In this document: one piece after another, positions 1-64,000 of the stretch
Numbering within the stretch: the stretch's first letter is position 1
How the letters are laid out: every line of letters begins with the position of its first letter
DNA from: Flagellimonas sp. CMM7
Lineage (GTDB): Bacteria; Bacteroidota; Bacteroidia; Flavobacteriales; Flavobacteriaceae
Assembly (NCBI RefSeq): GCF_021390195.1
Contig: NZ_CP090003.1
Span: 1,786,001 to 1,850,000, forward strand
Direction of reading: 5' to 3'
Length of the DNA stretch: 64,000 nucleotides
The notes under the pieces: generated by a model
The model's database searches: none
The model's input: only the letters and a program-made list of their open reading frames with translations
What the model was told of the DNA's origin: nothing
Program-made: the position numbers and the translations under genes

Positions 1-697
1 CTTTTTGCCTAACGGTTCTTTGTTCTATTCTTTTTTCATAATTGGTGCCTTGAAAAATACGCTGTACAAATATTCCTGGTACATGTATTTCATTGGGATC
101 TAAGCTTCCTGCCGGTAAAAGTTCTTCTACCTCTGCAACGGTAATCTTTGCCGCACCGCACATACAAGGATTAAAATTGCGTGCGGTTCCCTTAAATATA
201 AGATTCCCTGCCTCATCGCCTTTCCATGCCTTTACAAATGAAAAATCTGCTTTAAATGCTGGTTCTAACACATGCATTTTCCCATCAAACTCCCTAGTTT
301 CTTTTCCTTCAGCTACTTCGGTTCCATAGCCTGCTGGAGTATAAAAAGCGGGGAAGCCAGCTTGTGCAGCTCTACATTTTTCTGCAAGCGTTCCCTGCGG
401 AGTCAATTCAACCTCCAACTCACCACTCAACATCTGCCTTTCAAATTCATCATTTTCACCTACGTAGGATGAAATCATTTTTTTTATCTGATGTTTTTGT
501 AATAATAAGCCTAGTCCAAAATCATCAACTCCTGCATTGTTAGAAATACAGGTAATATCATTTATCCCCAACTTCACCAATGCTGCAATTGCATTTTCCG
601 GAATTCCACATAGTCCAAAACCGCCTAACATAAATGTCATCCCATCGGCCACTCCTTTAAGTGCACCTTCTACATTCGGAACTGTTTTTTTAATCAT
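1..697 (-). CDS. scoA: 3-oxoacid CoA-transferase subunit A (partial, 3' end cut by window)
   Basis: Reading the minus strand from the ATG at 697 gives an open frame to the window edge (232 codons), close to the usual 230-235 aa of this subunit. The start [16 protein letters not shown], then GGFGLCGIP and a [12 protein letters not shown] stretch, are typical of the alpha subunit of succinyl-CoA:3-ketoacid CoA transferase. This enzyme moves CoA from succinyl-CoA to acetoacetate in ketone-body and ketogenic amino-acid use. The catalytic glutamate is on the beta subunit, expected just outside the window. Only a few codons are probably missing. The butyrate/acetate CoA-transferase relatives cannot be excluded on sequence alone. 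Confidence 0.85.
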
Positions 698-745
698 CTG
701 TTCTTATCTTTTCTAATGGATTGAAATTACGATTTAAATAAAAAA

Positions 746-773
746 GCCCCAAGATATAAATGCATCTTGGGGC
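746..773 (-). terminator. Rho-independent terminator behind the PBP1A gene
   Basis: A perfect 10-bp stem (GCCCCAAGAT / ATCTTGGGGC) with an 8-nt loop is followed, on the minus strand, by TTTTTTATTT. It lies 24 bp beyond the PBP1A stop and upstream of the CoA-transferase gene, so it should separate the two minus-strand units. Confidence 0.8.
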
Positions 774-796
774 AAAGTTTTTAATATGATTGAAGA

Positions 797-3121
797 TTAA
801 AATCCGACATCTTCTAAATCGTCCTCAGTATCCAAATCGTCTTGAAGATCCTTGAGCACTTTTGTACAGTCTACGTTAATCGACATATTTTCTGGTTTTT
901 CAAAAGCGTCTTTGGAAACTCCCAGTTCTTCGTTTTCATAATTTTGTTTCATATACATAGCCCATATGGGTAACGCCATTGACGCTCCCTGGCCGTAGGC
1001 AAGTCTTTTAAAGTGAATGGACCTGTTTTCTCCGCCTACCCAAACACCTGTTACCAAATTGGGCACCATTCCCATGAACCAACCATCACTTTGGTTTTGT
1101 GTAGTACCTGTTTTACCAGCAATGGGATTGGTCAATTCATATGGGTATCCTGTAATAACTTCTTTGTATACGTCCTGGTTTTTGGCAAAAGAATGTCTTA
1201 ACCTACCTCCAGAACCATATTGGGTTACTCCTTCCATTAAATTTACCATGGCATAGGCAACATCTTTACTTAAAACATCTTTTGTTTTGGGCACATATTC
1301 ATAGAGTACAGCGCCATTCTTGTCCTCTATTCGTGTTACCATAACCGGCTTTACATAAACTCCTTGGTTTGCAAAAGTTCCATATGCCCCAACCATTTCA
1401 TAAACATTGACATCTACTGTTCCCAATGCTATGGAAGGAACTTCTAGAATCTCTCGGGTGAATCCCATACTTTTTGCAATTGCCACCACAGAACTAGGCC
1501 CAACTTTATCTATTAATTGAGCTGTAACCGTGTTCACAGAGTTGGCCAATGCATTCTTCAATGTTAAATTCTCCCCAGAGTATTTTCCATCTGAATTCTT
1601 TGGACACCAAGCTTCCATGTTTCCATGTTTTAAGGGCTCTATGCAGTATTGGTTGTCAGGAAGGGAATCGCATGGAGAATACCGCAGCTGATCAATAGCC
1701 GCAGCATATGCAAAAGGTTTAAAGGTTGAACCCGCTTGTCTGGCTCCTTGGATTACATTATCGTATTGGAAATGCTTGTAGTCAACACCTCCCACCCATG
1801 CTTTTACATGACCTGTTTGAGGTTCCATGGACATCATGGCTGTTCTTAAAAACGTTTTATAATACCTAATGGAGTCCATGGGGGTCATTATAGTATCTTT
1901 TTCAAAGGAATCGCTGTTCCAATCAAATACCGTCATTTCAGTTTCCTTTTCAAATGACTCCCTTATTTCTTTTTCTGTTTTACCCGCTTTGGTCATGATT
2001 CTCCATCTATCTGAGCTCTTCATTGCACTGCTCATAATGGTATCTATTGCACCTTTGGTTAAATCAAGAAAAGGTGCTGTACGGTTTCTATCTGGGGTAT
2101 TCTGATGAAAAAACTCGGCTTGTAGATTTTTCATATGTGCTTGGACAGCATTCTCAGCATTCTGCTGCATTCTGGAATCAATTGTTGTATAGATTTTTAA
2201 TCCATCCAAGTAGATATTGTAGTTTTCTCCGTCTGGCTTTGGGTTTTCCTTTACCCATTTGTTCAACCAGCGTTGCATATACATTCTAAAATAGGTGGCC
2301 AGTCCTTCCCTATGAGACTCCGGATTAAAATTGATATTCATTTTAAGTTGCTGAAGCGAATCTTTCTCTTTTTCAGAAATGTAATCATACTTGGCCATTT
2401 GAGATAGGACCGTATTTCTTCGGTTAAAAACCAGTTCTTCCCTTCTTAAAGGGTTGTATAGCGAAGAATTTTTGAGCATCCCAACAAGGACTGCAGATTC
2501 TTCTATCTTTAAATCTGTTGGCTCTTTTCCAAAATAAATTCTGGCAGCGGAACGTATCCCATCCGCCGCATAGCCAAAATCATAAATATTAAGATACATG
2601 GCTATTATCTCTTCTTTGGTATAATTGCGTTCCAATCTAGTGGCAATGACCCATTCCTTTATTTTTTGGGTATACTTTGTCCAGTCTTTTGCCCGTATTC
2701 CTACAAATAGCTGTCTGGCCAATTGCTGAGAAATAGTACTTGCGCCACCTTTAGAACCTAAATAGGCAAATGCCCTTATGGTTCCCCTAGCATCAATCCC
2801 TGAATGATTATAATAACGTGCATCTTCTGTAGCCACAAGTGCATTGACCAGGTTCTGCGGAAGCTTTTCAAAAGAAACCGGTGTTCTATTGTCATCTAGA
2901 TAAAGCTTACCTAATGTTTCCCCATCTGAAGAAATAAACTCTGTGGCAAGATTGGTCTGTGGGTTTTCCAAACGCTCAAAAGTGGGCATTTCACCAAACA
3001 CTCCCCATGAAGCCAAAAGAAAAATCAGTATAATTAAGAATAAACCAGATCCGAAAAGAATCCAAAACCACTTGATGTATGTAAAGAAACCTTTTTGCTT
3101 CTTTTGCTTAGCCTTTGTCAT
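797..3121 (-). CDS. Penicillin-binding protein 1A, bifunctional transglycosylase/transpeptidase
   Basis: Class A PBP of 774 aa that polymerises and cross-links peptidoglycan at the outer face of the inner membrane. A short basic N-terminus precedes a membrane anchor at about residues 17-37. The glycosyltransferase domain carries EDARYYNHSG (catalytic E99) and GGASTISQQLARQL at about 125-138. The transpeptidase domain has STFK (S465), SVN (528-530) and KTG (670-672), so both activities look intact. The C-terminal tail is acidic. It is the last gene of a minus-strand unit with ricT and gldH, 5 bp downstream of gldH, and is followed by a terminator. Confidence 0.95.
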   Translation of the reverse strand: MTKAKQKKQKGFFTYIKWFWILFGSGLFLIILIFLLASWGVFGEMPTFERLENPQTNLATEFISSDGETLGKLYLDDNRTPVSFEKLPQNLVNALVATEDARYYNHSGIDARGTIRAFAYLGSKGGASTISQQLARQLFVGIRAKDWTKYTQKIKEWVIATRLERNYTKEEIIAMYLNIYDFGYAADGIRSAARIYFGKEPTDLKIEESAVLVGMLKNSSLYNPLRREELVFNRRNTVLSQMAKYDYISEKEKDSLQQLKMNINFNPESHREGLATYFRMYMQRWLNKWVKENPKPDGENYNIYLDGLKIYTTIDSRMQQNAENAVQAHMKNLQAEFFHQNTPDRNRTAPFLDLTKGAIDTIMSSAMKSSDRWRIMTKAGKTEKEIRESFEKETEMTVFDWNSDSFEKDTIMTPMDSIRYYKTFLRTAMMSMEPQTGHVKAWVGGVDYKHFQYDNVIQGARQAGSTFKPFAYAAAIDQLRYSPCDSLPDNQYCIEPLKHGNMEAWCPKNSDGKYSGENLTLKNALANSVNTVTAQLIDKVGPSSVVAIAKSMGFTREILEVPSIALGTVDVNVYEMVGAYGTFANQGVYVKPVMVTRIEDKNGAVLYEYVPKTKDVLSKDVAYAMVNLMEGVTQYGSGGRLRHSFAKNQDVYKEVITGYPYELTNPIAGKTGTTQNQSDGWFMGMVPNLVTGVWVGGENRSIHFKRLAYGQGASMALPIWAMYMKQNYENEELGVSKDAFEKPENMSINVDCTKVLKDLQDDLDTEDDLEDVGF

Positions 3122-3126
3122 TGTTC

Positions 3127-3615
3127 TTATTGAGTGCTTTTTTCAATTTCTAAACCAACGTCCGTAATGCCATCCAACACATAAATACCATCTACATCTC
3201 CATTTTTGCGCATGGCATGGGAAATACTTACTCTATATACGCCAGAATCACTGAAAACGACTTTTTCTTGAAACCATAATTTATTTTCCTTAATGCTCCC
3301 AAGCCCTTTCCCCAGCCACTCGCCATTTGGCTCGGCCATCTTAAACTCCAAAGTGTCTTTCAATGTATTTCCATTGGGATACTCCAATTCTGTTATCAAA
3401 AAAAGATTATTGAACTGGAAGGTATTATCATTTCTAATGTTGATGAACATATTATGCGTCTGAATGGAATCCAAATTTGAAAATTCAAAATTTACTGGAT
3501 TATCAATTCTCCATGATCCGTTCTCCATTGCCTTGTAATCTGAAAAGGTCAGATTATTATTGCATGAAGCCAGGGATAAAGAGAAAACCAAGACAATGAG
3601 GAATTTATTGTGCAT
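3127..3615 (-). CDS. gldH: Gliding motility lipoprotein GldH
   Basis: I choose the ATG at 3615 because it starts directly with a lipoprotein signal peptide (MHNKFLIVLVFSLSLASC, lipidated Cys18). An upstream in-frame start at 3684 would bury it. The 162-aa product matches GldH in length and body (SDYKAMENGSWRIDNPVNF; C-terminal DGITDVGLEIE). GldH is one of the lipoproteins needed for gliding in Flavobacterium johnsoniae. The start lies 11 bases inside the 3' end of the RicT-like gene, suggesting translational coupling. PBP1A follows 5 bp downstream. Confidence 0.88.
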   Translation of the reverse strand: MHNKFLIVLVFSLSLASCNNNLTFSDYKAMENGSWRIDNPVNFEFSNLDSIQTHNMFINIRNDNTFQFNNLFLITELEYPNGNTLKDTLEFKMAEPNGEWLGKGLGSIKENKLWFQEKVVFSDSGVYRVSISHAMRKNGDVDGIYVLDGITDVGLEIEKSTQ

Positions 3616-4765
3616 TGGAAGAAGCTTTTGGTTTATTTTTTCTTCTTTTTTTATTATTTCGTTTCTTTTTTCTAGGCCTATCAAATCTGGTAAGGCTATC
3701 TTGACCTACCACATTTTCGAAGACCATTTTTTCTTCGCTCACATTGTCTTGGGCGTATTCTTCCAAGCTGGCAATCTTTTCATTCTTTTTGTTGATTTCC
3801 AGAATTTCCAATACATGGTCTTTCCCCAAAGCATGCCAAGTGGCTGGGTCATCTTTATAAGAAAACCACAATGTTTCTTTAAAAATATCCGCTTTTTGAC
3901 AAAAGGCTATCCCCTTTTTGGTCATGATCTTGCTGTCTTGAGGCGGAAAGTCATTCAACGCTTCAAGGTACATATCCAACTCATAATTGAGACAGCATTT
4001 TAATTTACCACATTGCCCGGCCAATTTTTGAGGGTTTAGGGCAAGTTGTTGGTACCTGGCAGAGGCTGTGCTTACAGACCTAAAATCTGTTAGCCAAGTA
4101 GAGCAGCAAAGTTCCCTCCCACAAGATCCTATCCCGCCCAGGCGTTGAGCTTCTTGACGATATCCTATCTGGCGCATTTCAATTCGGATACTAAAGGCTT
4201 TTGCCATATCCTTTATCAATTGCCTAAAATCTACACGGTCTTCAGCGGTATAATAGAATGTTGCTTTTGATCCATCTCCTTGAAATTCAACATCGCTAAG
4301 CTTCATTTGAAGTTTTAATGAAATAGCAATTTCTCTAGATCTTTTCTGAATTTCAGGTTCTTTGTCTCTGCATTTTTGCCAAATGTCTATATCTCTTTGA
4401 GATGCTTTCCTATAAATCTTTGGTATTTCATTATCGCCTGGTGCAACCTTCTTTTTTTTCATTTGCACTTTTACCAATTCTCCGGTAAGCGTTACAATTC
4501 CAACATCATGTCCAGACTTTGCTTGCGTAGCCACAACATCCCCTATTGCCAAAGAGAGGTTATCCGCATTTCTAAAAAACTCTTTTCTACTATTCTTGAA
4601 ACGTACCTCAACACAATCAAAAGGTTTTTGACCGTTGGGTAGCGACATATTGGAAAGCCAATCAAAAACTGTTAGCTTATTACAACCATCAGTGCCGCAA
4701 GTACCATTGTTCTTGCAACCACGCGGTTGTCCATCCTTGCCGGTTGAACAACTGCTACATCCCAT
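3605..4765 (-). CDS. ricT: PSP1/RicT-family regulatory protein
   Basis: 386 aa. The N-terminus is cysteine-rich (CSSC, then CKNNGTCGTDGC) and the central PSP1 domain carries GSCGRELCCSTWL and AGQCGKLKCCLNYE. These cysteines match those of the RicT (YaaT) family, which in Bacillus forms an Fe-S-containing Ric complex affecting RNA processing. The C-terminal tail is lysine/arginine-rich. First gene of the ricT-gldH-PBP1A unit; its stop overlaps the gldH start. The Bacteroidota role is not established, so the symbol reflects family membership only. Confidence 0.8.
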   Translation of the reverse strand: MGCSSCSTGKDGQPRGCKNNGTCGTDGCNKLTVFDWLSNMSLPNGQKPFDCVEVRFKNSRKEFFRNADNLSLAIGDVVATQAKSGHDVGIVTLTGELVKVQMKKKKVAPGDNEIPKIYRKASQRDIDIWQKCRDKEPEIQKRSREIAISLKLQMKLSDVEFQGDGSKATFYYTAEDRVDFRQLIKDMAKAFSIRIEMRQIGYRQEAQRLGGIGSCGRELCCSTWLTDFRSVSTASARYQQLALNPQKLAGQCGKLKCCLNYELDMYLEALNDFPPQDSKIMTKKGIAFCQKADIFKETLWFSYKDDPATWHALGKDHVLEILEINKKNEKIASLEEYAQDNVSEEKMVFENVVGQDSLTRFDRPRKKKRNNKKRRKNKPKASSNAQ

Positions 4766-4866
4766 ATTTTGTATCTTGATTTAAAGAAATGATAACCATT
4801 TCCTTAAAAAAGGGTTCATAAATAACTAGTTGTAAATATAGCACAAATTGTCTCAGAAGAGAAATG

Positions 4867-5898
4867 CTACTTTTTATACTTTAATACTTCTGATCGCCCT
4901 TTTTTAAAAATTTTGTTGCTTGCTTTTTTGCCTTTACGCAATGCCTTTTGTTCCTCAAATGGCAAAGAGTGGGTTTCCTTGCAATCTATGGAGCAACAGT
5001 CCTGCATAGTTTCAGCACATGCTTCACATTGTATAAAAAGCAGATGACATGCCTCATTTGCACAATTGACATGGGTATCACAGGGTTTTCCACATTGATG
5101 ACAATTAGAGATAATGTCTTCAGATATGCGCTCTCCTCTTCTATGGTCAAAAACAAAATTCTTTCCTAAGAATTTGTTCTCCAAATCTTGGTTTTTGACC
5201 TGACGCGTGTATTCGATAATACCTCCTTCTAATTGGTACACATTTTTGAAGCCCTTGTGTTTATAATACGCACTCGCCTTTTCACATCGAATTCCACCGG
5301 TACAGTACATGACCAATTTTTTATCCTCCTTGTGTTCAGCAAGGTCTTTTTCAATAATGTCCAGGGAATCCCTGAAGGTATCCACATCTGGGGTGACCGC
5401 ATTTTTAAAATGCCCTATTTCACTTTCATAGTGATTGCGCATATCTACCAGAACGGTTTCTGGGTCTTCAATTAGTTCATTGAATCTTTTCGCCCCTACA
5501 TGGATTCCCTTGTTTGTGACATCAAAGGTTTTATCATTCAATCCATCCGCTACTATTTTTTCACGAACCTTTACCTTCAGCTTAAGAAATGATTTATTAT
5601 CCTGTTCTATCGCAATGTTAAGGCGCACATTTTCTAAAAAAGTGATGCTATCCAAATGCTTTTTAAATGATTCAAAGTTTTCTGCAGGAACTGACAGTTG
5701 CGCATTGATCCCCTCAAGAGCCACGTAAATTCTGCCCAGCACTTCTAATTCATCCCAATGGATAAATAGATGGTTTCTGAAAATTCTAGGATTTGCTATA
5801 TGTGCATATTTGTAGAAAGAGATGGTAAGCCGTTCTTTACCGGCTTCCTCAATAAGTTTTTCCCTTTCTTTTGCACTTAATGTATTGTACAGTTGCAT
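4867..5898 (-). CDS. trhO: tRNA uridine(34) hydroxylase (rhodanese-like, TrhO/YceA)
   Basis: 343 aa with an N-terminal UPF0176-type domain, a central rhodanese domain containing the active loop CTGGIRCEK, and a C-terminal cysteine-rich tail (CHQCGKPCDTHVNC). TrhO makes 5-hydroxyuridine at the wobble position of some tRNAs; the second Cys of the loop is the family's catalytic one and is present. The gene stands alone. About 100 bp separate it from the RicT-like gene and a strong bidirectional terminator lies upstream. Confidence 0.9.
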   Translation of the reverse strand: MQLYNTLSAKEREKLIEEAGKERLTISFYKYAHIANPRIFRNHLFIHWDELEVLGRIYVALEGINAQLSVPAENFESFKKHLDSITFLENVRLNIAIEQDNKSFLKLKVKVREKIVADGLNDKTFDVTNKGIHVGAKRFNELIEDPETVLVDMRNHYESEIGHFKNAVTPDVDTFRDSLDIIEKDLAEHKEDKKLVMYCTGGIRCEKASAYYKHKGFKNVYQLEGGIIEYTRQVKNQDLENKFLGKNFVFDHRRGERISEDIISNCHQCGKPCDTHVNCANEACHLLFIQCEACAETMQDCCSIDCKETHSLPFEEQKALRKGKKASNKIFKKGRSEVLKYKK

Positions 5899-5978
5899 GC
5901 TATACCAATAGTTTAAGTTAAAGAATAGTCTAAATAATAAAACGGATGCAAAGGTAAAAATTCTTCATTCTTAAAAAG

Positions 5979-6010
5979 AAAAAGGCCCCTTAAATTTAAG
6001 GGGCCTTTTT
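5979..6010. terminator. Bidirectional terminator (32-bp perfect palindrome)
   Basis: AAAAAGGCCCCTTAAA pairs perfectly with its mirror half, giving A and T tracts at both ends. It lies between the trhO start and the small lipoprotein gene and most likely ends minus-strand transcripts arriving from 6147. Confidence 0.8.
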
Positions 6011-6119
6011 TACCACATGTTTCTTTTCATAGCGCAAATTTCCCTTTTGCCTTGTGGCCGCAAATTCCAGAATGGAATCCACTATTTTGTTTATTCGAGT
6101 TAGTACTGTGTAGATACCG

Positions 6120-6138
6120 TCTTTTAAAAAGGTTGCGT
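6120..6138 (+). repeat. 19-bp direct repeat, copy 1
   Basis: TCTTTTAAAAAGGTTGCGT occurs here and again, identical and in the same orientation, at 6588-6606. The two copies flank the lipoprotein gene at 6147-6557. Confidence 0.85.
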
Positions 6139-6146
6139 AACTGCTA

Positions 6147-6557
6147 TTACCCACCAAACCCACAGATGGGTGTTTCTGGCCAAATAGCAGTCCTATTCGT
6201 TACTTTTTCACTTGCAATGAAGTCTCTTTCTTGGCTGTTTGTATAATCTATGTAACCTAAAAAATCACCAGAACAATCAAGGACTTCTGGAGGCAGTGAA
6301 TTACAGAAAGGACAACAGTTTCCAAAAACAAACACTGTTTCGCCTTGATAATTTCCTTTAAAAACAAAAAGATAATCTTTGACAATTGATGTGTCGTTGA
6401 CAAGTAATTCTATTTTTTCCTTAATTACAGTTGAAGGGTTTTCTCCACAATTTCCTTCAATTATTCCTGACAATGAATTAGTATCAATGGTATTATCCTG
6501 ATCCTTTGAGCAAGAAAACAAAACTACCAGCAGAACAATCAACATGTATCTTTTCAT
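6147..6557 (-). CDS. Small cysteine-rich lipoprotein, function unknown
   Basis: 136 aa. The signal peptide [16 protein letters not shown] puts the lipidated Cys at residue 16. The mature part holds further cysteines, including [17 protein letters not shown], suggesting disulfides or metal binding in the periplasm or outer membrane. I do not recognise the family. It stands alone between 19-bp direct repeats, on the opposite strand to recA. Confidence 0.7.
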
Positions 6558-6587
6558 TGGTTGGTGTTTTTAGTTAGAAGATTTCCT

Positions 6588-6606
6588 TCTTTTAAAAAGG
6601 TTGCGT
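6588..6606 (+). repeat. 19-bp direct repeat, copy 2 (in the recA leader)
   Basis: Identical to 6120-6138. It sits directly upstream of the probable recA promoter, so the 468-bp unit between copies could have been gained by insertion next to recA. Confidence 0.85.
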
Positions 6607-6610
6607 CCCT

Positions 6611-6642
6611 TTTGCCGTATGTAGAAAGAAATGGTAATTTAG
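6611..6642 (+). promoter_or_regulatory. Candidate recA promoter (Bacteroidota type)
   Basis: TTTG at 6611-6614 and TAATTTAG at 6635-6642 are spaced 20 bp apart, close to the Bacteroidota -33 TTTG / -7 TAnnTTTG pattern with one mismatch. The recA ATG follows 21 bp later. Confidence 0.4.
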
Positions 6643-6662
6643 CCTTCCTAATAACGAGAACA

Positions 6663-7670
6663 ATGAGCAACGAAAAAGAAGCAAAACTAAAAGCCTTAAA
6701 GCTTACACTGGATAAATTGGATAAGACCTACGGAAAAGGTGCTGTCATGAAAATGGGAGATAGCGTAGTTGAAGATGTTGAGGTGATTCCTTCTGGATCG
6801 TTAGGACTAGATATTGCCTTGGGCGTAAGCGGTTATCCAAGAGGTAGGGTTGTTGAGATTTATGGCCCAGAATCTTCTGGTAAAACTACATTGACGCTAC
6901 ATGCAATTGCCGAAGCTCAAAAAAATGGAGGTATTGCTGCTTTTATTGATGCAGAACATGCTTTTGACCGTTTTTATGCTCAAAAATTAGGCGTAGATAT
7001 AGACAACCTTATTATTTCTCAACCAGATAATGGTGAGCAGGCATTGGAAATAGCAGATAACCTTATACGATCAGGCGCTATTGATATTGTTATTGTTGAT
7101 TCTGTTGCCGCACTTACTCCAAAAAGTGAAATTGAAGGAGAAATGGGAGATTCTAAAATGGGACTTCATGCCCGTTTAATGTCTCAAGCATTGAGGAAAT
7201 TGACTTCTTCAATCAGCAAAACCAATTGCACTGTAATCTTTATTAACCAATTGCGAGAAAAAATTGGGGTCATGTTTGGAAATCCGGAAACTACCACGGG
7301 TGGAAATGCGCTTAAATTCTATGCTTCCGTACGTTTAGATATCAGGAGATCTACACAAATAAAAGATACAGACGGAGCTGTACTAGGGAACAAAACGAGA
7401 GTCAAGGTGGTAAAGAATAAAGTTGCACCTCCTTTTAGAACTGCAGAATTTGACATCATGTATGGAGAAGGCATCTCTAAAATTGGAGAAATCCTTGATC
7501 TTGGGGTAGCCTATGAAATTGTAAAGAAAAGCGGTTCTTGGTTTAGCTATGGAGACACAAAGCTTGGTCAAGGAAGAGATGCCGTAAAATCACTACTTGC
7601 AGACAATCCGGAATTATCCGATGAATTAGAAGCAAAAATTAGAGAGGCCATTAACGCAGTTAACGCCTAA
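6663..7670 (+). CDS. recA: Recombinase A
   Basis: Start chosen at 6663 ([18 protein letters not shown]); a longer frame from 6561 adds an unrelated leader. The 335-aa protein has the Walker [10 protein letters not shown], the [14 protein letters not shown] segment, the L2-region [12 protein letters not shown] and the usual C-terminus. RecA catalyses homologous strand exchange and LexA-type self-cleavage in DNA repair. The gene is monocistronic. RecA is also the partner of DprA in transformation, relevant because dprA is disrupted in this window. Confidence 0.97.
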
Positions 7671-7765
7671 ATCTCGCCTGGCTTATATTCCAGTTTTCCT
7701 TAGGTTGTGAAAATCCTACGCAACCCTTGTATATACATTTCATCTAAGGGTTAAAAAAGATTTTT

Positions 7766-8194
7766 ATGATGAAAAAGGGAATTGTGCTATTTATTCTTTT
7801 GGGGATAAACCTATTGGTTACCTCCTGCGATTTGGATGATGATGGCCAAAACTTTCATTTTACAACACTTGCTGGAGTAGAAGCTAATTTTCCTGACTCT
7901 TTTGAGCTAAATGAAACGTATGACATAGAGGTCACTTATCTTAGACCCAATGGATGTACTTTTTTTGAAGGGTTCGATGTGGTCAAAACAGGGGAAACAG
8001 ACAGGGATGTGGTTGTAATTGGTTCCGTATTTACGGACAATGATACTGCTTGTACAGAAGCGATAGAAGAAGTTGTCGCCATTTTAAAATTCAATGTGAT
8101 TTTTACAGGAGAATATCATTTTAGGCTTTATGCAGGAATAGATGAAAATGAGGACGCGGTTTATGTAGAATATACAGTTCCAGTAGTTCAATAA
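7766..8194 (+). CDS. Putative lipoprotein, function unknown
   Basis: 142 aa (or 141 from the second ATG at 7769). The signal peptide ends in LLVTSC (Cys21) followed by DLDDD, an acidic stretch common in Bacteroidota surface lipoproteins. The remainder looks beta-rich. Family not recognised. It lies 95 bp after recA and about 50 bp before the sigma-factor gene, with no clear terminator between, so co-transcription with the latter is possible. Confidence 0.7.
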   Translation: MMKKGIVLFILLGINLLVTSCDLDDDGQNFHFTTLAGVEANFPDSFELNETYDIEVTYLRPNGCTFFEGFDVVKTGETDRDVVVIGSVFTDNDTACTEAIEEVVAILKFNVIFTGEYHFRLYAGIDENEDAVYVEYTVPVVQ

Positions 8195-8242
8195 TTACCG
8201 TGCCAACAAACTTAATATCAACAATCCAAAAATGACCAACAT

Positions 8243-8773
8243 TTGGATATTGAAGAGCTGATACATAATTGTAAAAAGGGCAAACGACAAGCGCAAGCTG
8301 AATTATACCGGAAATATTCCAGTATTCTTTTCGGTATGTGCCTTAAATACTCCCGTAATAAAACTGAGGCAGAAGACAATCTGCACGACAGTTTTATGAC
8401 AATTTTCAACAAAATAGAGCAATTCAATTTTAATGGTTCTTTTGAAGGTTGGATTAAACGAATCACAGTAAATACAGTACTACAGAAATACAGAAAAGAA
8501 CAACATCTAAATGTGGTTTCTGAAAATGTTGGTGAAGAAATAGATGTAGACGTAGAGCAAGCAGATATAAGCCTGAGCACGTTATTGGGATACATTCAAG
8601 AGTTGCCAAATAAGTATAGGTTAACATTCAACCTGTATGTTTTGGACGGGTATAGCCATAAAGAAATAAGTGAGATGTTGGGGACATCCACTGGAACTTC
8701 AAAATCTAACCTGGCCAGGGCCAAAATGATTTTAAGGGAAAAAATAGAAAAAGAAAATATAAACATTGCTTAA
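8243..8773 (+). CDS. ECF RNA polymerase sigma factor
   Basis: 176 aa with region 2 (AELYRKYSSILFGMCLKYS, AEDNLHDSFMTIF) and region 4 (LTFNLYVLDGYSHKEISEML). The only in-frame start upstream of the conserved part is TTG at 8243. An ATG at 8232 is one base out of frame and ends after nine codons, so a one-base deletion near an ancestral ATG start is possible. The gene is followed after 11 bp by a membrane protein of anti-sigma type, the usual ECF arrangement in this phylum. Confidence 0.88.
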   Translation: MDIEELIHNCKKGKRQAQAELYRKYSSILFGMCLKYSRNKTEAEDNLHDSFMTIFNKIEQFNFNGSFEGWIKRITVNTVLQKYRKEQHLNVVSENVGEEIDVDVEQADISLSTLLGYIQELPNKYRLTFNLYVLDGYSHKEISEMLGTSTGTSKSNLARAKMILREKIEKENINIA

Positions 8774-8784
8774 ATGATTTAAGA

Positions 8785-10371
8785 ATGGGGAAAAAGGATT
8801 TAGAGCAATTGTTCAAAGAAACCTTTAAAGAGTTTCATGAAATTCCAGAAGAAAAAGTCTGGAGTTCCATTGAAGATTCTTTGGACAAAAAGAAACAAAA
8901 GAAAAGAGTTATTCCAATATGGTGGAGCCTGGGAGGGGTGGCCGCGCTATTGGCAATTTTATTTTATGTTATCAATCCATTTGATAAAGCAACTAATGAT
9001 GGAGAAATCATTATTACAGAAACCAAAGACAATACTGTTCCTTTTCAGGAAGACAGTGTAATCAAGGAATCAGAAAAGTCCAACCAAGAATCACAATTGA
9101 ATAACACAGAGAAGTTGGCGGAAACATCCAATGAAAATAATGAAGGTGCCGAAGGTGGTTCGGTAACAGACACTGAAAAAGATGCTGAGAATTCTATCAT
9201 CAGAAATCAAAGCGTAAAATTTCAAGAGCAGCAAATAACATCGAATACAAAAGAAGAAGGAATTAAAAACAAAGAACCATTAAAAAATTACTTGACGCAG
9301 GACAATAAATCAAATGTTACCAAGAATGCAGATCAGAACGTTACTGTAGCAAGTACTGAAGGAATTAAAAACAGAGAGGAGAATTCTGAACAATCTGATA
9401 TAATAAGTCTTTCCAATGAGAAAAAATCTGACGCTATTGCAACAACTCAGAAAGAAGACAATTACAACGTATTCCCTTCAGATAAAACTCAAAAAGAAGT
9501 AGTACAAGAGGAAAGAGTATTGGAAAAGATCACAGAAGATGGGGCTGTCGCGCAAAATGATGAAGAAAGTGAAAAACGATCAATTTTTGAAGTGATTAAA
9601 GAACAGGAAGAAGAAGTCATTGCTGAAAATACAAAAGGAAAATGGTCTGTTGGGCCCTCAGTTGCTCCTGTTTATTTTAATGCCACTGGTGAAGGTTCTC
9701 CTATTCATTCCAATTTTGCATCGAACTCAAAATCTGGAAATGTCAATTTAAGCTATGGTGTTACCGTTGCTTACAATGTGGGCAAAAGACTTAAAGTGCG
9801 TTCTGGTATCCACAAAGTTGATTTTGGCTATGACACCAATGAAGTGTTATTCTCTTCTTCCCTGGAGGGTTCTACTAACGAATTGATCGATAATATCAGT
9901 TACAGTCAAACTTCTAGAAATCTTGTTCTACAAAGCAAGAACAGTGTGCCACGGGAAGCTGCAACGAACGATGCCTTTTTGGAACTGTCAGCTAATGAAA
10001 GTCCCGCTTTAGATGGTAAAATGGTGCAGCAATTAGGCTATATAGAAGTGCCTTTAGAACTGAACTATGCCCTCATTGATAAAAAATTTGGGGTTAACCT
10101 TATTGGAGGAGTCAGCTCTCTTTTCCTTGTGGACAATTCTGTTTTATTAGAATCAGAAGGCTTGGTTACAGAAGTAGGTGAAGCAAATAATGCAAACTCT
10201 GTAAACTTTAGCACTAATGTAGGGGTTGGTCTTAATTATGAGTTTTCTCCAAAAGTGGAGCTTAATTTGGAGCCTGTTTTTAAATATCAATTGAACACCT
10301 TTTCTGAAACCGCTGGCGCATTTAGACCATTTTCAGTTGGCGTTTATAGTGGTGTTACTTTTAAGTTTTAG
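8785..10371 (+). CDS. Anti-sigma-like membrane protein with C-terminal outer-membrane beta-barrel-type domain
   Basis: 528 aa. The cytoplasmic N-terminus (FKETFKEFHEIPEEKVWSSI, about 1-35) precedes one membrane helix at about 46-62 (WWSLGGVAALLAILFYVI). A long low-complexity charged linker rich in E, N, K and S spans about 75-285, and a beta-rich region from about 290 to the end terminates in FSVGVYSGVTFKF, like a porin strand. The placement behind an ECF sigma factor suggests it controls that factor. The linker could span the periplasm to join an inner-membrane helix and an outer-membrane domain; that is inference. Confidence 0.65.
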   Translation: MGKKDLEQLFKETFKEFHEIPEEKVWSSIEDSLDKKKQKKRVIPIWWSLGGVAALLAILFYVINPFDKATNDGEIIITETKDNTVPFQEDSVIKESEKSNQESQLNNTEKLAETSNENNEGAEGGSVTDTEKDAENSIIRNQSVKFQEQQITSNTKEEGIKNKEPLKNYLTQDNKSNVTKNADQNVTVASTEGIKNREENSEQSDIISLSNEKKSDAIATTQKEDNYNVFPSDKTQKEVVQEERVLEKITEDGAVAQNDEESEKRSIFEVIKEQEEEVIAENTKGKWSVGPSVAPVYFNATGEGSPIHSNFASNSKSGNVNLSYGVTVAYNVGKRLKVRSGIHKVDFGYDTNEVLFSSSLEGSTNELIDNISYSQTSRNLVLQSKNSVPREAATNDAFLELSANESPALDGKMVQQLGYIEVPLELNYALIDKKFGVNLIGGVSSLFLVDNSVLLESEGLVTEVGEANNANSVNFSTNVGVGLNYEFSPKVELNLEPVFKYQLNTFSETAGAFRPFSVGVYSGVTFKF

Positions 10372-10419
10372 TTATATAAAGAAGTTGGTTAGGAAGGTTG
10401 CCCCTTTAGGCAATCAATT

Positions 10420-10447
10420 AAACACCCCACTTTTTGGGGTGTTTTTT
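10420..10447 (+). terminator. Rho-independent terminator
   Basis: AAACACCCC and GGGGTGTTT form a 9-bp stem with a 7-nt loop and run into a T tract. It lies about 50 bp after the barrel protein stop and ends the sigma-factor unit. Confidence 0.85.
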
Positions 10448-10518
10448 TATAGGCATTATCTGACCAAGAATAGTAGGAAGTATCTCAACTATGAGAATTC
10501 CTTACTTTTAATTTAAGT

Positions 10519-12356
10519 ATGCCTATTAGATTAAGTGCTTTCCTAATTCCTATATTTCTTGTAATATCCTTTTTAGGTTTTGGACAGGAACGCAACGTTC
10601 TGGAAACTTTTGAAAAAGAAATTCCATTTCATGTATTTGAAACACAGGACAGGAATTTAGACTTTAACCATATTCTAAACTCCAAGAACAGATTTAATGA
10701 TCCGAGCGTCTTTACAGAAAAAACTGATCCAGACCATGTATACTGGATAAAACTGGACTTTGAAAATCTGCTTTCCAATGACACCTTAGACAAAGATTTC
10801 TACTTAAAACTAAATACTTTTGATTATGGGGAAGTTTTTTATCAAGCAGATGGCGCCACTTCACAAAAACCCATAGGACAATTTGAGAAAGAACGCATAA
10901 CCAAGAAAGTAAATTTTTCCAACTACCTATCATACTTCCATATATACCCCAAAGATTTGTTCGATGGTCGTTTTCTTGTGTTGCAAATCAGACGTGTTAC
11001 CTTTAAGGACGAAGTAAAAAACTGGCATTTCACACTTCAGAACCTCCACCCGAATATCTCCCTCGATACAAAAAGTGTAACCCAACAAGTGCCCTTTCTT
11101 TTCTTTACAGGTGTTTGTTTTATTATGTGGTTTTTTTCCCTTTCAATGTATGTTTTTAGGAAAAATCGGGAATTTCTCCATTACTCACTATACCTCGTCG
11201 CTTTATTTGTTTACTTAACAGACAGCCATTTTAACGTTCTAGAATCATTTCTAAATACGAATTCTTCAGGATACTATTGGGTGCGTCAGAGTTTTCTATT
11301 CATATCATACGTTTTCTATGCGTTCTTCATTATTTATTACCTGAACACCAAAAAAAATTATAAGATTCTCTATACCCTTTGTTTATGGGCAGTAGTTTTA
11401 AACGTTGCCATTATTGGCTTAATGGGTGTTTTTTACGTATTTGATTATTACAAGGGTTTGATTTTTGTTGTTTCCAATTGCCAGAAGCTGTTGAACATAT
11501 ATGGCTTAACAGCTTGTGTACTATTGTTGTTTTTGCAACTATTGCCCTTGCTCTAGGAGGGCTGGCCCGTTACTATTGGGCTGCCCCAGAAGATGGCTTA
11601 CATCTTGATAGCCTTTATTATATGATCATCGGATCGTCCATCGAAGTGATCATATTTGCATTTGGTCTTAACTATAAGGCCAATACAGAATTTAGGGAAA
11701 ATTTTAGGCTCAAGGAGGAAGCCCTGGTCAATAAAACCAAAGCGCTTAGAGCACAAATAAATCCGCATTTCATTTTTAATTCTTTAAATTCCATTCAACA
11801 CTTGGTAACGAAAAACGATAAAGTTTCTACTTTAAAATATATATCAAAGTTTGGTAGGCTAACCCGGAATGTTCTTGAAAATTCAATCGACACCGATGCA
11901 ATATTGGGAGAAGAAATTAAAATACTTGAAGACTATTTGGAATTGGAATCGCTCCGTTTTGACAAAGCCTTCTCCTTTAAGATTAATGTAGATCCAAATT
12001 TAGATGTTGAAGATGTTAAAATGCCTTCTATGATATTACAGCCCTTTGCGGAAAACTCCATTGTCCATGGATTGCTGCCAAAAAAAGATGGTGTTAAGGC
12101 GCTTACAATTAATTTTAAAAAAGGGAATGGTGTTGTTATTTGTGAAGTAGAGGACACCGGTGTTGGAAGAGAAGTAGCAAAAAAAAGAATACATACTTAT
12201 CAAAAAGAAAAGAAATCCAGAGGATTGGAGGTGACAAAACAACGTTTGGAGTCTTTTGGTGAAGCTTTAAATCCCTTGGAGATAATAGATATACAAGATA
12301 TCAATGGCAATGCTTTGGGAACAAAAGTGATTATTAGAATTCCAATAACTATCTAA
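10519..12356 (+). pseudogene. 7TM (7TMR-DISM) sensor histidine kinase of LytS type, broken by a frameshift
   Basis: Two overlapping frames together encode one typical kinase of about 610 aa. The first (10519-11556) has a signal peptide (MPIRLSAFLIPIFLVISFLG), a 7TMR-DISM extracellular domain and the first membrane helices, and ends in LLFLQLLPLL. The second (open from 11445; first usable start TTG 11478) supplies the remaining helices and the kinase with ALRAQINPHFIFNSLNSIQH (His box), LQPFAENSIVHG (N box) and VEDTGVG (G box). A one-base shift is needed between 11445 and 11556. I see no canonical slippery heptamer, so mutation or sequencing error is likelier than programmed frameshifting. No LytTR regulator is adjacent. 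Confidence 0.75.
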
Positions 12357-12365
12357 TTGAATTAA

Positions 12366-13115
12366 TCAACTGCGTTCCGGATCTTGAGCCAACGCTTTCA
12401 AAATAACTTCTCGTACCTCTTCCCGCAAGGTGGACTTATCTTCTTCTCCTAAAATACCCGTTTCAAAAAACTGATGGACTTTTGCCCTTATTACACCTGG
12501 GGCTCCACTTAAAAATGTGAAGGAAAAGCGTTTTTTGTTATCATAAAACGTAATTGGAACAACTGGGATTTTATGCGCTATGGCCATTTTAAAAGCGCCA
12601 TCTTTAAATTCGTCCAAAGTAATATGTTCTTCGGGCACTCCTCCTTCAGGAAAAATACAAATACTCAATCCTTGATCTAATCTTCTTTGTGCCCTTCTAT
12701 ACACGCCAGTTCTGCTTTTAACACTGTCTCGGTCCACCAAAATACAGACTCGCTTATAGAAAAAACCAAATACCGGAATCTTCACCAATTCTTTTTTGCC
12801 CACAAATACAAAAGGGTTTTTGCTCACCACAAGCATGAACATTATATCCAACATGCTGGTATGGTTGGCCACTAGCATATAACTTTTGCCTTTTACCATC
12901 CTTTGTTCTCGCATAATTTTGGGAAAACATCCCATTCCATATAGGATGGTTTTGGCCCAAAGATTCCGAGCTAACCAAAAGAATTGTTTATAGGTTTTTT
13001 CAGAAAGTGTGGTCAATAATAAAAAAGGGAAGAAAACAAAAATGGGAAGCGCCACCAGCATATAAAACCAAATTCTGTATAAACCATATCCTATGTTCTT
13101 CAAAAAAGAATGCAT
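12366..13115 (-). CDS. plsC: 1-acyl-sn-glycerol-3-phosphate acyltransferase
   Basis: 249 aa. A hydrophobic N-terminus (about 12-35) anchors the enzyme to the inner membrane. The acyltransferase motif NHTSMLD gives H85 and D90 (HX4D), and FPEGG follows near 154. PlsC adds the second acyl chain in phosphatidic acid synthesis. It converges with the kinase gene only 9 bp away and is divergent from the GlsB-like gene. Confidence 0.9.
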   Translation of the reverse strand: MHSFLKNIGYGLYRIWFYMLVALPIFVFFPFLLLTTLSEKTYKQFFWLARNLWAKTILYGMGCFPKIMREQRMVKGKSYMLVANHTSMLDIMFMLVVSKNPFVFVGKKELVKIPVFGFFYKRVCILVDRDSVKSRTGVYRRAQRRLDQGLSICIFPEGGVPEEHITLDEFKDGAFKMAIAHKIPVVPITFYDNKKRFSFTFLSGAPGVIRAKVHQFFETGILGEEDKSTLREEVREVILKALAQDPERS

Positions 13116-13171
13116 TCGCCAAAAGTAGAATTTTTGAATATCTTTATTGGAATAACCAAAAAATCTTAAAA

Positions 13172-13414
13172 ATGGGATTACTATATGCTTTATTGATTGG
13201 GGCCGCTGCGGGATGGCTTGCTGGTAAAATTATGAAAGGTGGTGGCTTCGGCGCACTCATTAATATTATACTCGGTATCGTAGGAGGTATGGTGGGTAAT
13301 TGGCTATTTGGTGTTTTGGGAGTTCACATAGGTTCTGGAATTGTCGGAGACTTAATCACTGGGGTTATTGGAGCAGTTGTTGTTCTCTTTGTTGCTGGGC
13401 TCTTTAAAAAATAA
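13172..13414 (+). CDS. GlsB/YeaQ/YmgE-family stress membrane protein
   Basis: 80 aa starting at the ATG at 13172; a longer in-frame extension from 13007 runs antisense into plsC and is discarded. The sequence is almost entirely small hydrophobic residues with repeated glycine patterns (GAAAGWLAGKIMKGGGFG, GGMVGNWLFG), giving three membrane segments, as in the transglycosylase-associated/GlsB family. The role is poorly known, usually stress-related. trpS follows after 54 bp and may be co-transcribed. Confidence 0.85.
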   Translation: MGLLYALLIGAAAGWLAGKIMKGGGFGALINIILGIVGGMVGNWLFGVLGVHIGSGIVGDLITGVIGAVVVLFVAGLFKK

Positions 13415-13468
13415 GTTCATCTTTTTTTATCCCATTCGGATGCTTACATTTACGGGCAAAAATTAGGT

Positions 13469-14437
13469 ATGGCCCGAATTTTAACCGGAATTCAAAGTAC
13501 AGGCACTCCCCATTTAGGAAATATTTTGGGGGCGATTATTCCTGCCATTCAAATGGCACAAGATCCCAAAAATGAATCCTTTCTTTTTATTGCGGATATG
13601 CATTCTCTTACCCAAATAAAGAATGGGGAAGAGTTGAGAAATAATACCTATGCAACAGCAGCTACCTGGCTAGCCTTTGGCTTGGATATAGAAAAAACCG
13701 TTTTCTATAGACAAAGCGATGTTCCACAGGTAACAGAGCTCGCATGGTATCTAAGCTGTTTTTTTCCATACCAGCGCCTAACGCTGGCACATTCCTTTAA
13801 AGACAAGGCAGATCGATTAGAAGATGTCAACTCAGGTTTGTTTTCGTACCCAATGTTGATGGCGGCCGATATTTTATTGTACGATGCAAATATTGTTCCC
13901 GTAGGCAAAGATCAGTTACAGCACCTTGAAATGACCAGAGATGTCGCATCAAGGTTTCACAATCAATTAGGGGAAACTTTCGTAATGCCCGAAGCCAAGG
14001 TACAAGAAGACACCATGTATATACCAGGCACCGATGGCCAAAAAATGAGCAAGAGCAAGGGGAATATTATAAACCTCTTTCTACCAGATAAGAAATTACG
14101 CAAACAGCTCATGGGTATCCTGACCGACAGTATTCCCATGGAAAAGCCTAAGGACCCAGCTAAGGATAATGTTTTTGCTTTATATAAAATCTTGGCATCG
14201 CCAGAACAAATAGAGGAAATGAGCGCTAATTATTTAGCTGGAAATTATGGATATGGTCATGCCAAACAAGCACTTTACGAGGTCATCCTAAACAAATTTC
14301 AAGAGCCTCGTGAAAAATTTGAGTACTACATGAACCACTTAAATGAGGTGGATGAAGCCTTGGCCATTGGAGCAGAAAAAGCCAAAAAAGTAGCCGATGG
14401 GGTTTTGGATAGGGTTAGGGGGAAATTAGGGTATTAA
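13469..14437 (+). CDS. trpS: Tryptophanyl-tRNA synthetase
   Basis: 322 aa, the normal bacterial length. The class I signatures are present: TGTPHLGN at 11-18 (HIGH equivalent) and KMSKS at 192-196. It charges tRNA-Trp in the cytoplasm. Its stop overlaps by four bases the stop of the converging dprA 3' fragment, so this junction predates the nearby insertion. Confidence 0.96.
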   Translation: MARILTGIQSTGTPHLGNILGAIIPAIQMAQDPKNESFLFIADMHSLTQIKNGEELRNNTYATAATWLAFGLDIEKTVFYRQSDVPQVTELAWYLSCFFPYQRLTLAHSFKDKADRLEDVNSGLFSYPMLMAADILLYDANIVPVGKDQLQHLEMTRDVASRFHNQLGETFVMPEAKVQEDTMYIPGTDGQKMSKSKGNIINLFLPDKKLRKQLMGILTDSIPMEKPKDPAKDNVFALYKILASPEQIEEMSANYLAGNYGYGHAKQALYEVILNKFQEPREKFEYYMNHLNEVDEALAIGAEKAKKVADGVLDRVRGKLGY

Positions 14438-14794
14438 ATCGCCTCGAACAATTTACCTGGTAAAGGACGTATAACACTTTTCATTTCCATATTAAAAAGC
14501 GTGGACGATGTTCTAAAAATGGGCAGATTGCACTCCAGAGCAATGGTATCCAGTAACTGTTTACCATTCAATTGTAAGTAAGAATAGATAGCTTGTTCTG
14601 TTTCATCCAATTCTACAAACAGTTGTTTTTGAATAGTAGTTTTCTTTTCTTTTTCTTCCAATTCCCACCCCAATAAATAAACCAATTCCGCTGCCGAAGT
14701 GAGCATATGAGCTTTTTGGCGTTTAATCAAGTCATTGCATCCTTTACTATACTTATCTGTAGACCTTCCCGGAACGGCAAATACTTCTCTATTG
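14434..14794 (-). pseudogene. dprA: dprA 3' fragment (C-terminal part), separated by the integrative element
   Basis: Reading the minus strand from the element edge gives YNREVFAVPGRSTDKYSKG and then a winged-helix (DML1-like) C-terminus ending in RPLPGKLFEAI. This is the end of DprA, the cytoplasmic protein that loads RecA on incoming single-stranded DNA during transformation. The first Tyr codon is made from the TA core plus C14794. The 5' fragment lies at 29261-30004, 14.46 kb away. Any translation from within the element would add unrelated residues, so this piece is not expected to be functional. Confidence 0.92.
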
Positions 14795-14806
14795 TAGCAT
14801 AATAAA
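14785..14806. other. Left attachment junction (attL) in dprA
   Basis: dprA sequence TTCTCTATTG meets element sequence GCATAATAAATT at the core TA (14795-14796). The same TA is at the other end (29259-29260). Joining the outer halves restores an uninterrupted dprA codon (TAC). A 2-bp core fits large serine recombinases. Confidence 0.85.
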
Positions 14807-14835
14807 TTTGGTATATTGCAGTTCGTATATACAAT

Positions 14836-16506
14836 ATGAAGGCAGTAATATACATACGTGTAAGTACCAAAGAACAGGACGAGCAAGGCCAGATAGATAC
14901 CTTGTCCAGTTATGCAAAAAGCAAGGGCCTAAATATCACTAAGACCTTTCTTGACAAAGTAAGTGGCTACAAAATAGAATATGGCCACCGAGAGCAGTTC
15001 AATGAAATGCAAGACTATATTGATACGAACGATATAAAATGTATTGTGGTATCAGAAATCAGTCGTATTGGAAGGAAGCTGATTGAAACCTTAAAGTTTA
15101 TTCAGCATTGTACAGATAAAGGTATCTGTATTCATATAGTGAAAGACAGCATCATTACCATCAATAATGATGGAACTAAAAATTGGATGTTAGATATAAT
15201 GCTTCCAGTATTGGGTTCTATGGCACAAATGGAGAGTGAGCAGTTAGCTTACAGGGTCAAATATGGACTTAATAACAGATATAAAGACGGAAGAGGTTTC
15301 AATGCTCGTATTGTTGGTTACAAAAGGGATAGTGAGGGCAGGCCAATTATTGATCCTGAACAAAAACACATAGTCAAAGATATTTTCAAGCAGTATTTAG
15401 AACATCGTAGTCAGTACACAGTGGCCAATTATGCCAATAACAAATATGGACACATTAAACGCTTTACTGAGGGTGGAATACGTAGTATGCTCCGAAACGA
15501 AATCTACATTGGCAAATGGAAGATAGCGGAATATGTCAACGAAGTTGAGCCAATTATACCTGAGAATTTGTTTTATGATGTTCAGGACATAATGGACAAC
15601 CGCAAGCGCACCAACCTTGGGAACAAACACATAAATCCGTTTGCAGGAATATTGAAATGTGAAAACTGCAATACGCTGATGCGGCAATATGTAGCCGACA
15701 AACCTCAACATAGACTTAACAAATATGGATGCCCAAATAAGAAATGTAATTCCAAGGCAGTTAGCCGGACACACTTAATACATCAGGTAAAATTCATTTT
15801 GGAACGTTACCACAAGGCAGAAGGATTTGAAAAGCAAAAGGCAAAGGTCAAGGAAAAGTTGACAGTACTTGAATCCAATAAAAATGAGATTGAGAAAAAG
15901 ATAGGTAGTACCAAAAAGCGTCAAGATAAATTGTTGGATAGTATGTTGGATGGAACTGTGCCTAAAGAACAATACAAGTCCAAAAATGATGATTTGGAAT
16001 CCATTAAAAACAGGGAGTTGAACCGTTTGGATACCATTAATATAGATATTGCGAGTGCGGAAAAATTTTTAACGGGGGATATACCCACAAACCAATTGGA
16101 ATCCCTTGCCGATTTCAAAGACGTTGTTCAAAAAAGTGTCAAATATGTTATAGTCGGGGAACAATTCGTAAAGGTGAAAATAAAAGGAGGTTTTGATTAC
16201 ATACTGCCCATTTACAGACTTGGCAAACTTCAAAAATTCAACAACGGTAATCTTAAAATGGGAGTCGATAAGAATGTAGAAACAGATATGCTGACCTTGA
16301 TGGAACTGCTGTCCGATAACCAAAGACATACCCCCGAAGAACTTCAGGAAGCAATGCGACAACAGGCAAAACATAATGATGCATTGGAACAACCATACGA
16401 CCCGTTAGAACACGGAATACTGATTACCAAATATGAGAAAATGTATTCTGAAGAACTTATGGAATACATAAAGGAATCTGGCCTTGATTACCTTTTGAAC
16501 GACTAA
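14836..16506 (+). CDS. Large serine recombinase (integrase/excisionase of the element)
   Basis: 556 aa. The resolvase-type catalytic domain starts with VIYIRVSTKEQ (nucleophile S10) and contains EISRIGRKLIE. A recombinase domain follows to about 270, then a zinc ribbon (C275, C278, C299, C304) and a coiled-coil segment near 325-400, the full architecture of large serine integrases. The ATG lies 39 bp inside the left junction, the usual position next to attP. The upstream sequence TTTGGTATATTGCAGTTCG may hold the promoter but is not clear. It should catalyse attP x attB recombination at the TA core in dprA; excision would need a directionality factor, and none is identified. Confidence 0.95.
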   Translation: MKAVIYIRVSTKEQDEQGQIDTLSSYAKSKGLNITKTFLDKVSGYKIEYGHREQFNEMQDYIDTNDIKCIVVSEISRIGRKLIETLKFIQHCTDKGICIHIVKDSIITINNDGTKNWMLDIMLPVLGSMAQMESEQLAYRVKYGLNNRYKDGRGFNARIVGYKRDSEGRPIIDPEQKHIVKDIFKQYLEHRSQYTVANYANNKYGHIKRFTEGGIRSMLRNEIYIGKWKIAEYVNEVEPIIPENLFYDVQDIMDNRKRTNLGNKHINPFAGILKCENCNTLMRQYVADKPQHRLNKYGCPNKKCNSKAVSRTHLIHQVKFILERYHKAEGFEKQKAKVKEKLTVLESNKNEIEKKIGSTKKRQDKLLDSMLDGTVPKEQYKSKNDDLESIKNRELNRLDTINIDIASAEKFLTGDIPTNQLESLADFKDVVQKSVKYVIVGEQFVKVKIKGGFDYILPIYRLGKLQKFNNGNLKMGVDKNVETDMLTLMELLSDNQRHTPEELQEAMRQQAKHNDALEQPYDPLEHGILITKYEKMYSEELMEYIKESGLDYLLND

Positions 16507-16582
16507 AATTCTACCCCTCCAAACCAAACGTTCCTCCTCTCCAAGTTGAAAACAATCCCGGTACGGCGATACGCTCTGTTTT

Positions 16583-16721
16583 TCATCTGACCACATCGTC
16601 CAAATCTATTTTTGGTATGGTAATACCACTCTTCAAAAGATAACGACATACATCGTCGTATTCTTCCTTACTCCAATTTCAGGGTAGCGTAACCCTGCCA
16701 AGCACGGCCTAAAAACTGCAT
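16583..16721 (-). pseudogene. Frameshifted relic of a small protein gene
   Basis: From an ATG at 16721 the minus strand reads MQFLGRAWQGYATLKLE and stops. A neighbouring frame continues without a gap as WSKEEYDDVCRYLLKSG, then ITIPKIDLDDVVR and a stop at 16583. Both parts look coding and join at LK/WS by a one-base shift, giving about 46 aa. Family not recognised. Confidence 0.4.
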
Positions 16722-16734
16722 GACGAAAAATCAT

Positions 16735-16782
16735 CCCAATACCACCCTTAAATCATTGTGCTATAAATGATTGGGTGTTGGG
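16735..16782. other. Bulged hairpin (17-bp stem, two 3-nt bulges)
   Basis: CCCAA, CACCC and AATCATT (16735-16757, separated by TAC and TTA) pair exactly with AATGATT, GGGTG and TTGGG (16766-16782). The loop is GTGCTATA. The regular bulges on one strand only suggest a folded single-stranded DNA or RNA rather than a terminator. Its role is unknown; a transfer or replication signal or a small RNA are candidates. Confidence 0.6.
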
Positions 16783-16787
16783 TAATT

Positions 16788-16979
16788 GGAAAAGTGCGTT
16801 GAGGTAAGGGTAAAAGACGCATTCAGGTTACGCCTTGAACTTTTCATAAGGCCATAAAACCCACGGCTAGGAACAATATCCGGTACCTCATCCAGCTAGA
16901 CGAAAGATCACTTCCAAAACACTTGGTAGCCCAACAAAAAGAGGACTTGTTGAAAATCTATACCGAAAAGTGGTTCTGA
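16788..16979 (+). pseudogene. Frameshifted relic of an unknown gene
   Basis: One frame reads LEKCVEVRVKDAFRLRLEL before a stop. An adjacent frame then reads ARNNIRYLIQLDERSLPKHL and continues to IYTEKWF and a stop at 16979. The residue composition looks protein-like but no start codon links them. It occupies part of the 550-bp stretch between the large recombinase and the first winged-helix gene. Confidence 0.35.
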
Positions 16980-17001
16980 CAGCTTGGGTAAAAGACGCAT
17001 T
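16808..17001 (+). repeat. 16-bp direct repeat pair
   Basis: GGGTAAAAGACGCATT is found at 16808-16823 and 16986-17001 in the same orientation, 178 bp apart. It brackets the relic open frame upstream of the first winged-helix gene. An iteron-like or duplication origin is possible. Confidence 0.7.
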
Positions 17002-17056
17002 ATGTTTTTTACTCATCAGGCAAGTACCCCCCTAAATATTAAAACCTACATTCAAA

Positions 17057-17302
17057 ATGAAAACAATACAAAACCTAAATCTACATCTAGTAGTTGAAGC
17101 CAAGGCAATTCGATTCGTACAATATCTGCAACGGCACAACGGGTTTGTTGAACTCACCAAGAAGCAATTAACGGCAGAATACGGAAGTAAGTACAGAAAG
17201 TTTCTTGACCCGTTAATAAAAGCTGGAATTGTGCAAGTTGACCACAGCTACAGCAGTTATCTACAAATCGGCAAAAAGTACAGAGCCACAAACTTAACCT
17301 AG
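17057..17302 (+). CDS. Small winged-helix-like DNA-binding protein
   Basis: 81 aa. The sequence IRFVQYLQRHNGFVELTKKQ followed by LTAEYGSKYRKFLDPLIKAG and a basic tail (IGKKYRATNLT) has the pattern of a winged-helix fold (helices, then a short beta wing). It probably regulates element genes or acts in replication. First gene of a run of four plus-strand genes; a large hairpin separates it from the second. No closer family assignment is possible from the sequence. Confidence 0.55.
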   Translation: MKTIQNLNLHLVVEAKAIRFVQYLQRHNGFVELTKKQLTAEYGSKYRKFLDPLIKAGIVQVDHSYSSYLQIGKKYRATNLT

Positions 17303-17310
17303 TATAATAC

Positions 17311-17379
17311 AATAGTCCGCCTAAACGCAAAAAGTCAGGCCTTCGCAATCCCTTCTTTGAAGTTTACGGGCGGACTATT
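17311..17379 (+). terminator. Long stem-loop, terminator- or attenuator-like
   Basis: AATAGTCCGCC pairs with GGCGGACTATT (11 bp), and after a 2-nt bulge TAAAC pairs with GTTTA. The loop is about 36 nt and TATTTAATT follows. It sits between the two small winged-helix genes and may limit read-through. The large loop argues for a regulatory structure. Confidence 0.5.
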
Positions 17380-17404
17380 ATTTAATTAAATCACAAGAAG
17401 AAAA

Positions 17405-17722
17405 ATGAACGAATTAGAAAAATTTCCCCTGAAGATCAAGATGACCAGCGTACTGGCGAACCAAGAGCTTGACGGCAACGAGAAAATAGTGTTGCTAGCA
17501 CTCTTTATGGATCATAAACGAAAGTATAGCAAGAAGATCACCCGTATTAGCGAGGATAAATTTGAAAAAGACACAGCTATCGATTGGGAATTATTATTGC
17601 AGGTGGTCGAAGGGTTACAACAAAAGGAGTTGATTGTAATAGAAGGTACAGGGGTCAATCGTTATTACAGACTCAACTACGAACTATTGGAAAAAGAGGG
17701 TTTAATCCAGATGAAAAGATAA
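17405..17722 (+). CDS. Winged-helix protein (replication/regulation type)
   Basis: 105 aa. The stretch LDGNEKIVLLALFMDHKRKY matches, in spacing and residues, LNSNEKMLLMYILRHHKNHC of the 303-aa protein encoded two genes downstream, so both carry the same winged-helix module. Similar modules occur in replication initiators and phage-type regulators. A purine-rich AGAAGAAAA precedes the ATG. Probably co-transcribed with the next two genes (13-bp gap). Confidence 0.55.
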   Translation: MNELEKFPLKIKMTSVLANQELDGNEKIVLLALFMDHKRKYSKKITRISEDKFEKDTAIDWELLLQVVEGLQQKELIVIEGTGVNRYYRLNYELLEKEGLIQMKR

Positions 17723-17734
17723 AATCAATATAGC

Positions 17735-18061
17735 ATGGGAAAATTTATGTACAAGACAAAACGTTATAATTCCAAATTGGAATTGATGTCCGAAAATAAT
17801 TTAACACCCGAACGGTTTAAATCCTTAGAGGCTATGGGTCGAATCCAAAAAACCACAGAGGATGATATGGTAGACTTTGCAGGTGTTCACATTGAACAGA
17901 AAAATAAATACAAGTACAAAGGAATAGAATACCGTGATATGGCACACGTTTGTAATTCGCTTGGCTTTAGCCGTAGGAAGTACAGCGCACTAAGAAAATC
18001 AGGGCAGATAAAAAGTATCAATAACCAAAACGTCGAGACCGATGAACACAAAAAAGTATAA
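17735..18061 (+). CDS. Element-encoded protein with a NUMOD-like C-terminal motif, function unknown
   Basis: 108 aa. The N-terminal half (RFKSLEAMGRIQKT) and the C-terminal half (YKGIEYRDMAHVCNSLGFSR followed by RKYSALRKSGQI) both look like short helical DNA-recognition units. The latter resembles NUMOD1-type modules found in DNA-binding proteins. The start could be the first ATG or Met5. Its last 20 bases overlap the next gene, indicating coupled translation. Confidence 0.5.
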   Translation: MGKFMYKTKRYNSKLELMSENNLTPERFKSLEAMGRIQKTTEDDMVDFAGVHIEQKNKYKYKGIEYRDMAHVCNSLGFSRRKYSALRKSGQIKSINNQNVETDEHKKV

Positions 18062-18953
18062 AAGGAATCCAAAGCAGAACTTCAAGGTAAATTGGAGCGA
18101 GATTATTGTAAGTGATAAGCTTAACAGCAATGAAAAAATGCTGCTAATGTATATCCTAAGGCATCATAAAAATCATTGTAAATTCGATTACAAAAAGCTG
18201 TTCAACGCTCAAATTTGTAAGGACTTGAATATTAGCAAGCCCACTTTGAATACGCATCGCAAAGGATTAGAGGATAAAAACTTCATTGAGGTTAAGACCA
18301 AAATGAACGGCAGACTTGTCAAGCTTTCCAGAGAAAATCGAAAGAGTTCACCGCTTATCTATCAGCCAAAATTTGCCAAGTTGAAGAAGTTGAACCTCAT
18401 TAAGGAGGAGAAAAGTTCTTTTAAGGAAACCTACGATAAAAAGGCAGGTAATGCTTCATCATTGAAACTTAGCAACGGACAGGATATTACATACACAGAC
18501 CTTTCCAAATTAAGTGACACTAAATTGTATTGGATAAAAATGCATGGTAAGTACGAAAACCGTAATACCAAAGCTCTTAAGAGCACAATAATTTCGATAC
18601 AGCGTTCCTATCAACGGCATAACCAGGAAGCAGGAAAAATAGTGAGTAGATTGTTCTACAAAGAGGGAGAACGCTCTTATTTCACTGTGCCTCCTGCTGG
18701 AGAATTACCAAAAACTAATGGTTCAGAGGAAAGTAATGATAATAAAACCAGTACCATTATAACTGTCGAGAGTAAACCCGAAAGCAATAAAAGTGAGTCG
18801 GATAAACAAATGGATAAGTATTTGGAAAGTGTATCAAATAAGAGCTCCGAGCCAAAAGACGAACCTATGACAGAAGAAGAGCAAACGGAAAAAGCTATGG
18901 TCGAGGCGGCTGCTATGGTTGAATCGATAGAACATAATAGAAGGAGGAGATAA
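18042..18953 (+). CDS. Winged-helix replication-initiator-like protein
   Basis: 303 aa. The N-terminal winged helix (about 15-100) contains LNSNEKMLLMYILRHHKNHC and the recognition-helix stretch DLNISKPTLNTHRKGLEDKN. A central basic region follows (about 100-215), and the last 85 residues are low-complexity and charged (SNDNKTSTI...EQTEKAMVEAA). It overlaps the preceding gene by 20 bases. Directly downstream is a nested dyad that could be the DNA target, so a role in element replication or copy control is plausible. It is not a recognised RepA/RepB family. Confidence 0.5.
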   Translation: MNTKKYKRNPKQNFKVNWSEIIVSDKLNSNEKMLLMYILRHHKNHCKFDYKKLFNAQICKDLNISKPTLNTHRKGLEDKNFIEVKTKMNGRLVKLSRENRKSSPLIYQPKFAKLKKLNLIKEEKSSFKETYDKKAGNASSLKLSNGQDITYTDLSKLSDTKLYWIKMHGKYENRNTKALKSTIISIQRSYQRHNQEAGKIVSRLFYKEGERSYFTVPPAGELPKTNGSEESNDNKTSTIITVESKPESNKSESDKQMDKYLESVSNKSSEPKDEPMTEEEQTEKAMVEAAAMVESIEHNRRRR

Positions 18954-18994
18954 ACCAGTATAATTTCAGCATTTGACATCAATTTTTAAAATTG

Positions 18995-19103
18995 CTGGAA
19001 ACATCAGTAAAATTTATGCTTTGCAAGATTGATAGTAAAGAAATTTTACTTCTATTTTGTTTTAAAATCTTTGCAAATCCTAGTATTTACTGACACTTTC
19101 CAG
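18995..19103. other. Nested dyad, candidate replication origin or operator
   Basis: The outer arms CTGGAAA..TCAGTAAA (18995-19011) and TTTACTGA...TTTCCAG (19086-19103) are reverse complements apart from the 2-3-nt spacer. Inside lie an imperfect pair TTTGCAAGATT / AATCTTTGCAAA and a central AGTAAA...TTTACT. Another TAGTAAAGA copy follows at 19109-19117. The region is AT-rich and lies just after the replication-initiator-like gene. Confidence 0.55.
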
Positions 19104-19238
19104 TTTGCTAGTAAAGATTCTTTACATAATTATACTAACGTATAATAGTATATTATATATACGCCTTACGGCGATATATTGAATACAAAGTAGTATCCGT
19201 AAAAGTTTTTAAACTCAGTTGTAAACGAAAAAGAAGAA

Positions 19239-19340
19239 ATGATTGGCAAAGGGGAGGCACTGAAGGTGCCGAAACCATTTGACAATTCATTTTGGATTAA
19301 CGATGTACAACAAATTGAGTGGTGCGCCCGATTTTTCTAA
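19239..19340 (+). CDS. Possible small protein (33 aa)
   Basis: ATG at 19239 reads MIGKGEALKVPKPFDNSFWI and then NDVQQIEWCARFF before TAA. The frame is also open upstream to 19202. The composition (Trp, Phe, Cys) looks protein-like, but the 3' end overlaps a terminator-like hairpin and nothing else supports expression. Confidence 0.25.
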   Translation: MIGKGEALKVPKPFDNSFWINDVQQIEWCARFF

Positions 19341-19362
19341 ATGAAAATTTCGGGTGTTTTTA
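19323..19362 (+). terminator. Probable terminator
   Basis: GCGCCCGATTTTTC and GAAAATTTCGGGTG form an imperfect stem (with G-U pairs) around TAAAT, followed by TTTTTAT. It lies upstream of the gene at 19419. Confidence 0.5.
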
Positions 19363-19418
19363 TATCAGATCGGCAGATAAACTAAGCTGCCAACAATTAA
19401 TTTTAAATCATAAGAAGA

Positions 19419-20006
19419 ATGAAAGATTTTAGAAGAAAGGTCATCAAGACCAATGAAATCGAAAAACAGAATTTAATCAAGGAATTTGGCAATCTGTCCA
19501 ATAATGTAAATCAGCTTAAACTGGATTTAAACGCCAAGTTAGATCCTACCTTTAACCTTGCGGACGTGGTGGACTTCATTGAAAATCCAAAATCATTGGA
19601 AACTCTTTTCAAAGAGGTGGAAAAATCCGCCATAAAGCAAAGGGCAAAGAATCAGGGCGTAACATTGGCTCAGCTAGAGCAGCTAGAAAACGTGGAGCTG
19701 AACAAACAGCAATTGGACTTCCTAGCAAGAGCCAATAAGTTAAAAGGCTCTAATCTGTTTGCAAAAGGAATGACAAGTGAGGATTGGCTGGTCAACAATG
19801 AAATAAAAATAACTGAAAAGGTGGATGAGGTGTTCACAGCACTCACCACCACTTATACATCCAGTGAACAGGCCAATGATAGATTAGAACTGGTAGAGCT
19901 ATTTAATAGATATATAGACAAGTATGGTGATAGCCATACAATCAAAAGAATCCTTACCAGTGGCAACAGACCAAACTTGGACTTTATCAATTACGGCATA
20001 CAATAA
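19419..20006 (+). CDS. Element protein of unknown function, mostly helical
   Basis: 195 aa, highly charged and helical, with a likely coiled coil at the N-terminus (KTNEIEKQNLIKEFGNLSNN) and near 60-100. It has no signal peptide, membrane segment or recognised catalytic motif. It is preceded by an AGAAGA stretch and followed after about 65 bp by a strong terminator, so it forms a single-gene unit. A structural or DNA-partition accessory role is possible but unproven. Confidence 0.5.
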   Translation: MKDFRRKVIKTNEIEKQNLIKEFGNLSNNVNQLKLDLNAKLDPTFNLADVVDFIENPKSLETLFKEVEKSAIKQRAKNQGVTLAQLEQLENVELNKQQLDFLARANKLKGSNLFAKGMTSEDWLVNNEIKITEKVDEVFTALTTTYTSSEQANDRLELVELFNRYIDKYGDSHTIKRILTSGNRPNLDFINYGIQ

Positions 20007-20840
20007 ATCTTCTTCTGTGATTAAAATGGTATCGGAGCCTTTGACCCTCTGGTGCTTTTTTCATGTTAAGGAAGCGCATAGTTAATTCTATGCGCTTTTT
20101 TTGCGCATTGCTCACCAACTATACCACAGGCCGGACAACGGCGAACGTAATCGTCTGAAAATTCCGACTGGAAGGAAGATAGATGTACACTTTGCCAACG
20201 ATGCAATTTTTCACCCGTGGAAAGAAAGTCCGTATTACGGCCACTTTAGTCTATAGTTACAAATACAACATTCTGTTCAATAAGTAACAAATATCACAAC
20301 GTGCGAAAGCCGATTATTGCCAGTAAATTCCAAAAAAATTCGGGAGCTTTTTTGATTTTTTAGCCAAGAAAATTAGCTGACTCAAGGAAAAAAGACGTTA
20401 AAAATCGGAGCACTCCCAATTATTGATACAGACGATAACAGCGTATCAAATGCTCAAAAGAGGTGTACATACCAAATTCACAAAAAACAGATGCAGGGCG
20501 ACTAATATCATCCTACATTAATCCGCTAGAAAATAAAATGAAGTCTTTTTTTAAAAAAGGTAGGTGGTGTCCTCCTTCTTATATGGGCTTATGAGGTTAC
20601 AGCACGTAGGTTACGTAAGATTTCAATATAAAATTACCACTTCTTTGCCATTCATTAAAGAAAATACGTTAAGTCAAAGAATAAAAGCGTTCAATTTCAA
20701 TCATCTGAATTTCAACTAATTAATTCCTGAAATCAACGTCAATTGATAATATTTTCGTACGGGTAAGGTTATTTTTATAGTGTTACATAACATAAACGCC
20801 CGTTTAAGTTTTGTATCAAATTATCTAAAGCCTGTCAATT
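20007..20840. other. 834-bp non-coding stretch upstream of the small serine recombinase
   Basis: After a terminator (20072-20102) a short frame without a start codon reads IPTGRKIDVHFANDAIF and ends in ESPYYGHFSL at 20256, a possible relic. TTGATAC / GTATCAA arms occur near 20422-20450 and TGTTA-CA-TAACA at 20781-20792. The latter two may belong to a resolution site for the downstream recombinase. No convincing gene is seen. Confidence 0.4.
20072..20102 (+). terminator. Rho-independent terminator
   Basis: AAGCGCATAG and CTATGCGCTT form a perfect 10-bp stem with a 6-nt loop, followed by an uninterrupted T tract. It terminates transcription from the 195-aa protein gene. Confidence 0.9.
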
Positions 20841-21509
20841 ATGGAAAAATATGTCGCTTACTACAGAACCTCAACTTCGGACCAAAATTTAGGACTGGAT
20901 GCACAACAAAGTCAAGTGCTGGCACATTTGACCAGAAATAGCGATAACCAATTATTAAAAGAATTCCAAGAGCAGGAAACTGGAACCAATAAGAAACACC
21001 GACCAAAGTTGGCCGAGGCCATCGCACTGTGTAAACAAGAGAATGCAACGCTGATAATAGCTAAACTAGACAGGCTTTCCCGTAACGTTGCGTTTATATC
21101 CTCATTGATGGACAGTAAGGTGAAGTTTAAAGCCCTTGACCTGCCTGATGCCACCAACCTTACCATACACATATTCGCAGCCATTGCACAGCATGAGGCC
21201 GACCTTATATCGCAACGTACAAGGACAGCACTACAACAATTAAAGAAGCAAGGGATAAAGCTTGGTAACCCCCAAAACCTGACCCAAGAAGCTAGAGAAC
21301 TAGGGGCGTTTGCCAATAGGACAAAAGCCAAGGAAAATCCAAATAACGTAAAGGCAAACGCCCATATAGCACTACTAAAGAAAGAGGGGCTTACCCTACG
21401 CCAAATGGCTTGCAAACTCAACGAATCTGGCTTTAAGACAAGTACGGGCAAGCAATTCGGAGCTAATACGGTACGCCGATTGCTGAACAAACTAAAGCAG
21501 ACAGCATAA
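20841..21509 (+). CDS. Small serine recombinase (resolvase family)
   Basis: 222 aa. The catalytic domain starts YVAYYRTSTSDQ (nucleophile S11) and includes IIAKLDRLSRNVAFI and AAIAQHEADLISQRT. The C-terminal part (LTLRQMACKLNESGFKTSTG, then NTVRRLLNKL) is a helix-turn-helix for site binding. It lacks the zinc ribbon and long C-terminus of the large recombinase in the same element, so it should act as a resolvase or invertase. The long non-coding region upstream is the natural place for its site. Confidence 0.88.
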   Translation: MEKYVAYYRTSTSDQNLGLDAQQSQVLAHLTRNSDNQLLKEFQEQETGTNKKHRPKLAEAIALCKQENATLIIAKLDRLSRNVAFISSLMDSKVKFKALDLPDATNLTIHIFAAIAQHEADLISQRTRTALQQLKKQGIKLGNPQNLTQEARELGAFANRTKAKENPNNVKANAHIALLKKEGLTLRQMACKLNESGFKTSTGKQFGANTVRRLLNKLKQTA

Positions 21510-21561
21510 TTCTAGGCGAAAACAAAGGCATCACATAAATAAATAGTCGTGAGTTGCAACG

Positions 21562-21741
21562 TTAACATGACCCTTTAATCGGTTCTATAAAAGTATTATC
21601 AGCTCTCGTTACTAATGATCCCCATTTGTCTTTCTCATCCCAATATGCGGTTAGTATTCCATAACAGTTACATTCTATCAAACTAATCGCAAATAGTAGT
21701 GCCAAAAAACTTCTTTTGGTAAAATCGAATCCTTTCTTCAT
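21562..21741 (-). CDS. Small lipoprotein (59 aa), previously easy to miss
   Basis: From ATG 21741 the minus strand encodes MKKGFDFTKRSFLALLFAIS, then LIEC (a lipobox-like end, Cys24) and NCYGILTAYWDEKDKWGSLV to a TAA at 21562. A basic start, a hydrophobic core and a Cys make it a typical short lipoprotein. It overlaps the last 59 bases of the 275-aa secreted-protein gene in another frame, suggesting a co-translated pair. Function unknown. Confidence 0.6.
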   Translation of the reverse strand: MKKGFDFTKRSFLALLFAISLIECNCYGILTAYWDEKDKWGSLVTRADNTFIEPIKGSC

Positions 21742-22450
21742 CTTCTTGGGTTGTATCGGGCATCGTTAGTTCAAAACATAGAATCTCTTGTAAGCTTCTT
21801 CTTTCTTCTTTATGAGGTACAATGTTATTTAGTTCCAGAGGTCCAAAGCTCTTTTCAATTTCCATGAAAAAATAATCAATTAATTTCCAAAGTTTTTGCT
21901 TGAATAGTGCCAAATAAAGACTTCCGCTTGGAACTTCAAGTTCAGAAATGTCCATACAAATTGTTCTTGAAGCAAATACCAATGTCATGTTAGCAGCTAA
22001 CGGCGCAATCTTTACCATAACTGATCTTGGGTTAGTCGATTTTGTCTCGAACTTTTTATGCTGCTCTTTTGAGAAACAAGCTTTAAGTAAATGCCGATTA
22101 AGCTCTTTAAGAAAAGCGGAATCGGTAAAAATATCATTTAGTTCGCCACTGTATTTTGCAGAATTATCTGCTCCGGAATTTGCAGATATTTTTACGTCAG
22201 CCGCAGTATAATATTCTGTCAAGGAACCATGCTCATCCCTAAATAGATTTTGATAAACCTGCTGCAATCCTTCAACACCTTTTTGTTTTATTAGAGGACA
22301 ATTGCAGTCCGCAAGGACTTTTGCCAACTTTTCATTTGAGTATGTAGTGTGGTTCACGTATTTGAAACCTTGTTTTTTTTCTAGTTGAAATGGCTGACTT
22401 TTTACATACATAAATGTAAATAGCAGAAAAAGCAATGGTAGTCCTTTCAT
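21683..22450 (-). CDS. Secreted protein of unknown function
   Basis: 255 aa from the ATG at 22450, which begins with a signal peptide (MKGLPLLFLLFTFMYVKSQP). A longer frame from 22525 adds an unlikely basic leader. The mature part has a CNC motif (residues about 49-51), several more cysteines and a mixed alpha/beta composition ending in FFGTTICD. I do not recognise a domain. The 59-aa lipoprotein gene overlaps its 3' end. It is divergently placed from the recombinase gene. Confidence 0.55.
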   Translation of the reverse strand: MKGLPLLFLLFTFMYVKSQPFQLEKKQGFKYVNHTTYSNEKLAKVLADCNCPLIKQKGVEGLQQVYQNLFRDEHGSLTEYYTAADVKISANSGADNSAKYSGELNDIFTDSAFLKELNRHLLKACFSKEQHKKFETKSTNPRSVMVKIAPLAANMTLVFASRTICMDISELEVPSGSLYLALFKQKLWKLIDYFFMEIEKSFGPLELNNIVPHKEERRSLQEILCFELTMPDTTQEDEERIRFYQKKFFGTTICD

Positions 22451-22571
22451 TGTTCTGGTCTTTAATTTACTGAACCTTTTTATAACACTAAGATACCTAA
22501 CCTTTTTAAGTACTTTTATTAACAATAGATTGGCGAAAATCTATATATAAGGGTTCAAGCTGAATTTTATT

Positions 22572-22811
22572 TCACTCCTTTTCATACCCTAACAATTCAT
22601 TGTAATCAATTTCAAAGGCCTCTGCAAACTTGACAATGGTGGATAATCTTGGCTCTTGTAAACCCTTTTCGTATTTCCTGATGTTTTCTCTATCAATGCC
22701 TATTCTTGCTCCTACATCCATTTGAGACATCTCTCTTTTCAATCTAATCTCTAATATCTTTTCAGCAAACTTTCTTAAAGGTTCGCTGGTATCTTTTTTA
22801 TTATCAGCCAT
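22572..22811 (-). CDS. XRE-family transcriptional regulator
   Basis: 79 aa, a single helix-turn-helix domain: LEIRLKREMSQMDVGARIGI, then DRENIRKYEKGLQEPRLSTI and IDYNELLGYEKE. It is the size of a phage- or plasmid-type repressor. A perfect inverted repeat lies between it and the divergent DUF4468-like gene, overlapping that gene's -33 region, so it probably represses the pair and itself. Confidence 0.85.
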   Translation of the reverse strand: MADNKKDTSEPLRKFAEKILEIRLKREMSQMDVGARIGIDRENIRKYEKGLQEPRLSTIVKFAEAFEIDYNELLGYEKE

Positions 22812-22848
22812 TTATTCGCAACATTAAATGGCAATTTGACAACAAAAG

Positions 22849-22874
22849 CGAGTAAACAAGGGATTGTTTACTCG
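22849..22874. promoter_or_regulatory. XRE operator (perfect 11-bp inverted repeat)
   Basis: CGAGTAAACAA and TTGTTTACTCG are separated by GGGA. The right arm supplies the TTG of a Bacteroidota -33 box, with TATCTTTG (-7) at 22884-22891. Binding would therefore block the rightward promoter. The half-site GTTTAC recurs at 26785-26802. Confidence 0.75.
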
Positions 22875-22883
22875 GCAAAATTA

Positions 22884-22891
22884 TATCTTTG
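22884..22891 (+). promoter_or_regulatory. -7 promoter box for the DUF4468-like gene
   Basis: TATCTTTG fits TAnnTTTG, and the TTG at 22864 lies about 19 bp upstream as the -33 element. The ATG is 27 bp downstream, giving a short leader. Confidence 0.6.
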
Positions 22892-22918
22892 ATTGGTAAT
22901 CTAAAAAATCAAAACCTT

Positions 22919-23455
22919 ATGAAAAGTACGACCAGCTTAATCATGTTATTGTTTTCAATATGCCTTACGGCACAGGATGCCACAAAATTTGAGTATCAGG
23001 AAAAGGGACTGAACGATTACGTTATTACTTATACGGAGGGTAAAACGGCTGATGAAATTTATACTAGCGCACTTAATTGGATAAAGGAAACCTACAAAAA
23101 CCCAGACGAGGTACTTAAAGCGACTATCGGGAGTAAAAAAATCAGGTTAACAGGGGTTGCATCCAATTTATTGATTATAAAGAAGAAGCATACTTTTCCT
23201 TTAAAATACACTGTTGAAATTGCTGTAAAAGATGGACGTTACAAATTTGAAATCTTTTCCATAGAGACTCCTCCCAACGAGTATGGAAGTGGGGCTGATT
23301 ATAAAAACATAGAGGGTATTAAGACCAAAAAAACCATGGTAAAGAACTTTGGCGGATCACCTAGCAGAATTGAGAATTACTTCAATGACCTTAACGAAAG
23401 CCTTAAAAACTATATCGGATCAGGAAGTCTTGGAAGGGAGGATGAGGATTGGTAA
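22919..23455 (+). CDS. Secreted DUF4468-like protein
   Basis: 178 aa from the ATG at 22919, which starts a signal peptide (MKSTTSLIMLLFSICLTAQ). The body (GKTADEIYTSALNWIKETYK, IRLTGVASNLLIIKKK, KYTVEIAVKDGRYKFEIF) matches the DUF4468 beta-alpha pattern found in many Bacteroidota periplasmic proteins; function unknown. It is transcribed divergently from the XRE regulator across a perfect operator and is the probable target of that regulator. Confidence 0.7.
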   Translation: MKSTTSLIMLLFSICLTAQDATKFEYQEKGLNDYVITYTEGKTADEIYTSALNWIKETYKNPDEVLKATIGSKKIRLTGVASNLLIIKKKHTFPLKYTVEIAVKDGRYKFEIFSIETPPNEYGSGADYKNIEGIKTKKTMVKNFGGSPSRIENYFNDLNESLKNYIGSGSLGREDEDW

Positions 23456-23799
23456 ATATTTAAGTACTGCCCAAAAGGTAAATAAGTTTATGTAAGAGCA
23501 AAAGATGTAACAAATTAAGGCTAGGTAAGATTATACATTCAAGGCCTTACCTCAGCTCCCAATAATGCCATAACAATCCGTATGCATCTAAAGTATGGCC
23601 TGATTTTAATATAGTAAGGAACACATTGCTTTTAACTTTCCCTCTAAAATATTGAAAACTAGTTTTTATCGGGTTTATTCTTATTTTGGCGGTATATAGA
23701 TGTAAAATACATCTATATAAACAAGTTGTGCGGAACTAAAACTTAACTTATAGAATATCACTCCCGCCTAAAAAAACAATTAATTGAGTCCGACAAAAA
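23456..23799. other. Spacer with the leading cassette boundary
   Basis: 344 bp without a gene. It holds an imperfect AGGTAAG / CTTACCT pair (about 23522-23562), the perfect hairpin at 23693-23719 and the GTTGTGC boundary at 23725-23731, after which the Mrr cassette starts. Confidence 0.6.
23693..23731 (+). repeat. attC-like half site in front of the Mrr cassette
   Basis: TATATAGATGTA and TACATCTATATA form a perfect 12-bp hairpin with an AAA loop. AACAA and then GTTGTGC (23725-23731) follow. GTTGTGC is the exact complement of GCACAAC at 24713-24719 behind the Mrr gene. The mirror-image left boundary is not seen. Confidence 0.55.
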
Positions 23800-24684
23800 A
23801 TGATTTTCGAATACAAAGAATTCTCAGATCCAAGTGATATTTATAATAATCCACACGATCGCAAATGCGAGTTTTGCTATGAGAAATTAAATGTAGTTGA
23901 CCTTTCAAATGATACATGGTTAATTAAGGACAGTGAGATTATAGATGCCCACGGAACTATAAGAGAAGGTTATAAAGAGGAGGGCTTGGAAGATTGCTAT
24001 CTCAATCTTGACATGGATACAAAGAGCGCAGAAACGTGGATGGATTTTTGCGACACATGCGGTTGGTGGAGAATATTCAAAAATTTCACAATTTGTGCTG
24101 AAGTATGGCAAGTTTGGGATATTTTTTTTACTTGTACCGGCTCACTTAGGAACTTAGAGGCAATTAACATAAATGCACCATTAAATGAAGTTTCTCAATA
24201 TCTAATTGCAAAATACCAAGACAGATTTTCTATTAACCCAAGACTATTCGAGGAGGTGGTAGGTAGCGTTTTTAAGGGCGTCGGTTATAATGTTCATGTG
24301 ACCGGATATAGCAATGATGGAGGTATCGATGTTGTGCTTGGCAGTTCCTCTCAAAAAATGATTGGAGTTCAAGTAAAGCGTTATAAAAATAAAATCAAAG
24401 TGGAGCAAATACGTGCATTCGCTGGCGCACTTTTACTTAACGGTTATAACAAGGGGGTTTTTGTAACTACATCTGACTATCAACCGGGAGCAATTTCAGC
24501 AGCTGAGTCATTCAAGAAAAAAACTCTGCCAATACACCTATTGAACTCTCAACAGTTTTATGACTCCTTAAAAATTTCTCAAAAATCCAAATTTGACCCA
24601 TCAGAAATTCTTCAAATGATTTCAGATAATCAAATTAAACGGCTGCCATATTCCGGCTGGGTAACGCCACAGGCTAGTCTTTAG
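23800..24684 (+). CDS. Mrr-like restriction endonuclease with zinc-binding N-terminus
   Basis: 294 aa. The N-terminal half carries two CxxC pairs (C23-C26 and C84-C87), a likely zinc ribbon. The C-terminal half (about 145-265) is an Mrr-type nuclease: E151, SNDGGIDVVL (D177) and QVKRYK (Q191, K193) form the PD-(D/E)xK core, with a following NGYNKGVFVTTSDY segment. Mrr-family enzymes cut modified or foreign DNA, so a defence role against phage or plasmids is likely. It is the first of three same-strand cassettes bounded by attC-like sites. No methyltransferase partner is present, consistent with a type IV system. Confidence 0.75.
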   Translation: MIFEYKEFSDPSDIYNNPHDRKCEFCYEKLNVVDLSNDTWLIKDSEIIDAHGTIREGYKEEGLEDCYLNLDMDTKSAETWMDFCDTCGWWRIFKNFTICAEVWQVWDIFFTCTGSLRNLEAININAPLNEVSQYLIAKYQDRFSINPRLFEEVVGSVFKGVGYNVHVTGYSNDGGIDVVLGSSSQKMIGVQVKRYKNKIKVEQIRAFAGALLLNGYNKGVFVTTSDYQPGAISAAESFKKKTLPIHLLNSQQFYDSLKISQKSKFDPSEILQMISDNQIKRLPYSGWVTPQASL

Positions 24685-24712
24685 TATTGTTTGTCAAAGT
24701 AATTAAAGCTAC

Positions 24713-24845
24713 GCACAACATTGGCTATAATTCATTGCTGCATTCTTGCTAACTTTAAACCAAATAACAAATAAACGGCTGGATTTCATAGGGACAATTT
24801 CCGTTGGAAATGTCCGCAACGAAATCATAGCCGTGACCGTTACCA
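24713..24845 (+). repeat. attC-like recombination site 1 (behind the Mrr gene)
   Basis: The outer boxes are GCACAAC (24713-24719) and GTTACCA (24839-24845). The inner arms GGCTATAATTCATTGC (24723-24738) and GCAACGAAATCATAGCC (24816-24832) are complementary apart from one unpaired base and G-T pairs. An extra hairpin (GGACA-A-TTTCC / GGAAATGTCC, 24792-24815) sits in the variable part. The layout matches integron attC sites. Confidence 0.65.
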
Positions 24846-24861
24846 GTAATTTGAAGAAACA

Positions 24862-25734
24862 TTGAAACAAGTAGATAATTTATTACATATAACAAACGAC
24901 TTATCTACGGTTAAAAACATCGTTACGCAAGGATTTAAAGCTTCGTATGCAGTTGAAAATTTAGGTGGTAGAAGAATTCTAATTCCAATGGTTTCTTTTA
25001 GCAATTTGCTGTTTAGAGATATTGGAGAGGAAGAAGTTGTCGATTATGGAAATTATGGAGTTGTCATTAACAGGGAATTTGCAGTACAAAATGGACTGAA
25101 TCCAGTAATCTACATTTACGAAAATAGCATAGTAGATAAATCAATTACGAACTTACTGAATCTCTCACTTGTTCCACAAACACTTGACATTCTTAAAGAC
25201 ATATCTAAAGGAAAAGGATTTATTAAAATAACTGACCATATCAAGTTTAATCCATTACCAAAAGAAGTTAAAGAATTGATTAATTCCATAGACAAACACA
25301 CAGATGATAATTTAATTTTAGCCATTAAAAAGTATGCAGAAGAAGCTCATCAAAATGTTTTTTTTCAAATTCTTCTTTCTAAACCTTATAAAGTCAAAAA
25401 CAAAAATAATCAGACAAGAATTGCTTACAACGAAAGAGAATGGAGAAAAGGATTCCTTAATTTAGGTATCATCTTTGAAACAAAAATGAGTGGCGAAAAA
25501 AATCCAGAATTCGAAAAGTGGATTGGAACTGATAAGCCTCATTTTAACGAGCCGAAAAACATACTAAAAATTGACATTGAAAATATAACACATTTAATAG
25601 TTGAAAAAGAAAGAGAAGTTTCAGAACTAACTGATTTTATCAAAGATGAGTTTTCTGTTAAAAAAATAGATAGTTTATTAGCGACTGAATCATTAAAGAT
25701 TGGAACTCTTGAAAAGTTTAAAAAATCGGAATAA
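24862..25734 (+). CDS. AbiGi-like abortive-infection protein
   Basis: 290 aa. The N-terminal region LLHITNDLSTVKNIVTQGFK, then IPMVSFSNLLFRDI, YGNYGVVINREFAVQNGLNP and VIYIYEN matches the AbiGi family (half of the AbiG abortive-infection system). The only usable start is TTG at 24862; an in-frame stop lies upstream at 24847. No AbiGii-like partner is adjacent, so it may act alone or as an antitoxin without its toxin. It lies in a cassette whose start (GTTACCAGTAAT) and end (ACTACTGGCAAC) are complementary at 10 of 12 positions. Confidence 0.7.
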   Translation: MKQVDNLLHITNDLSTVKNIVTQGFKASYAVENLGGRRILIPMVSFSNLLFRDIGEEEVVDYGNYGVVINREFAVQNGLNPVIYIYENSIVDKSITNLLNLSLVPQTLDILKDISKGKGFIKITDHIKFNPLPKEVKELINSIDKHTDDNLILAIKKYAEEAHQNVFFQILLSKPYKVKNKNNQTRIAYNEREWRKGFLNLGIIFETKMSGEKNPEFEKWIGTDKPHFNEPKNILKIDIENITHLIVEKEREVSELTDFIKDEFSVKKIDSLLATESLKIGTLEKFKKSE

Positions 25735-25741
25735 AAACTAC

Positions 25742-25852
25742 TGGCAACAACGTGCTATAATTCATTGCTAGTACTTGCTTACTTCTGATTGGTTTGTATT
25801 TGCTAATTTAGTTGCTAAAACTCGCAACGAGTCATACACAGAACCGTTGTGG
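25742..25852 (+). repeat. attC-like recombination site 2 (behind the AbiGi-like gene)
   Basis: The outer boxes are TGGCAAC (25742-25748) and GTTGTGG (25846-25852). The inner arms GTGCTATAATTCATTGC (25752-25768) and GCAACGAGTCATACAC (25824-25839) pair with one extra unpaired C and some G-T positions. GCTATAATTC is shared with sites 1 and 3. Confidence 0.65.
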
Positions 25853-25862
25853 GTAATTAAAA

Positions 25863-26534
25863 ATGAGAGGGAAACAATATAATTCTAGACTAGACCCAAA
25901 AACCGCCTCAGAAGGAATTAGGTTGGCTATAGAAAACGCTGATTCCTTAGTTAAGGATGCGCAACTTCTATTTGACAACAATCGTTATGAAAGGTGTGTT
26001 GCAATTGCAATATTATCAATTGAAGAAGCAGGCAAATCTAGCATTATTCGCTCTATGTTATTAACGGACGACAAGAAGGAGCTAAGCAATAATTGGAAAA
26101 GGTATAGGAGGCATACTGAAAAAAATCTCGCGTGGATAATGCCAGAATTGTATGCAAAAGGAGCACGAAAAATAGATGACCTTAAATGGCTGTACAATAA
26201 AGAAAGTTCTCACGGACAGACTTTGGATAATTTAAAGCAATTATCATTTTACACAGATATTTTTTCCTCAAAAAAATGGAGTTCCCCATCAAATGTAATT
26301 GACAAAGAACTTGCTGAACAAATTTTGAAATCAGCCAGAATACTAGCCAAAAAACATCCTATTGGAATAAACTCTGAGGAAGGACTTAAATTATGGGTAA
26401 AACACTTAAAACCTGTTTACAAAAAAGACTTGTTGGAAATGAAACAAGCACTAATAAATTGTTATTGTGAAGCCGAGGAACTAGGAATAATAGAAAAGGG
26501 TAAAACTGATGAGATGACAAGTTTTGTGTTATAA
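25863..26534 (+). CDS. AbiV-family abortive infection protein (HEPN)
   Basis: 223 aa. The HEPN_AbiV signature is clear: EGIRLAIENADSLVKDAQLL, then YERCVAIAILSIEEAGKSSI. A basic stretch WKRYRRHTEKNL follows, and the remainder is helical. AbiV was first described as a lactococcal protein that blocks phage development; the HEPN fold suggests an RNA-directed or nucleotide-linked activity. The gene starts 11 bp after attC-like site 2 and is the third cassette gene in the same orientation. Confidence 0.8.
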   Translation: MRGKQYNSRLDPKTASEGIRLAIENADSLVKDAQLLFDNNRYERCVAIAILSIEEAGKSSIIRSMLLTDDKKELSNNWKRYRRHTEKNLAWIMPELYAKGARKIDDLKWLYNKESSHGQTLDNLKQLSFYTDIFSSKKWSSPSNVIDKELAEQILKSARILAKKHPIGINSEEGLKLWVKHLKPVYKKDLLEMKQALINCYCEAEELGIIEKGKTDEMTSFVL

Positions 26535-26541
26535 AAACTTC

Positions 26542-26562
26542 CCAAAACAAAAGCTATAATTC
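26542..26562 (+). repeat. attC-like site 3, left half only
   Basis: CCAAAAC (26542-26548), AAAA and then GCTATAATTC (26553-26562) reproduce the left half of sites 1 and 2 with the same 4-5-nt spacing. The right half is missing: unrelated sequence follows directly, so the array was cut or rearranged here. Confidence 0.55.
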
Positions 26563-26567
26563 TTAGC

Positions 26568-26771
26568 TTAGTTGCCCTGTCTTAGAACATCCCTAACTAA
26601 TCTCATGGCAGATGCTACGTGCTGAACATCCTTGCGCTCAAAAGTATCCTCCTCCAAATAGAACAGCATTTCGATTCCTAAATCAAGCACTGCTGCCAAC
26701 TGTTCCGGAGAACCATAGGCCTCTTTAATAAACTCGGATAGGTCAGGTGAACCATTTAAAGTTTTGGACAT
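26568..26771 (-). CDS. Small helical protein, function unknown
   Basis: 67 aa, acidic (MSKTLNGSPDLSEFIKEAYG, ending in MRLVRDVLRQGN), with no signal peptide or recognised domain. A GTTTAC / GTAAAC inverted repeat lies 13 bp upstream of the start, matching half-sites of the XRE operator at 22849-22874. It may therefore be a member of the XRE regulon. Confidence 0.55.
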   Translation of the reverse strand: MSKTLNGSPDLSEFIKEAYGSPEQLAAVLDLGIEMLFYLEEDTFERKDVQHVASAMRLVRDVLRQGN

Positions 26772-26784
26772 TGTTGTAAAGAAT

Positions 26785-26802
26785 GTTTACGCCAAAGTAA
26801 AC
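26785..26802. promoter_or_regulatory. Candidate second XRE operator
   Basis: GTTTAC and GTAAAC are separated by GCCAAA, directly upstream of the 67-aa gene. The half-site is the one within the perfect operator at 22849-22874. Arms are shorter (6 bp), so binding is only suggested. Confidence 0.4.
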
Positions 26803-26946
26803 CTTTACGTCTATTGATCATAATTTATTCTGACCTTGTTCCAGTAGAATTTGTCCATTTTTATTCCGCACTAGTAACTATAGGACAATGAATAGCTATG
26901 GTCTTACCATGATGGTTAAATTTCTGTCTCGTACGTTAGCGCTTTT

Positions 26947-28077
26947 TCAATCTGCACGATAAGTATTGGGTATTTTATCCCTTATGGTTTCTTTGAATCT
27001 ATGTGAAGTCGAGTAAGATATCATATCATTATATGCTAAACTGCCAACTACAATTGAAGGATGAATTTTATTGTCTTCTGAGAATTCCAATATCGTATCC
27101 TCAGGAATATAACCGAGATATTCATCAAAAAAGTTTAGAATCTTCTCACTCATTAATATTCGTTCTGCTCCGGCATCTGCTTCTTGTTCAATTTTTGCTT
27201 TTCGATTGCTTTTTTTTGCTGTGTCATCAATGAATATTGATTTAGCGTTGCTTGAATCTAAGTGATTTGTTACGTGAATTATTTCGTGTGAGATAGTAAA
27301 CCAAAAATTATCTACTCTGTCATATCGACCAGTCATTCCAATAACAGGCCCCTCAGAAGACATGAAAGCCGCTCCATCCAAGTATGTTTTCGAGAGATGT
27401 GAAAGGTACACAAACTTAACACCCGTTTGTTCCAGTTCCTTAAGAAACAATTTCACTCCATTTTTCCTATAGGAATACTCTGGAATTAAAACCGATAATT
27501 CCTCAAGCTTCTTTTTATCATAGGGATATGATTTTAATTTATTTGAGTGATTAAGAGTTTTTTGATGCCAAATAAGTGCATTGTATGATTGAAAGCCTTT
27601 GTGAGCTTCTGACTTTCTAAAAGCCAAATTTTGCACTCCCTGTTCCAAAAAAGAAAAATCTAGCTCGTCATTTAAATCAATCTGCCAGAACTTTTTTAAT
27701 TGAATTTTAAGCTCATCTATATCTTTATACTTATTGAGCCAGCCCTTTCGAATAAGTTCGTTTACAGGCATATACTTGTAAATATCTGCTTTTAGAGCAA
27801 CACTGTTTTCTTTATCAATGACCTCCTCCGTTCTATTTTGGAGTCGATATATAGCGTCCAAAAGAACCCAGTCTCTAGCTTCTGGTTCAAAAACTTTATT
27901 TAAAAGTGAAGCCATTTCAACGGATACAGATTTTTTATTTTTTATAATTTCATTCGTATGTTTTGTTGAAATAGAGAGAATTAGGGCCAAGTCCTCCTGA
28001 GTCCACCCCTTTGCCTTTAGGCAATGTTTTAAGGCTTGGCCAGGACTATCAAAGTTTTCCCAAAGTTTTGACTTCAA
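26947..28077 (-). CDS. XRE helix-turn-helix / ImmA-IrrE-type metallopeptidase fusion
   Basis: 376 aa. The N-terminal HTH (about 12-60) reads ALKHCLKAKGWTQEDLALIL. The C-terminal peptidase domain has SHEIIH (H264, E265, H268) and the downstream QEADAGAERIL (E299, D301), a complete zinc-protease site. Such fusions, like ImmA of ICEBs1, cleave repressors and release mobile elements after DNA damage. The cargo position suggests control of this element or a toxin-antitoxin-like role. No HigB-type partner is adjacent. Its target could be the 79-aa XRE protein; that is inference. Confidence 0.8.
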   Translation of the reverse strand: MKSKLWENFDSPGQALKHCLKAKGWTQEDLALILSISTKHTNEIIKNKKSVSVEMASLLNKVFEPEARDWVLLDAIYRLQNRTEEVIDKENSVALKADIYKYMPVNELIRKGWLNKYKDIDELKIQLKKFWQIDLNDELDFSFLEQGVQNLAFRKSEAHKGFQSYNALIWHQKTLNHSNKLKSYPYDKKKLEELSVLIPEYSYRKNGVKLFLKELEQTGVKFVYLSHLSKTYLDGAAFMSSEGPVIGMTGRYDRVDNFWFTISHEIIHVTNHLDSSNAKSIFIDDTAKKSNRKAKIEQEADAGAERILMSEKILNFFDEYLGYIPEDTILEFSEDNKIHPSIVVGSLAYNDMISYSTSHRFKETIRDKIPNTYRAD

Positions 28078-28590
28078 AAGATAAATTTTTTAGAGTGAAC
28101 AAAGACCGCAATATAACACTTCAAGAGAAGTTTAACCTCTTCAGTTAGGTAAAAAATCATTCTTTGTAAGTTACCGAATAATGTAAGTTGTTGATAGATT
28201 GCCAATTAAAGTTATCAACAAAACAGTTAATAACTATTTTTCATTTTTTACCATTTTGGTTAAAATCAAATAATTGATCTTGTATATTTGAAAAAAAAAT
28301 CAGGAAGATATGAGACCGACCTGATTTTTGGATAAAATTTTAGAAACTTTGGACTGATGAATCCAATGAGTCTTTTCAATTTAGCAATTCAAAAGTACTT
28401 TATTTTCTGACTTTATCCAAAGGTCGTTCCCATTCAACATAGAATTAAACAAATTTCGCTTCATCTATTTATTTAATAATTACTCGTTTAACTTTTCAAA
28501 ACCGAATAGTCCTGAAAAGTTATGCCTCAGTTTCAGGGATTGAGACTAGGTCAATTTTGGGCGAATATGTTTAATTAAAAAATAAAAATC
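28078..28590. other. 513-bp AT-rich intergenic region
   Basis: No gene is seen. It contains AAAAATCAGG / CCTGATTTTT (28295-28304 and 28320-28329), a 10-bp stem around a 15-nt loop that is terminator-like on both strands. Promoters of the divergent ImmA-type and DUF1508 genes should lie here. Confidence 0.5.
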
Positions 28591-29136
28591 ATGCTTAAAG
28601 AGCGATACACCGTCTTCGAAGGTAAGAACGGTAAATATTATTTTAATCTAAAAGCTGCCAATCACAAAATCATATTGAGAAGCAGCGATAGCTATTCTTC
28701 TAAGAAGGATGCAACAAAGGCCATTCTTTGGATACAGTCGAATTGTACAAATCCTCAATTCTTCGAAAGAAGGGTTGCAAAAAATGGGGAGCCTTATTTT
28801 GTATTTAAAGATGATACTGGTGATATTTTGGGTGTAAGCGAGACTTACAGTTCCAAGTATGCAATGGAAAATGGTATCAAATCGGTACAAAAGAACGGTA
28901 TCACAAAAACCATTTTGGGAATTGATGATGTATTCTTTGAAGTCATAATAAACAAGCGTCAATTTGATTTACAAAAAGGTCGCTACGGGCGTTCCCATTT
29001 TCTTGAATTGGGAGGATATGTTGGACCAAGGTTTTGTTTATTTCAATTGAATGGCTTCGGCAGACGTGAGATTCTTCCTAATCAGCAAGTGGATGTTGTG
29101 GGCTGCCTTGAGTTTGAGGTAGTCAGAAATGACTAA
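28591..29136 (+). CDS. DUF1508 (YegP-like) protein, tandem repeat
   Basis: 181 aa. Two YegP-type units are visible: YTVFEGKNGKYYFNLKAANH at the N-terminus and FERRVAKNGEPYFVFKDDTG around 57-76, each followed by a YSSK motif. A C-terminal extension of about 75 residues (GRYGRSHFLELGGYVGP, CLFQLNGFGRREI) is not part of the usual domain. Family function unknown. It is the last gene of the element, 120 bp before the right junction. Confidence 0.75.
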   Translation: MLKERYTVFEGKNGKYYFNLKAANHKIILRSSDSYSSKKDATKAILWIQSNCTNPQFFERRVAKNGEPYFVFKDDTGDILGVSETYSSKYAMENGIKSVQKNGITKTILGIDDVFFEVIINKRQFDLQKGRYGRSHFLELGGYVGPRFCLFQLNGFGRREILPNQQVDVVGCLEFEVVRND

Positions 29137-29154
29137 ATTTTCTGAATTGTAATT

Positions 29155-29190
29155 AAATGCGGCAGCTTTCAAGAGTTTGCCGCATTTTTT
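29155..29190 (+). terminator. Terminator near the right end of the element
   Basis: AAATGCGGCA and TGCCGCATTT form a 10-bp stem with a 13-nt loop followed by T residues. It ends transcription from the DUF1508 gene before the dprA junction. Confidence 0.85.
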
Positions 29191-29248
29191 ATATTTTATT
29201 TTAGTTTGAATTCGCTTTTTAAAGATATTTTTACTGCAAAAACTCTAG

Positions 29249-29272
29249 ATTATAATGCTACCCATTTGCAAT
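29249..29272. other. Right attachment junction (attR) in dprA
   Basis: Element sequence ATTATAATGC meets dprA sequence CCCATTTGCA at the core TA (29259-29260). On the dprA strand the core plus the first element base make TAG, so the 5' fragment stops exactly at the junction. Confidence 0.85.
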
Positions 29273-30004
29273 ATCTGCAGTAACAAAGCTGCCTCCTTTT
29301 TCCGCAGATTCAATTACAATGGTAGCTTCACTTATGCCTGCAATGATTCTGTTTCGTTTTAAAAAATTCTCCCGATCTGGATTACTTGTACTCCAAAATT
29401 CCGTTAAGAACCCGCCGTTCTTTTCTATTGGCGAAACATACTTTTTATGTGCCTTAGGGTAAACTTGATTTAATCCATGTGCCAAACAACCAATGGTCTG
29501 TAATCCTTTTTCATTTGCTGCTTTTTGAATTGTGATATCCACTCCATAAGCAAAGCCACTTACAATAATGGGGTCTAGTGCGCTAATCTCCTCAATAAAA
29601 CTTTCACAAAACGCAATGCCATAACTGGTGATATTTCGAGTGCCCACTACGCTGATGATTTTTTTATTCCTCAAATCGATATTACCGCTTTGAAAAAACA
29701 ATATGGGGCCATCTATACAATGCTGAAGATACTTTGGGTAATCTTCATCCATAAAGTAGATAAAGTCAACGTTCTCTCTTAAAAGAAAATCATATTCTGC
29801 TTCAGCTTCTTCTAGATGAATTGCATCATGGAGTCCTTTCAGTGTTGTTTGCCCAATTCCCTCAATCTTTAGTAAGTTTTGCTTTTTGTCCTTAAAAACT
29901 GCTTTTGGGTTACCACAATGGGAAATCAGTTTTTTTGCCGTTACGTCGCCAATATTTGGAACTTTCTGCAGTCTAAGTGCAGCAAGAATTTCATCCTCAG
30001 TCAT
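29258..30004 (-). pseudogene. dprA: dprA 5' fragment (N-terminal 248 codons), truncated by insertion
   Basis: The fragment has the N-terminal helical part (LQKVPNIGDVTAKKLISHCG) and most of the Rossmann fold (SVVGTRNITSYG, VSGFAYGVDITIQ, GCLAHGLNQVYP, RNRIIAGISEATIVIES). It ends at KGGSFVTADIANG followed by TAG. The final Rossmann strand and the winged helix are at 14434-14794. Removing the element joins the pieces in frame into 368 codons. The truncated product probably cannot load RecA, so the host should be transformation-deficient. The SPOR-domain gene is divergent 105 bp away. Confidence 0.93.
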
Positions 30005-30108
30005 TTATATAAGTGGTTAAGTTGTTCACAAAATACAGAATTTCAAATGTTAATAAAAAGTGATCCTCTCTATTTTGTTCTCTTGGTTTTTTTTCAATAT
30101 TTGTGACG

Positions 30109-31053
30109 ATGCAGATTGAGTCTTACATAGAAGAATTATTATACAATTACAATTGTGTTGTTGTCCCAGGATTTGGAGCCTTTTTGGCACATGGAAAATC
30201 TGCGGAGCTTGATAACCAGACGAATACTTTAATACCTCCTTCCAAAACAGTTTCTTTTAACTCGCAATTGTCCAAAAACGATGGCTTGCTTGTATCCCAT
30301 ATTGCCAAGGAAAAACATCTTGGTTATGAAGAATTGTTGCAAGAGGTTGAAAATGTAGCAGAAACTTGGAACAAAAAATTGCAGCGTGGAGAAAATATTG
30401 AACTCTTTGGTGTTGGCAAGTTGTGGTTGAACAGAGAGCAAAGAATTCAGTTTCAACCTGAAAATAAAATCAACTACCTAACCTCTTCTTTTGGTCTTTC
30501 CACCTTTGCTGCAACGCCCATTCAACGAGAAGTATTAAAAGAGGAAGTTGAAGAATTGGAGGAAAAGATTCCATTTATCATAACTCCAGAAAAAAGAGAG
30601 CAATCTTCTTTTAGACCATGGTTAAAATATGCTGCAGTTTTGCTTTTGGCTGTCTCTTTAGGTTCTACTTCCTATACAGCTTATGACGGTATTCGGCAAA
30701 ATCAAGTAGCGGCACAGCAAGATGCTCAAGAACAGGTTTCCAAACTTATTCAGGAAGCTACTTTTTTTGAAACTGCCCCATTAGAGTTTCCTGCAATAAA
30801 CATCAAAGTCAATAAAAAGCAACTTGGCAAACATCATGTAATTGCCGGGGCTTTTAGAGTTGAACAAAATGCTGAAAAGAAAGTAGCACAGCTCAAGAAA
30901 AAGGGATACAATGCTATTTATTTGGGTGCAAACAAGTTTGGTCTACATCAAGTGGCCTATGACAGCTTTGAGAATCCGAAGGAAGCCCTTTCCTTTTTAA
31001 GAAAGATTAAGAGAACAGAGTCTGCAGACGCTTGGATGTTATCCGAGAAATAA
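30109..31053 (+). CDS. HU-CCDC81 / SPOR domain cell-envelope protein
   Basis: 314 aa from the ATG at 30109; a GTG two codons upstream is less likely. Two HU-like CCDC81-type domains (IESYIEELLYNYNCVVVPGF; later IELFGVGKLWLN) precede one membrane helix near 175-193 (WLKYAAVLLLAVSLGSTSYT). A C-terminal SPOR domain follows (KHHVIAGAFRVEQNAEKKVA, LKKKGYNAIYL). SPOR binds peptidoglycan denuded of stem peptides at division sites, while the HU-like part would be cytoplasmic. This architecture is characteristic of Bacteroidota. Divergent from dprA. Confidence 0.85.
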   Translation: MQIESYIEELLYNYNCVVVPGFGAFLAHGKSAELDNQTNTLIPPSKTVSFNSQLSKNDGLLVSHIAKEKHLGYEELLQEVENVAETWNKKLQRGENIELFGVGKLWLNREQRIQFQPENKINYLTSSFGLSTFAATPIQREVLKEEVEELEEKIPFIITPEKREQSSFRPWLKYAAVLLLAVSLGSTSYTAYDGIRQNQVAAQQDAQEQVSKLIQEATFFETAPLEFPAINIKVNKKQLGKHHVIAGAFRVEQNAEKKVAQLKKKGYNAIYLGANKFGLHQVAYDSFENPKEALSFLRKIKRTESADAWMLSEK

Positions 31054-31088
31054 TCCTTGTTTCTTTAAAACCATATTCCACACTTCAA

Positions 31089-31096
31089 TATCTTTG
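31089..31096 (+). promoter_or_regulatory. -7-like promoter box for the thioesterase gene
   Basis: TATCTTTG fits the TAnnTTTG consensus and lies 17 bp before the ATG. A matching -33 box at the right distance is not evident. Confidence 0.4.
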
Positions 31097-31113
31097 CGCA
31101 AAATTAAAAAGCT

Positions 31114-31626
31114 ATGCGCACAAAAACTCCGAGTGAATCACGTACTGTAATGACGGATATGGTATTGCCAAGTGAAACCAACCCCTTGAACAATCTTTTT
31201 GGAGGTGAACTTTTAGCCCGTATGGATAGAGCGGCAAGTATAGCTGCTAGAAGACACAGTAGAAGAATTACGGTCACAGCAGCTGTAAACCATGTTGCAT
31301 TTAACCGTTCTGTGCCATTAGGAAGCGTAGTAACCGTTGAAGCTGCCGTTTCAAGAGCTTTTAAAAGCTCTATGGAAATATTTATTGATGTTTGGATGGA
31401 AGATCGTTTTACAGGCGAACGAGCCAAAGCAAATGAGGCAATTTACACTTTTGTGGCAGTCGATGATACTGGAGTACCAACTGAAGTTCCACAGTTAGAC
31501 CCTCAAACAGATTTGGAAAAAGAACGTTTTGCAGCCGCATTGCGTAGAAAACAGCTTAGTCTGGTCTTGGCAGGAAAAATGAAGCCGTCAGATGCTACCG
31601 AATTGAAAGCTTTGTTTACTTCTTAA
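31114..31626 (+). CDS. Acyl-CoA thioesterase (hotdog fold)
   Basis: 170 aa. The motif NPLNNLFGGELLARMDRAAS contains the hotdog-helix region and catalytic Asp typical of YciA/acyl-CoA thioester hydrolases. VNHVAFNRSVPLGSVVTVEA supplies the second conserved segment. It hydrolyses acyl-CoA to free acid and CoA in the cytoplasm; chain-length preference cannot be told. It converges with the aldo/keto reductase gene 3 bp away. Confidence 0.88.
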   Translation: MRTKTPSESRTVMTDMVLPSETNPLNNLFGGELLARMDRAASIAARRHSRRITVTAAVNHVAFNRSVPLGSVVTVEAAVSRAFKSSMEIFIDVWMEDRFTGERAKANEAIYTFVAVDDTGVPTEVPQLDPQTDLEKERFAAALRRKQLSLVLAGKMKPSDATELKALFTS

Positions 31627-31629
31627 GGT

Positions 31630-32466
31630 TTAGAAATCAAAATTATCAGGGTCTGGACCAAATCTTTTGTCTTTATTTAGGCCATCAAGCAATTGGACAT
31701 CCTCTTTGGAAAGTTCAAAATCGAAAATGGCAGCATTTGAGATAATGCGTTCTTTCTTTGACGATTTTGGAATGGTAACCACTCCTTTCTGAAGATCCCA
31801 ACGCAAAACAATTTGGGCAACTGTCTTATTGTACTTTTTTGCCAAATCCTTCAACGCAGGAATATCAAAAATATTCCCTTGCATCATAGGGGACCATGCT
31901 TCGTACTGAATTCCATTTTTATGACAGAAATCAATCAAATCTTGCTGCACTAAATACGGATGGAACTCCATTTGGTTGACCATGGGTGTTATTTTTGCCT
32001 CCGTCAACAAATCCTCTAAATGGTGCTGCATAAAGTTACTCACCCCAATGGCTCTAACCTTCTTTTCATCATACAAACGCTCCATGGCCCTCCAGGTATC
32101 TTTAGATTTATTCCCCTTAGGCCAATGAATTAAATAGAGATCCAAATAATCCGTCCCCAATCTTTCTAGGCTATCATCGAATGCTTTTAGCGTAGTATCG
32201 TACCCTTGATCATCGTTCCAAACCTTGCTTACAACAAAAATATCTTTCCGATCTACACCACTTTGCTTGATGCCTTCGCCCACACCATTTTCGTTCTTAT
32301 AAATTGAAGCTGTATCTATATGTCTGTAGCCATGGTTTAAGGCATCCTTAACGGCATTTACAACTTCGTCGCCATCTTTTGATAAGTACACCCCCAAACC
32401 AAAATAGGGCATTAAAACGCCGTTGTTCAGCTCAAACGTTCCGTTTAAATCTGTAATTGTTCTCAT
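31630..32466 (-). CDS. Aldo/keto reductase
   Basis: 278 aa TIM-barrel enzyme. The catalytic tetrad is visible: D51 and Y56 (YRHIDTASIY), K81 (VVSKVW) and H114 (LYLIHWPKG). The NADPH-binding C-terminal segment is VVTIPKSSKKERIISN. It reduces aldehydes or ketones in the cytoplasm, with 2,5-diketo-gluconate-reductase-type relatives; substrate unknown. It lies 3 bp after the EnvC-like gene on the same strand. Confidence 0.92.
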   Translation of the reverse strand: MRTITDLNGTFELNNGVLMPYFGLGVYLSKDGDEVVNAVKDALNHGYRHIDTASIYKNENGVGEGIKQSGVDRKDIFVVSKVWNDDQGYDTTLKAFDDSLERLGTDYLDLYLIHWPKGNKSKDTWRAMERLYDEKKVRAIGVSNFMQHHLEDLLTEAKITPMVNQMEFHPYLVQQDLIDFCHKNGIQYEAWSPMMQGNIFDIPALKDLAKKYNKTVAQIVLRWDLQKGVVTIPKSSKKERIISNAAIFDFELSKEDVQLLDGLNKDKRFGPDPDNFDF

Positions 32467-32469
32467 GTT

Positions 32470-33693
32470 TTACAATTGATATATCCAATCCTCCGGATTT
32501 AATCGATTGGAATCTTGATAAAGGTAGAATTTCAATTTTGTTGTACCGTCAAACCGATTGGTATAAATGTCTCCAAGCACTTCCTTTACGCCTACTCTGT
32601 CTCCTTTTTTTACATATACATTGGATAGGTTGTAGTATGTGCTAATGTAATTTCCGTGCTTTATCTGCACTCCTCTGCTACCTCCGGGAACCGTTAAAAT
32701 AGCAATAACTTCGCCTTCAAAAATTGCCCTAGCCTTACTGCCTTGGTCAGTAGCTATAGTAACCCCGTTGTTTCTGTGTTTTATTCCCGGGTAAAGTTTA
32801 TCGCTGTAAACACCATACCCCTGGCTTTTTATTCCTTTTTCCACAGGCCAAATAAGTTTCCCTTTATTTGCGGAAAAGTTGTTGGCAACCAATTTAGCTT
32901 CAGGAGTCAGTACAAATTTCGTTCTACTGGACTTCCCTGCTTTTTTATTGGTGCTTACAATAGCACTTTTTATTAGTCGTTCTATTTCTCTGTCAATTTT
33001 ACGGGCTTCCTTCTGTTTTTCTGCAATTGCCGCTGTGTATTTTGTTTCATTTTGTCGAATACTGCGCAACAAATTCTTTTGGGATTCTATTTCGTTGAAC
33101 AGCTCGTTTTTTACCTTTCTATTTTCAACCAATAACTGTTCTTTGGTCTTTCGTTGCGTTACCAAATCTTGATTTAGGGTAGCAAGCTCATTGGTTTTTA
33201 TAATGATATCTTCACCTTGTTTTTTTCTATGCTTTGCATATTGCTCCATGTACTGAAGTCTCTTAAATGCTTGATAAAAGTTTTCTGAGGACAAGAGAAA
33301 CATTAGCCGATTACTTTGCGCCTTATTCTGATATGATTTTTGAATAAGATTGGCATAATCATTTCTTAGAATTTTAAGATCTTCTCTAAGCTTGCTAATA
33401 CTTCTAATGTTTACGTTTATCTGTCTGTTGAGTAAATTGGATTGTTGGTTGGTAACCCTGATAAGCTCTTGCCTTACATTAATTCTCTTATCCAGAGCTT
33501 CCATTTGATCCAAGACAGTCCCTTTTTCCTTCTTTTCGGCAAAAAGTAATCTATTGATTTCCTTGATTTCTTGCTGCAACCTCTCTCGCTTGGACTCCAA
33601 AGCCTTTTGCTCACTGGTCTGCGCAGTGGCAGAAATTGAAAAGAAAATCGTAAAAACCAGACAGCAAATGCAATATGAAATCTTATCTATCAT
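32470..33693 (-). CDS. envC: EnvC-like murein hydrolase activator (degenerate LytM/M23)
   Basis: 407 aa. A signal peptide (YCICCLVFTIFFSISATAQ) precedes a long coiled coil (about 25-250) and a C-terminal LytM domain. The domain lacks the zinc ligands of active M23 enzymes: the HxxxD motif is HRNNGVTI and the HxH motif is YYNLS. This is the pattern of EnvC, which activates cell-wall amidases at the division septum rather than cutting itself. It sits in a minus-strand unit with the DUF4292 and TPR genes. Confidence 0.85.
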   Translation of the reverse strand: MIDKISYCICCLVFTIFFSISATAQTSEQKALESKRERLQQEIKEINRLLFAEKKEKGTVLDQMEALDKRINVRQELIRVTNQQSNLLNRQINVNIRSISKLREDLKILRNDYANLIQKSYQNKAQSNRLMFLLSSENFYQAFKRLQYMEQYAKHRKKQGEDIIIKTNELATLNQDLVTQRKTKEQLLVENRKVKNELFNEIESQKNLLRSIRQNETKYTAAIAEKQKEARKIDREIERLIKSAIVSTNKKAGKSSRTKFVLTPEAKLVANNFSANKGKLIWPVEKGIKSQGYGVYSDKLYPGIKHRNNGVTIATDQGSKARAIFEGEVIAILTVPGGSRGVQIKHGNYISTYYNLSNVYVKKGDRVGVKEVLGDIYTNRFDGTTKLKFYLYQDSNRLNPEDWIYQL

Positions 33694-33694
33694 A

Positions 33695-34474
33695 TTACTT
33701 TAATATAATTTCATCAAATCCCTTTGGAACCTTATAAGGAAAATTCAAGTTTCTATTCATCTCCAGGTTTTTAAAACTTAAATCGATGATGGTTTTATCC
33801 TGTTCTTCAGCAGCCACAATCTGAATTTCGTTTGGAAATATCTTGCCTGAAATATCCTGATAGGTATATTTTGCCTGCAACTGTCTATCTTCCTCCGGCT
33901 GCGAAATTTCTTGGGAAGAAATCTTAAAGTTTCGAGGCTCTAATTGAAACAATATTTTAAATAGCTCTTTGGCCTTTTTTGGTTTTAATTGATAATCTCC
34001 TTCACTGATTGCAGAAGTATATTTCTCCTTTCTCAAATCAAAAACTGCATTCCCCAGCAACAGATTTTGAACTTTGTCAAAATCAAGCTCCGTGCCTAAG
34101 AGTTCACTTAAGTAACCAAAGTCCCCATCAAAATATTCTCCTTGTAGTTTGTTATAAAAGGAAACTCTTTCTGGAGTTATATGTGCCTTTACTACACCTA
34201 ATGGAGCACTGATCCAAATCACCTTGTTTTTTTCCATTCTAAGGCTCACACTTACTCCTTGGTTTTTTTCCCCATCCGAGTAATCAATTTTTACCCTTCC
34301 ACTCAAGGTTTTAAAATCGACCTGGTTGGCATAATGATTTTCAATAATACGTTTTGTAGAAATTCCTGAATCAACTTCACCCCCAACAACACTCTTTGTG
34401 CTTTTACATGAGCTAATAACTATAGCGCATAAAAACAAAAATGTGAACCGTTTCCTTATTTGCAATAACCGCAT
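33695..34474 (-). CDS. DUF4292 lipoprotein
   Basis: 259 aa. The signal peptide ends CAIVISSC (Cys23), followed by KSTKSVVG. The body (LSGRVKIDYSDGEKNQGVSV; VIWISAPLGVVKAHITPER) is the DUF4292 family, which has a LolA/LolB-like lipid-binding fold in Bacteroidota. A role in lipoprotein transport to the outer membrane is suspected but not shown. It overlaps the TPR gene by one base and is 1 bp from the EnvC-like gene, so all three are co-transcribed. Confidence 0.82.
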   Translation of the reverse strand: MRLLQIRKRFTFLFLCAIVISSCKSTKSVVGGEVDSGISTKRIIENHYANQVDFKTLSGRVKIDYSDGEKNQGVSVSLRMEKNKVIWISAPLGVVKAHITPERVSFYNKLQGEYFDGDFGYLSELLGTELDFDKVQNLLLGNAVFDLRKEKYTSAISEGDYQLKPKKAKELFKILFQLEPRNFKISSQEISQPEEDRQLQAKYTYQDISGKIFPNEIQIVAAEEQDKTIIDLSFKNLEMNRNLNFPYKVPKGFDEIILK

Positions 34475-35361
34475 TACAGACCTGTTTTTATTTTGTTCAA
34501 GTATTCGTTTGCCTTAGAAGCGTTGCCAATAGTTGTATATGCTTTTGATAATTCTGCGTAAATCTTGTTGGCCAAGGGAACATCGTCTAACAGATAATCC
34601 AGAGCGCTTTCTAAAACTTCCACCGCTTTGGTAGATTTTGAAGTTCTATTAAGTGCTGTTCCATATGCATAGTGAAAATATGGCTGAAGTGGATAAGAAT
34701 CCAAAGCTTCTTTAGAAACCTCTTCCATATTCTTGAAATCCCCTTTTACCAAAAGTTCTTCTATTTGCGATTGATATTGAGCTATTGGGCTATCCTCCTT
34801 TTGCAGCTTCTTTTCCGGCTTAACCACAGCAGTTAATTTTTCGTTTATTCGTTGTATGGAATCATTGATTTTTAAAGTTAGATTTGTGGCAAATTTTGAG
34901 TCGCCAAGACCTTCCAAAACCTTTAATGCGTCATTATATTTTCTCTTTTTAAAATAGAAAACAGCAAGGTTCTCCTGCAACTTGTTGTTGGAAAAAGGAA
35001 GTTGTTGCTGAACTGCATCAATGGAAGTTCCTTGTTTTTCCAAAACCCGTAACAAGGTTTCTAAATACCAAAAATCCATTGGTTTTGCATTCAAGGCATC
35101 AATAGCAAATTCCTGAGCCTGAATATATTGCTTATCTAAAAAATAAGCTTTTGCCAATTCATAATCAATGACGCTATTTGAGGAATCCAATTGCTTGCAT
35201 TCTAAAAAAAAGTCAATGGCTCTATCATAGTTTTGAATCCCTTTTTGTTTTAATGCTTCAAAAAAACTTTCTTGAAACTCATCGGTATATTCTTCTAAAA
35301 AAACCTCAGCGCTTTTCTCTTCTTCTTGGGCATATGTCCCAAGAGAAAGCAAGAATATCAT
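34474..35361 (-). CDS. Secreted tetratricopeptide-repeat protein
   Basis: 295 aa. A short signal peptide (MIFLLSLGTYAQ) is followed by helical TPR-type repeats (IQNYDRAIDFFLECKQLDSS; YDLAKAYFLD-like units; YAELSKAYTTIGNASKANEY near the C-terminus). Probably a periplasmic protein-protein adaptor; its partner is unknown. Coupled to the DUF4292 gene, with which it may act in envelope assembly. Confidence 0.8.
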   Translation of the reverse strand: MIFLLSLGTYAQEEEKSAEVFLEEYTDEFQESFFEALKQKGIQNYDRAIDFFLECKQLDSSNSVIDYELAKAYFLDKQYIQAQEFAIDALNAKPMDFWYLETLLRVLEKQGTSIDAVQQQLPFSNNKLQENLAVFYFKKRKYNDALKVLEGLGDSKFATNLTLKINDSIQRINEKLTAVVKPEKKLQKEDSPIAQYQSQIEELLVKGDFKNMEEVSKEALDSYPLQPYFHYAYGTALNRTSKSTKAVEVLESALDYLLDDVPLANKIYAELSKAYTTIGNASKANEYLNKIKTGL

Positions 35362-35431
35362 TATATATGTGCTTACTTGTTTTTCCAGTTTACATAGAAT
35401 TTTACGTTTTATCTAAGCAACTTTTGGATAA

Positions 35432-36448
35432 CTATTCCATAACGGAATAATCCCCAATACTAATGGTCTCAAAATTACCATCAAAAACTACATGGTTGCC
35501 AATCATGGCATTATCCAAATTAGCATTTTTGATGGTGCTTTTACTTTGAATTAAGCTATTTTTAACGGTTGAGTTTTCAATAACCGTATCTGCGCCTACT
35601 GATACATAAGGACCAACTGTAGTATTTTTAAGCATTACATTTTCACCAATAAAACAAGGTTCAATAATATTTGCATTTTCTTTTTGAATAGAATCTGCAA
35701 TCAATCCCTCTCCATCTTTTTCTAAAAAGCCAAGCATTCGTTGATTTGTTTCCACGGTCACATTTTTGTTTCCGCAGTCCATCCACTCATCTACCTTTCC
35801 TGGGACAAACTTCATGCCCTTCTCCATCATTCGTTTTATTCCATCATTAATTTGATACTCTCCACCATTGATAATATCATTGTCCAAAACGTATTGCAAT
35901 TCATTTTTAAGAACACTTACATCCTTAAAATAGTAAATACCAATTACAGCCAGGTCCGAAACAAATTCTTCGGGTTTTTCAACCAACTCCACTATCTCAT
36001 TTTCTTCGCTTAGTTTTACCACTCCGAACGCCTCTGGTTTATCCACTTGTTTCACCCAAATGACACTGTCTGCAGATTTATCCAAATCAAAATCAGCACG
36101 TATTAGTGTATCCGCATAAGCAATAACTGCAGGGCCGCTTAATGAATCCTTTGCACTCATAATAGCGTGTCCAGTCCCTAAGGGTTCATCTTGTCTGTAA
36201 ATTGATCCTTTGGCGCCAAGACTCTCCGCCAATTGCATAAGGCTTTCCACAACATCATCTCCAAAAAAGGCTGGATCACCCAAAATAAAAGCAACTTCTT
36301 CTATCTGCCCTCCCAATACTTTGGCAATATCACTCACCAGACGATGGACAATAGGTTTGCCTGCAACCGGAATTAATGGTTTTGGAACTGTTAATGTATG
36401 TGGTCTTAATCGGGAACCTCTTCCCGCCATGGGTACAATAATTTTCAT
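35432..36448 (-). CDS. Sugar-phosphate nucleotidyltransferase
   Basis: 338 aa. The N-terminal nucleotidyltransferase starts with IIVPMAGRGSRLRPHTLTVP and KPLIPVAGKPIV (nucleotide-binding loop and PKP motif). The C-terminal part is a left-handed beta-helix with isoleucine-patch repeats (IENSTVKNSLIQSKSTIKNA). It makes a nucleotide-sugar (glucose-1-phosphate thymidylyl- or uridylyl-type) for surface polysaccharides. It is grouped with dut and a flippase. Confidence 0.88.
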   Translation of the reverse strand: MKIIVPMAGRGSRLRPHTLTVPKPLIPVAGKPIVHRLVSDIAKVLGGQIEEVAFILGDPAFFGDDVVESLMQLAESLGAKGSIYRQDEPLGTGHAIMSAKDSLSGPAVIAYADTLIRADFDLDKSADSVIWVKQVDKPEAFGVVKLSEENEIVELVEKPEEFVSDLAVIGIYYFKDVSVLKNELQYVLDNDIINGGEYQINDGIKRMMEKGMKFVPGKVDEWMDCGNKNVTVETNQRMLGFLEKDGEGLIADSIQKENANIIEPCFIGENVMLKNTTVGPYVSVGADTVIENSTVKNSLIQSKSTIKNANLDNAMIGNHVVFDGNFETISIGDYSVME

Positions 36449-36482
36449 ATGTTCTCTAATATAACGTAGTTAGTGTTTAGAT

Positions 36483-36917
36483 TTATTGTGTTCCGGTACT
36501 GCCAAAACCTCCAGCGCCCCTATCCGTCTCAGAAAGAGAATCCACCTGTATCCATTCCGCGCGTTCGTGTTTAGCAATAACCATTTGGGCAATACGTTCC
36601 CCGTTTTCAATGGTAAAATCATCTTTAGAAAGATTTACTAGAATAACGCCCACCTCGCCTCTGTAGTCGGCATCAACTGTTCCCGGAGCATTTAGCACGG
36701 TAATCCCTTTTTTTGCTGCAAGGCCACTTCGAGGTCTTACTTGCGCCTCATAACCGACAGGCAATTCTATAAAAATTCCTGTGGGAACGATAGCTCTTTC
36801 GAGTGACTTTAACGTAATGGGTTTGGTAATATTTGCCCTTAGATCCATGCCTGCTGAAGCAAGTGTTTCATAATGGGGCAATTGATGATTTGAGGTATTG
36901 ATTATTTTAATTTTCAC
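36483..36917 (-). CDS. dut: dUTP diphosphatase
   Basis: 144 aa. The trimeric dUTPase motifs are present in order: [41 protein letters not shown] and the C-terminal [10 protein letters not shown]. It removes dUTP and supplies dUMP in the cytoplasm. Its start overlaps the end of the flippase gene by 11 bases. Confidence 0.96.
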
Positions 36918-38418
36918 GCTGTAGAAATATGGTCTTTAACTTGTCTCCTTCCATTTTGTAAACTAGCATCAAAAATAGCAAAAGTAAGACCCCACCTGCT
37001 ATTAAATTTCGATTAAAAGCATAAAAAGACAAGGCAGAAAACAATATGGAGATGGATAGGTAGAATGTTATTTTGCGCATATTATAGGGAACTGGATAAT
37101 ACTTTCTTCCAAAGTAATAAGAAAGTAACATCATACTTGCGTATGCAGACAAAGTGGCCAATGCCGAAGCCATGTACCCTATTTTTTCAATGAAAGCAAT
37201 GTTTACAATCAAGGTAATCAACGCTCCTATGGAAGAAATATAGGCTCCAAACTTGGTTTGATCCGTAATCTTGTACCAGACGGACAGATTATGATAGATT
37301 CCCAAACATAAACTGCCCAACAATATAATGGGAACTACATCCAATGCTTCCCAATAAGTGGCGTTTCTAATTAAAAGCTTCCCCAATACTTCTATAAAAA
37401 CCACTACGGCAAGCAGTATGATGCTTCCCAATATCACAAAATAATTGGTGATTTGGGCGTATGTCTTTTGGGGTTTTTCAGTTTTGGCATGACTAAAGAA
37501 AAAAGGCTCAACACCCATTCTAAATGCGGTTCCAAACAAGGTCATAAAAAGTGCCAGTTTGTAACATGCACCATACTTGCCCACCTCTGCAGCCGCCGTT
37601 TCGGGCGGCAAAAGCTCAGTTAATAAAATCTTATCCACCACCTCGTTTATGGTGAACGCAATCCCCGCTACCATAATAGGTCCGGAATATTTAAGCATTT
37701 GCTTCCATAGGGAAGAATCAAATTTATAGGAAATTTTGAAGTATGTCGGCAAAAGCAATAACAAGGTAACAGCACTTGCAATAATGTTAGAGATAAATAT
37801 GTACTGGATTTCCCAACCTTCTCTGTATATGGAATTTAAAAACCCTTCATTGGTATCTTGAACGGCTTTTGGCAGAATGAGCAAGAAAAAAACGTTGAAG
37901 CCCAAATTAATGGCAACATTCACCGTTTTTAGGATTGCATATTTCATTGGTTTTTCCTGAGCTCTTAAAAGTGCAAAAGGAATAATGACCAATGCATCTA
38001 AAACCAAGATATAGGTGGTAAACTTAATATAGTCAACATTGATGTTGGTAAAGTCCGCCAAGCTTTCCTTTACTACTAGTGCCAACACTAGAAATAATAG
38101 CGATGATACCAATAAAGAAATTATAGAGGTGGAGATTACGGATTTCTTATCTTCTCTTTTATGGTAAAAGCGGAAAAAAGCAGTTTCCATTCCGTACGCC
38201 AAAAAGACATTGAAAATGGCAATCCAAGCATATATGTTTACATACTGCCCATAGCCAGAGGCATTTTCAAAAACGGAAGTGTACAGCGGGAGCAAAAAGA
38301 AGGAAATGACCCTTGGCAAAACAGTAGCCAAGCCATAAATAAAAGTTTGTTTAAAAAGTCTTTTTAGTGGGTTCAATAGGAATTTGTTCTTTAAGAAAAC
38401 CTCTAACAAGGTGGGCAC
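36907..38418 (-). CDS. Polysaccharide flippase (MATE/Wzx-like)
   Basis: 503 aa with about 12-14 membrane helices, starting near [20 protein letters not shown], the typical N-terminus of the Bacteroidota oligosaccharide flippase family. It would move lipid-linked sugars across the inner membrane. The frame opens with GTG at 38418; a TTG at 38376 (just before PLKRLFKQ) is an alternative start. It is coupled to dut and near the nucleotidyltransferase, consistent with surface polysaccharide work. Confidence 0.85.
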
Positions 38419-38573
38419 AAGTTACGCAAAACCCCTTAGTTATTGGTGTGCAACCTTAACTTGTATTTTTCATTCCTCGTAAATTTATGAATACCCCGCT
38501 TCAAACTAAAACCTGTTCTTCAATCATATTGAAGCAAATAATTAATATCTTTTCAGTGCAAACAATTCAACCA

Positions 38574-40232
38574 ATGAAAACTTTATCAAAACAAATAGCG
38601 GCCATCCTACTTCTTCTAGCATTAGTATCCTGTGTTGAGAAGAAAAAAGAAGCTGGCCCAGTGGTCCACGAAAAACCCAATATCATCTTTATCATGTCAG
38701 ATGATCATGCGTACCAAGCCATAAGCACTTATAGTGATCATTTGATAGAGACCCCAAACATTGATCGCATTGGTAAAGAAGGTATTGTATTTACAAATGC
38801 CTCCGTAACCAATTCTATTTGTGCTCCATCTAGAGCCACTATCTTAACTGGGAAGCATACACACATCAATGGCAAAGTAGATAATCAGATGCCTTTTGAT
38901 ACGACCCAGGTTACCTTTCCTCAAATTTTCCAACAGGCAGGTTATCAAACAGCAATGTTTGGAAAACTCCACTTTGGCAACAACCCCAAAGGTGTGGATG
39001 AATTTATGATTCTACCTGGTCAAGGAAATTATATCAACCCAGATTTTATTACAAAAACTGGGGATACCACTAGAATTGAGGGATATGTGACCGACATCAT
39101 TACGGACCTGACCTTAAACTGGCTGGACAAAAAAAGAGATACTTTAAAGCCCTTTATGTTGATGTATCTCCACAAAGCACCGCATAGACCTTGGTGGCCA
39201 AGACCGGACAAGTTTAAGGAGTTTTTGGGCAAAAAATTTCCAGAGCCCGCTACGCTTTTTGATGATTACAAAAATCGAGGAACAGCAGCTAAAACTGCGG
39301 AAATGAATTTACTGTATGACATGATGTACAGTCACGATAGCAAGATTCGTCCTGAAACTGTAGCCAGAATGAAGCATGTAACCCCAGATGTAAGAGAGTA
39401 TCCTGGGGGATGGGAAAATCCTTATATAAACAGAATAACTGAGGAACAAAAAGCCTTGTATGAGCCTGTTTTAGATGAAATCAATAAAGATTTTGAAGAG
39501 AATTGGCCATCGATGACGGATAAAGAAAAAATGCAATGGAAATACCAGCGATACATGCAGGATTATTTGGCCTGTATTTCTTCTGTGGATGATAATGTAG
39601 GGCGTGTTTTAGAATACTTGGATGATAGCAAATTATCTGATAATACCATGGTGGTCTACACTTCTGACCAAGGTTTTTATTTAGGTGAGCATGGTTGGTT
39701 TGATAAACGCTTTATTTATGATGAATCGTTTAAGACTCCTTTATTGGTTCGCTGGCCAAACAGGATTGAGCCAGGAATAACAAGCGAAGAAATGGTGCAA
39801 AACCTAGACTTTGCACAAACTTTTTTAGAGGCTGCGCAAATTGAAGCTCCTGAGGATATGCAAGGTGAAAGTCTGATGCCTCTTTTAACATCCAATAACG
39901 CCGAATGGACAAGAGATGCAGTGTATTATCATTACTATGAATATCCTGCAGTACATCAGGTAAAAAGGCATTATGGGATAGTGACCATTGATTATAAGTT
40001 AGCTCATTTCTACTACGATGTTGATGAATGGGAGCTTTATGACCGCAAAAAAGACCCACAAGAAATGAACAATGTGTATGATGATCCTGCTTATAAAGAT
40101 GTGGTAACAGAACTCAAGAAAAAACTAGAAGAGCTACGTGTTCAATACAAAGATTCGGATGAATTGAATCAGCAGTATATCGATATTCATCACGCAAATA
40201 GTATTGATTCGCCTTTGAATAAGAAAGGCTAA
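38574..40232 (+). CDS. Lipoprotein sulfatase (formylglycine-dependent)
   Basis: 552 aa from the ATG at 38574, which gives a clean lipoprotein signal peptide (MKTLSKQIAAILLLLALVSC, Cys20). A longer frame from 38487 would bury it. SICAPSRATILTGK holds the Cys-X-Pro-Ser-Arg formylglycine signature (Cys83), and MSDDHA supplies the metal-binding Asp pair. The family removes sulfate from polysaccharides such as algal or glycosaminoglycan substrates, fitting a marine habitat; substrate not identifiable. Divergent from the flippase. Confidence 0.92.
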   Translation: MKTLSKQIAAILLLLALVSCVEKKKEAGPVVHEKPNIIFIMSDDHAYQAISTYSDHLIETPNIDRIGKEGIVFTNASVTNSICAPSRATILTGKHTHINGKVDNQMPFDTTQVTFPQIFQQAGYQTAMFGKLHFGNNPKGVDEFMILPGQGNYINPDFITKTGDTTRIEGYVTDIITDLTLNWLDKKRDTLKPFMLMYLHKAPHRPWWPRPDKFKEFLGKKFPEPATLFDDYKNRGTAAKTAEMNLLYDMMYSHDSKIRPETVARMKHVTPDVREYPGGWENPYINRITEEQKALYEPVLDEINKDFEENWPSMTDKEKMQWKYQRYMQDYLACISSVDDNVGRVLEYLDDSKLSDNTMVVYTSDQGFYLGEHGWFDKRFIYDESFKTPLLVRWPNRIEPGITSEEMVQNLDFAQTFLEAAQIEAPEDMQGESLMPLLTSNNAEWTRDAVYYHYYEYPAVHQVKRHYGIVTIDYKLAHFYYDVDEWELYDRKKDPQEMNNVYDDPAYKDVVTELKKKLEELRVQYKDSDELNQQYIDIHHANSIDSPLNKKG

Positions 40233-40267
40233 TATAGTTATCGACTACGCTCGAACTCACTAAAAGC

Positions 40268-40298
40268 AAAAAAGCCACTTCCAAAGAAGTGGCTTTTT
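40268..40298. terminator. Bidirectional terminator between sulfatase and atpG
   Basis: AAAAAGCCACTT and AAGTGGCTTTTT form a 12-bp stem with a 6-nt loop and A/T tracts on both sides. It serves the convergent sulfatase and atpG genes. Confidence 0.9.
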
Positions 40299-40317
40299 AT
40301 AAATATCTATATCAAGC

Positions 40318-41178
40318 TTAATTGTTCAATGCCTCGGCACCACCAACAATCTCCAAAATTTCATTGGTAATGGCAGCTTGTCTTGCTTTGTTATAGGTTA
40401 ATTTTAATTGATCTCTAAGCTCTGTAGCATTGTCTGTTGCTTTGTGCATCGCTGTCATACGCGCTCCATGCTCACTGGCAAAAGAATCGCGAACAGCTTT
40501 GTACAATTGTGTCTTTAATGATTTCGGAATCAATTGCTCCACAATCTCAGGCTTGGAAGGCTCAAAAATATAATCCGCAGCACCAGATGTATCTCCTTCA
40601 ACAGGGACAATAGGTAAAAACTGCTCCGACATCACAATTTGAGTAGCAGCATTTTTGAACTTATTGTAAACCAATTCTATTCTATCGTAATTGCCTTCGG
40701 TAAAATGATTCATCAAATCTTGGGCAATTACAGCTACATTATCAAAGGTTAAATCATCATAAACTTGACTGTGATTGGCAATTACATTGCCCTTCTTCCC
40801 AAGGATATCATTTCCTTTTTTTCCAATAGCTAAAAAATCGACCTGCTTTCCTGCATAAGTATCCTCAATCAAAGCAACGGATTGTTTAATAATGTTGGTG
40901 TTGAAAGCACCACATAATCCACGGTTAGAGGTAATGGCTACAACTAATACTTTATTAACCGCTCTATTATCGGCAAACTTGCTTCCTGTGTCACCATCTA
41001 AACTTGCACTAAGATTTTGCAATAACTCAGTAAGCTTATTTGCATAAGGACGCATTGCGGTAATAGCATCTTGGGCTTTTTTCAACTTGGCAGCAGAAAC
41101 CATTTTCATGGCACTGGTAATCTGCATGGTCGATGATACCGTAACTATCCTATTTCTTATTTCTTTTAGATTCGCCAT
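40318..41178 (-). CDS. atpG: ATP synthase F1 gamma subunit
   Basis: 286 aa. The N-terminal helix NLKEIRNRIVTVSSTMQITS and C-terminal ELRDQLKLTYNKARQAAITN form the central stalk coiled coil. It is the last gene of the atp unit here; the beta and epsilon genes are absent from this locus, as usual in Flavobacteriia. A palindromic repeat separates it from atpA. Confidence 0.97.
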   Translation of the reverse strand: MANLKEIRNRIVTVSSTMQITSAMKMVSAAKLKKAQDAITAMRPYANKLTELLQNLSASLDGDTGSKFADNRAVNKVLVVAITSNRGLCGAFNTNIIKQSVALIEDTYAGKQVDFLAIGKKGNDILGKKGNVIANHSQVYDDLTFDNVAVIAQDLMNHFTEGNYDRIELVYNKFKNAATQIVMSEQFLPIVPVEGDTSGAADYIFEPSKPEIVEQLIPKSLKTQLYKAVRDSFASEHGARMTAMHKATDNATELRDQLKLTYNKARQAAITNEILEIVGGAEALNN

Positions 41179-41189
41179 TATATTTTTTT

Positions 41190-41250
41190 GTCATTCCGCA
41201 CTTGATGCGGAATCTATTTAGTTATGGATTCCTGCTTTCGCAGGAATGAC
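41190..41250. repeat. Cruciform REP-like palindrome between atpG and atpA
   Basis: The outer arms GTCATTCC and GGAATGAC enclose two hairpins (ATTCCGCA..TGCGGAAT and ATTCCTGC..GCAGGAAT) in 61 bp. Such elements are dispersed in many Bacteroidota genomes. Here it lies inside an operon, where it may affect mRNA stability. Confidence 0.7.
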
Positions 41251-41256
41251 AATCGT

Positions 41257-42837
41257 TTACCCTCTATACTTTCCTGAAAGGTCTTTACAAACAGCAGTTA
41301 ATGTATCTGTTACCTCATCTGTCAATTTTCCAGCCTTTAAGGTATCTAATACATCCCTGTGTTTGGCATTCATAAACTCAATGAAATCTGTTTCAAATTC
41401 TTTTATCTTATCAACAGGAACATCTCTCAAAAGGTTTTTAGAACCTGCAAAGATAATGGCAACCTGATCTTCAACTGTAAAAGGATCGTTTTGCGCTTGT
41501 TTCAAAATCTCAACGTTTCTACGTCCTTTTTCAATTACGTTCAATGTAGCCGCATCCAAATCAGAGCCAAACTTTGCAAAAGCTTCAAGTTCACGGAACT
41601 GAGCTTGATCCAGCTTCAATGTACCCGCTACTTTTTTCATCGCTTTGATCTGAGCATTACCTCCAACACGAGATACCGAGATACCCACGTTAATTGCAGG
41701 TCTTACCCCTTGGTTGAATAAATCTTGCTCTAAGAATATTTGACCATCTGTAATAGAAATTACGTTGGTTGGTATATATGCTGATACATCACCCGCCTGT
41801 GTTTCAATAATAGGTAGTGCTGTTAAAGAACCGCCACCTTTTACCATAGGCTTCAAGGTATCTGGAAGGTCATTCATATCCTTTGCAATAGTGTCATCAT
41901 TGATCACTTTTGCCGAACGTTCCAATAGTCTTGAGTGAAGGTAGAATACATCCCCAGGATATGCTTCACGTCCCGGTGGTCTTCTTAACAAAAGAGAAAC
42001 CTCACGATAAGCAACCGCTTGTTTTGATAAATCATCATAGATAATCAAAGCTGGTCTACCCGTGTCTCTAAAGTATTCTCCAATAGCAGCACCTGCAAAT
42101 GGAGCATACACCTGCATTGGAGCAGGATCAGATGCGTTAGCCGCAACTATAGTAGTATAGGCCAAAGCACCTTTATCTTCTAGAACCTGGGCAATAGCTG
42201 CAACAGTAGAAGCTTTTTGTCCTATGGCCACATAGATACAATATACAGGCTCACCTGCATCGTAAAATTCCTTTTGATTCAAAATGGTGTCAATACAAAC
42301 CGTAGTCTTACCTGTTTGACGGTCACCAATTACCAACTCACGCTGACCTCTACCTACAGGAATCATAGCATCAATTGCTTTGATTCCGGTTTGTAATGGT
42401 TCGGTTACCGGCTCACGGAAGATAACCCCAGGTGCTTTACGCTCCAATGGCATTTCAAAAGTTTCGCCTGAGATAGGACCTTTACCATCGATAGGAACAC
42501 CTAAAGTATTTACCACACGACCAACAATGCCTTCACCAACATTAACAGAAGCAATCGTCTGTGTTCTTTTTACAACGGAACCTTCTTTCACATCACGTGA
42601 AGGGCTCAATAGTACAACACCAACGTTATCTTCTTCCAAGTTCAAAACGATACCTTTCAGTCCGCCTTCAAACTCAACTAATTCTCCGTATTGTACATTG
42701 GATAAACCGTATACACGTGCGATACCATCACCTACTTGCAATACTGTACCTACTTCATCCAAAGAAGCGGTAGCTTCGAATCCTGATAATTGTTTCTTTA
42801 AAATTGCTGATACTTCAGCGGCTTTTACTCCTGCCAT
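41257..42837 (-). CDS. atpA: ATP synthase F1 alpha subunit
   Basis: 526 aa. The P-loop GDRQTGKTT and the [20 protein letters not shown] segment are characteristic, and the length fits. It is the regulatory nucleotide-binding subunit of the F1 head. The gene lies 2 bp after atpH. Confidence 0.98.
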
Positions 42838-42839
42838 TT

Positions 42840-43379
42840 TTATAGACTATTTGTAAATTCTCTTTTTAATCCGTTCAATTTGTTTGTTACGCTGGCATCA
42901 TATTGTAAATCCCCAACACGCAACACAAATCCTCCTATGATGCTTTCGTCAACTTTGTTTTCTATAGTGACCTCGTTTTTGGTCATTTTAGCAACCTCGG
43001 CCAATATTTTCTTTTCCAGCTCTCCTGTTAAAGGAACTGCTGTGGTAACATAGGCAATATCCTCTCCCTTTAATTGCTCATGGAGAATAATGTATTTTAA
43101 TGCCACTTCTTGTAGCAATGCAATCCTCTTGTTGTCTGTTAAAGTACTAATAAGCCCTTTGGTAATTTCTTGGGAACCCTTGAAGATTTCATGTAACGAA
43201 TTCTTTTTTGCCTCACCTTTAACCACTGGGCTTTCCAAAAGATTTTGAAGCTCCACGTTTTCTGCGATTACAGCTGCTATTTCTCGCATATCTTTTTCAA
43301 CGGCATCTGCCGCTTTCTTTTCGATAGCGAAATCTAAGGTTGCTTTTGCGTAGCGTATGGCTGCTCTACTCTCGTTCAT
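42840..43379 (-). CDS. atpH: ATP synthase F1 delta subunit
   Basis: 179 aa. The N-terminal helical domain ([20 protein letters not shown]) and the C-terminal [20 protein letters not shown] are typical of delta/OSCP, which links F1 to the peripheral stalk. It lies between atpF and atpA with gaps of 6 and 2 bp. Confidence 0.95.
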
Positions 43380-43385
43380 GCTTAT

Positions 43386-43886
43386 CTAGTTCAATTTGAT
43401 ATCACCCAACATATCATCTACCAACTTCAGTTGCTTCTTCTTGTCGGACAATTCTCCTTTGATGATTTTTTCTGCAATGTCTACTGAAAGATTGGCTACT
43501 TGCGTTTTTATCTCTGCAACAGCCGCATTCTTTTCACTTTCAATGGTTGCTTGTGCTTGCTTCACCATTTTATCACCTTCTACCTGAGCTTGGTCTTTGG
43601 CATCGGCAACAATTTTATCTTTGATTTCACGAGCCTCCTTAAGCATCGCCTCTCTTTCAGCTCTTGCTTCTTTTAAAAGCTTCTCGCTATCTGCAGTAAC
43701 ATTCTGCATTTCTTTTTTGGCATCTTCAGCTGCATCAAGAGCATTCTTAATACCATCTTCACGGTCATTTATAGCTTTTAGGATAGGTTTCCATGCAAAC
43801 TTCCACATGAGGAACAACAATAGTCCAAACAACAGTGTTTGCCAAAAAAACAGTCCTAATGAAAACTCTTCTAATAACTTTGCCAT
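43386..43886 (-). CDS. atpF: ATP synthase F0 b subunit
   Basis: 166 aa. One N-terminal membrane helix (FFWQTLLFGLLLFLMWKFAW, about 13-32) is followed by a long charged coiled coil, the peripheral stalk architecture. It lies between atpE and atpH. Confidence 0.95.
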   Translation of the reverse strand: MAKLLEEFSLGLFFWQTLLFGLLLFLMWKFAWKPILKAINDREDGIKNALDAAEDAKKEMQNVTADSEKLLKEARAEREAMLKEAREIKDKIVADAKDQAQVEGDKMVKQAQATIESEKNAAVAEIKTQVANLSVDIAEKIIKGELSDKKKQLKLVDDMLGDIKLN

Positions 43887-43963
43887 AATTACTTTCTATT
43901 AGTATAACTTTTTAAACAAGGTTTGGCTGCAACCAACCGTTACAGCCATAACCCTAATTAGAT

Positions 43964-44158
43964 TTAGTTTACTGCGAATAAAGCAGCAAAACCAATTCCT
44001 TCAATCAACGCTGCTGCAATCAACATCGCTGTTTGGATTTTTCCGTAAGCTTCAGGCTGACGTGCTATAGCATCCATTGCAGAACCACCGATTCTACCGA
44101 TACCCATACCAACACCAATAACTACTAAACCTGCACCTACCATTACTGGAATTTCCAT
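43964..44158 (-). CDS. atpE: ATP synthase F0 c subunit
   Basis: 64 aa hairpin of two membrane helices with the polar loop RQPE (33-36) and the ion-binding E53 in ALIEGIGF. Gly follows the Glu and the usual Na-binding Ser/Thr is absent, suggesting proton coupling. A repeat separates it from atpB. Confidence 0.96.
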   Translation of the reverse strand: MEIPVMVGAGLVVIGVGMGIGRIGGSAMDAIARQPEAYGKIQTAMLIAAALIEGIGFAALFAVN

Positions 44159-44194
44159 ATCTATCTAGTTTAAAAATTAAAATTCAATTTTCAG

Positions 44195-44218
44195 CACTTC
44201 TCGACTACGCTCGAAGTG
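44195..44218. repeat. CGACTACGCTCG-type dispersed repeat between atpB and atpE
   Basis: CACTTC and GAAGTG flank TCGACTACGCTC. The core CGACT(A/G)CGCTCG also occurs near 40242 and, inverted and direct, at 51717-51775. Confidence 0.6.
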
Positions 44219-44235
44219 ACAATTTTGTTCATTTA

Positions 44236-45369
44236 TTAATGGGCAACTTCTGCCTCATGCTCATGCTCGTGTTCTTCAGAGGCAAATCCAAAATACAGAG
44301 CGGATAACATGGTGAAAATATATGCTTGTAGCAATGCTACCAATACTTCAATCAATGAAATGGCGAAGGCAAGTCCAAAAGACAATGGACTACCCAACCA
44401 ACTTTTAAAGATGAACATTAAACCAATCAAACTCATCAATACAATATGTCCTGCCTGCATGTTTGCATACAAACGAATCAACAATGAGAATGGCTTAATG
44501 ATCAATCCCAATAATTCAATAGGAACCAAAATAATGTACAATGGAATTTTACCATACCAAGGCAATGATTTTCCTAGAGGGTCAAATTGGTGCATCCAAT
44601 AATCCTTTGTTCCTGTTAAATTGGTAATTAAAAAGGTCATGATTGCCAAAGAAACTGTTATGGCGATATTACCTGTTACGTTAATCCCTAATGGAGTCAA
44701 TCCAAACATGTTCAAAAACCATATAAAGAAAAATATGGTCAACAAAAATGGCATGTATTTTCTATAACGCTTTTCTCCAATATTAGGTCTTGCGATATCA
44801 TCCCTTATATAAAGTACTATTGGTTCAAAGAAACGACCGGCACCTGTTGGTACGCCATTGTTCTTTGCATAAGATCTAGCCAAGCTCGTAAACAACCACA
44901 ACATCAACAATCCTGTAACGATAATCATCACAACATTCTTGGTGATTGAAAAATCCAATGGCTTTACGTTGGTTGCATGGTGCTCTTCATCATAATGAAT
45001 AGTACCCTCTGCATCTGTTTTATATATTTTACCATGGTAAAGCTTATAATGGTTGCCTTCTGCCTCAGCCAATGTCTCACCATGATGAAATTTTGAAGAG
45101 GAAAAAATCTTTAGTCCATTGTCCCATAAAATAACAGGCAATGGAAAGCCAACATATTTATGCTCGCCATTTTCTTTGGTATAAGAAAACAAAGAAAAAT
45201 CATGTGCATCCTGAAGGTGATGGGAGATATATTCCTTAATTTCTGTCTTAAGGTCCTTACCGTGTTCGCCGGCCTCTTTTTCCGTATCACTCGCAAAAGT
45301 GAACTGACCTAAAAATAGTGCAACTACAAGAAGAAATCTAGTCAAAGTGTTTTTTTGCATTTCGCTCAA
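44236..45369 (-). CDS. atpB: ATP synthase F0 a subunit
   Basis: 377 aa, longer than typical because of a signal-peptide-like N-terminus (TRFLLVVALFLGQFTFA) and an extra periplasmic domain of about 110 residues. The membrane core (FFFIWFLNMFGLTPLG; IKPFSLLIRLYANMQAGH with the essential Arg) is conventional. The C-terminal tail is His/Glu-rich. Bacteroidota a subunits commonly have the N-terminal extension. Confidence 0.95.
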   Translation of the reverse strand: MSEMQKNTLTRFLLVVALFLGQFTFASDTEKEAGEHGKDLKTEIKEYISHHLQDAHDFSLFSYTKENGEHKYVGFPLPVILWDNGLKIFSSSKFHHGETLAEAEGNHYKLYHGKIYKTDAEGTIHYDEEHHATNVKPLDFSITKNVVMIIVTGLLMLWLFTSLARSYAKNNGVPTGAGRFFEPIVLYIRDDIARPNIGEKRYRKYMPFLLTIFFFIWFLNMFGLTPLGINVTGNIAITVSLAIMTFLITNLTGTKDYWMHQFDPLGKSLPWYGKIPLYIILVPIELLGLIIKPFSLLIRLYANMQAGHIVLMSLIGLMFIFKSWLGSPLSFGLAFAISLIEVLVALLQAYIFTMLSALYFGFASEEHEHEHEAEVAH

Positions 45370-45464
45370 AATATCGGTCTCTCAAAATCGGTGCAAATGT
45401 AAGTCTTTCTTACAAAAAGAAAAAAGCTTTCAAACTTTTATTTTTGAGGATTTTGAGGGCTTAA

Positions 45465-45869
45465 TTATTTGCTGGATTCTTCTAAATTATTCAGCATTTT
45501 TGAAGTAAAAAAAGTCTCTAAAAAAAGACAAACCAAATATGGGACAAAAAAGGAGGCAAATTCTAAACCAGACATGTCTCCATCACTCTTGTATGTTGGA
45601 TAAAACAGCAGGAAGAAAAAGATAAATTTTAAGAAGCTTCCACCCATAAACAAAAACCCTATCTGGTTTTTCAGTTTTAACCGAAACCGATACAGCAATA
45701 AGAATATAATGGCAGCCAGAAGGGCGTTTACTAAATAAGAACGGACAATAAGATTATCGAAAACGGGTAGGTTCTTACTAGTAAGAATTAGTATATGTGC
45801 CCCAAAGGAAAGCAATACTAAAAATATTAGAAGAACAAAAAATTGTGTTGGTAAATTTAGTTTTGGCAT
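45465..45869 (-). CDS. Four-helix membrane protein in the atp operon (AtpI-like position, DUF6168-type)
   Basis: 134 aa from the ATG at 45869, which overlaps the atpZ stop by one base (coupled translation). Four hydrophobic segments (FVLLIFLVLLSFGAHILIL; AAIIFLLLYRF; FLKFIFFFLLFY; FVPYLVCLFLETFF) with short loops. The place between atpZ and atpB is that of atpI in other bacteria, so a role in F0 assembly is plausible. Confidence 0.7.
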   Translation of the reverse strand: MPKLNLPTQFFVLLIFLVLLSFGAHILILTSKNLPVFDNLIVRSYLVNALLAAIIFLLLYRFRLKLKNQIGFLFMGGSFLKFIFFFLLFYPTYKSDGDMSGLEFASFFVPYLVCLFLETFFTSKMLNNLEESSK

Positions 45870-46099
45870 CAATATTTAATACGTTTCAACTGCTGCAAAA
45901 CTACCCAAATTGAAATTGCCACTCCTAACAAAGTGGCAATAACTGTGAAAATATTTTTTTCGTTTTCATAGTGGACATCCAACCACTTTCCGCCTTTTAC
46001 GGCCAAAAAGATAATGGCGCCCATTTCAAAAGCAATGCCAGATAGCATTGCCGCATTCTTGAAATTGTTTTTCTTCTTAGGAGACTTTTGCTGGCTCAT
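45869..46099 (-). CDS. atpZ: AtpZ/AtpI family F0F1 assembly protein
   Basis: 76 aa from the ATG at 46099 (MSQQKSPKKKNNFKNAAMLS). A longer frame from 46216 is antisense-like and overlaps bactofilin. Two membrane helices (FEMGAIIFLAVKGGKWLDVH; TVIATLLGVAISIWVVLQQL) fit AtpZ. It overlaps the bactofilin 3' end by 23 bases and leads the ATP synthase genes. Confidence 0.8.
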   Translation of the reverse strand: MSQQKSPKKKNNFKNAAMLSGIAFEMGAIIFLAVKGGKWLDVHYENEKNIFTVIATLLGVAISIWVVLQQLKRIKY

Positions 46100-46511
46100 T
46101 GGTCTTTGTGGACTGCAATCTTTGCGCCGGTGCTGAAGCTGTTGTTGTAGCTCCTTTGCCCATGGTACAAGCAGCATTAAATGTTGCTCCTGGCTCAACG
46201 GCCAACTTGGAAACACTTACTGTTCCTTCTATAATGGCAGATGCTTTTAAAGAAAGTAGGTCGTTGACTAAAAGTTCGCCATTAAACTTTCCTTCAATAT
46301 CTGCATTTACACACTCTACTTTTCCGTTAATGTAGCCATCTTTACCAATAACTACTTTACCGGATGTTTTTACATTACCCTCCAATTTACCGTCAATTCT
46401 AAAATCGGCTTCGGATGTAATATTTCCTTTAATTTTTGTATTCTTCTCAATTCTATTGGGCTGTCCTCCAAATTCTGTCATAGGGCGAGGTTTTTTGTTG
46501 TCAGAAAACAT
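46077..46511 (-). CDS. Bactofilin (polymer-forming cytoskeletal protein)
   Basis: 144 aa. The central beta-helix shows the repeat pattern IKGNITSEADFRIDGKLEGN, VKTSGKVVIGKDGYINGKVE, IEGKFNGELLVNDLLSLKAS, flanked by disordered ends. Bactofilins form non-polar filaments used in morphogenesis and polarity. It lies 6 bp after sprE and overlaps atpZ. Confidence 0.92.
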   Translation of the reverse strand: MFSDNKKPRPMTEFGGQPNRIEKNTKIKGNITSEADFRIDGKLEGNVKTSGKVVIGKDGYINGKVECVNADIEGKFNGELLVNDLLSLKASAIIEGTVSVSKLAVEPGATFNAACTMGKGATTTASAPAQRLQSTKTNEPAKVS

Positions 46512-46517
46512 TGTGTT

Positions 46518-49073
46518 CTAGGGTTTTGGGGTTAAAATTTGTTCTTTGTAAGTCTCTAAATTTTTATGGACCTGTATGATTTTGTAATTGTCCGATAAAA
46601 CTACAAAATTCTCATCTTTGATACGGTAGTCCTTATTCTTTTTTATAAGCTCGGTATAGCCCAGTGCAAAATCTTTGGATTTAAAACCGTGCACCACTAC
46701 AAATTGGTCTTCTAAATTGTAGATGTCCTTGGATATTATATTCTTGTACTTTAAGTCCTTAATGACTTCTTCTAGTCTCTCTTTAAGTTTCAACGCTTTT
46801 TCATTGTCCTTTATTTTAAACTGGAAGACAACTTTCCAATTGCCTGCTCCTGTGGAGCCAATTTCTGGTGAAAATTCTTTAGCCTCCAGCTTTGGCAATT
46901 GATCCGCCACCATCTGCTCGGCCTTTTTTCCTTCAGGGTTGTTGGGATAGGTTAATGCCACATAGTTAAGCGCTTCTTTAAAGGATTCAAAACCTTGAAG
47001 GCGACCAATGGCATTGGCTTTCAACATTTCAAATTTGGGAACTATTGGATCACCGGTGAATCTGTTAATGTACTCTTGCGATTTTGTTATAACCTGAAGG
47101 AATTCTTGCTCCTGATAAAGTTTATACAATGATGCATATCTTGCATCTGGACTATCTGTATTTCCTTCAAGAATAGCTTGTGGGTTCAGAAGAATCTCCG
47201 CATAACGCGTATCTGGATGATTGGCAATAATATCCTGCTTCATATTTAAAGCCAAGGGGCTTCCCGTTTCTTCGTAAATTTTAAAGAGGTTGTACTTTGA
47301 AGGCAGAATCAATCTTTCTTCTGGACTGGAAACCAATACGCGCTCCAATTTGCCAGCCGCCAGAAAATTATCCTTAAACTTTTCCTTATAAATAAGACCC
47401 AATTGATAGTTTGCAAAATTTCTTTCGGTTTTCAAACTATCAATTACGGTAACATCAGTAGGAACTTGTTCCAAATAAAAGTCCAGTGAATATTTTTGTT
47501 CGTCGGTAACCTCAGCAGCAGGTTGGCCATTGGCTAAAATATCTTCTCCTGTAGCCTCGGAAGGCAATGCGCGGTTTTTGTTGCTCCATCTCCAATCATC
47601 TTCAAGTATGCGATCGCCCCAGCGTGTCTTAAAATCATTTTTACCATATCCTAAGCTGGTGATGTTGTAAAAATAAAATTTGCCCTTATTCTCCTTGCCT
47701 CCTTTGGTTTCTGAAAATGCGGCAAAACCTGCTGTTGTTCTTTTCAATTCTTTTTCTGCGGCCTCTTCTTCTTTCCGTTTTAACTCCTCAATATACTCTT
47801 CAAAATATGCTTTGCGTTCAGCTTCCGGCATATCATAAACAGTAATAACACTATCGGCATGCTGCACAATGTCCTCATATTTAATAACATCTTCAAGGTT
47901 GTCCAGCTTCTTTTTTATTCTGCGGTATTTTCTAGTGTTTTCAGTGAGGTTGGTCAACGTACTGTCATAATAGGCTCCGGCAACTTTATACTCATCTTGA
48001 TCAAAGTTATAATCCGCTAAACTTTGGTAGTTTAAAGCGTTTAACTTTCTTTCGCCTTGATTTGCTTTAAGTGATTTGTTATAGTATACAATCGCCAAAC
48101 TATCAGATTGGTTGGCCATATGAAACTGCGCTATCTCTCTATAAATTTTGTCTAAAAAAGGCCTGTTCTCCCTGTTCTCTTCTAAATCCGTCAAATACTC
48201 CAATAACTCTTCCCTATTGGTATCTGTGATTTCTGTATTCTGAATTTTCTTTAAATGGGAGTTGATCATATAGACCCTCGGCGATTTTCGATTAAGTGCA
48301 ATCACTTTGTCAAAAGCATAGTTTGCACTGTCCTTATGTCCCATTTGATTATACAGTTGGCCTATGATGAATAAGTACCGTCCTTTTTCCGAATTTTTTT
48401 TGGTGTACCCTTGTGCTATTTTTAGTTTTTGAATAGCAGTATCAGCGGCTTTTAGATTCATATAACATTGAGCCAATACAGCATTGGCATCCGCGTATTC
48501 TTGGTCTTTTAGGGTTTCAAACTTGAAGAGTCGTCTTAAATTCTTGATTGCCAACTCTGGATTGTCCAAACGCATATTGGTTTTCTCACGCCATATTGTG
48601 GCTTCATTCAACTTGTCGCTTTCTATATATTTTCTAAGAACATAGTTGAAGGACTCTAATGCAGGAATATATCGCTGGTCAAAATATCTTGCCTTACCCA
48701 ACAGCAAAAAAGCTTCATCAGTCTGGGGATTGCGTTCTTCATCCTTAATGTCCATACTGTGCTTTTGGATAGCCTTAGTGGCTTTTTCCTCTGCAATGAT
48801 AAAGTTGGGGTTGTTGTTTTCTGAATCCAGTTTAATTTCTTCAGTAACTTCTAAACGTTCTACTGGAAGGATCTCCCAATAATCATCCCTGTAACTGGAG
48901 TTCAATTCTTCGCGTCCTTGTTCAAAAGCAATATTACCGTTGTACAGTGTATTATACTTGGTGTTTAGCGCATGCCAATTACGGTTAATGAACTTATCCT
49001 TTTTGGTGGAGCAAGCGTTAAAAACCAGTCCCCCTAAAATGGTCGCTATTAAAAGTGTTTTCTGAAGCTTCAA
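46518..49073 (-). CDS. sprE: Gliding motility/type IX secretion lipoprotein SprE (PorW-like)
   Basis: 851 aa. A lipoprotein signal (LLIATILGGLVFNAC, Cys21) is followed by CSTKKDKFINRNWHALNTKY, characteristic of SprE/PorW, and many TPR-type repeats between about 80 and 400 and again near 640-730. SprE is needed for SprB secretion and gliding in F. johnsoniae. With gldH in the same window this supports a gliding, T9SS-bearing host. First gene of the unit leading into bactofilin and the atp genes. Confidence 0.85.
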   Translation of the reverse strand: MKLQKTLLIATILGGLVFNACSTKKDKFINRNWHALNTKYNTLYNGNIAFEQGREELNSSYRDDYWEILPVERLEVTEEIKLDSENNNPNFIIAEEKATKAIQKHSMDIKDEERNPQTDEAFLLLGKARYFDQRYIPALESFNYVLRKYIESDKLNEATIWREKTNMRLDNPELAIKNLRRLFKFETLKDQEYADANAVLAQCYMNLKAADTAIQKLKIAQGYTKKNSEKGRYLFIIGQLYNQMGHKDSANYAFDKVIALNRKSPRVYMINSHLKKIQNTEITDTNREELLEYLTDLEENRENRPFLDKIYREIAQFHMANQSDSLAIVYYNKSLKANQGERKLNALNYQSLADYNFDQDEYKVAGAYYDSTLTNLTENTRKYRRIKKKLDNLEDVIKYEDIVQHADSVITVYDMPEAERKAYFEEYIEELKRKEEEAAEKELKRTTAGFAAFSETKGGKENKGKFYFYNITSLGYGKNDFKTRWGDRILEDDWRWSNKNRALPSEATGEDILANGQPAAEVTDEQKYSLDFYLEQVPTDVTVIDSLKTERNFANYQLGLIYKEKFKDNFLAAGKLERVLVSSPEERLILPSKYNLFKIYEETGSPLALNMKQDIIANHPDTRYAEILLNPQAILEGNTDSPDARYASLYKLYQEQEFLQVITKSQEYINRFTGDPIVPKFEMLKANAIGRLQGFESFKEALNYVALTYPNNPEGKKAEQMVADQLPKLEAKEFSPEIGSTGAGNWKVVFQFKIKDNEKALKLKERLEEVIKDLKYKNIISKDIYNLEDQFVVVHGFKSKDFALGYTELIKKNKDYRIKDENFVVLSDNYKIIQVHKNLETYKEQILTPKP

Positions 49074-49187
49074 AATTATTGATAATCGTATCTAATCTTA
49101 ACTTAAAAACGGTCAGATTATTATAAGGCTCATCGGTAAAATGCAATATTTTTTTCTAGTAACGGAAACATTAGCAAAAACAATGTT

Positions 49188-50201
49188 CTACCAAGCAGTA
49201 GGTCTCTCAAAATTCACCCTACCTCTATTGTACTTTGTCTTATACGCTACCGGAGATAGTCCTGCGTATTTTTTGAACACCGTTCTAAACGCTTTTTGAT
49301 CTGCATAACCCACTTGGTACATGACTTCGTTTACATTTTGCTCCGTGGACTCCAGACTGCGTTTGGCAGCTTCTATTTTTACACGTTGAATATATTCCAA
49401 AGGAGTATTTTGGGTCGCTTTTTTAAATCTACGCACAAAATTACGGCTGCTGATAGCATACTTCTGCGCCAACTTTTCTACCGAAATCTTATCTTTTACA
49501 TTGCTCTCAATATATTTTTGCGCTTCCTTTATCGCAATATCATCATGGTCTTTTTGTCCCTGAAAAATAGCAAACTGGTTCTGATCTACCCGATCCATAT
49601 CAATTTCAAAAAACTTAGAAATGTAAATAGCCACTCCACGACCACAGTGTTTCTCCACTAAATGTAGCATTAGGTTTAAAAAGGAAAATGCTCCTCCGCT
49701 AGAGTAGATTCCATCTTCATCTGTCACAATTTTGTTGGAAACCATATTAACTTGTGGAAACATTTTTTTAAACATTTCCATAGCTGCCCAATGTGTTGCA
49801 CATTGTTTTCCATCCACCAGCCCCGTTTGTGCCAATACAAAAGCACCCATACACATGCTTGCAACCTCAGCATTATGTTTGTTACGTTGGTGCAAAATCC
49901 AAGGAACAAAAGCTTGGTTGCTCTCTAGGTCTTCAGCCAACTTATCTGGTCTTAGCGCGGGTATTAAAATTAAATCCGTTTTTTCAATATCATCAATTGT
50001 ACTATCACAATGAATACTGAACATACCGTTATATAATGAATAATCATGTTCAAGACCTACTAAATGAGTTTCAAAAAAATCATCGGTTCTTGCTCCCGTC
50101 TGTTTTAAAAACTGATTTACTGCCATTAATACCTTAAATGGACCAACAACATTGCTTAAAATGGCATTCCCCTTGGGCACCAAAATACTTACGTGTTTCA
50201 T
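49188..50201 (-). CDS. GlxA-type AraC-family regulator with DJ-1/PfpI domain
   Basis: 337 aa from the ATG at 50201 (MKHVSILVPKGNAILSNV). The DJ-1/PfpI-like domain (SMCMGAFVLAQTGLVDGKQC, with a Cys at the nucleophile elbow) is followed by an AraC helix-turn-helix pair (VEKLAQKYAISSRNFVRRFK; VNEVMYQVGYADQKAFRTVF). It is a cytoplasmic transcriptional activator. It lies divergent from 50313; target unknown. Confidence 0.88.
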   Translation of the reverse strand: MKHVSILVPKGNAILSNVVGPFKVLMAVNQFLKQTGARTDDFFETHLVGLEHDYSLYNGMFSIHCDSTIDDIEKTDLILIPALRPDKLAEDLESNQAFVPWILHQRNKHNAEVASMCMGAFVLAQTGLVDGKQCATHWAAMEMFKKMFPQVNMVSNKIVTDEDGIYSSGGAFSFLNLMLHLVEKHCGRGVAIYISKFFEIDMDRVDQNQFAIFQGQKDHDDIAIKEAQKYIESNVKDKISVEKLAQKYAISSRNFVRRFKKATQNTPLEYIQRVKIEAAKRSLESTEQNVNEVMYQVGYADQKAFRTVFKKYAGLSPVAYKTKYNRGRVNFERPTAW

Positions 50202-50312
50202 TGTCAACGTTTTTAGCACCATAAATGTAGTAGTAATACTTGGCACAATCAACCCTTAAAAGTGTCTTATTCGCCCTTATACCTGCTTGAACTCCTTTTG
50301 TAGCTTTGGAAT

Positions 50313-50630
50313 ATGGAGTTTGAAAAATTCAAGGAAATTCGTGAGCTATTCTGTTTGAAGCATCCTGAAGTAACCGAGGGAAAAATGATGAGTTCTCCCG
50401 CTATTCATTATAAGAACAAAGTGTTTGCATTCTTTTCAAAAAAGGATAAAATGGTATTCAAATTAGGAAAGGGCTATGCTTTGGAAAAGCACAATTTTGA
50501 GCTTTCCGAATTCAACCCATTTAAAACTAAAAAACCATTGGCAGGCTGGTATGAAGTTGATTTTGAACATCATGAAAAATGGAAGGAGCTTTCTAAAATA
50601 GCCCTAAATCAAATAAAAATTAGCGTATAA
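50313..50630 (+). CDS. MmcQ/YjbR-like small protein
   Basis: 105 aa. The pattern LKHPEVTEGKMMSSPAIHYK, VFAFFSKKDKMVFKLGK and PLAGWYEVDFEHHEKWKELS resembles the YjbR/MmcQ-type fold (small alpha/beta domains with an exposed basic surface). A DNA-binding role is suggested for relatives. The stop is directly followed by the start of the DUF2461 gene. Confidence 0.55.
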   Translation: MEFEKFKEIRELFCLKHPEVTEGKMMSSPAIHYKNKVFAFFSKKDKMVFKLGKGYALEKHNFELSEFNPFKTKKPLAGWYEVDFEHHEKWKELSKIALNQIKISV

Positions 50631-51290
50631 ATGATTACAAAAGCTCATACTAGTTTTTTTAAAGAACTTGCCAGAAACAATACCAAGGAGTGGTTTCATG
50701 CAAACAAAAAGCAATATGAAAATGAAGTGAAAACTCCTTTTTTGGATTTGCTGGATAGTTTGTTGCCCAACTTAACAGAATGGGATGGTCGTATACTTCC
50801 AGATGCTAAAAAGGCTATGTTCCGCATTAATAAGGATGTTCGTTTTTCAAAGGATAAAACACCCTATCATACCATTTTAAAAGCTGGTTTTTCACCAAAC
50901 GGAAAAAAATCCGTTTTGCCTGGTTACTATTTGGGTATTGATGCCGATAGTATTCATGTTGGAGGTGGACTTTTCATGCTAAGACCGCCAGAACTTGCTT
51001 TGATCAGAAACCATATTGCCAAAGATATTTTGGCTTTAACTAAAATCGTTGACAAACCATCGTTCATCCAAAATTTTGGGAGGCTTAAAGGAGAAAAGTC
51101 CAAACGATTGGATAAAACTTTGCTTCCCTTTGCAGAAAAAACAGACTTAATCTATAACAAACAATTCTATGCCATGGCAGAATTTCCATTGGAGCCTTTT
51201 TACAACTCTGATGAATTAAGCAGTGAAATCTTAAACCATTTTAAGGCCATTAAACCATTGAACACTTATTTAAGCCAGGCATTTGACTAA
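50631..51290 (+). CDS. DUF2461 family protein
   Basis: 219 aa. FFKELARNNTKEWFHANKKQ at the N-terminus and FRINKDVRFSKDKTPYHTIL in the middle are diagnostic of DUF2461 (TIGR02453-type). YYLGIDADSIHVGGGLFML and the C-terminal region complete it. Function unknown; translation is coupled to the upstream gene. Confidence 0.88.
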   Translation: MITKAHTSFFKELARNNTKEWFHANKKQYENEVKTPFLDLLDSLLPNLTEWDGRILPDAKKAMFRINKDVRFSKDKTPYHTILKAGFSPNGKKSVLPGYYLGIDADSIHVGGGLFMLRPPELALIRNHIAKDILALTKIVDKPSFIQNFGRLKGEKSKRLDKTLLPFAEKTDLIYNKQFYAMAEFPLEPFYNSDELSSEILNHFKAIKPLNTYLSQAFD

Positions 51291-51330
51291 TCATTGAGTT
51301 TATTTATTAATCATAAAAACAGAGACAAAA

Positions 51331-51699
51331 ATGACAACACAAGAAGTTGCGGACAAATTAGTGAGCCTTTGTAGAGAAGGCAAATACGATCAGGCTTATG
51401 GCCTTTACGCCCAAGATGCCGTTAGCGTTGAAATGCCCGGAGTGCCAAACGAAGTAACCGAAGGATTAGACAATATCTTAAAAGGTTTTGAACAGTGGGC
51501 CAATAACATTCAAGAAGCACATGGCGGAACTGTTGGAGATGCTATTGTTATGGGCAATCATTTTGTAGTACCCATGACCAGCGATGTTACTTTTAAACAG
51601 GGAGGTAGAGTGAATATGGAAGAGCTTTCCATGTATCAGGTAGAAAATGGGAAAATTAAGAAAGCACAATTCTTTTATGACCCTTCAGCCATGTTTTAG
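51331..51699 (+). CDS. SnoaL-like (NTF2-fold) protein
   Basis: 122 aa. The helix-then-sheet pattern (VADKLVSLCREGKYDQAYGL; then NGKIKKAQFFYDP) matches SnoaL-like polyketide cyclase/isomerase-fold proteins. Activity cannot be assigned. It follows the DUF2461 gene by 40 bp and ends at a dispersed inverted repeat. Confidence 0.75.
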   Translation: MTTQEVADKLVSLCREGKYDQAYGLYAQDAVSVEMPGVPNEVTEGLDNILKGFEQWANNIQEAHGGTVGDAIVMGNHFVVPMTSDVTFKQGGRVNMEELSMYQVENGKIKKAQFFYDPSAMF

Positions 51700-51710
51700 A
51701 TAAGAATATT

Positions 51711-51781
51711 GTCCGTTCGAGCGCAGTCGAGAATTTTTAAAAGTAGCTATTGCAAGATAGCTCGACTGCGCTCGACGCGAC
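51711..51781. repeat. Inverted repeat of the CGACTGCGCTCG family
   Basis: TCGAGCGCAGTCGAG (51717-51731) and CTCGACTGCGCTCGA (51761-51775) are perfect 15-bp reverse complements, with an AGCTAT / ATAGCT hairpin between. It lies between two convergent genes and could end transcription in both directions. Confidence 0.75.
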
Positions 51782-51797
51782 AATTAAATTTTGATAA

Positions 51798-52493
51798 TCA
51801 TCCTGCAAAAAAGGTTTCCAATTCTTTAAGCGTTTCCGCAGAAGTTTGAATGTCCTTTACAATTTCGCCTTTGTTCAATACAACTATACGCTCACACACC
51901 TCAGTAACGTGTTGCAGATCATGACTTGAAACCAAAACGGTTACTTCGTTTTTAGCGGCCAGTTCCTTAATGATACCCTTTAGACGTATCTGCGTAGTAG
52001 GATCCAAATTAGCAAAAGGTTCATCCAACACCACTACTTCTGGGTTGCCAATAAAAGAGGCAACTATCCCTGCTTTTTTTTGGTTTCCTTTGGATAGATC
52101 ACGTAGGTACTTTTTCTGACCTAAAATTTCGCCATGGAAAAAGTCTTCAAAGTTGGACAGTAATGCATCCACATCGGCTTTGTTCCTTCCCCTTAAATCT
52201 CCTATAAAATAAAAGTATTCCTCGGGGGTTAAATACCCAATAAGGAAGGTTTCATCAATAAATGAAGATGTAAATGGTTTCCATCCTTCGCTTTTATTCA
52301 CTTGAACATCGTTGTTTATAATATGACCAGAGGTTGGCTGAATCAAATCCAATAAAAGGCTAAAAAAAGTGGTCTTGCCTGCACCATTGTTCCCCACCAG
52401 ACCAAAGCTTTGGCCTTTAGGTATTTCCAAAGATTCAATATTCAAGACAGTTTGAGATCCGTATTTTTTGGAAAGGTTTTCCGTTACAATCAT
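51798..52493 (-). CDS. ABC transporter ATP-binding protein
   Basis: 231 aa. Walker A GLVGNNGAGKTTF, the signature SKGNQKKAGIVA and Walker B VVVLDEPFANLD are present, with the switch His in SSHDLQH. It powers the permease encoded 36 bp upstream on the same strand. Substrate unknown. Confidence 0.93.
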   Translation of the reverse strand: MIVTENLSKKYGSQTVLNIESLEIPKGQSFGLVGNNGAGKTTFFSLLLDLIQPTSGHIINNDVQVNKSEGWKPFTSSFIDETFLIGYLTPEEYFYFIGDLRGRNKADVDALLSNFEDFFHGEILGQKKYLRDLSKGNQKKAGIVASFIGNPEVVVLDEPFANLDPTTQIRLKGIIKELAAKNEVTVLVSSHDLQHVTEVCERIVVLNKGEIVKDIQTSAETLKELETFFAG

Positions 52494-52529
52494 CTATATA
52501 TTCTTTATTTTCACTTTCGTGAATTTTAT

Positions 52530-53999
52530 TTAACTGTTCTTTTCCTTAAAGCCAGCAATCATTCCGTATTTCTTTTTTCTATATTGTTCTGTAATCTTGT
52601 CCAGCAGATAATTCTTTAGCGCAAAACCTATAACTCCCAAAAGAGAAAGTGTTATGACCGCAGCTTCCATTGATATGAGATAATAAAGTGCAGTAAAAAT
52701 TAAAATGGGAAGACCCAGCACCGGCAACATAATCAAAAACTGAGTCGCGCTAGTTCCTTGCATATTGCCAAAGGGGCTTTTATCCAAGTCTATTCTTTTT
52801 TTATTGAAAGATCCAAAGAACAGTATCACAGGAATATTTACGCCCAGATTATACAGTGCGCTTCCAAAATTTATGGCCAGGGCATCCCAGCCAAAATAGA
52901 CATAAGGAATGGTCAGTATAAACATTACCAACACACTAACAGATATAAGAGTTGCTTTGGACTCCAAATATTTTCTAAGTGGTATGTTCTGTGCCATCAT
53001 CATACTATAGTAACCACTATCCCATGCAGGAATAAATTGCCCAAAATTGCTTAAGAAAATTCCCGTCATGAAGATTCCCAAAAAAGCAAACATCGGAATC
53101 ATGTTGGCATAAACCTCTTGGGTATAAAATATTAAACCGTAAAACACAAAAAGGAGGGAAATAAAAACTTGGGCTTTGGTTCTTTTGTTGCGCCAAATCA
53201 TTTTAAGGTCTAATTGTAAAAAAGTGCCCATGTCACCAAAGCGTTTTGTCCATGACAAATCGGACGTCTTTACCTCTTTCGTTTTGGACTTTAAAGAAGC
53301 ATCCAAAAAGAGTTTGTTTTTAAGGAGTCTATAATTTAAAGCATATGCCAAGATGGACAGCCCCAGGGGTATTAGTAGAGTAATGGGGTATTGATACAAT
53401 CCGTGAAAAATAGGTCCAAAAAATTCTTTTACGGGTAATAATTGAAAATAATCGAGTCCATATAGGACAACTATAATGCCTCCAATAATTCCCAATGCCT
53501 TGTCACTTTTGTTAACAAGAAAATTGACATAGTTGATGCACAGCACTATAGAGAAAATTGACACAAGCCATAACACTACATTCAAAACAGGATATCCATT
53601 AAACAAAAGCACAATGCCAAAAGGGATAAAAAAGAAAAGTGCCAACAAATTGTAACCAGACACACCTGACCTGCCCAATATATAATGTGCTATGGTGCTT
53701 TTTTTAATCGGAATCAACAATAGTGGTTTAATGTCCATCACCGGAAGCTTCTGCAAAAAATACCTAAAAAGCAGTTCTATTAGGACCCAATAAACCAAAT
53801 ACCCACTAAGTACCCACATTGGAGATTGGTCTGGAAAGGTTTTTCTAAGGATTTCATATAGAAACCCTCCAACAAACACCAAGGCCCCGATCATGTAAAT
53901 ACCAAAAAAAAACATTACAATCTTCAGTGCCAACCCCTTCCTAAATGAAGAGGATCTAAAAAAAGATTTCCATTGAAGATTGATGAAACGTTTAAACAT
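52530..53999 (-). CDS. ABC transporter permease (DUF5687 type)
   Basis: 489 aa with about 12 membrane helices, starting FINLQWKSFFRSSSFRKGLA (a cytoplasmic amphipathic N-terminus) and including FGQFIPAWDSGYYSMMMAQN. It is the Bacteroidota DUF5687 permease family, paired with the ATPase gene downstream. The transported compound is unknown. Confidence 0.82.
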   Translation of the reverse strand: MFKRFINLQWKSFFRSSSFRKGLALKIVMFFFGIYMIGALVFVGGFLYEILRKTFPDQSPMWVLSGYLVYWVLIELLFRYFLQKLPVMDIKPLLLIPIKKSTIAHYILGRSGVSGYNLLALFFFIPFGIVLLFNGYPVLNVVLWLVSIFSIVLCINYVNFLVNKSDKALGIIGGIIVVLYGLDYFQLLPVKEFFGPIFHGLYQYPITLLIPLGLSILAYALNYRLLKNKLFLDASLKSKTKEVKTSDLSWTKRFGDMGTFLQLDLKMIWRNKRTKAQVFISLLFVFYGLIFYTQEVYANMIPMFAFLGIFMTGIFLSNFGQFIPAWDSGYYSMMMAQNIPLRKYLESKATLISVSVLVMFILTIPYVYFGWDALAINFGSALYNLGVNIPVILFFGSFNKKRIDLDKSPFGNMQGTSATQFLIMLPVLGLPILIFTALYYLISMEAAVITLSLLGVIGFALKNYLLDKITEQYRKKKYGMIAGFKEKNS

Positions 54000-54123
54000 G
54001 GGCTGGTGATTTTCTAGATGTTTGTACCTAAAATACTTGATTTGTTACAAAAGGAACGCTTTTTTTAAAATCTGCCTTTCAAAATTACATGAATGCTTAG
54101 TTTTGCAAAAAAATTGATATTCC

Positions 54124-55173
54124 ATGAATGACTTTCATGCATTAAAGATTGCTGCAGTTGATACCTTAACTCCAAATGCAGTAGCGCTTACTTTTGAAGT
54201 TCCCGAAAACCTTAAAAACGTCTTTGCTTTTACTGCAGGTCAGTACATTACCATAAAACATAAAGTTGATGGAAAAGAATTGCGCAGGGCATATTCCATT
54301 TCTTCAGCTCCATCTTCCGGAAAACTTACCGTTGGCATTAAAAAAATGCCAAAAGGCACATTTTCTGTTTATGCAAATGAACGCATTAAAGCAGGAGACG
54401 TTTTAGAAGTTATGCCTCCGGAAGGGCGATTTGTTTTTGAAAGTGTTTCTGAAGCTAAAAACGTGGCGGCATTCGCTGCGGGAAGCGGAATAACTCCTAT
54501 TATGAGCATTGCTCAAACCGTTTTGGAAAGTCATGCAGAAAGTACTTTTGTTTTGGTATTTGGAAACCAATCTCCTGAAGAAACCATGTACCTAAAGGCC
54601 GTACAAGAGCTTCAAGATAAATACACCAATAGATTTTTTGTTGAATATATCTATAGTCGTTCGCAAGCAGAAAATGCGCTGTTTGGTAGAATTGAAACCT
54701 CAACGGTGAATTTTGTAATCAAAAATAAGTTCAAGGATGTTTCTTTTGATGTCTTCTATTTATGTGGTCCAGAAGAAATGATTACCACAGTTTCCGATAC
54801 CCTAAAAAATAATGGGATCTCTGAAGAGAAAGTCTTGTTTGAACTGTTCACAAGTCCTGATACGGAAGATACGTTGGCAGAAGAATTGGATGGTAAAACA
54901 AAGGTTGAAGTACTTGTAGACGACGAGACCTTTTCTATTACTATGGATAAGAAAGAATTGGTGCTTGATGCCGTTCTTAAGCAGGATATTAATGCTCCCT
55001 ATTCCTGTCAAGGTGGAGTGTGCAGTAGTTGTATTGCAAGGATTACTGAGGGGAAAGCCGAAATGGTCAAAAACCAAATACTAACGGATGGGGAAGTTGC
55101 AGAAGGATTGGTTTTAACATGCCAGGCACATCCTTTGACCCCAACACTTAAGGTTGATTATGATGATGTGTAA
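54124..55173 (+). CDS. Ferredoxin-NADP reductase-like oxygenase reductase with 2Fe-2S domain
   Basis: 349 aa. The FAD domain has RRAYSIS (54-60) and the NAD(P) part FAAGSGITPIMS. The C-terminal plant-type ferredoxin has C295, C300, C303 and C333. This resembles the reductase of phenylacetyl-CoA epoxidase (PaaE/PaaK) and related oxygenases, but no oxygenase subunit is next to it, so it may serve several partners. Confidence 0.88.
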   Translation: MNDFHALKIAAVDTLTPNAVALTFEVPENLKNVFAFTAGQYITIKHKVDGKELRRAYSISSAPSSGKLTVGIKKMPKGTFSVYANERIKAGDVLEVMPPEGRFVFESVSEAKNVAAFAAGSGITPIMSIAQTVLESHAESTFVLVFGNQSPEETMYLKAVQELQDKYTNRFFVEYIYSRSQAENALFGRIETSTVNFVIKNKFKDVSFDVFYLCGPEEMITTVSDTLKNNGISEEKVLFELFTSPDTEDTLAEELDGKTKVEVLVDDETFSITMDKKELVLDAVLKQDINAPYSCQGGVCSSCIARITEGKAEMVKNQILTDGEVAEGLVLTCQAHPLTPTLKVDYDDV

Positions 55174-55219
55174 ATAATTGAAAGCCGCGTCGAATCTGCT
55201 GTAAATTTTCTATTTCATT

Positions 55220-56008
55220 TTACTTTTTTGCTTTTAATTGCCCTTCTATGGCTCTACTGCCATGGTCGTAACCAATTGTAAAAGCTTTTTGAATACCCTT
55301 TTTATCGAGGAACCCTATTTTCTCTAATGCTTTGGGCTCAATAAACAAATCACATTCTTGTAGTTTTTGGTGACATGAGGCATAAATCATCAAGCCTGTA
55401 ACACGTCCCGCCAATTGAAGGGAATTTCTAAGGTCTTTCTTTTGTACTTCTCCAGCTATAGAAACATTGCTTCCAATAATAAAATCAGCCCTCCCATCTA
55501 CGTACTCTTTGGGAAAATTGTTCATTACCCCTCCATCTGCGTATAGGGTTCTGTTTATTTCAACGGGGCTAAATACTGGAGTTAGGGCCGCAGAGGCCAA
55601 CAAAGGTTTAATAAGCGTCCCTTTATAAAATACTTTTTCCTCTCCTTTGAGCAAATCGGTAGCCACGACATATAGAGGCTTTTCTAAACCTTCAAAGGAG
55701 TTTTGGGGGAAATAACTTTTAAAAATATTAAAATACCTTTCGGTATCTATAAAGCCAGGTTTACTAATTGCAAAGAAATTATATTGGAACAAGGGAGTGT
55801 CCTTAAAAAACTGTAACATATCCTCCACGGAGTTTCCATTTGCATATAAAGCACCTACCAAGGCGCCCACACTAGAACCTGCTATTACTTTAGCATCCAG
55901 TCCAAATTCCTTCATGGCTTTTATCAATCCAATATGAGCCATTCCACGAATTCCTCCTCCCGAAAGAACCATTCCTATAGATTTTGCTCCGGTAATTGTT
56001 GTGTTCAT
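55220..56008 (-). CDS. Patatin-like phospholipase
   Basis: 262 aa. The oxyanion loop SGGGIRG (16-22), nucleophile motif GSSVG (44-48, S46) and the catalytic DGG (D158 in LYADGGVMNN) are all present. It hydrolyses acyl chains, in the cytoplasm or at the membrane. No signal peptide is seen. Confidence 0.9.
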   Translation of the reverse strand: MNTTITGAKSIGMVLSGGGIRGMAHIGLIKAMKEFGLDAKVIAGSSVGALVGALYANGNSVEDMLQFFKDTPLFQYNFFAISKPGFIDTERYFNIFKSYFPQNSFEGLEKPLYVVATDLLKGEEKVFYKGTLIKPLLASAALTPVFSPVEINRTLYADGGVMNNFPKEYVDGRADFIIGSNVSIAGEVQKKDLRNSLQLAGRVTGLMIYASCHQKLQECDLFIEPKALEKIGFLDKKGIQKAFTIGYDHGSRAIEGQLKAKK

Positions 56009-56319
56009 GAGATAAGTAGATTAAAAGCATTGCAAATTTAGTCTCTAGAGGCTAAAACCAAGGTTTTACAATTGTTTTTTAAGAGAACATTACCGACTTG
56101 CCAGTCTGTTACCTCCAAATATGATCATCATTTAGACAGTTCGTCGATCCCTCTTCGATTTTAATCTTTACTTATTGATATGCATCCAATTCCAAAACCG
56201 ACTAGCCGGTCGGAATGTTAAAATTGACATTTATCAAAGAAAAATGTAATCTCTAACCCTCCTTTTCGACCAAAGCCTAGATAGATATTTATCGTAAGTT
56301 TACGATAGTATAGTAAACC
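56009..56319. promoter_or_regulatory. Intergenic region with two palindromes ahead of the DUF2064/Sus unit
   Basis: CCGAC-TAGCCG-GTCGG lies at 56198-56213, similar to TetR-type operators, and TATCGTAA-GT-TTACGATA at 56290-56307 ends 12 bp before the TTG start. No gene is seen in these 311 bp. No regulator gene is adjacent. Confidence 0.5.
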
Positions 56320-57018
56320 TTGAAAAACACTTTCTCAAAAGAAACGGCAATCTTGATTTTTGCGAATTCCGCAGTTGCGGAAACTCGCCATAAAAAGACT
56401 GTGGCAAATTTAGATTTGTTCCGTGCATTAAATGAGCGCGCGGTTAAAACTGCCAAAGCTTCCGCATTACCTTATTTCCACTTTACCGAAAAAGAACAAC
56501 AGGGCACAACTTTTGGAGAACGTTTTTCCAATGCCATCCAAGCAATTTATGACAAGGGCTATAAAAATGTTATTACCATTGGTAATGATAGCCCTCAATT
56601 AAAGGCCTCGCATATTATTGAGGCTGAAAAGCAATTACAACTTGGTAAAACCGTACTAGGACCTTCTTCTGATGGTGGTTTTTATCTGATGGGGCTCCAT
56701 CATTCAAATTTTGACCCAACCTTATTTCTAAGATTGCCTTGGCAACGTTTTGGGCTTTTCAATAAGATTTCCCAATTATTTGAAAGTTATGATTCGCATC
56801 TATATAGGCTTCCTGTTTTACACGATATTGATACAGTAGCAGATATCAGGACCTTATTAAACTTTTCCAAAACGGTTGGTTCTTCCATTTTAAAAATTCT
56901 AGATTCCTTCATAAAAAGGAGTGTTCGTATTGTTTCCAAAAACGTTCAAATACTCCAACATCATTTTACCTCTCTTCATTTTAACAAGGGTTCACCTGTC
57001 TTGATGCAATTTTCCTAA
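56320..57018 (+). CDS. DUF2064 transferase (rSAM/selenodomain-associated transferase 1; arsenosugar-type)
   Basis: 232 aa. TTG at 56320 is the only start; TAA lies six bases upstream in frame. AILIFANSAVAETRHKKTVA, NVITIGNDSPQLKASHI and GPSSDGGFYLMGLHHSNF match the family linked with arsenosugar biosynthesis in many bacteria. It precedes SusC by 55 bp. A palindrome abuts the start, suggesting tight control. The last 40 residues are atypical. Confidence 0.75.
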   Translation: MKNTFSKETAILIFANSAVAETRHKKTVANLDLFRALNERAVKTAKASALPYFHFTEKEQQGTTFGERFSNAIQAIYDKGYKNVITIGNDSPQLKASHIIEAEKQLQLGKTVLGPSSDGGFYLMGLHHSNFDPTLFLRLPWQRFGLFNKISQLFESYDSHLYRLPVLHDIDTVADIRTLLNFSKTVGSSILKILDSFIKRSVRIVSKNVQILQHHFTSLHFNKGSPVLMQFS

Positions 57019-57073
57019 GCATTAATAAGTAGTGACATTTCTGTCATGCAAAGACTAACGATTAAACCCATAA

Positions 57074-60000
57074 ATGAAATATATTTTATTGGCCATGGCG
57101 TTGCTCATTGGAGTGAGCCATCAAGCACAACAAACCATCTCTGGTAAGGTTACGGATGTAAACAATGTCCCTGTTCCCTTTGTCAACATTATTTTGGTTG
57201 GCACAGCAACAGGCACAACTACTAATCAGCAAGGAAACTATTCTATTGATATTCCTGCTTCTTCATCCGTTCTTGAATTTTCTGTTCTAGGATACCAAAC
57301 GCAAACCATCACCATAAACAATAGGACAACAATCAATGTTCAACTTATTGAATCCTCCGAACAATTAGAAGAAGTGGTATTGACCGCTTTAGGTTTAAAA
57401 AGGGAAACCAAAGAGTTAGGTTATGTAGTACAAAGCCTTGATACTAAAGGTGTCACAGAAGTAAAGGCCGTTAATTTTCTGGATAATTTAGCAGGGAAAC
57501 TGGCTGGTGTAACTATTAGTCAAGGCGCAACGGGAGTTGGTTCCACTTCGCGAATTAGTATTCGAGGTGAAGCTTCTTTCTCTAACAACAATCCGTTGTT
57601 CGTGGTGGATGGAGTGCCCATAAATAACAATTCCGTTTTTAATTTTACCAATGAGGCCGCCGCAGGTTTTCAAGAGGTTGATTTTGGTAATGGTGCCATG
57701 GAGGTAAACCCAGACGATATTGCCGAAGTTTCGGTGCTTAAGGGTCCAAGTGCCGCTGCACTTTATGGAACGCGAGCAGCCAACGGTGTTATTGTTATAG
57801 AAACCAAAGATGGCTCAAAAAGCAAAGGTCTTGGCATCAGTTATAATACCAGTTTTTTTGTGGACTCTGCTTTTAAGTTACCTGAATTTCAGAATCAATA
57901 CGGACAAGGACAGTCCGGAGTGTTTGAATTTGTTGATGGGCTAGGAGGTGGAACTAGTGATAATATTACCTATAGTTGGGGGCCAAGGCTGGATGTTGGT
58001 AACCTCATTCCGCAGTTTGATAGCCCCGTTACCCTGCCGGATGGAACTGTGGTAAGGGGAGGTGACACTTCATTATATAATGGGTTGCCCATTACTCCCA
58101 CCGAGTTTCGTTCAAATCCTGATAATTTGAAGGATCTTTATGAAACCGGAACAACTTTCATCAATAATCTAGCAATTTCATCTGCTTTTGACAAAGGAAA
58201 CTTTCGTCTTTCATTTACAGATTTACGCAGTGAGTCCATTATTCCAGGTGTCAACTTGGATAGACAGACAATAAGTGCCAGACTTACTTTTAAGCCAACG
58301 GAAAAACTGCTTATCAATTCATCCATCAGTTACGTAAACTCGCAAAGTGATAACAGACCATCTAGTGGTTACGGCTCTGAAAATGTGAATTACTCTTTAG
58401 TTGCATGGGGGCCTCGCTCCTTAAATATTGATAGTCTTAGGGATTATTGGCAACCTGGCCTGGAAGGTGTACAGCAATTTTCATACAACTATACTTTCTT
58501 TGATAATCCGTTTTTCATCCTGTTTGAAAATAGAAACTCATTCAATAGAGATAGGGTATTTGGCAATGTTTCCGCTTCCTATGATATTTCCGATAACATA
58601 ACCGCCACCATTAGGACAGGTATGGATTATTCTGATGAGCTTCGCCAATTTAGGCGCTCCTTTAGTTCCAACCGCTTTGCCAATGGAGGGTATGCCGAGC
58701 ATGATGTGTTCTACAGAGAAATCAATACCGATTTCTTGTTAAATTATAACAACACCTTTGGTGACTTTAAAGTTGATGTTTCCCTTGGCGGAAATCGTTT
58801 GGACCAAAAAGCGTTCACCTCACAATCGCAAGCAACCAGTTTGGCACAACCCGGTATTTTTAGGCTATCAAATGCTGCATCTCCTCTCGAGGTTTTCGAA
58901 TTTGAGTCCAACAAACGTATCAATAGTTTTTATGGTCTGGCAAAGTTTGGCTACAAAGATTTCCTCTTTTTGGACATCACAGGGCGCAACGATTGGTCGA
59001 GCGCATTGGCCACACCATTTTCTGTAGATAACACTTCGTTCTTTTACCCATCGGTCTCCAGTAGTTTTATTCTTTCGGAAGTAATTGAATTGCCTCAAGC
59101 CGTTTCATTTGCAAAACTACGTGCTAGCTGGGCCCAGGTTGGGAATGACACAAACCCCTATCAAACTACAGGGGCTTTTGTAGCGCAAACCCCATTTAAT
59201 GGGCAACCTACTTTTAGTGATCAGAATGTCATAGCAAACCCTAATCTAAGACCAGAACAGACCTCTTCTTTTGAAGTTGGAGCAGATGTTCGGTTGTTTG
59301 GAGATCGGTTGAATTTTGACATCTCATATTACAATGCGGTTACAAAGGATCAAATTATTTCTTTACCTATTGGCATTTCGTCAGGTTTTACCCAGCAAGT
59401 CGTCAATGGTGGTAGGGTACGGTCCAAAGGACTTGAGATTATAGCCGGTCTTACCCCAATCAGCAATGAAAACTTTAGCTGGAACAGCACCTTCAATTTT
59501 AGTAGAAACCGGGCCACTGTAGAAGATTTGCCGCAAGAAGCGGGTCGATTGACTTTGGCTTTTTCCAGAATCTATGACAGTCAAAACCAAACGGTATTTT
59601 TACAGGTTGAAGAAGGCGGTAGGATCGGTGACCTATACGGAACAGGGTATTTAAAAAATGATAATGGCGATTTCATTTTAACTGATGAGGGTCGATTTAT
59701 TCCTGATAACACATTGCAAAAATTAGGGAATAACAATCCAGATTTTATGTTGGGTTTCAACAATCAATTTCAATACAAGAATTGGGATTTAGGTTTTCTG
59801 TTGGATTGGCGCCAGGGCGGAATCATTGTATCTAGGACCAGAGCATTAGGTAATGTTGGTGGGCAATTGGCAGAAACCGCATTTAGACCTGAAGAAGGCA
59901 TTGTTCCAAACGGAGTGGTGAATGTAGGAACCACAGAAAATCCTGTTTTTGAACAAAACACCGTTGCAGTTTCCGCAGAAAGTTATTACAGGCAGTTTTT

Positions 60001-60277
60001 TGACCGAAACCATGAAGAAAACAATGTCTACGATGCTTCTTTTTTAAAGCTAAGGCAGGTATCCATTGGGTACACGTTCAAAAGTTTTCAATTGTTCCAA
60101 AATGATGCGAGCTTAAGACTATCCCTAATTGGCCGTAACCTTTTTGCCATAACAGAAAACCCACATTTTGACCCAGAGCAGTTTGCCGTGCAAGGAAACA
60201 GTTTTGTTGGAGGAGTAGAAGATTTATCCTATGCCACATCAAGAAGTATTGGATTTAAAGCCGGGTTTAATTTTTAA
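57074..60277 (+). CDS. SusC/RagA TonB-linked outer-membrane transporter
   Basis: 1067 aa. Signal peptide (MKYILLAMALLIGVSHQAQ), carboxypeptidase-regulatory-like domain (ISGKVTDVNNVPVPFVNIIL), plug (LDNLAGKLAGVTISQGATGV; FVVDGVPINNNS) and a large beta-barrel ending in SIGFKAGFNF. It imports a large substrate captured by the SusD lipoprotein encoded next. The substrate is not evident; no polysaccharidase lies in this unit. Confidence 0.95.
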   Translation: MKYILLAMALLIGVSHQAQQTISGKVTDVNNVPVPFVNIILVGTATGTTTNQQGNYSIDIPASSSVLEFSVLGYQTQTITINNRTTINVQLIESSEQLEEVVLTALGLKRETKELGYVVQSLDTKGVTEVKAVNFLDNLAGKLAGVTISQGATGVGSTSRISIRGEASFSNNNPLFVVDGVPINNNSVFNFTNEAAAGFQEVDFGNGAMEVNPDDIAEVSVLKGPSAAALYGTRAANGVIVIETKDGSKSKGLGISYNTSFFVDSAFKLPEFQNQYGQGQSGVFEFVDGLGGGTSDNITYSWGPRLDVGNLIPQFDSPVTLPDGTVVRGGDTSLYNGLPITPTEFRSNPDNLKDLYETGTTFINNLAISSAFDKGNFRLSFTDLRSESIIPGVNLDRQTISARLTFKPTEKLLINSSISYVNSQSDNRPSSGYGSENVNYSLVAWGPRSLNIDSLRDYWQPGLEGVQQFSYNYTFFDNPFFILFENRNSFNRDRVFGNVSASYDISDNITATIRTGMDYSDELRQFRRSFSSNRFANGGYAEHDVFYREINTDFLLNYNNTFGDFKVDVSLGGNRLDQKAFTSQSQATSLAQPGIFRLSNAASPLEVFEFESNKRINSFYGLAKFGYKDFLFLDITGRNDWSSALATPFSVDNTSFFYPSVSSSFILSEVIELPQAVSFAKLRASWAQVGNDTNPYQTTGAFVAQTPFNGQPTFSDQNVIANPNLRPEQTSSFEVGADVRLFGDRLNFDISYYNAVTKDQIISLPIGISSGFTQQVVNGGRVRSKGLEIIAGLTPISNENFSWNSTFNFSRNRATVEDLPQEAGRLTLAFSRIYDSQNQTVFLQVEEGGRIGDLYGTGYLKNDNGDFILTDEGRFIPDNTLQKLGNNNPDFMLGFNNQFQYKNWDLGFLLDWRQGGIIVSRTRALGNVGGQLAETAFRPEEGIVPNGVVNVGTTENPVFEQNTVAVSAESYYRQFFDRNHEENNVYDASFLKLRQVSIGYTFKSFQLFQNDASLRLSLIGRNLFAITENPHFDPEQFAVQGNSFVGGVEDLSYATSRSIGFKAGFNF

Positions 60278-60278
60278 G

Positions 60279-61739
60279 ATGAAGAATATGAAAAACACAT
60301 ATAAAACAATAACATCTTTAGTTTTGGCTTTGTTACTTGTTGCTTCATGTACCAAAGATTTTGAAGAAATAAACACCAATCCCAATCAGCCTTTGTCTGT
60401 ACAACCAAGTTTGTTGCTTAGACAGGTTATCTATGACTATGGAGAGCAAATGTCTTATGAAGGATTTACTGCTGGTAATCTTCTAGGGCAATATACTACA
60501 GCTCTGGATTTCAATCTTTTTGATCGCCACGATTTAAAATCGCCGCAATTGGGAGGTAACCCATGGCCTATATTTTTCCAAAACCTAAGGGATAATGAAA
60601 GTATAATCCAATTGGCAATGGAAAACGAGACCTTTGCTGTGTACGAAGGCCCTTCCCGGATTCTAAAAGCATATATGGCGGCGGCACTTACAGACCTTTT
60701 TGGGGATGTCCCCTATTTTGAAGCATTTAGAGGAAAAGAAGGAACAGTTACCCCTATTTATGATTCCCAAGAAACCATTTATACTGGTGATGATGGAATT
60801 TTGGACAACCTAAACAAAGGTATTGCTGCTTTGGAAAATTATTCTGGAAGTATTTCTCTGGAAGGAGATATTCTTTTTAATGGAGATTTAGAGGGATGGA
60901 TTCGTTTTGCGAATTCCCTTCGGATAAAATCCTTAATGCGAATTTCAAATCAAACAGATGTTTCCAACGATTTACAGTCGATTTTTACAAGCGGAAGTTT
61001 TATAGCTGTGAATGCTGAAAATGCCATTTTCAATTTTACGGATGGCGAGCCTAATAATTTCCGTTTGGCAAGATTGCGTATTGGCGACTTTAACAATTTT
61101 GTCCTATCAGAAACTATGGAAGAGGTTCTTGTTGGGTTTAACGATCCAAGAATTGAAACACTTTTTAGACCTTTTAGCAACAGTGATTCAGGGGAGTTCA
61201 ATGGATTGCTCAATGGTATTGATGCTACTCAAAATGCTGCAGTATTGGCTGATTTTTCTCTGGCAGGAACCGTTTTTAGGGAAAACACAGGACAATTGGA
61301 CGCCAATTTTATAACAAGCTGGGAAACTCATTTTCTTTTGGCGGAAGCAGCAGAACGGGGTTTGATTACGGCAGACCCGCAACAACTTTATGAGATAGGA
61401 GTAACACAGGCTTTCGAATATTGGCAAGTGGATCTTCCTGCGGATTACTTAACTAGCAGTGCGCCTTACGGCACAGGTGGAGATACCTCGATTCAGCAAA
61501 TCATCACTCAAAAATGGATTGCAAATATCATCAATGGTTATGAAGGTTGGATTGAGTACCGCAGAACTGGCTTTCCACAGTTAAAGACGATATCCGCAAG
61601 TTTAAACAATGATATCATTCCTGTTCGCATGCCTTATCCAGCTGAAGAAGAAGCGCTCAATAGTGTTAACTATGCAGATGCAGCTTCAAGAACAGATGGA
61701 AATAGTATAAACGTTCCTGTTTGGTGGGACAATAATTAG
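60279..61739 (+). CDS. SusD/RagB family outer-membrane lipoprotein
   Basis: 486 aa from the ATG at 60279, one base after the SusC stop (60288 is an alternative). The signal peptide ends LLLVASC with CTKDFEEINTNPNQP following. TPR-like helices and the C-terminus VPVWWDNN fit SusD. It is the lid and substrate-binding partner of SusC. Confidence 0.93.
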   Translation: MKNMKNTYKTITSLVLALLLVASCTKDFEEINTNPNQPLSVQPSLLLRQVIYDYGEQMSYEGFTAGNLLGQYTTALDFNLFDRHDLKSPQLGGNPWPIFFQNLRDNESIIQLAMENETFAVYEGPSRILKAYMAAALTDLFGDVPYFEAFRGKEGTVTPIYDSQETIYTGDDGILDNLNKGIAALENYSGSISLEGDILFNGDLEGWIRFANSLRIKSLMRISNQTDVSNDLQSIFTSGSFIAVNAENAIFNFTDGEPNNFRLARLRIGDFNNFVLSETMEEVLVGFNDPRIETLFRPFSNSDSGEFNGLLNGIDATQNAAVLADFSLAGTVFRENTGQLDANFITSWETHFLLAEAAERGLITADPQQLYEIGVTQAFEYWQVDLPADYLTSSAPYGTGGDTSIQQIITQKWIANIINGYEGWIEYRRTGFPQLKTISASLNNDIIPVRMPYPAEEEALNSVNYADAASRTDGNSINVPVWWDNN

Positions 61740-61755
61740 TAATTAAGAGAAGTAA

Positions 61756-63096
61756 ATGACTGAGGCAATTTTTTGGCAATGGAGTTTGGTAATAGCATCT
61801 AGCTTGGTGCTGTTCCTAATCTCTCCTTTGGCTAAAAATACCAATCAGTTTTTTAATGCTGTTTATCAAAAAAAGACCCCTAACAGCTTTGTGCTTATGG
61901 GGTCTTTGGTCATTTCATGGATCTTTGCAAAAAGTATAACCAATGCCGCCAATCTAGGTTTGGAATTTGGTATAGTTGGGGGCGCAGCCTACGCTGCATA
62001 TTATCTCTCTTTTGCCGTAGCAGGTATTGTTATTTATAGAATGCGAAAGTCTGGAGGTTTTAAAAGCATTCACCATTTTCTTATTTCAAAATTTGGAAAA
62101 ACCGCGGTAGCTGTCTTTTCAATTTTAATTACCATTCGTTTGTTCAATGAGGTTTGGAGCAATACAATGGTAATCGGTTCTTATTTTGGGGATATGGGCT
62201 CTACGCCATATTACTTATCCATATTGGTTTTTACCGTGTTGACCTTGGCCTATGCCCTAAAAGGGGGATTGAGCAGCTCCATCTTTACGGACAGCATTCA
62301 AATGGTGTTGTTCTCCATATTGCTTCTAGTGATTTTATGGAATGTTTTTGCCGCAGATAGCACCTTTTCTGGAGGAACGGTGATAACCTCAGGGGTTTGG
62401 TCTTTTGAAACTGGGCTCAATTTGCTTTTTGCTGCGGTCCTTCAATCGTTTAGTTATCCTTTTCATGATCCTGTATTAACAGATAGGGGGTTTTTAAGTT
62501 CTCATAAGATTACATTAAAGAGTTTTTTATGGGCCAGTATTATTGGAGGGTTATGTATTGTTTTATTTAGCATTATTGGTGTCTACGCACAGCATCAGGG
62601 CTTTGCAGGTCAGGCTGCCGTTGTTGTAGGCCAGTCCTTTGGCATTGTTATTTTATTGGTCATCAACTTTATCATGATCACTTCGGCGGCATCAACGTTG
62701 GATTCTACCTTTTCATCTTTTTCAAAATTACTTTCAATAGACCTGCAGCTTGGAAACAGTTTAACTTTTGGGCGCATTGCAATGGTATTGATTGCGTTCT
62801 TAGGAACAATTCCCGTTTTTTTGGATGCTGAAATTCTTTCGGCTACTACTATCAGTGGGACTATGGTCATAGGATTGACACCCGTTTTTATGTTTTGGAA
62901 GAAATCACCTCCTAAAATAAGTTTTCATTTAAGTGTTTTCTGCGGGTTGCTATTTGGCTTTTTATTGATTTTTGACTGGTTTCCCAAATCATTGATTTTT
63001 ACCACAGGAAAGTATGCAGATTTGCTTTGGATTAATTTCTGGGGCATTCTATGTTGTATCACCTTATATTTGACGCCTTTATGGATAAAGAAATAA
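61756..63096 (+). CDS. Sodium:solute symporter family protein
   Basis: 446 aa with about 12 membrane helices. SIFTDSIQMVLFSIL and FIMITSAASTLDSTFSSFSK match SSS-family helices. It would import a small solute with Na+; substrate unknown. It lies 16 bp after SusD and overlaps the next gene by 16 bases, so the four genes form one unit. Confidence 0.85.
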   Translation: MTEAIFWQWSLVIASSLVLFLISPLAKNTNQFFNAVYQKKTPNSFVLMGSLVISWIFAKSITNAANLGLEFGIVGGAAYAAYYLSFAVAGIVIYRMRKSGGFKSIHHFLISKFGKTAVAVFSILITIRLFNEVWSNTMVIGSYFGDMGSTPYYLSILVFTVLTLAYALKGGLSSSIFTDSIQMVLFSILLLVILWNVFAADSTFSGGTVITSGVWSFETGLNLLFAAVLQSFSYPFHDPVLTDRGFLSSHKITLKSFLWASIIGGLCIVLFSIIGVYAQHQGFAGQAAVVVGQSFGIVILLVINFIMITSAASTLDSTFSSFSKLLSIDLQLGNSLTFGRIAMVLIAFLGTIPVFLDAEILSATTISGTMVIGLTPVFMFWKKSPPKISFHLSVFCGLLFGFLLIFDWFPKSLIFTTGKYADLLWINFWGILCCITLYLTPLWIKK

Positions 63097-64000
63097 AACA
63101 TATCGGCACAAAAAGTGGAAAGCTGTTGCTCTTTGGTGGGGTCTACAGCAACCTTCAAGCGTTGGAACAATTGATATCCATAGCAAAAACAGAAGGGGTT
63201 ACTCCTGAAAATTGTATTTGTACCGGAGATATCACAGGGTATTGTGCCCAACCGGAAGAAACTATAACCGCTTTTAAGAATTGGGGCGCCTTGAGCATTA
63301 CTGGCAACGTGGAATTACAGCTGGCCAATGATAGCGAAGATTGCGGATGCGATTTTAAAGCAGGTGGCAGATGTGATAGTTTTTCCAAAATGTGGTTCCC
63401 CTTCACCAAAGCACATCTATCAGAATCATCCTTGGAATGGATTTCCCATCTTCCGGAATTTATCACTTTTGACTATAGCGGTAAAAAGGTGACTGTGGTA
63501 CATGGCAGTTATGAAAATGTTTCGGAATTCATTTTTGAATCCACTTCAGAAAACATTAAAAAAGATTGCTTGGAACAAACCAAAAGCGATGTGGTTATCG
63601 CCGGACATTGTGGATTACCGTTTAGTCAAGCCATTGGCAACAAATTTTGGTTAAACCCTGGCGTTATTGGTATGCCGGCCAATGATGGTACCCAACGGGT
63701 ATGGTATATGCTTTTGGAAATTGAAAACGGTGAATTAAAATATACTCATCGGTCTTTTGAATATGATTATCAGGCAGCACAACAATCAATGTACAAAAAC
63801 CATCTGCCCGAGGCATATGCAGATACACTGGCTTCCGGTATTTGGGACAATATGGAAATCCTCCCCGAGCTGGAAAAAATGGGTCAGGGCATTCCAATTA
63901 ATTTTGATAACAATTCAATACAAAATAAAGAACCTAAAACACCTAAAAAGATGGCAGATTCGTATTACGACCCTAAGGACTTAAGAAAATTTGGGAAAAT
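63081..64000 (+). CDS. Metallophosphoesterase, partial, running in frame into a possible second domain
   Basis: ATG 63081 (MDKEIKHIGTKSGKLLLFGG) opens a frame of 306 codons to the window end. ICTGDITGYC, ITGNVELQLA and HGSYENVSEF, with IAGHCGLPF, give the metal-binding phosphoesterase motifs (GD, GN, GH). At residue 291 (63951) the frame reads MADSYYDPKDLRKFGK, which looks like the start of an arsenosugar-associated peroxidase-like (carboxymuconolactone decarboxylase family) protein. No stop separates the two, so either a fusion exists or the second start is internal. Overlaps the symporter stop by 16 bases. Confidence 0.8.
   Translation, partial: MDKEIKHIGTKSGKLLLFGGVYSNLQALEQLISIAKTEGVTPENCICTGDITGYCAQPEETITAFKNWGALSITGNVELQLANDSEDCGCDFKAGGRCDSFSKMWFPFTKAHLSESSLEWISHLPEFITFDYSGKKVTVVHGSYENVSEFIFESTSENIKKDCLEQTKSDVVIAGHCGLPFSQAIGNKFWLNPGVIGMPANDGTQRVWYMLLEIENGELKYTHRSFEYDYQAAQQSMYKNHLPEAYADTLASGIWDNMEILPELEKMGQGIPINFDNNSIQNKEPKTPKKMADSYYDPKDLRKFGK

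What the first reader, a model, noticed from the sequence alone, without database searches (positions are those of the whole stretch)
23693..26562. attC-like gene cassette array of three defence genes without an integron integrase
Mrr, AbiGi-like and AbiV genes point the same way. Between them are imperfect palindromes (133 and 111 bp) with outer AAC/GTT boxes, inner arms sharing GCTATAATTC and single unpaired bases, the layout of integron attC sites. Decisively, each gene's upstream box complements its own downstream box: GTTGTGC/GCACAAC (7 of 7) for Mrr, 10 of 12 for AbiGi and 10 of 13 for AbiV. This is what insertion of circular cassettes leaves. No tyrosine integrase is in the window, so this may be an integrase-less array or a distinct Bacteroidota cassette system.
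Basis: partly seen in the sequence, partly recalled or inferred. Interest (0 to 1): 0.92.

Follow-up and report, generated by a model that had tools for sequence, protein, structure and literature searches.

The report
Cassettes of a second integron kind
Three predicted phage-defence genes sit here as tandem gene cassettes whose end sites belong to a large site family found beside a tyrosine recombinase that is not the integron integrase, in many Bacteroidota; this recombinase likely captures and shuffles the genes as integrons do, so standard integron surveys would miss the system.

Summary
Mrr, AbiGi and AbiV genes lie in tandem with two complete attC-like sites (24707-24851, 25736-25858) and a truncated third. 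Each gene's upstream box complements its own downstream box (11, 11 and 10 of 13). In 218 cassettes of fetched loci the own-box match averages 10.05 of 13 against 6.57 for shuffled pairing, and repeated cassettes end at the same G|TT point. Sites occur in 133 of 149 Flavobacteriaceae genomes searched, one per genus. In 20 of 20 recombinase-centred stretches they lie only downstream of, and in line with, a tyrosine recombinase of mostly 375-400 aa (139 of 139 sites). It lacks the IntI-specific insert (36 of 36) and carries an extra N-terminal domain with weak HARP/XPB-like fold matches. The window's genome has this recombinase with an attI-like dyad and a three-site array 1.6 Mb away; the window's array starts at a similar dyad without a recombinase. 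Best reading: a recombinase-less outpost of a non-IntI, integron-like cassette system. Activity is inferred, not shown. Against strict pairing: 35 of the 149 have sites but no recombinase at my threshold.

The parts
23693..23719 (.). attI-like dyad TATATAGATGTAAAATACATCTATATA, 12-bp arms and 3-nt loop, ending 5 nt before the first GTT
   Evidence: 0.13% of 3000 random 45-mers score as high; dyads of six attI loci of the same recombinase clade end 3-6 nt before GTT
23725..23737 (+). R' box of the Mrr cassette GTTGTGCGGAACT; predicted crossover G|TT at 23725/23726
   Evidence: 11 of 13 match to RC of its own R''
23726..24839 (+). cassette 1 (Mrr), TT to G
   Evidence: boxes; G|TT rule from repeats on plasmid pPP2
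23800..24684 (+). Mrr-type restriction endonuclease gene, 294 aa
   Evidence: PF04471 2.7e-26; PADLOC PDC-S02 / mREase_IV
24707..24851 (+). attC-like site 1 (R'' 24707-24719, L'' GGCTATAATTCATTG, L' CGAAATCATAGCC, R' box of the next cassette 24839-24851)
   Evidence: R1 model 92.7 bits, E 7.6e-20; nhmmer 93.9 bits
24840..25846 (+). cassette 2 (AbiGi), TT to G
   Evidence: boxes 11 of 13
24862..25734 (+). AbiGi-like gene, 290 aa
   Evidence: PF10899 1.4e-11; PADLOC AbiGi 5.6e-18
25736..25858 (+). attC-like site 2 (R'' 25736-25748; next cassette's R' box 25846-25858)
   Evidence: R1 75.6 bits, E 8.5e-16
25847..26568 (+). cassette 3 (AbiV), 3' end truncated
   Evidence: boxes 10 of 13; L'R' half absent; border to a host ORF at 26568
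25863..26534 (+). AbiV (HEPN) gene, 223 aa
   Evidence: PF18728 2.4e-42
26536..26568 (+). truncated attC-like site 3: R'' and L'' halves only
   Evidence: nhmmer 10.8 bits, E 0.009; no L'R' half in the sequence

Best explanation
The window holds three gene cassettes (predicted Mrr, AbiGi and AbiV defence genes) in tandem behind an attI-like dyad, with the boundary and site signatures of a widespread Bacteroidota cassette family, and they were likely inserted as circles by a non-IntI tyrosine recombinase predicted to act on the folded bottom strand of the site. How it would work: a circular cassette's site (R''-L''-L'-R') folds on the bottom strand; the recombinase cuts there opposite G|TT (inferred); strand exchange with a double-stranded attI-like dyad, or with another site, puts the cassette in with its TT-box at the 5' side and its R''-L''-L' and final G at the 3' side (these boundaries are what the sequences show). 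In this genome the likely enzyme is a 375-aa protein encoded 1.6 Mb away, which has its own attI-like dyad and three-site array (shown); its acting in trans on the window is inferred. Strand polarity is predicted to come from conserved G.T wobbles that pair on the bottom strand and are A.C mismatches on the top strand. The enzyme's N-terminal domain may do the hairpin-recognising job that the IntI insert does in integrons (speculative).
For: Boxes: own match 10.05 of 13 in 218 cassettes; shuffles mean 6.57, max 6.94 of 2000; same-site 6.51 over 370 sites (some loci overlap, so not all independent). 62% of own pairs reach 11 of 13 against 1.4% of non-own pairs. Crossover: in 51 repeat pairs of 97% or more identity on plasmid pPP2, 84% of 102 ends fall 0-5 nt after the G|TT point against 0.8% of random positions (pairs share families). 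Recombinase link: 139 of 139 sites in 20 of 20 recombinase-centred 19.9-kb stretches lie downstream and in line. Co-occurrence both / recombinase only / sites only / neither: 98/3/35/13 of 149 family genomes, p 2.8e-5; 30/14/13/61 of 118 phylum genomes, p 4.6e-8. attI: own box of the first cassette 38-271 nt after the recombinase end in 14 of 21 loci. Structure: L helix 96.6% paired, 9 of 15 pairs with a change on both sides; for the whole 28-pair structure 0 of 500 shuffles reach the observed values. Bottom strand more stable in 127 of 132 rebuilt sites. Same genome: recombinase at C1:3420951-3422078(-) with sites at 3419298, 3417034 and 3413943 downstream and in line.
Against: 35 of 149 family genomes have sites but no recombinase at my threshold, some with about 20 sites, and 3 have it without sites. 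No empty site was found for the window's array, and the 27-nt empty-target pattern of a solitary cassette hit 0 of 59 genomes. The window's third site is truncated, so the last cassette may no longer move. The AbiV box match is not exclusive. 5 of 21 attI loci gave no clear box and 2 more had it about 1 kb away; 8 of 14 tested attI stretches have no strong dyad. No excision, circle or recombinase activity was measured.
Confidence: 0.82

Rival explanations
1. Ordinary integron (CALIN) with divergent attC sites: the cassettes were made by a canonical IntI and stranded here.
For: Layout and G|TT crossover are those of attC; canonical IntI exists in the phylum (105 of 395 genomes over the cut-off); the tree puts this family and IntI (with two Xer-like rows) on one side of the other Xer rows (100/99), and NCBI's family label mentions integron integrase.
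Against: Among the 107 matching rows none is in the window's family and one in its class; this other recombinase lies beside the arrays and lacks the insert in 36 of 36; R1 has no match better than E 0.62 in 13 canonical IntI loci, whose attC content I did not check.
Confidence: 0.07
2. Dispersed MITE or small transposon with terminal repeats, inserted between genes by chance.
For: Each unit has complementary ends; some copies are solitary in the genome.
Against: The complementary ends differ from cassette to cassette and covary; cargo differs and points one way in 129 of 134; repeats share G|TT ends; around the recombinase, sites lie on one side only.
Confidence: 0.03
3. The system is real, but the window's array is a relic that is no longer served by the distant recombinase or came in by another route (this concerns the window only and overlaps with the main reading).
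For: Third site truncated; no such recombinase in the window; two serine recombinases lie 2-9 kb upstream.
Against: Two complete sites still score strongly, and a dyad of the same architecture as the clade's attI precedes the array.
Confidence: 0.3
4. Another tyrosine recombinase of the host (XerC/D or an unseen one) does the recombination and the adjacent gene is only a fellow traveller.
For: 35 of 149 family genomes keep sites without the recombinase.
Against: One-sided adjacency in 20 of 20 loci and first-cassette boxes 38-271 nt from the gene's end in 14 of 21; co-occurrence p 2.8e-5 and 4.6e-8.
Confidence: 0.05

Closest known systems
Integron with IntI, attI and attC (for example large sedentary chromosomal integrons)
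   Same: Tandem one-way cassettes, attC-like R''L''L'R' site, G|TT crossover, predicted bottom-strand hairpin, attI-like site next to the recombinase, long arrays.
   Different: Recombinase lacks the IntI-specific insert (68-73 residues where 13 IntI have 110) and has an extra ~100-aa N-terminal domain; R boxes of ~13 nt rather than 7 (7 is recalled); predicted polarity by G.T wobbles; the recombinase gene reads towards the array in 20 of 20 loci, where IntI is usually divergent (recalled).
CALIN (attC cluster lacking integron integrase; PMC9024848, passages seen)
   Same: Two or more sites with no recombinase beside them.
   Different: Sites fit a separate model (R1); IntegronFinder was not run here.
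XerA / recomb_XerA_Arch (NF040815), and the integron-like group of simple tyrosine recombinases (PMC8138268, section 7 and passages read)
   Different: Linked to cassette arrays and carries a further N-terminal domain. That paper says the IntI insert is not fully conserved in its integron-like group, so it may already hold some of these proteins without naming the system.
Homology-free gene insertion in Riemerella anatipestifer (PMC13148043, section 11 and passages read)
   Same: A gene with 27 bp before and 140 bp after it inserted without homology; the 3' segment is reported to fold like attC. Host also in Flavobacteriales (recalled).
   Different: No recombinase was named there; whether its 140-bp segment belongs to this site family was not tested here.
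HARP domain of SMARCAL1 / XPB damage-recognition domain

Membership tests
Integron (IntI-based) | Tyrosine recombinase with the IntI-specific additional domain (definition in PMC9668308, passages seen) | tested here: not met
   36 of 36 recombinases have 68-73 residues between DR and LRHSFA; 13 of 13 IntI have 110; TIGR02249 at most 210.6 bits against cut-off 265 in the five scanned
Integron (IntI-based) | attC sites: imperfect palindrome R''L''L'R', complementary R boxes of one cassette, G|TT crossover | tested here: met
   (sequence evidence)
Integron (IntI-based) | Recombination through the folded bottom strand | not testable with these tools
   Only predicted: bottom strand more stable in 127 of 132; three conserved G.T wobbles
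Integron (IntI-based) | attI site next to the recombinase | tested here: met
   First-cassette box 38-271 nt from the gene in 14 of 21 loci, by sequence only; in the window only an attI-like dyad without recombinase
Integron (IntI-based) | Cassette promoter Pc | not tested
   no call
CALIN | At least two attC sites without a neighbouring integrase | tested here: inconclusive
   Two sites and no recombinase of the family in the window, but attC by IntegronFinder's model was not run
recomb_XerA_Arch NF040815 | Score at or above 220 bits | tested here: inconclusive
   1 of 5 recombinases reaches it (226.2); the own-genome one scores 218.3
HARP (PF07443) | Pfam gathering score 25 | tested here: not met
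   16.2 bits in 1 of 7 N-terminal segments, no listing in the other 6; fold match weak
MITE | Uniform dispersed repeat unrelated to gene boundaries | tested here: not met

The most novel reading that the evidence does not exclude
A second kind of integron, dominant in Flavobacteriaceae and spread over Bacteroidota, in which cassette capture through folded single-stranded DNA is done by a recombinase without the IntI domain; recognition of the hairpin moved to an N-terminal HARP/XPB-like domain, and strand choice to G.T wobbles. Arrays reach about 100 kb, as on the Persicobacter plasmid, and standard surveys pass over them.
Probability: 0.55. Interest if true: 0.96.

Novelty: new variant of a known kind. 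Interest (0 to 1): 0.92.

Why it matters
Integron integrases are identified by the IntI-specific domain (PMC9668308, passages). A recombinase without it that keeps the whole cassette economy would mean that capturing genes through folded single strands does not need that domain. It would open a large gene pool (sites in 133 of 149 Flavobacteriaceae genomes searched; on pPP2 most cargo is annotated hypothetical), and it may offer an enzyme for the homology-free gene insertions reported in Riemerella. It makes an old question, what makes an integrase an integrase, testable by exchanging domains.

Tried and rejected
In-situ folding of single sites gave little; only the rebuilt own-box form folds as a whole. 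Rfam finds nothing in 23600-26800 beyond two matches below gathering. Empty site of the window's array: flank homology exists only downstream (77% in G042, 74% in G025) and gives no empty site. Empty target of a solitary cassette: 0 of 59 genomes. Remnant recombinase in the window: none convincing. The idea that cassettes are mainly defence genes: 10 PADLOC families, one member each, among 97 cargo proteins scanned of 134 ORFs. Recombinase on phage records: no match at 1e-50. The whole-model structure search covers only residues 103-375, hence the second model of the N-terminal part. The integron-integrase model is unspecific below its cut-off: it also rings in all 14 control genomes, so its 12 of 12 there proved nothing by itself. 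Ten literature searches in an open-access library without preprints listed no description of this system; subscription papers are not covered.

Counting notes. The pattern gave 147 matches, of which 126 distinct sites showed an L'R' half. The 218 cassettes include overlapping loci and pairs with an unseen site between; 153 of 218 reach 10 of 13. The 132 rebuilt sites were taken from pairs with 10 or more of 13 and normal length. Co-occurrence tables were read by eye from listings with my thresholds (family: recombinase E at or under 2e-77, G109 at 1e-61 counted absent, sites E 1e-3; phylum: recombinase 1e-62, sites 1e-4). G195, counted without sites in the family table, shows one at 6.7e-5. 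Site counts per genome are capped by the tool. Of the 20 loci, seven (L196-L202) come from genomes whose arrays I had already seen listed; thirteen were chosen only as complete genomes with the recombinase. For the model, 70 sites were picked, five of them left out before (65 aligned), and 36 of those kept in A2, two badly aligned ones among the dropped. One of 14 Xer-like loci gave no ORF and was dropped. The tree program warned of long branches.
Full report
1. What is in the window. Three genes read the same way: an Mrr-type nuclease (23800-24684), an AbiGi-like gene (24862-25734) and an AbiV gene (25863-26534). After the first two lie imperfect palindromes; after the third, only the first half of one. 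The motif GCTATAATTC occurs exactly at these three places in 64 kb. Counted over 13 nt, each gene's upstream box matches the reverse complement of its own downstream box in 11, 11 and 10 positions; the wrong pairings give 7 to 10, and the AbiV value is the one that is not exclusive.

2. The same rule in bulk. In 218 cassettes between consecutive sites the own-box match is 10.05 of 13 on average, against 6.57 for shuffled partners (largest of 2000 shuffles 6.94) and 6.51 for the two boxes of the same site in place. This is what insertion of a circle at one point of its site leaves: the two halves of a cassette's own site end up on its two sides. One position of the box does not match (0.0 in the two-decimal table, so at most 1 of 218): R' has A where R'' predicts G.

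3. Strand polarity. That odd position is an A.C mismatch on the top strand and a G.T wobble on the bottom strand. On the bottom-strand alignment of 36 sites three pairs are wobbles almost throughout (31, 32 and 33 of 36), the L helix is paired in 96.6% of cells, and 9 of its 15 pairs change on both sides in at least one sequence; for the whole 28-pair structure none of 500 shuffles reaches the observed measures. When each site is rebuilt with its own R' box, as in the circle, the bottom strand is more stable in 127 of 132 (mean -28.6 against -25.1 kcal/mol). Known attC sites recombine through the bottom strand, with extrahelical bases choosing the strand (PMC2727003, abstract and passages). 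Here wobbles would do part of that work; this is a prediction.

4. Crossover point. On plasmid pPP2 of Persicobacter psychrovividus (NZ_AP025294.1) a nearly one-way run of genes, with some transposases in it (302.6-403.3 kb), ends at a recombinase that spans the record's origin. The read stretch has 141 recognisable junctions, median spacing 642 bp, and many repeated cassettes. In 51 repeat pairs of at least 97% identity, identity ends 0-5 nt past the G|TT point in 84% of 102 ends (0.8% of random positions) and starts within 16 nt before it in 71% (2.1%) (the pairs share families). Cassettes are thus copied or shuffled as units with shared ends.

5. The recombinase. In 12 of 12 genomes or records first tried, the best integron-integrase match was a tyrosine recombinase (open frames 265-425 aa, pPP2's split by the record's origin), under the cut-off, with matches broken around model positions 180-240; the model also rings in all 14 control genomes, so this was only a lead. 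In 20 stretches of 19.9 kb centred on this gene, 139 of 139 sites lie on its 3' side and in line with it, and every stretch has at least one. Over 149 Flavobacteriaceae genomes, one per genus, sites occur in 133 and the recombinase in 101 by my threshold: both 98, recombinase only 3, sites only 35, neither 13 (p 2.8e-5); over 118 genomes of the phylum 30, 14, 13 and 61 (p 4.6e-8). The genomes with sites only weaken a strict pairing; loss of the enzyme with stranded cassettes is one possible reason.

6. It is not IntI. Between the DR and LRHSFA motifs the family has 68-73 residues (36 of 36), canonical IntI 110 (13 of 13), Xer-like proteins 69-76 (13). Against the IntI4 structure 2a3v, 21 profile positions face 64 residues there. 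Surveys identify IntI by that extra domain (PMC9668308, passages), so they would pass this family over. A tree of 62 rows holds the family together at 85/58 and IntI at 100/100, both on one side of eleven Xer rows (100/99) together with two Xer-like rows; long branches are flagged and how the family relates to IntI is open. Canonical IntI exists in the phylum (105 of 395 genomes over the cut-off), but of the 107 matching rows none is in the window's family and one in its class.

8. attI and the window. The first cassette's own box lies 38-271 nt past the recombinase end in 14 of 21 loci; in two it lies about 1 kb away and in five it is unclear. In six tested loci of the nine-row clade of the window genome's enzyme (L196, L197, L203, L206, L210, L148) a dyad ends 3-6 nt before GTT, strong in five and moderate in the genome's own (2.9% of random stretches as high); the other 8 tested stretches show no strong dyad. 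The window's array begins 5 nt after such a dyad (23693-23719; 0.13% of random stretches as high). The genome's own platform, recombinase at 3420951-3422078(-) and three sites downstream, lies 1.6 Mb away; thirteen further site matches (one at E 0.048) are scattered, among them two solitary cassettes with complete own boxes once the A of position 11 is allowed for. So the window array is a second, recombinase-less landing place served, if at all, in trans.

9. Cargo. Of 137 distinct cassettes with a good box match, 134 have an ORF of 50 aa or more, 129 in cassette direction. Among 97 of these the commonest Pfam families have 2-3 members, and PADLOC names ten families with one member each. Three defence genes in a row is thus not typical.

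10. Literature. Ten searches of an open library without preprints listed no description of the system. IntegronFinder 2.0 reports, for Bacteroidetes, only In0 before and then one complete integron in Salinibacter ruber (PMC9024848, passages). A 2021 classification notes that the IntI insert is not fully conserved in its integron-like group (PMC8138268, section 7). A 2026 paper (PMC13148043, section 11) reports that in Riemerella anatipestifer a gene enters without homology, always with 27 bp before and 140 bp after it, the latter folding like attC, by a mechanism not yet elucidated. The length fits sites of 123-145 bp; whether it is the same family was not tested.

11. Verdict. Observation confirmed; interpretation supported and extended. 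It looks like an integron by the sequence tests made here, but fails the enzyme feature that defines one. Unshown: recombinase activity, strand use, action in trans on the window, and the role of the N-terminal domain.

Noticed in passing
L180, L188, L191 (window genome, C1:292342, 1765280, 3552055): Solitary cassettes share flanks: nearly the same left flank (ending GCTAAAGAATCATTAAAACGATTTTTAGCTTAAT) at two loci and the same right flank (GATAAGTGAAATCTCAA) at two, as if one recurrent landing sequence existed; no empty copy found.
   Followed up: partly
window 14836-16506 and 20841-21509: Two serine recombinases (resolvase domain) lie upstream of the array.
   Followed up: no
window 26947-28077 (-): HTH plus IrrE/M78-like protein, PADLOC PD-Lambda-2_B 3.6e-49, next to the array but outside it.
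   Followed up: no
L012, L145, L146 (NZ_AP025294.1): About 100-kb nearly one-way array on a Persicobacter plasmid with families of ~585-bp and ~645-bp repeated cassettes.
   Followed up: partly
   Followed up: no
plasmid records: Shorter relatives of the recombinase (61% coverage, 49.8% identity in the listed rows, one named TnpF) on Acinetobacter plasmids.
   Followed up: no
L129-L132: Four IMG/VR contigs carry the site pattern; whether they are viral was not checked.
   Followed up: no
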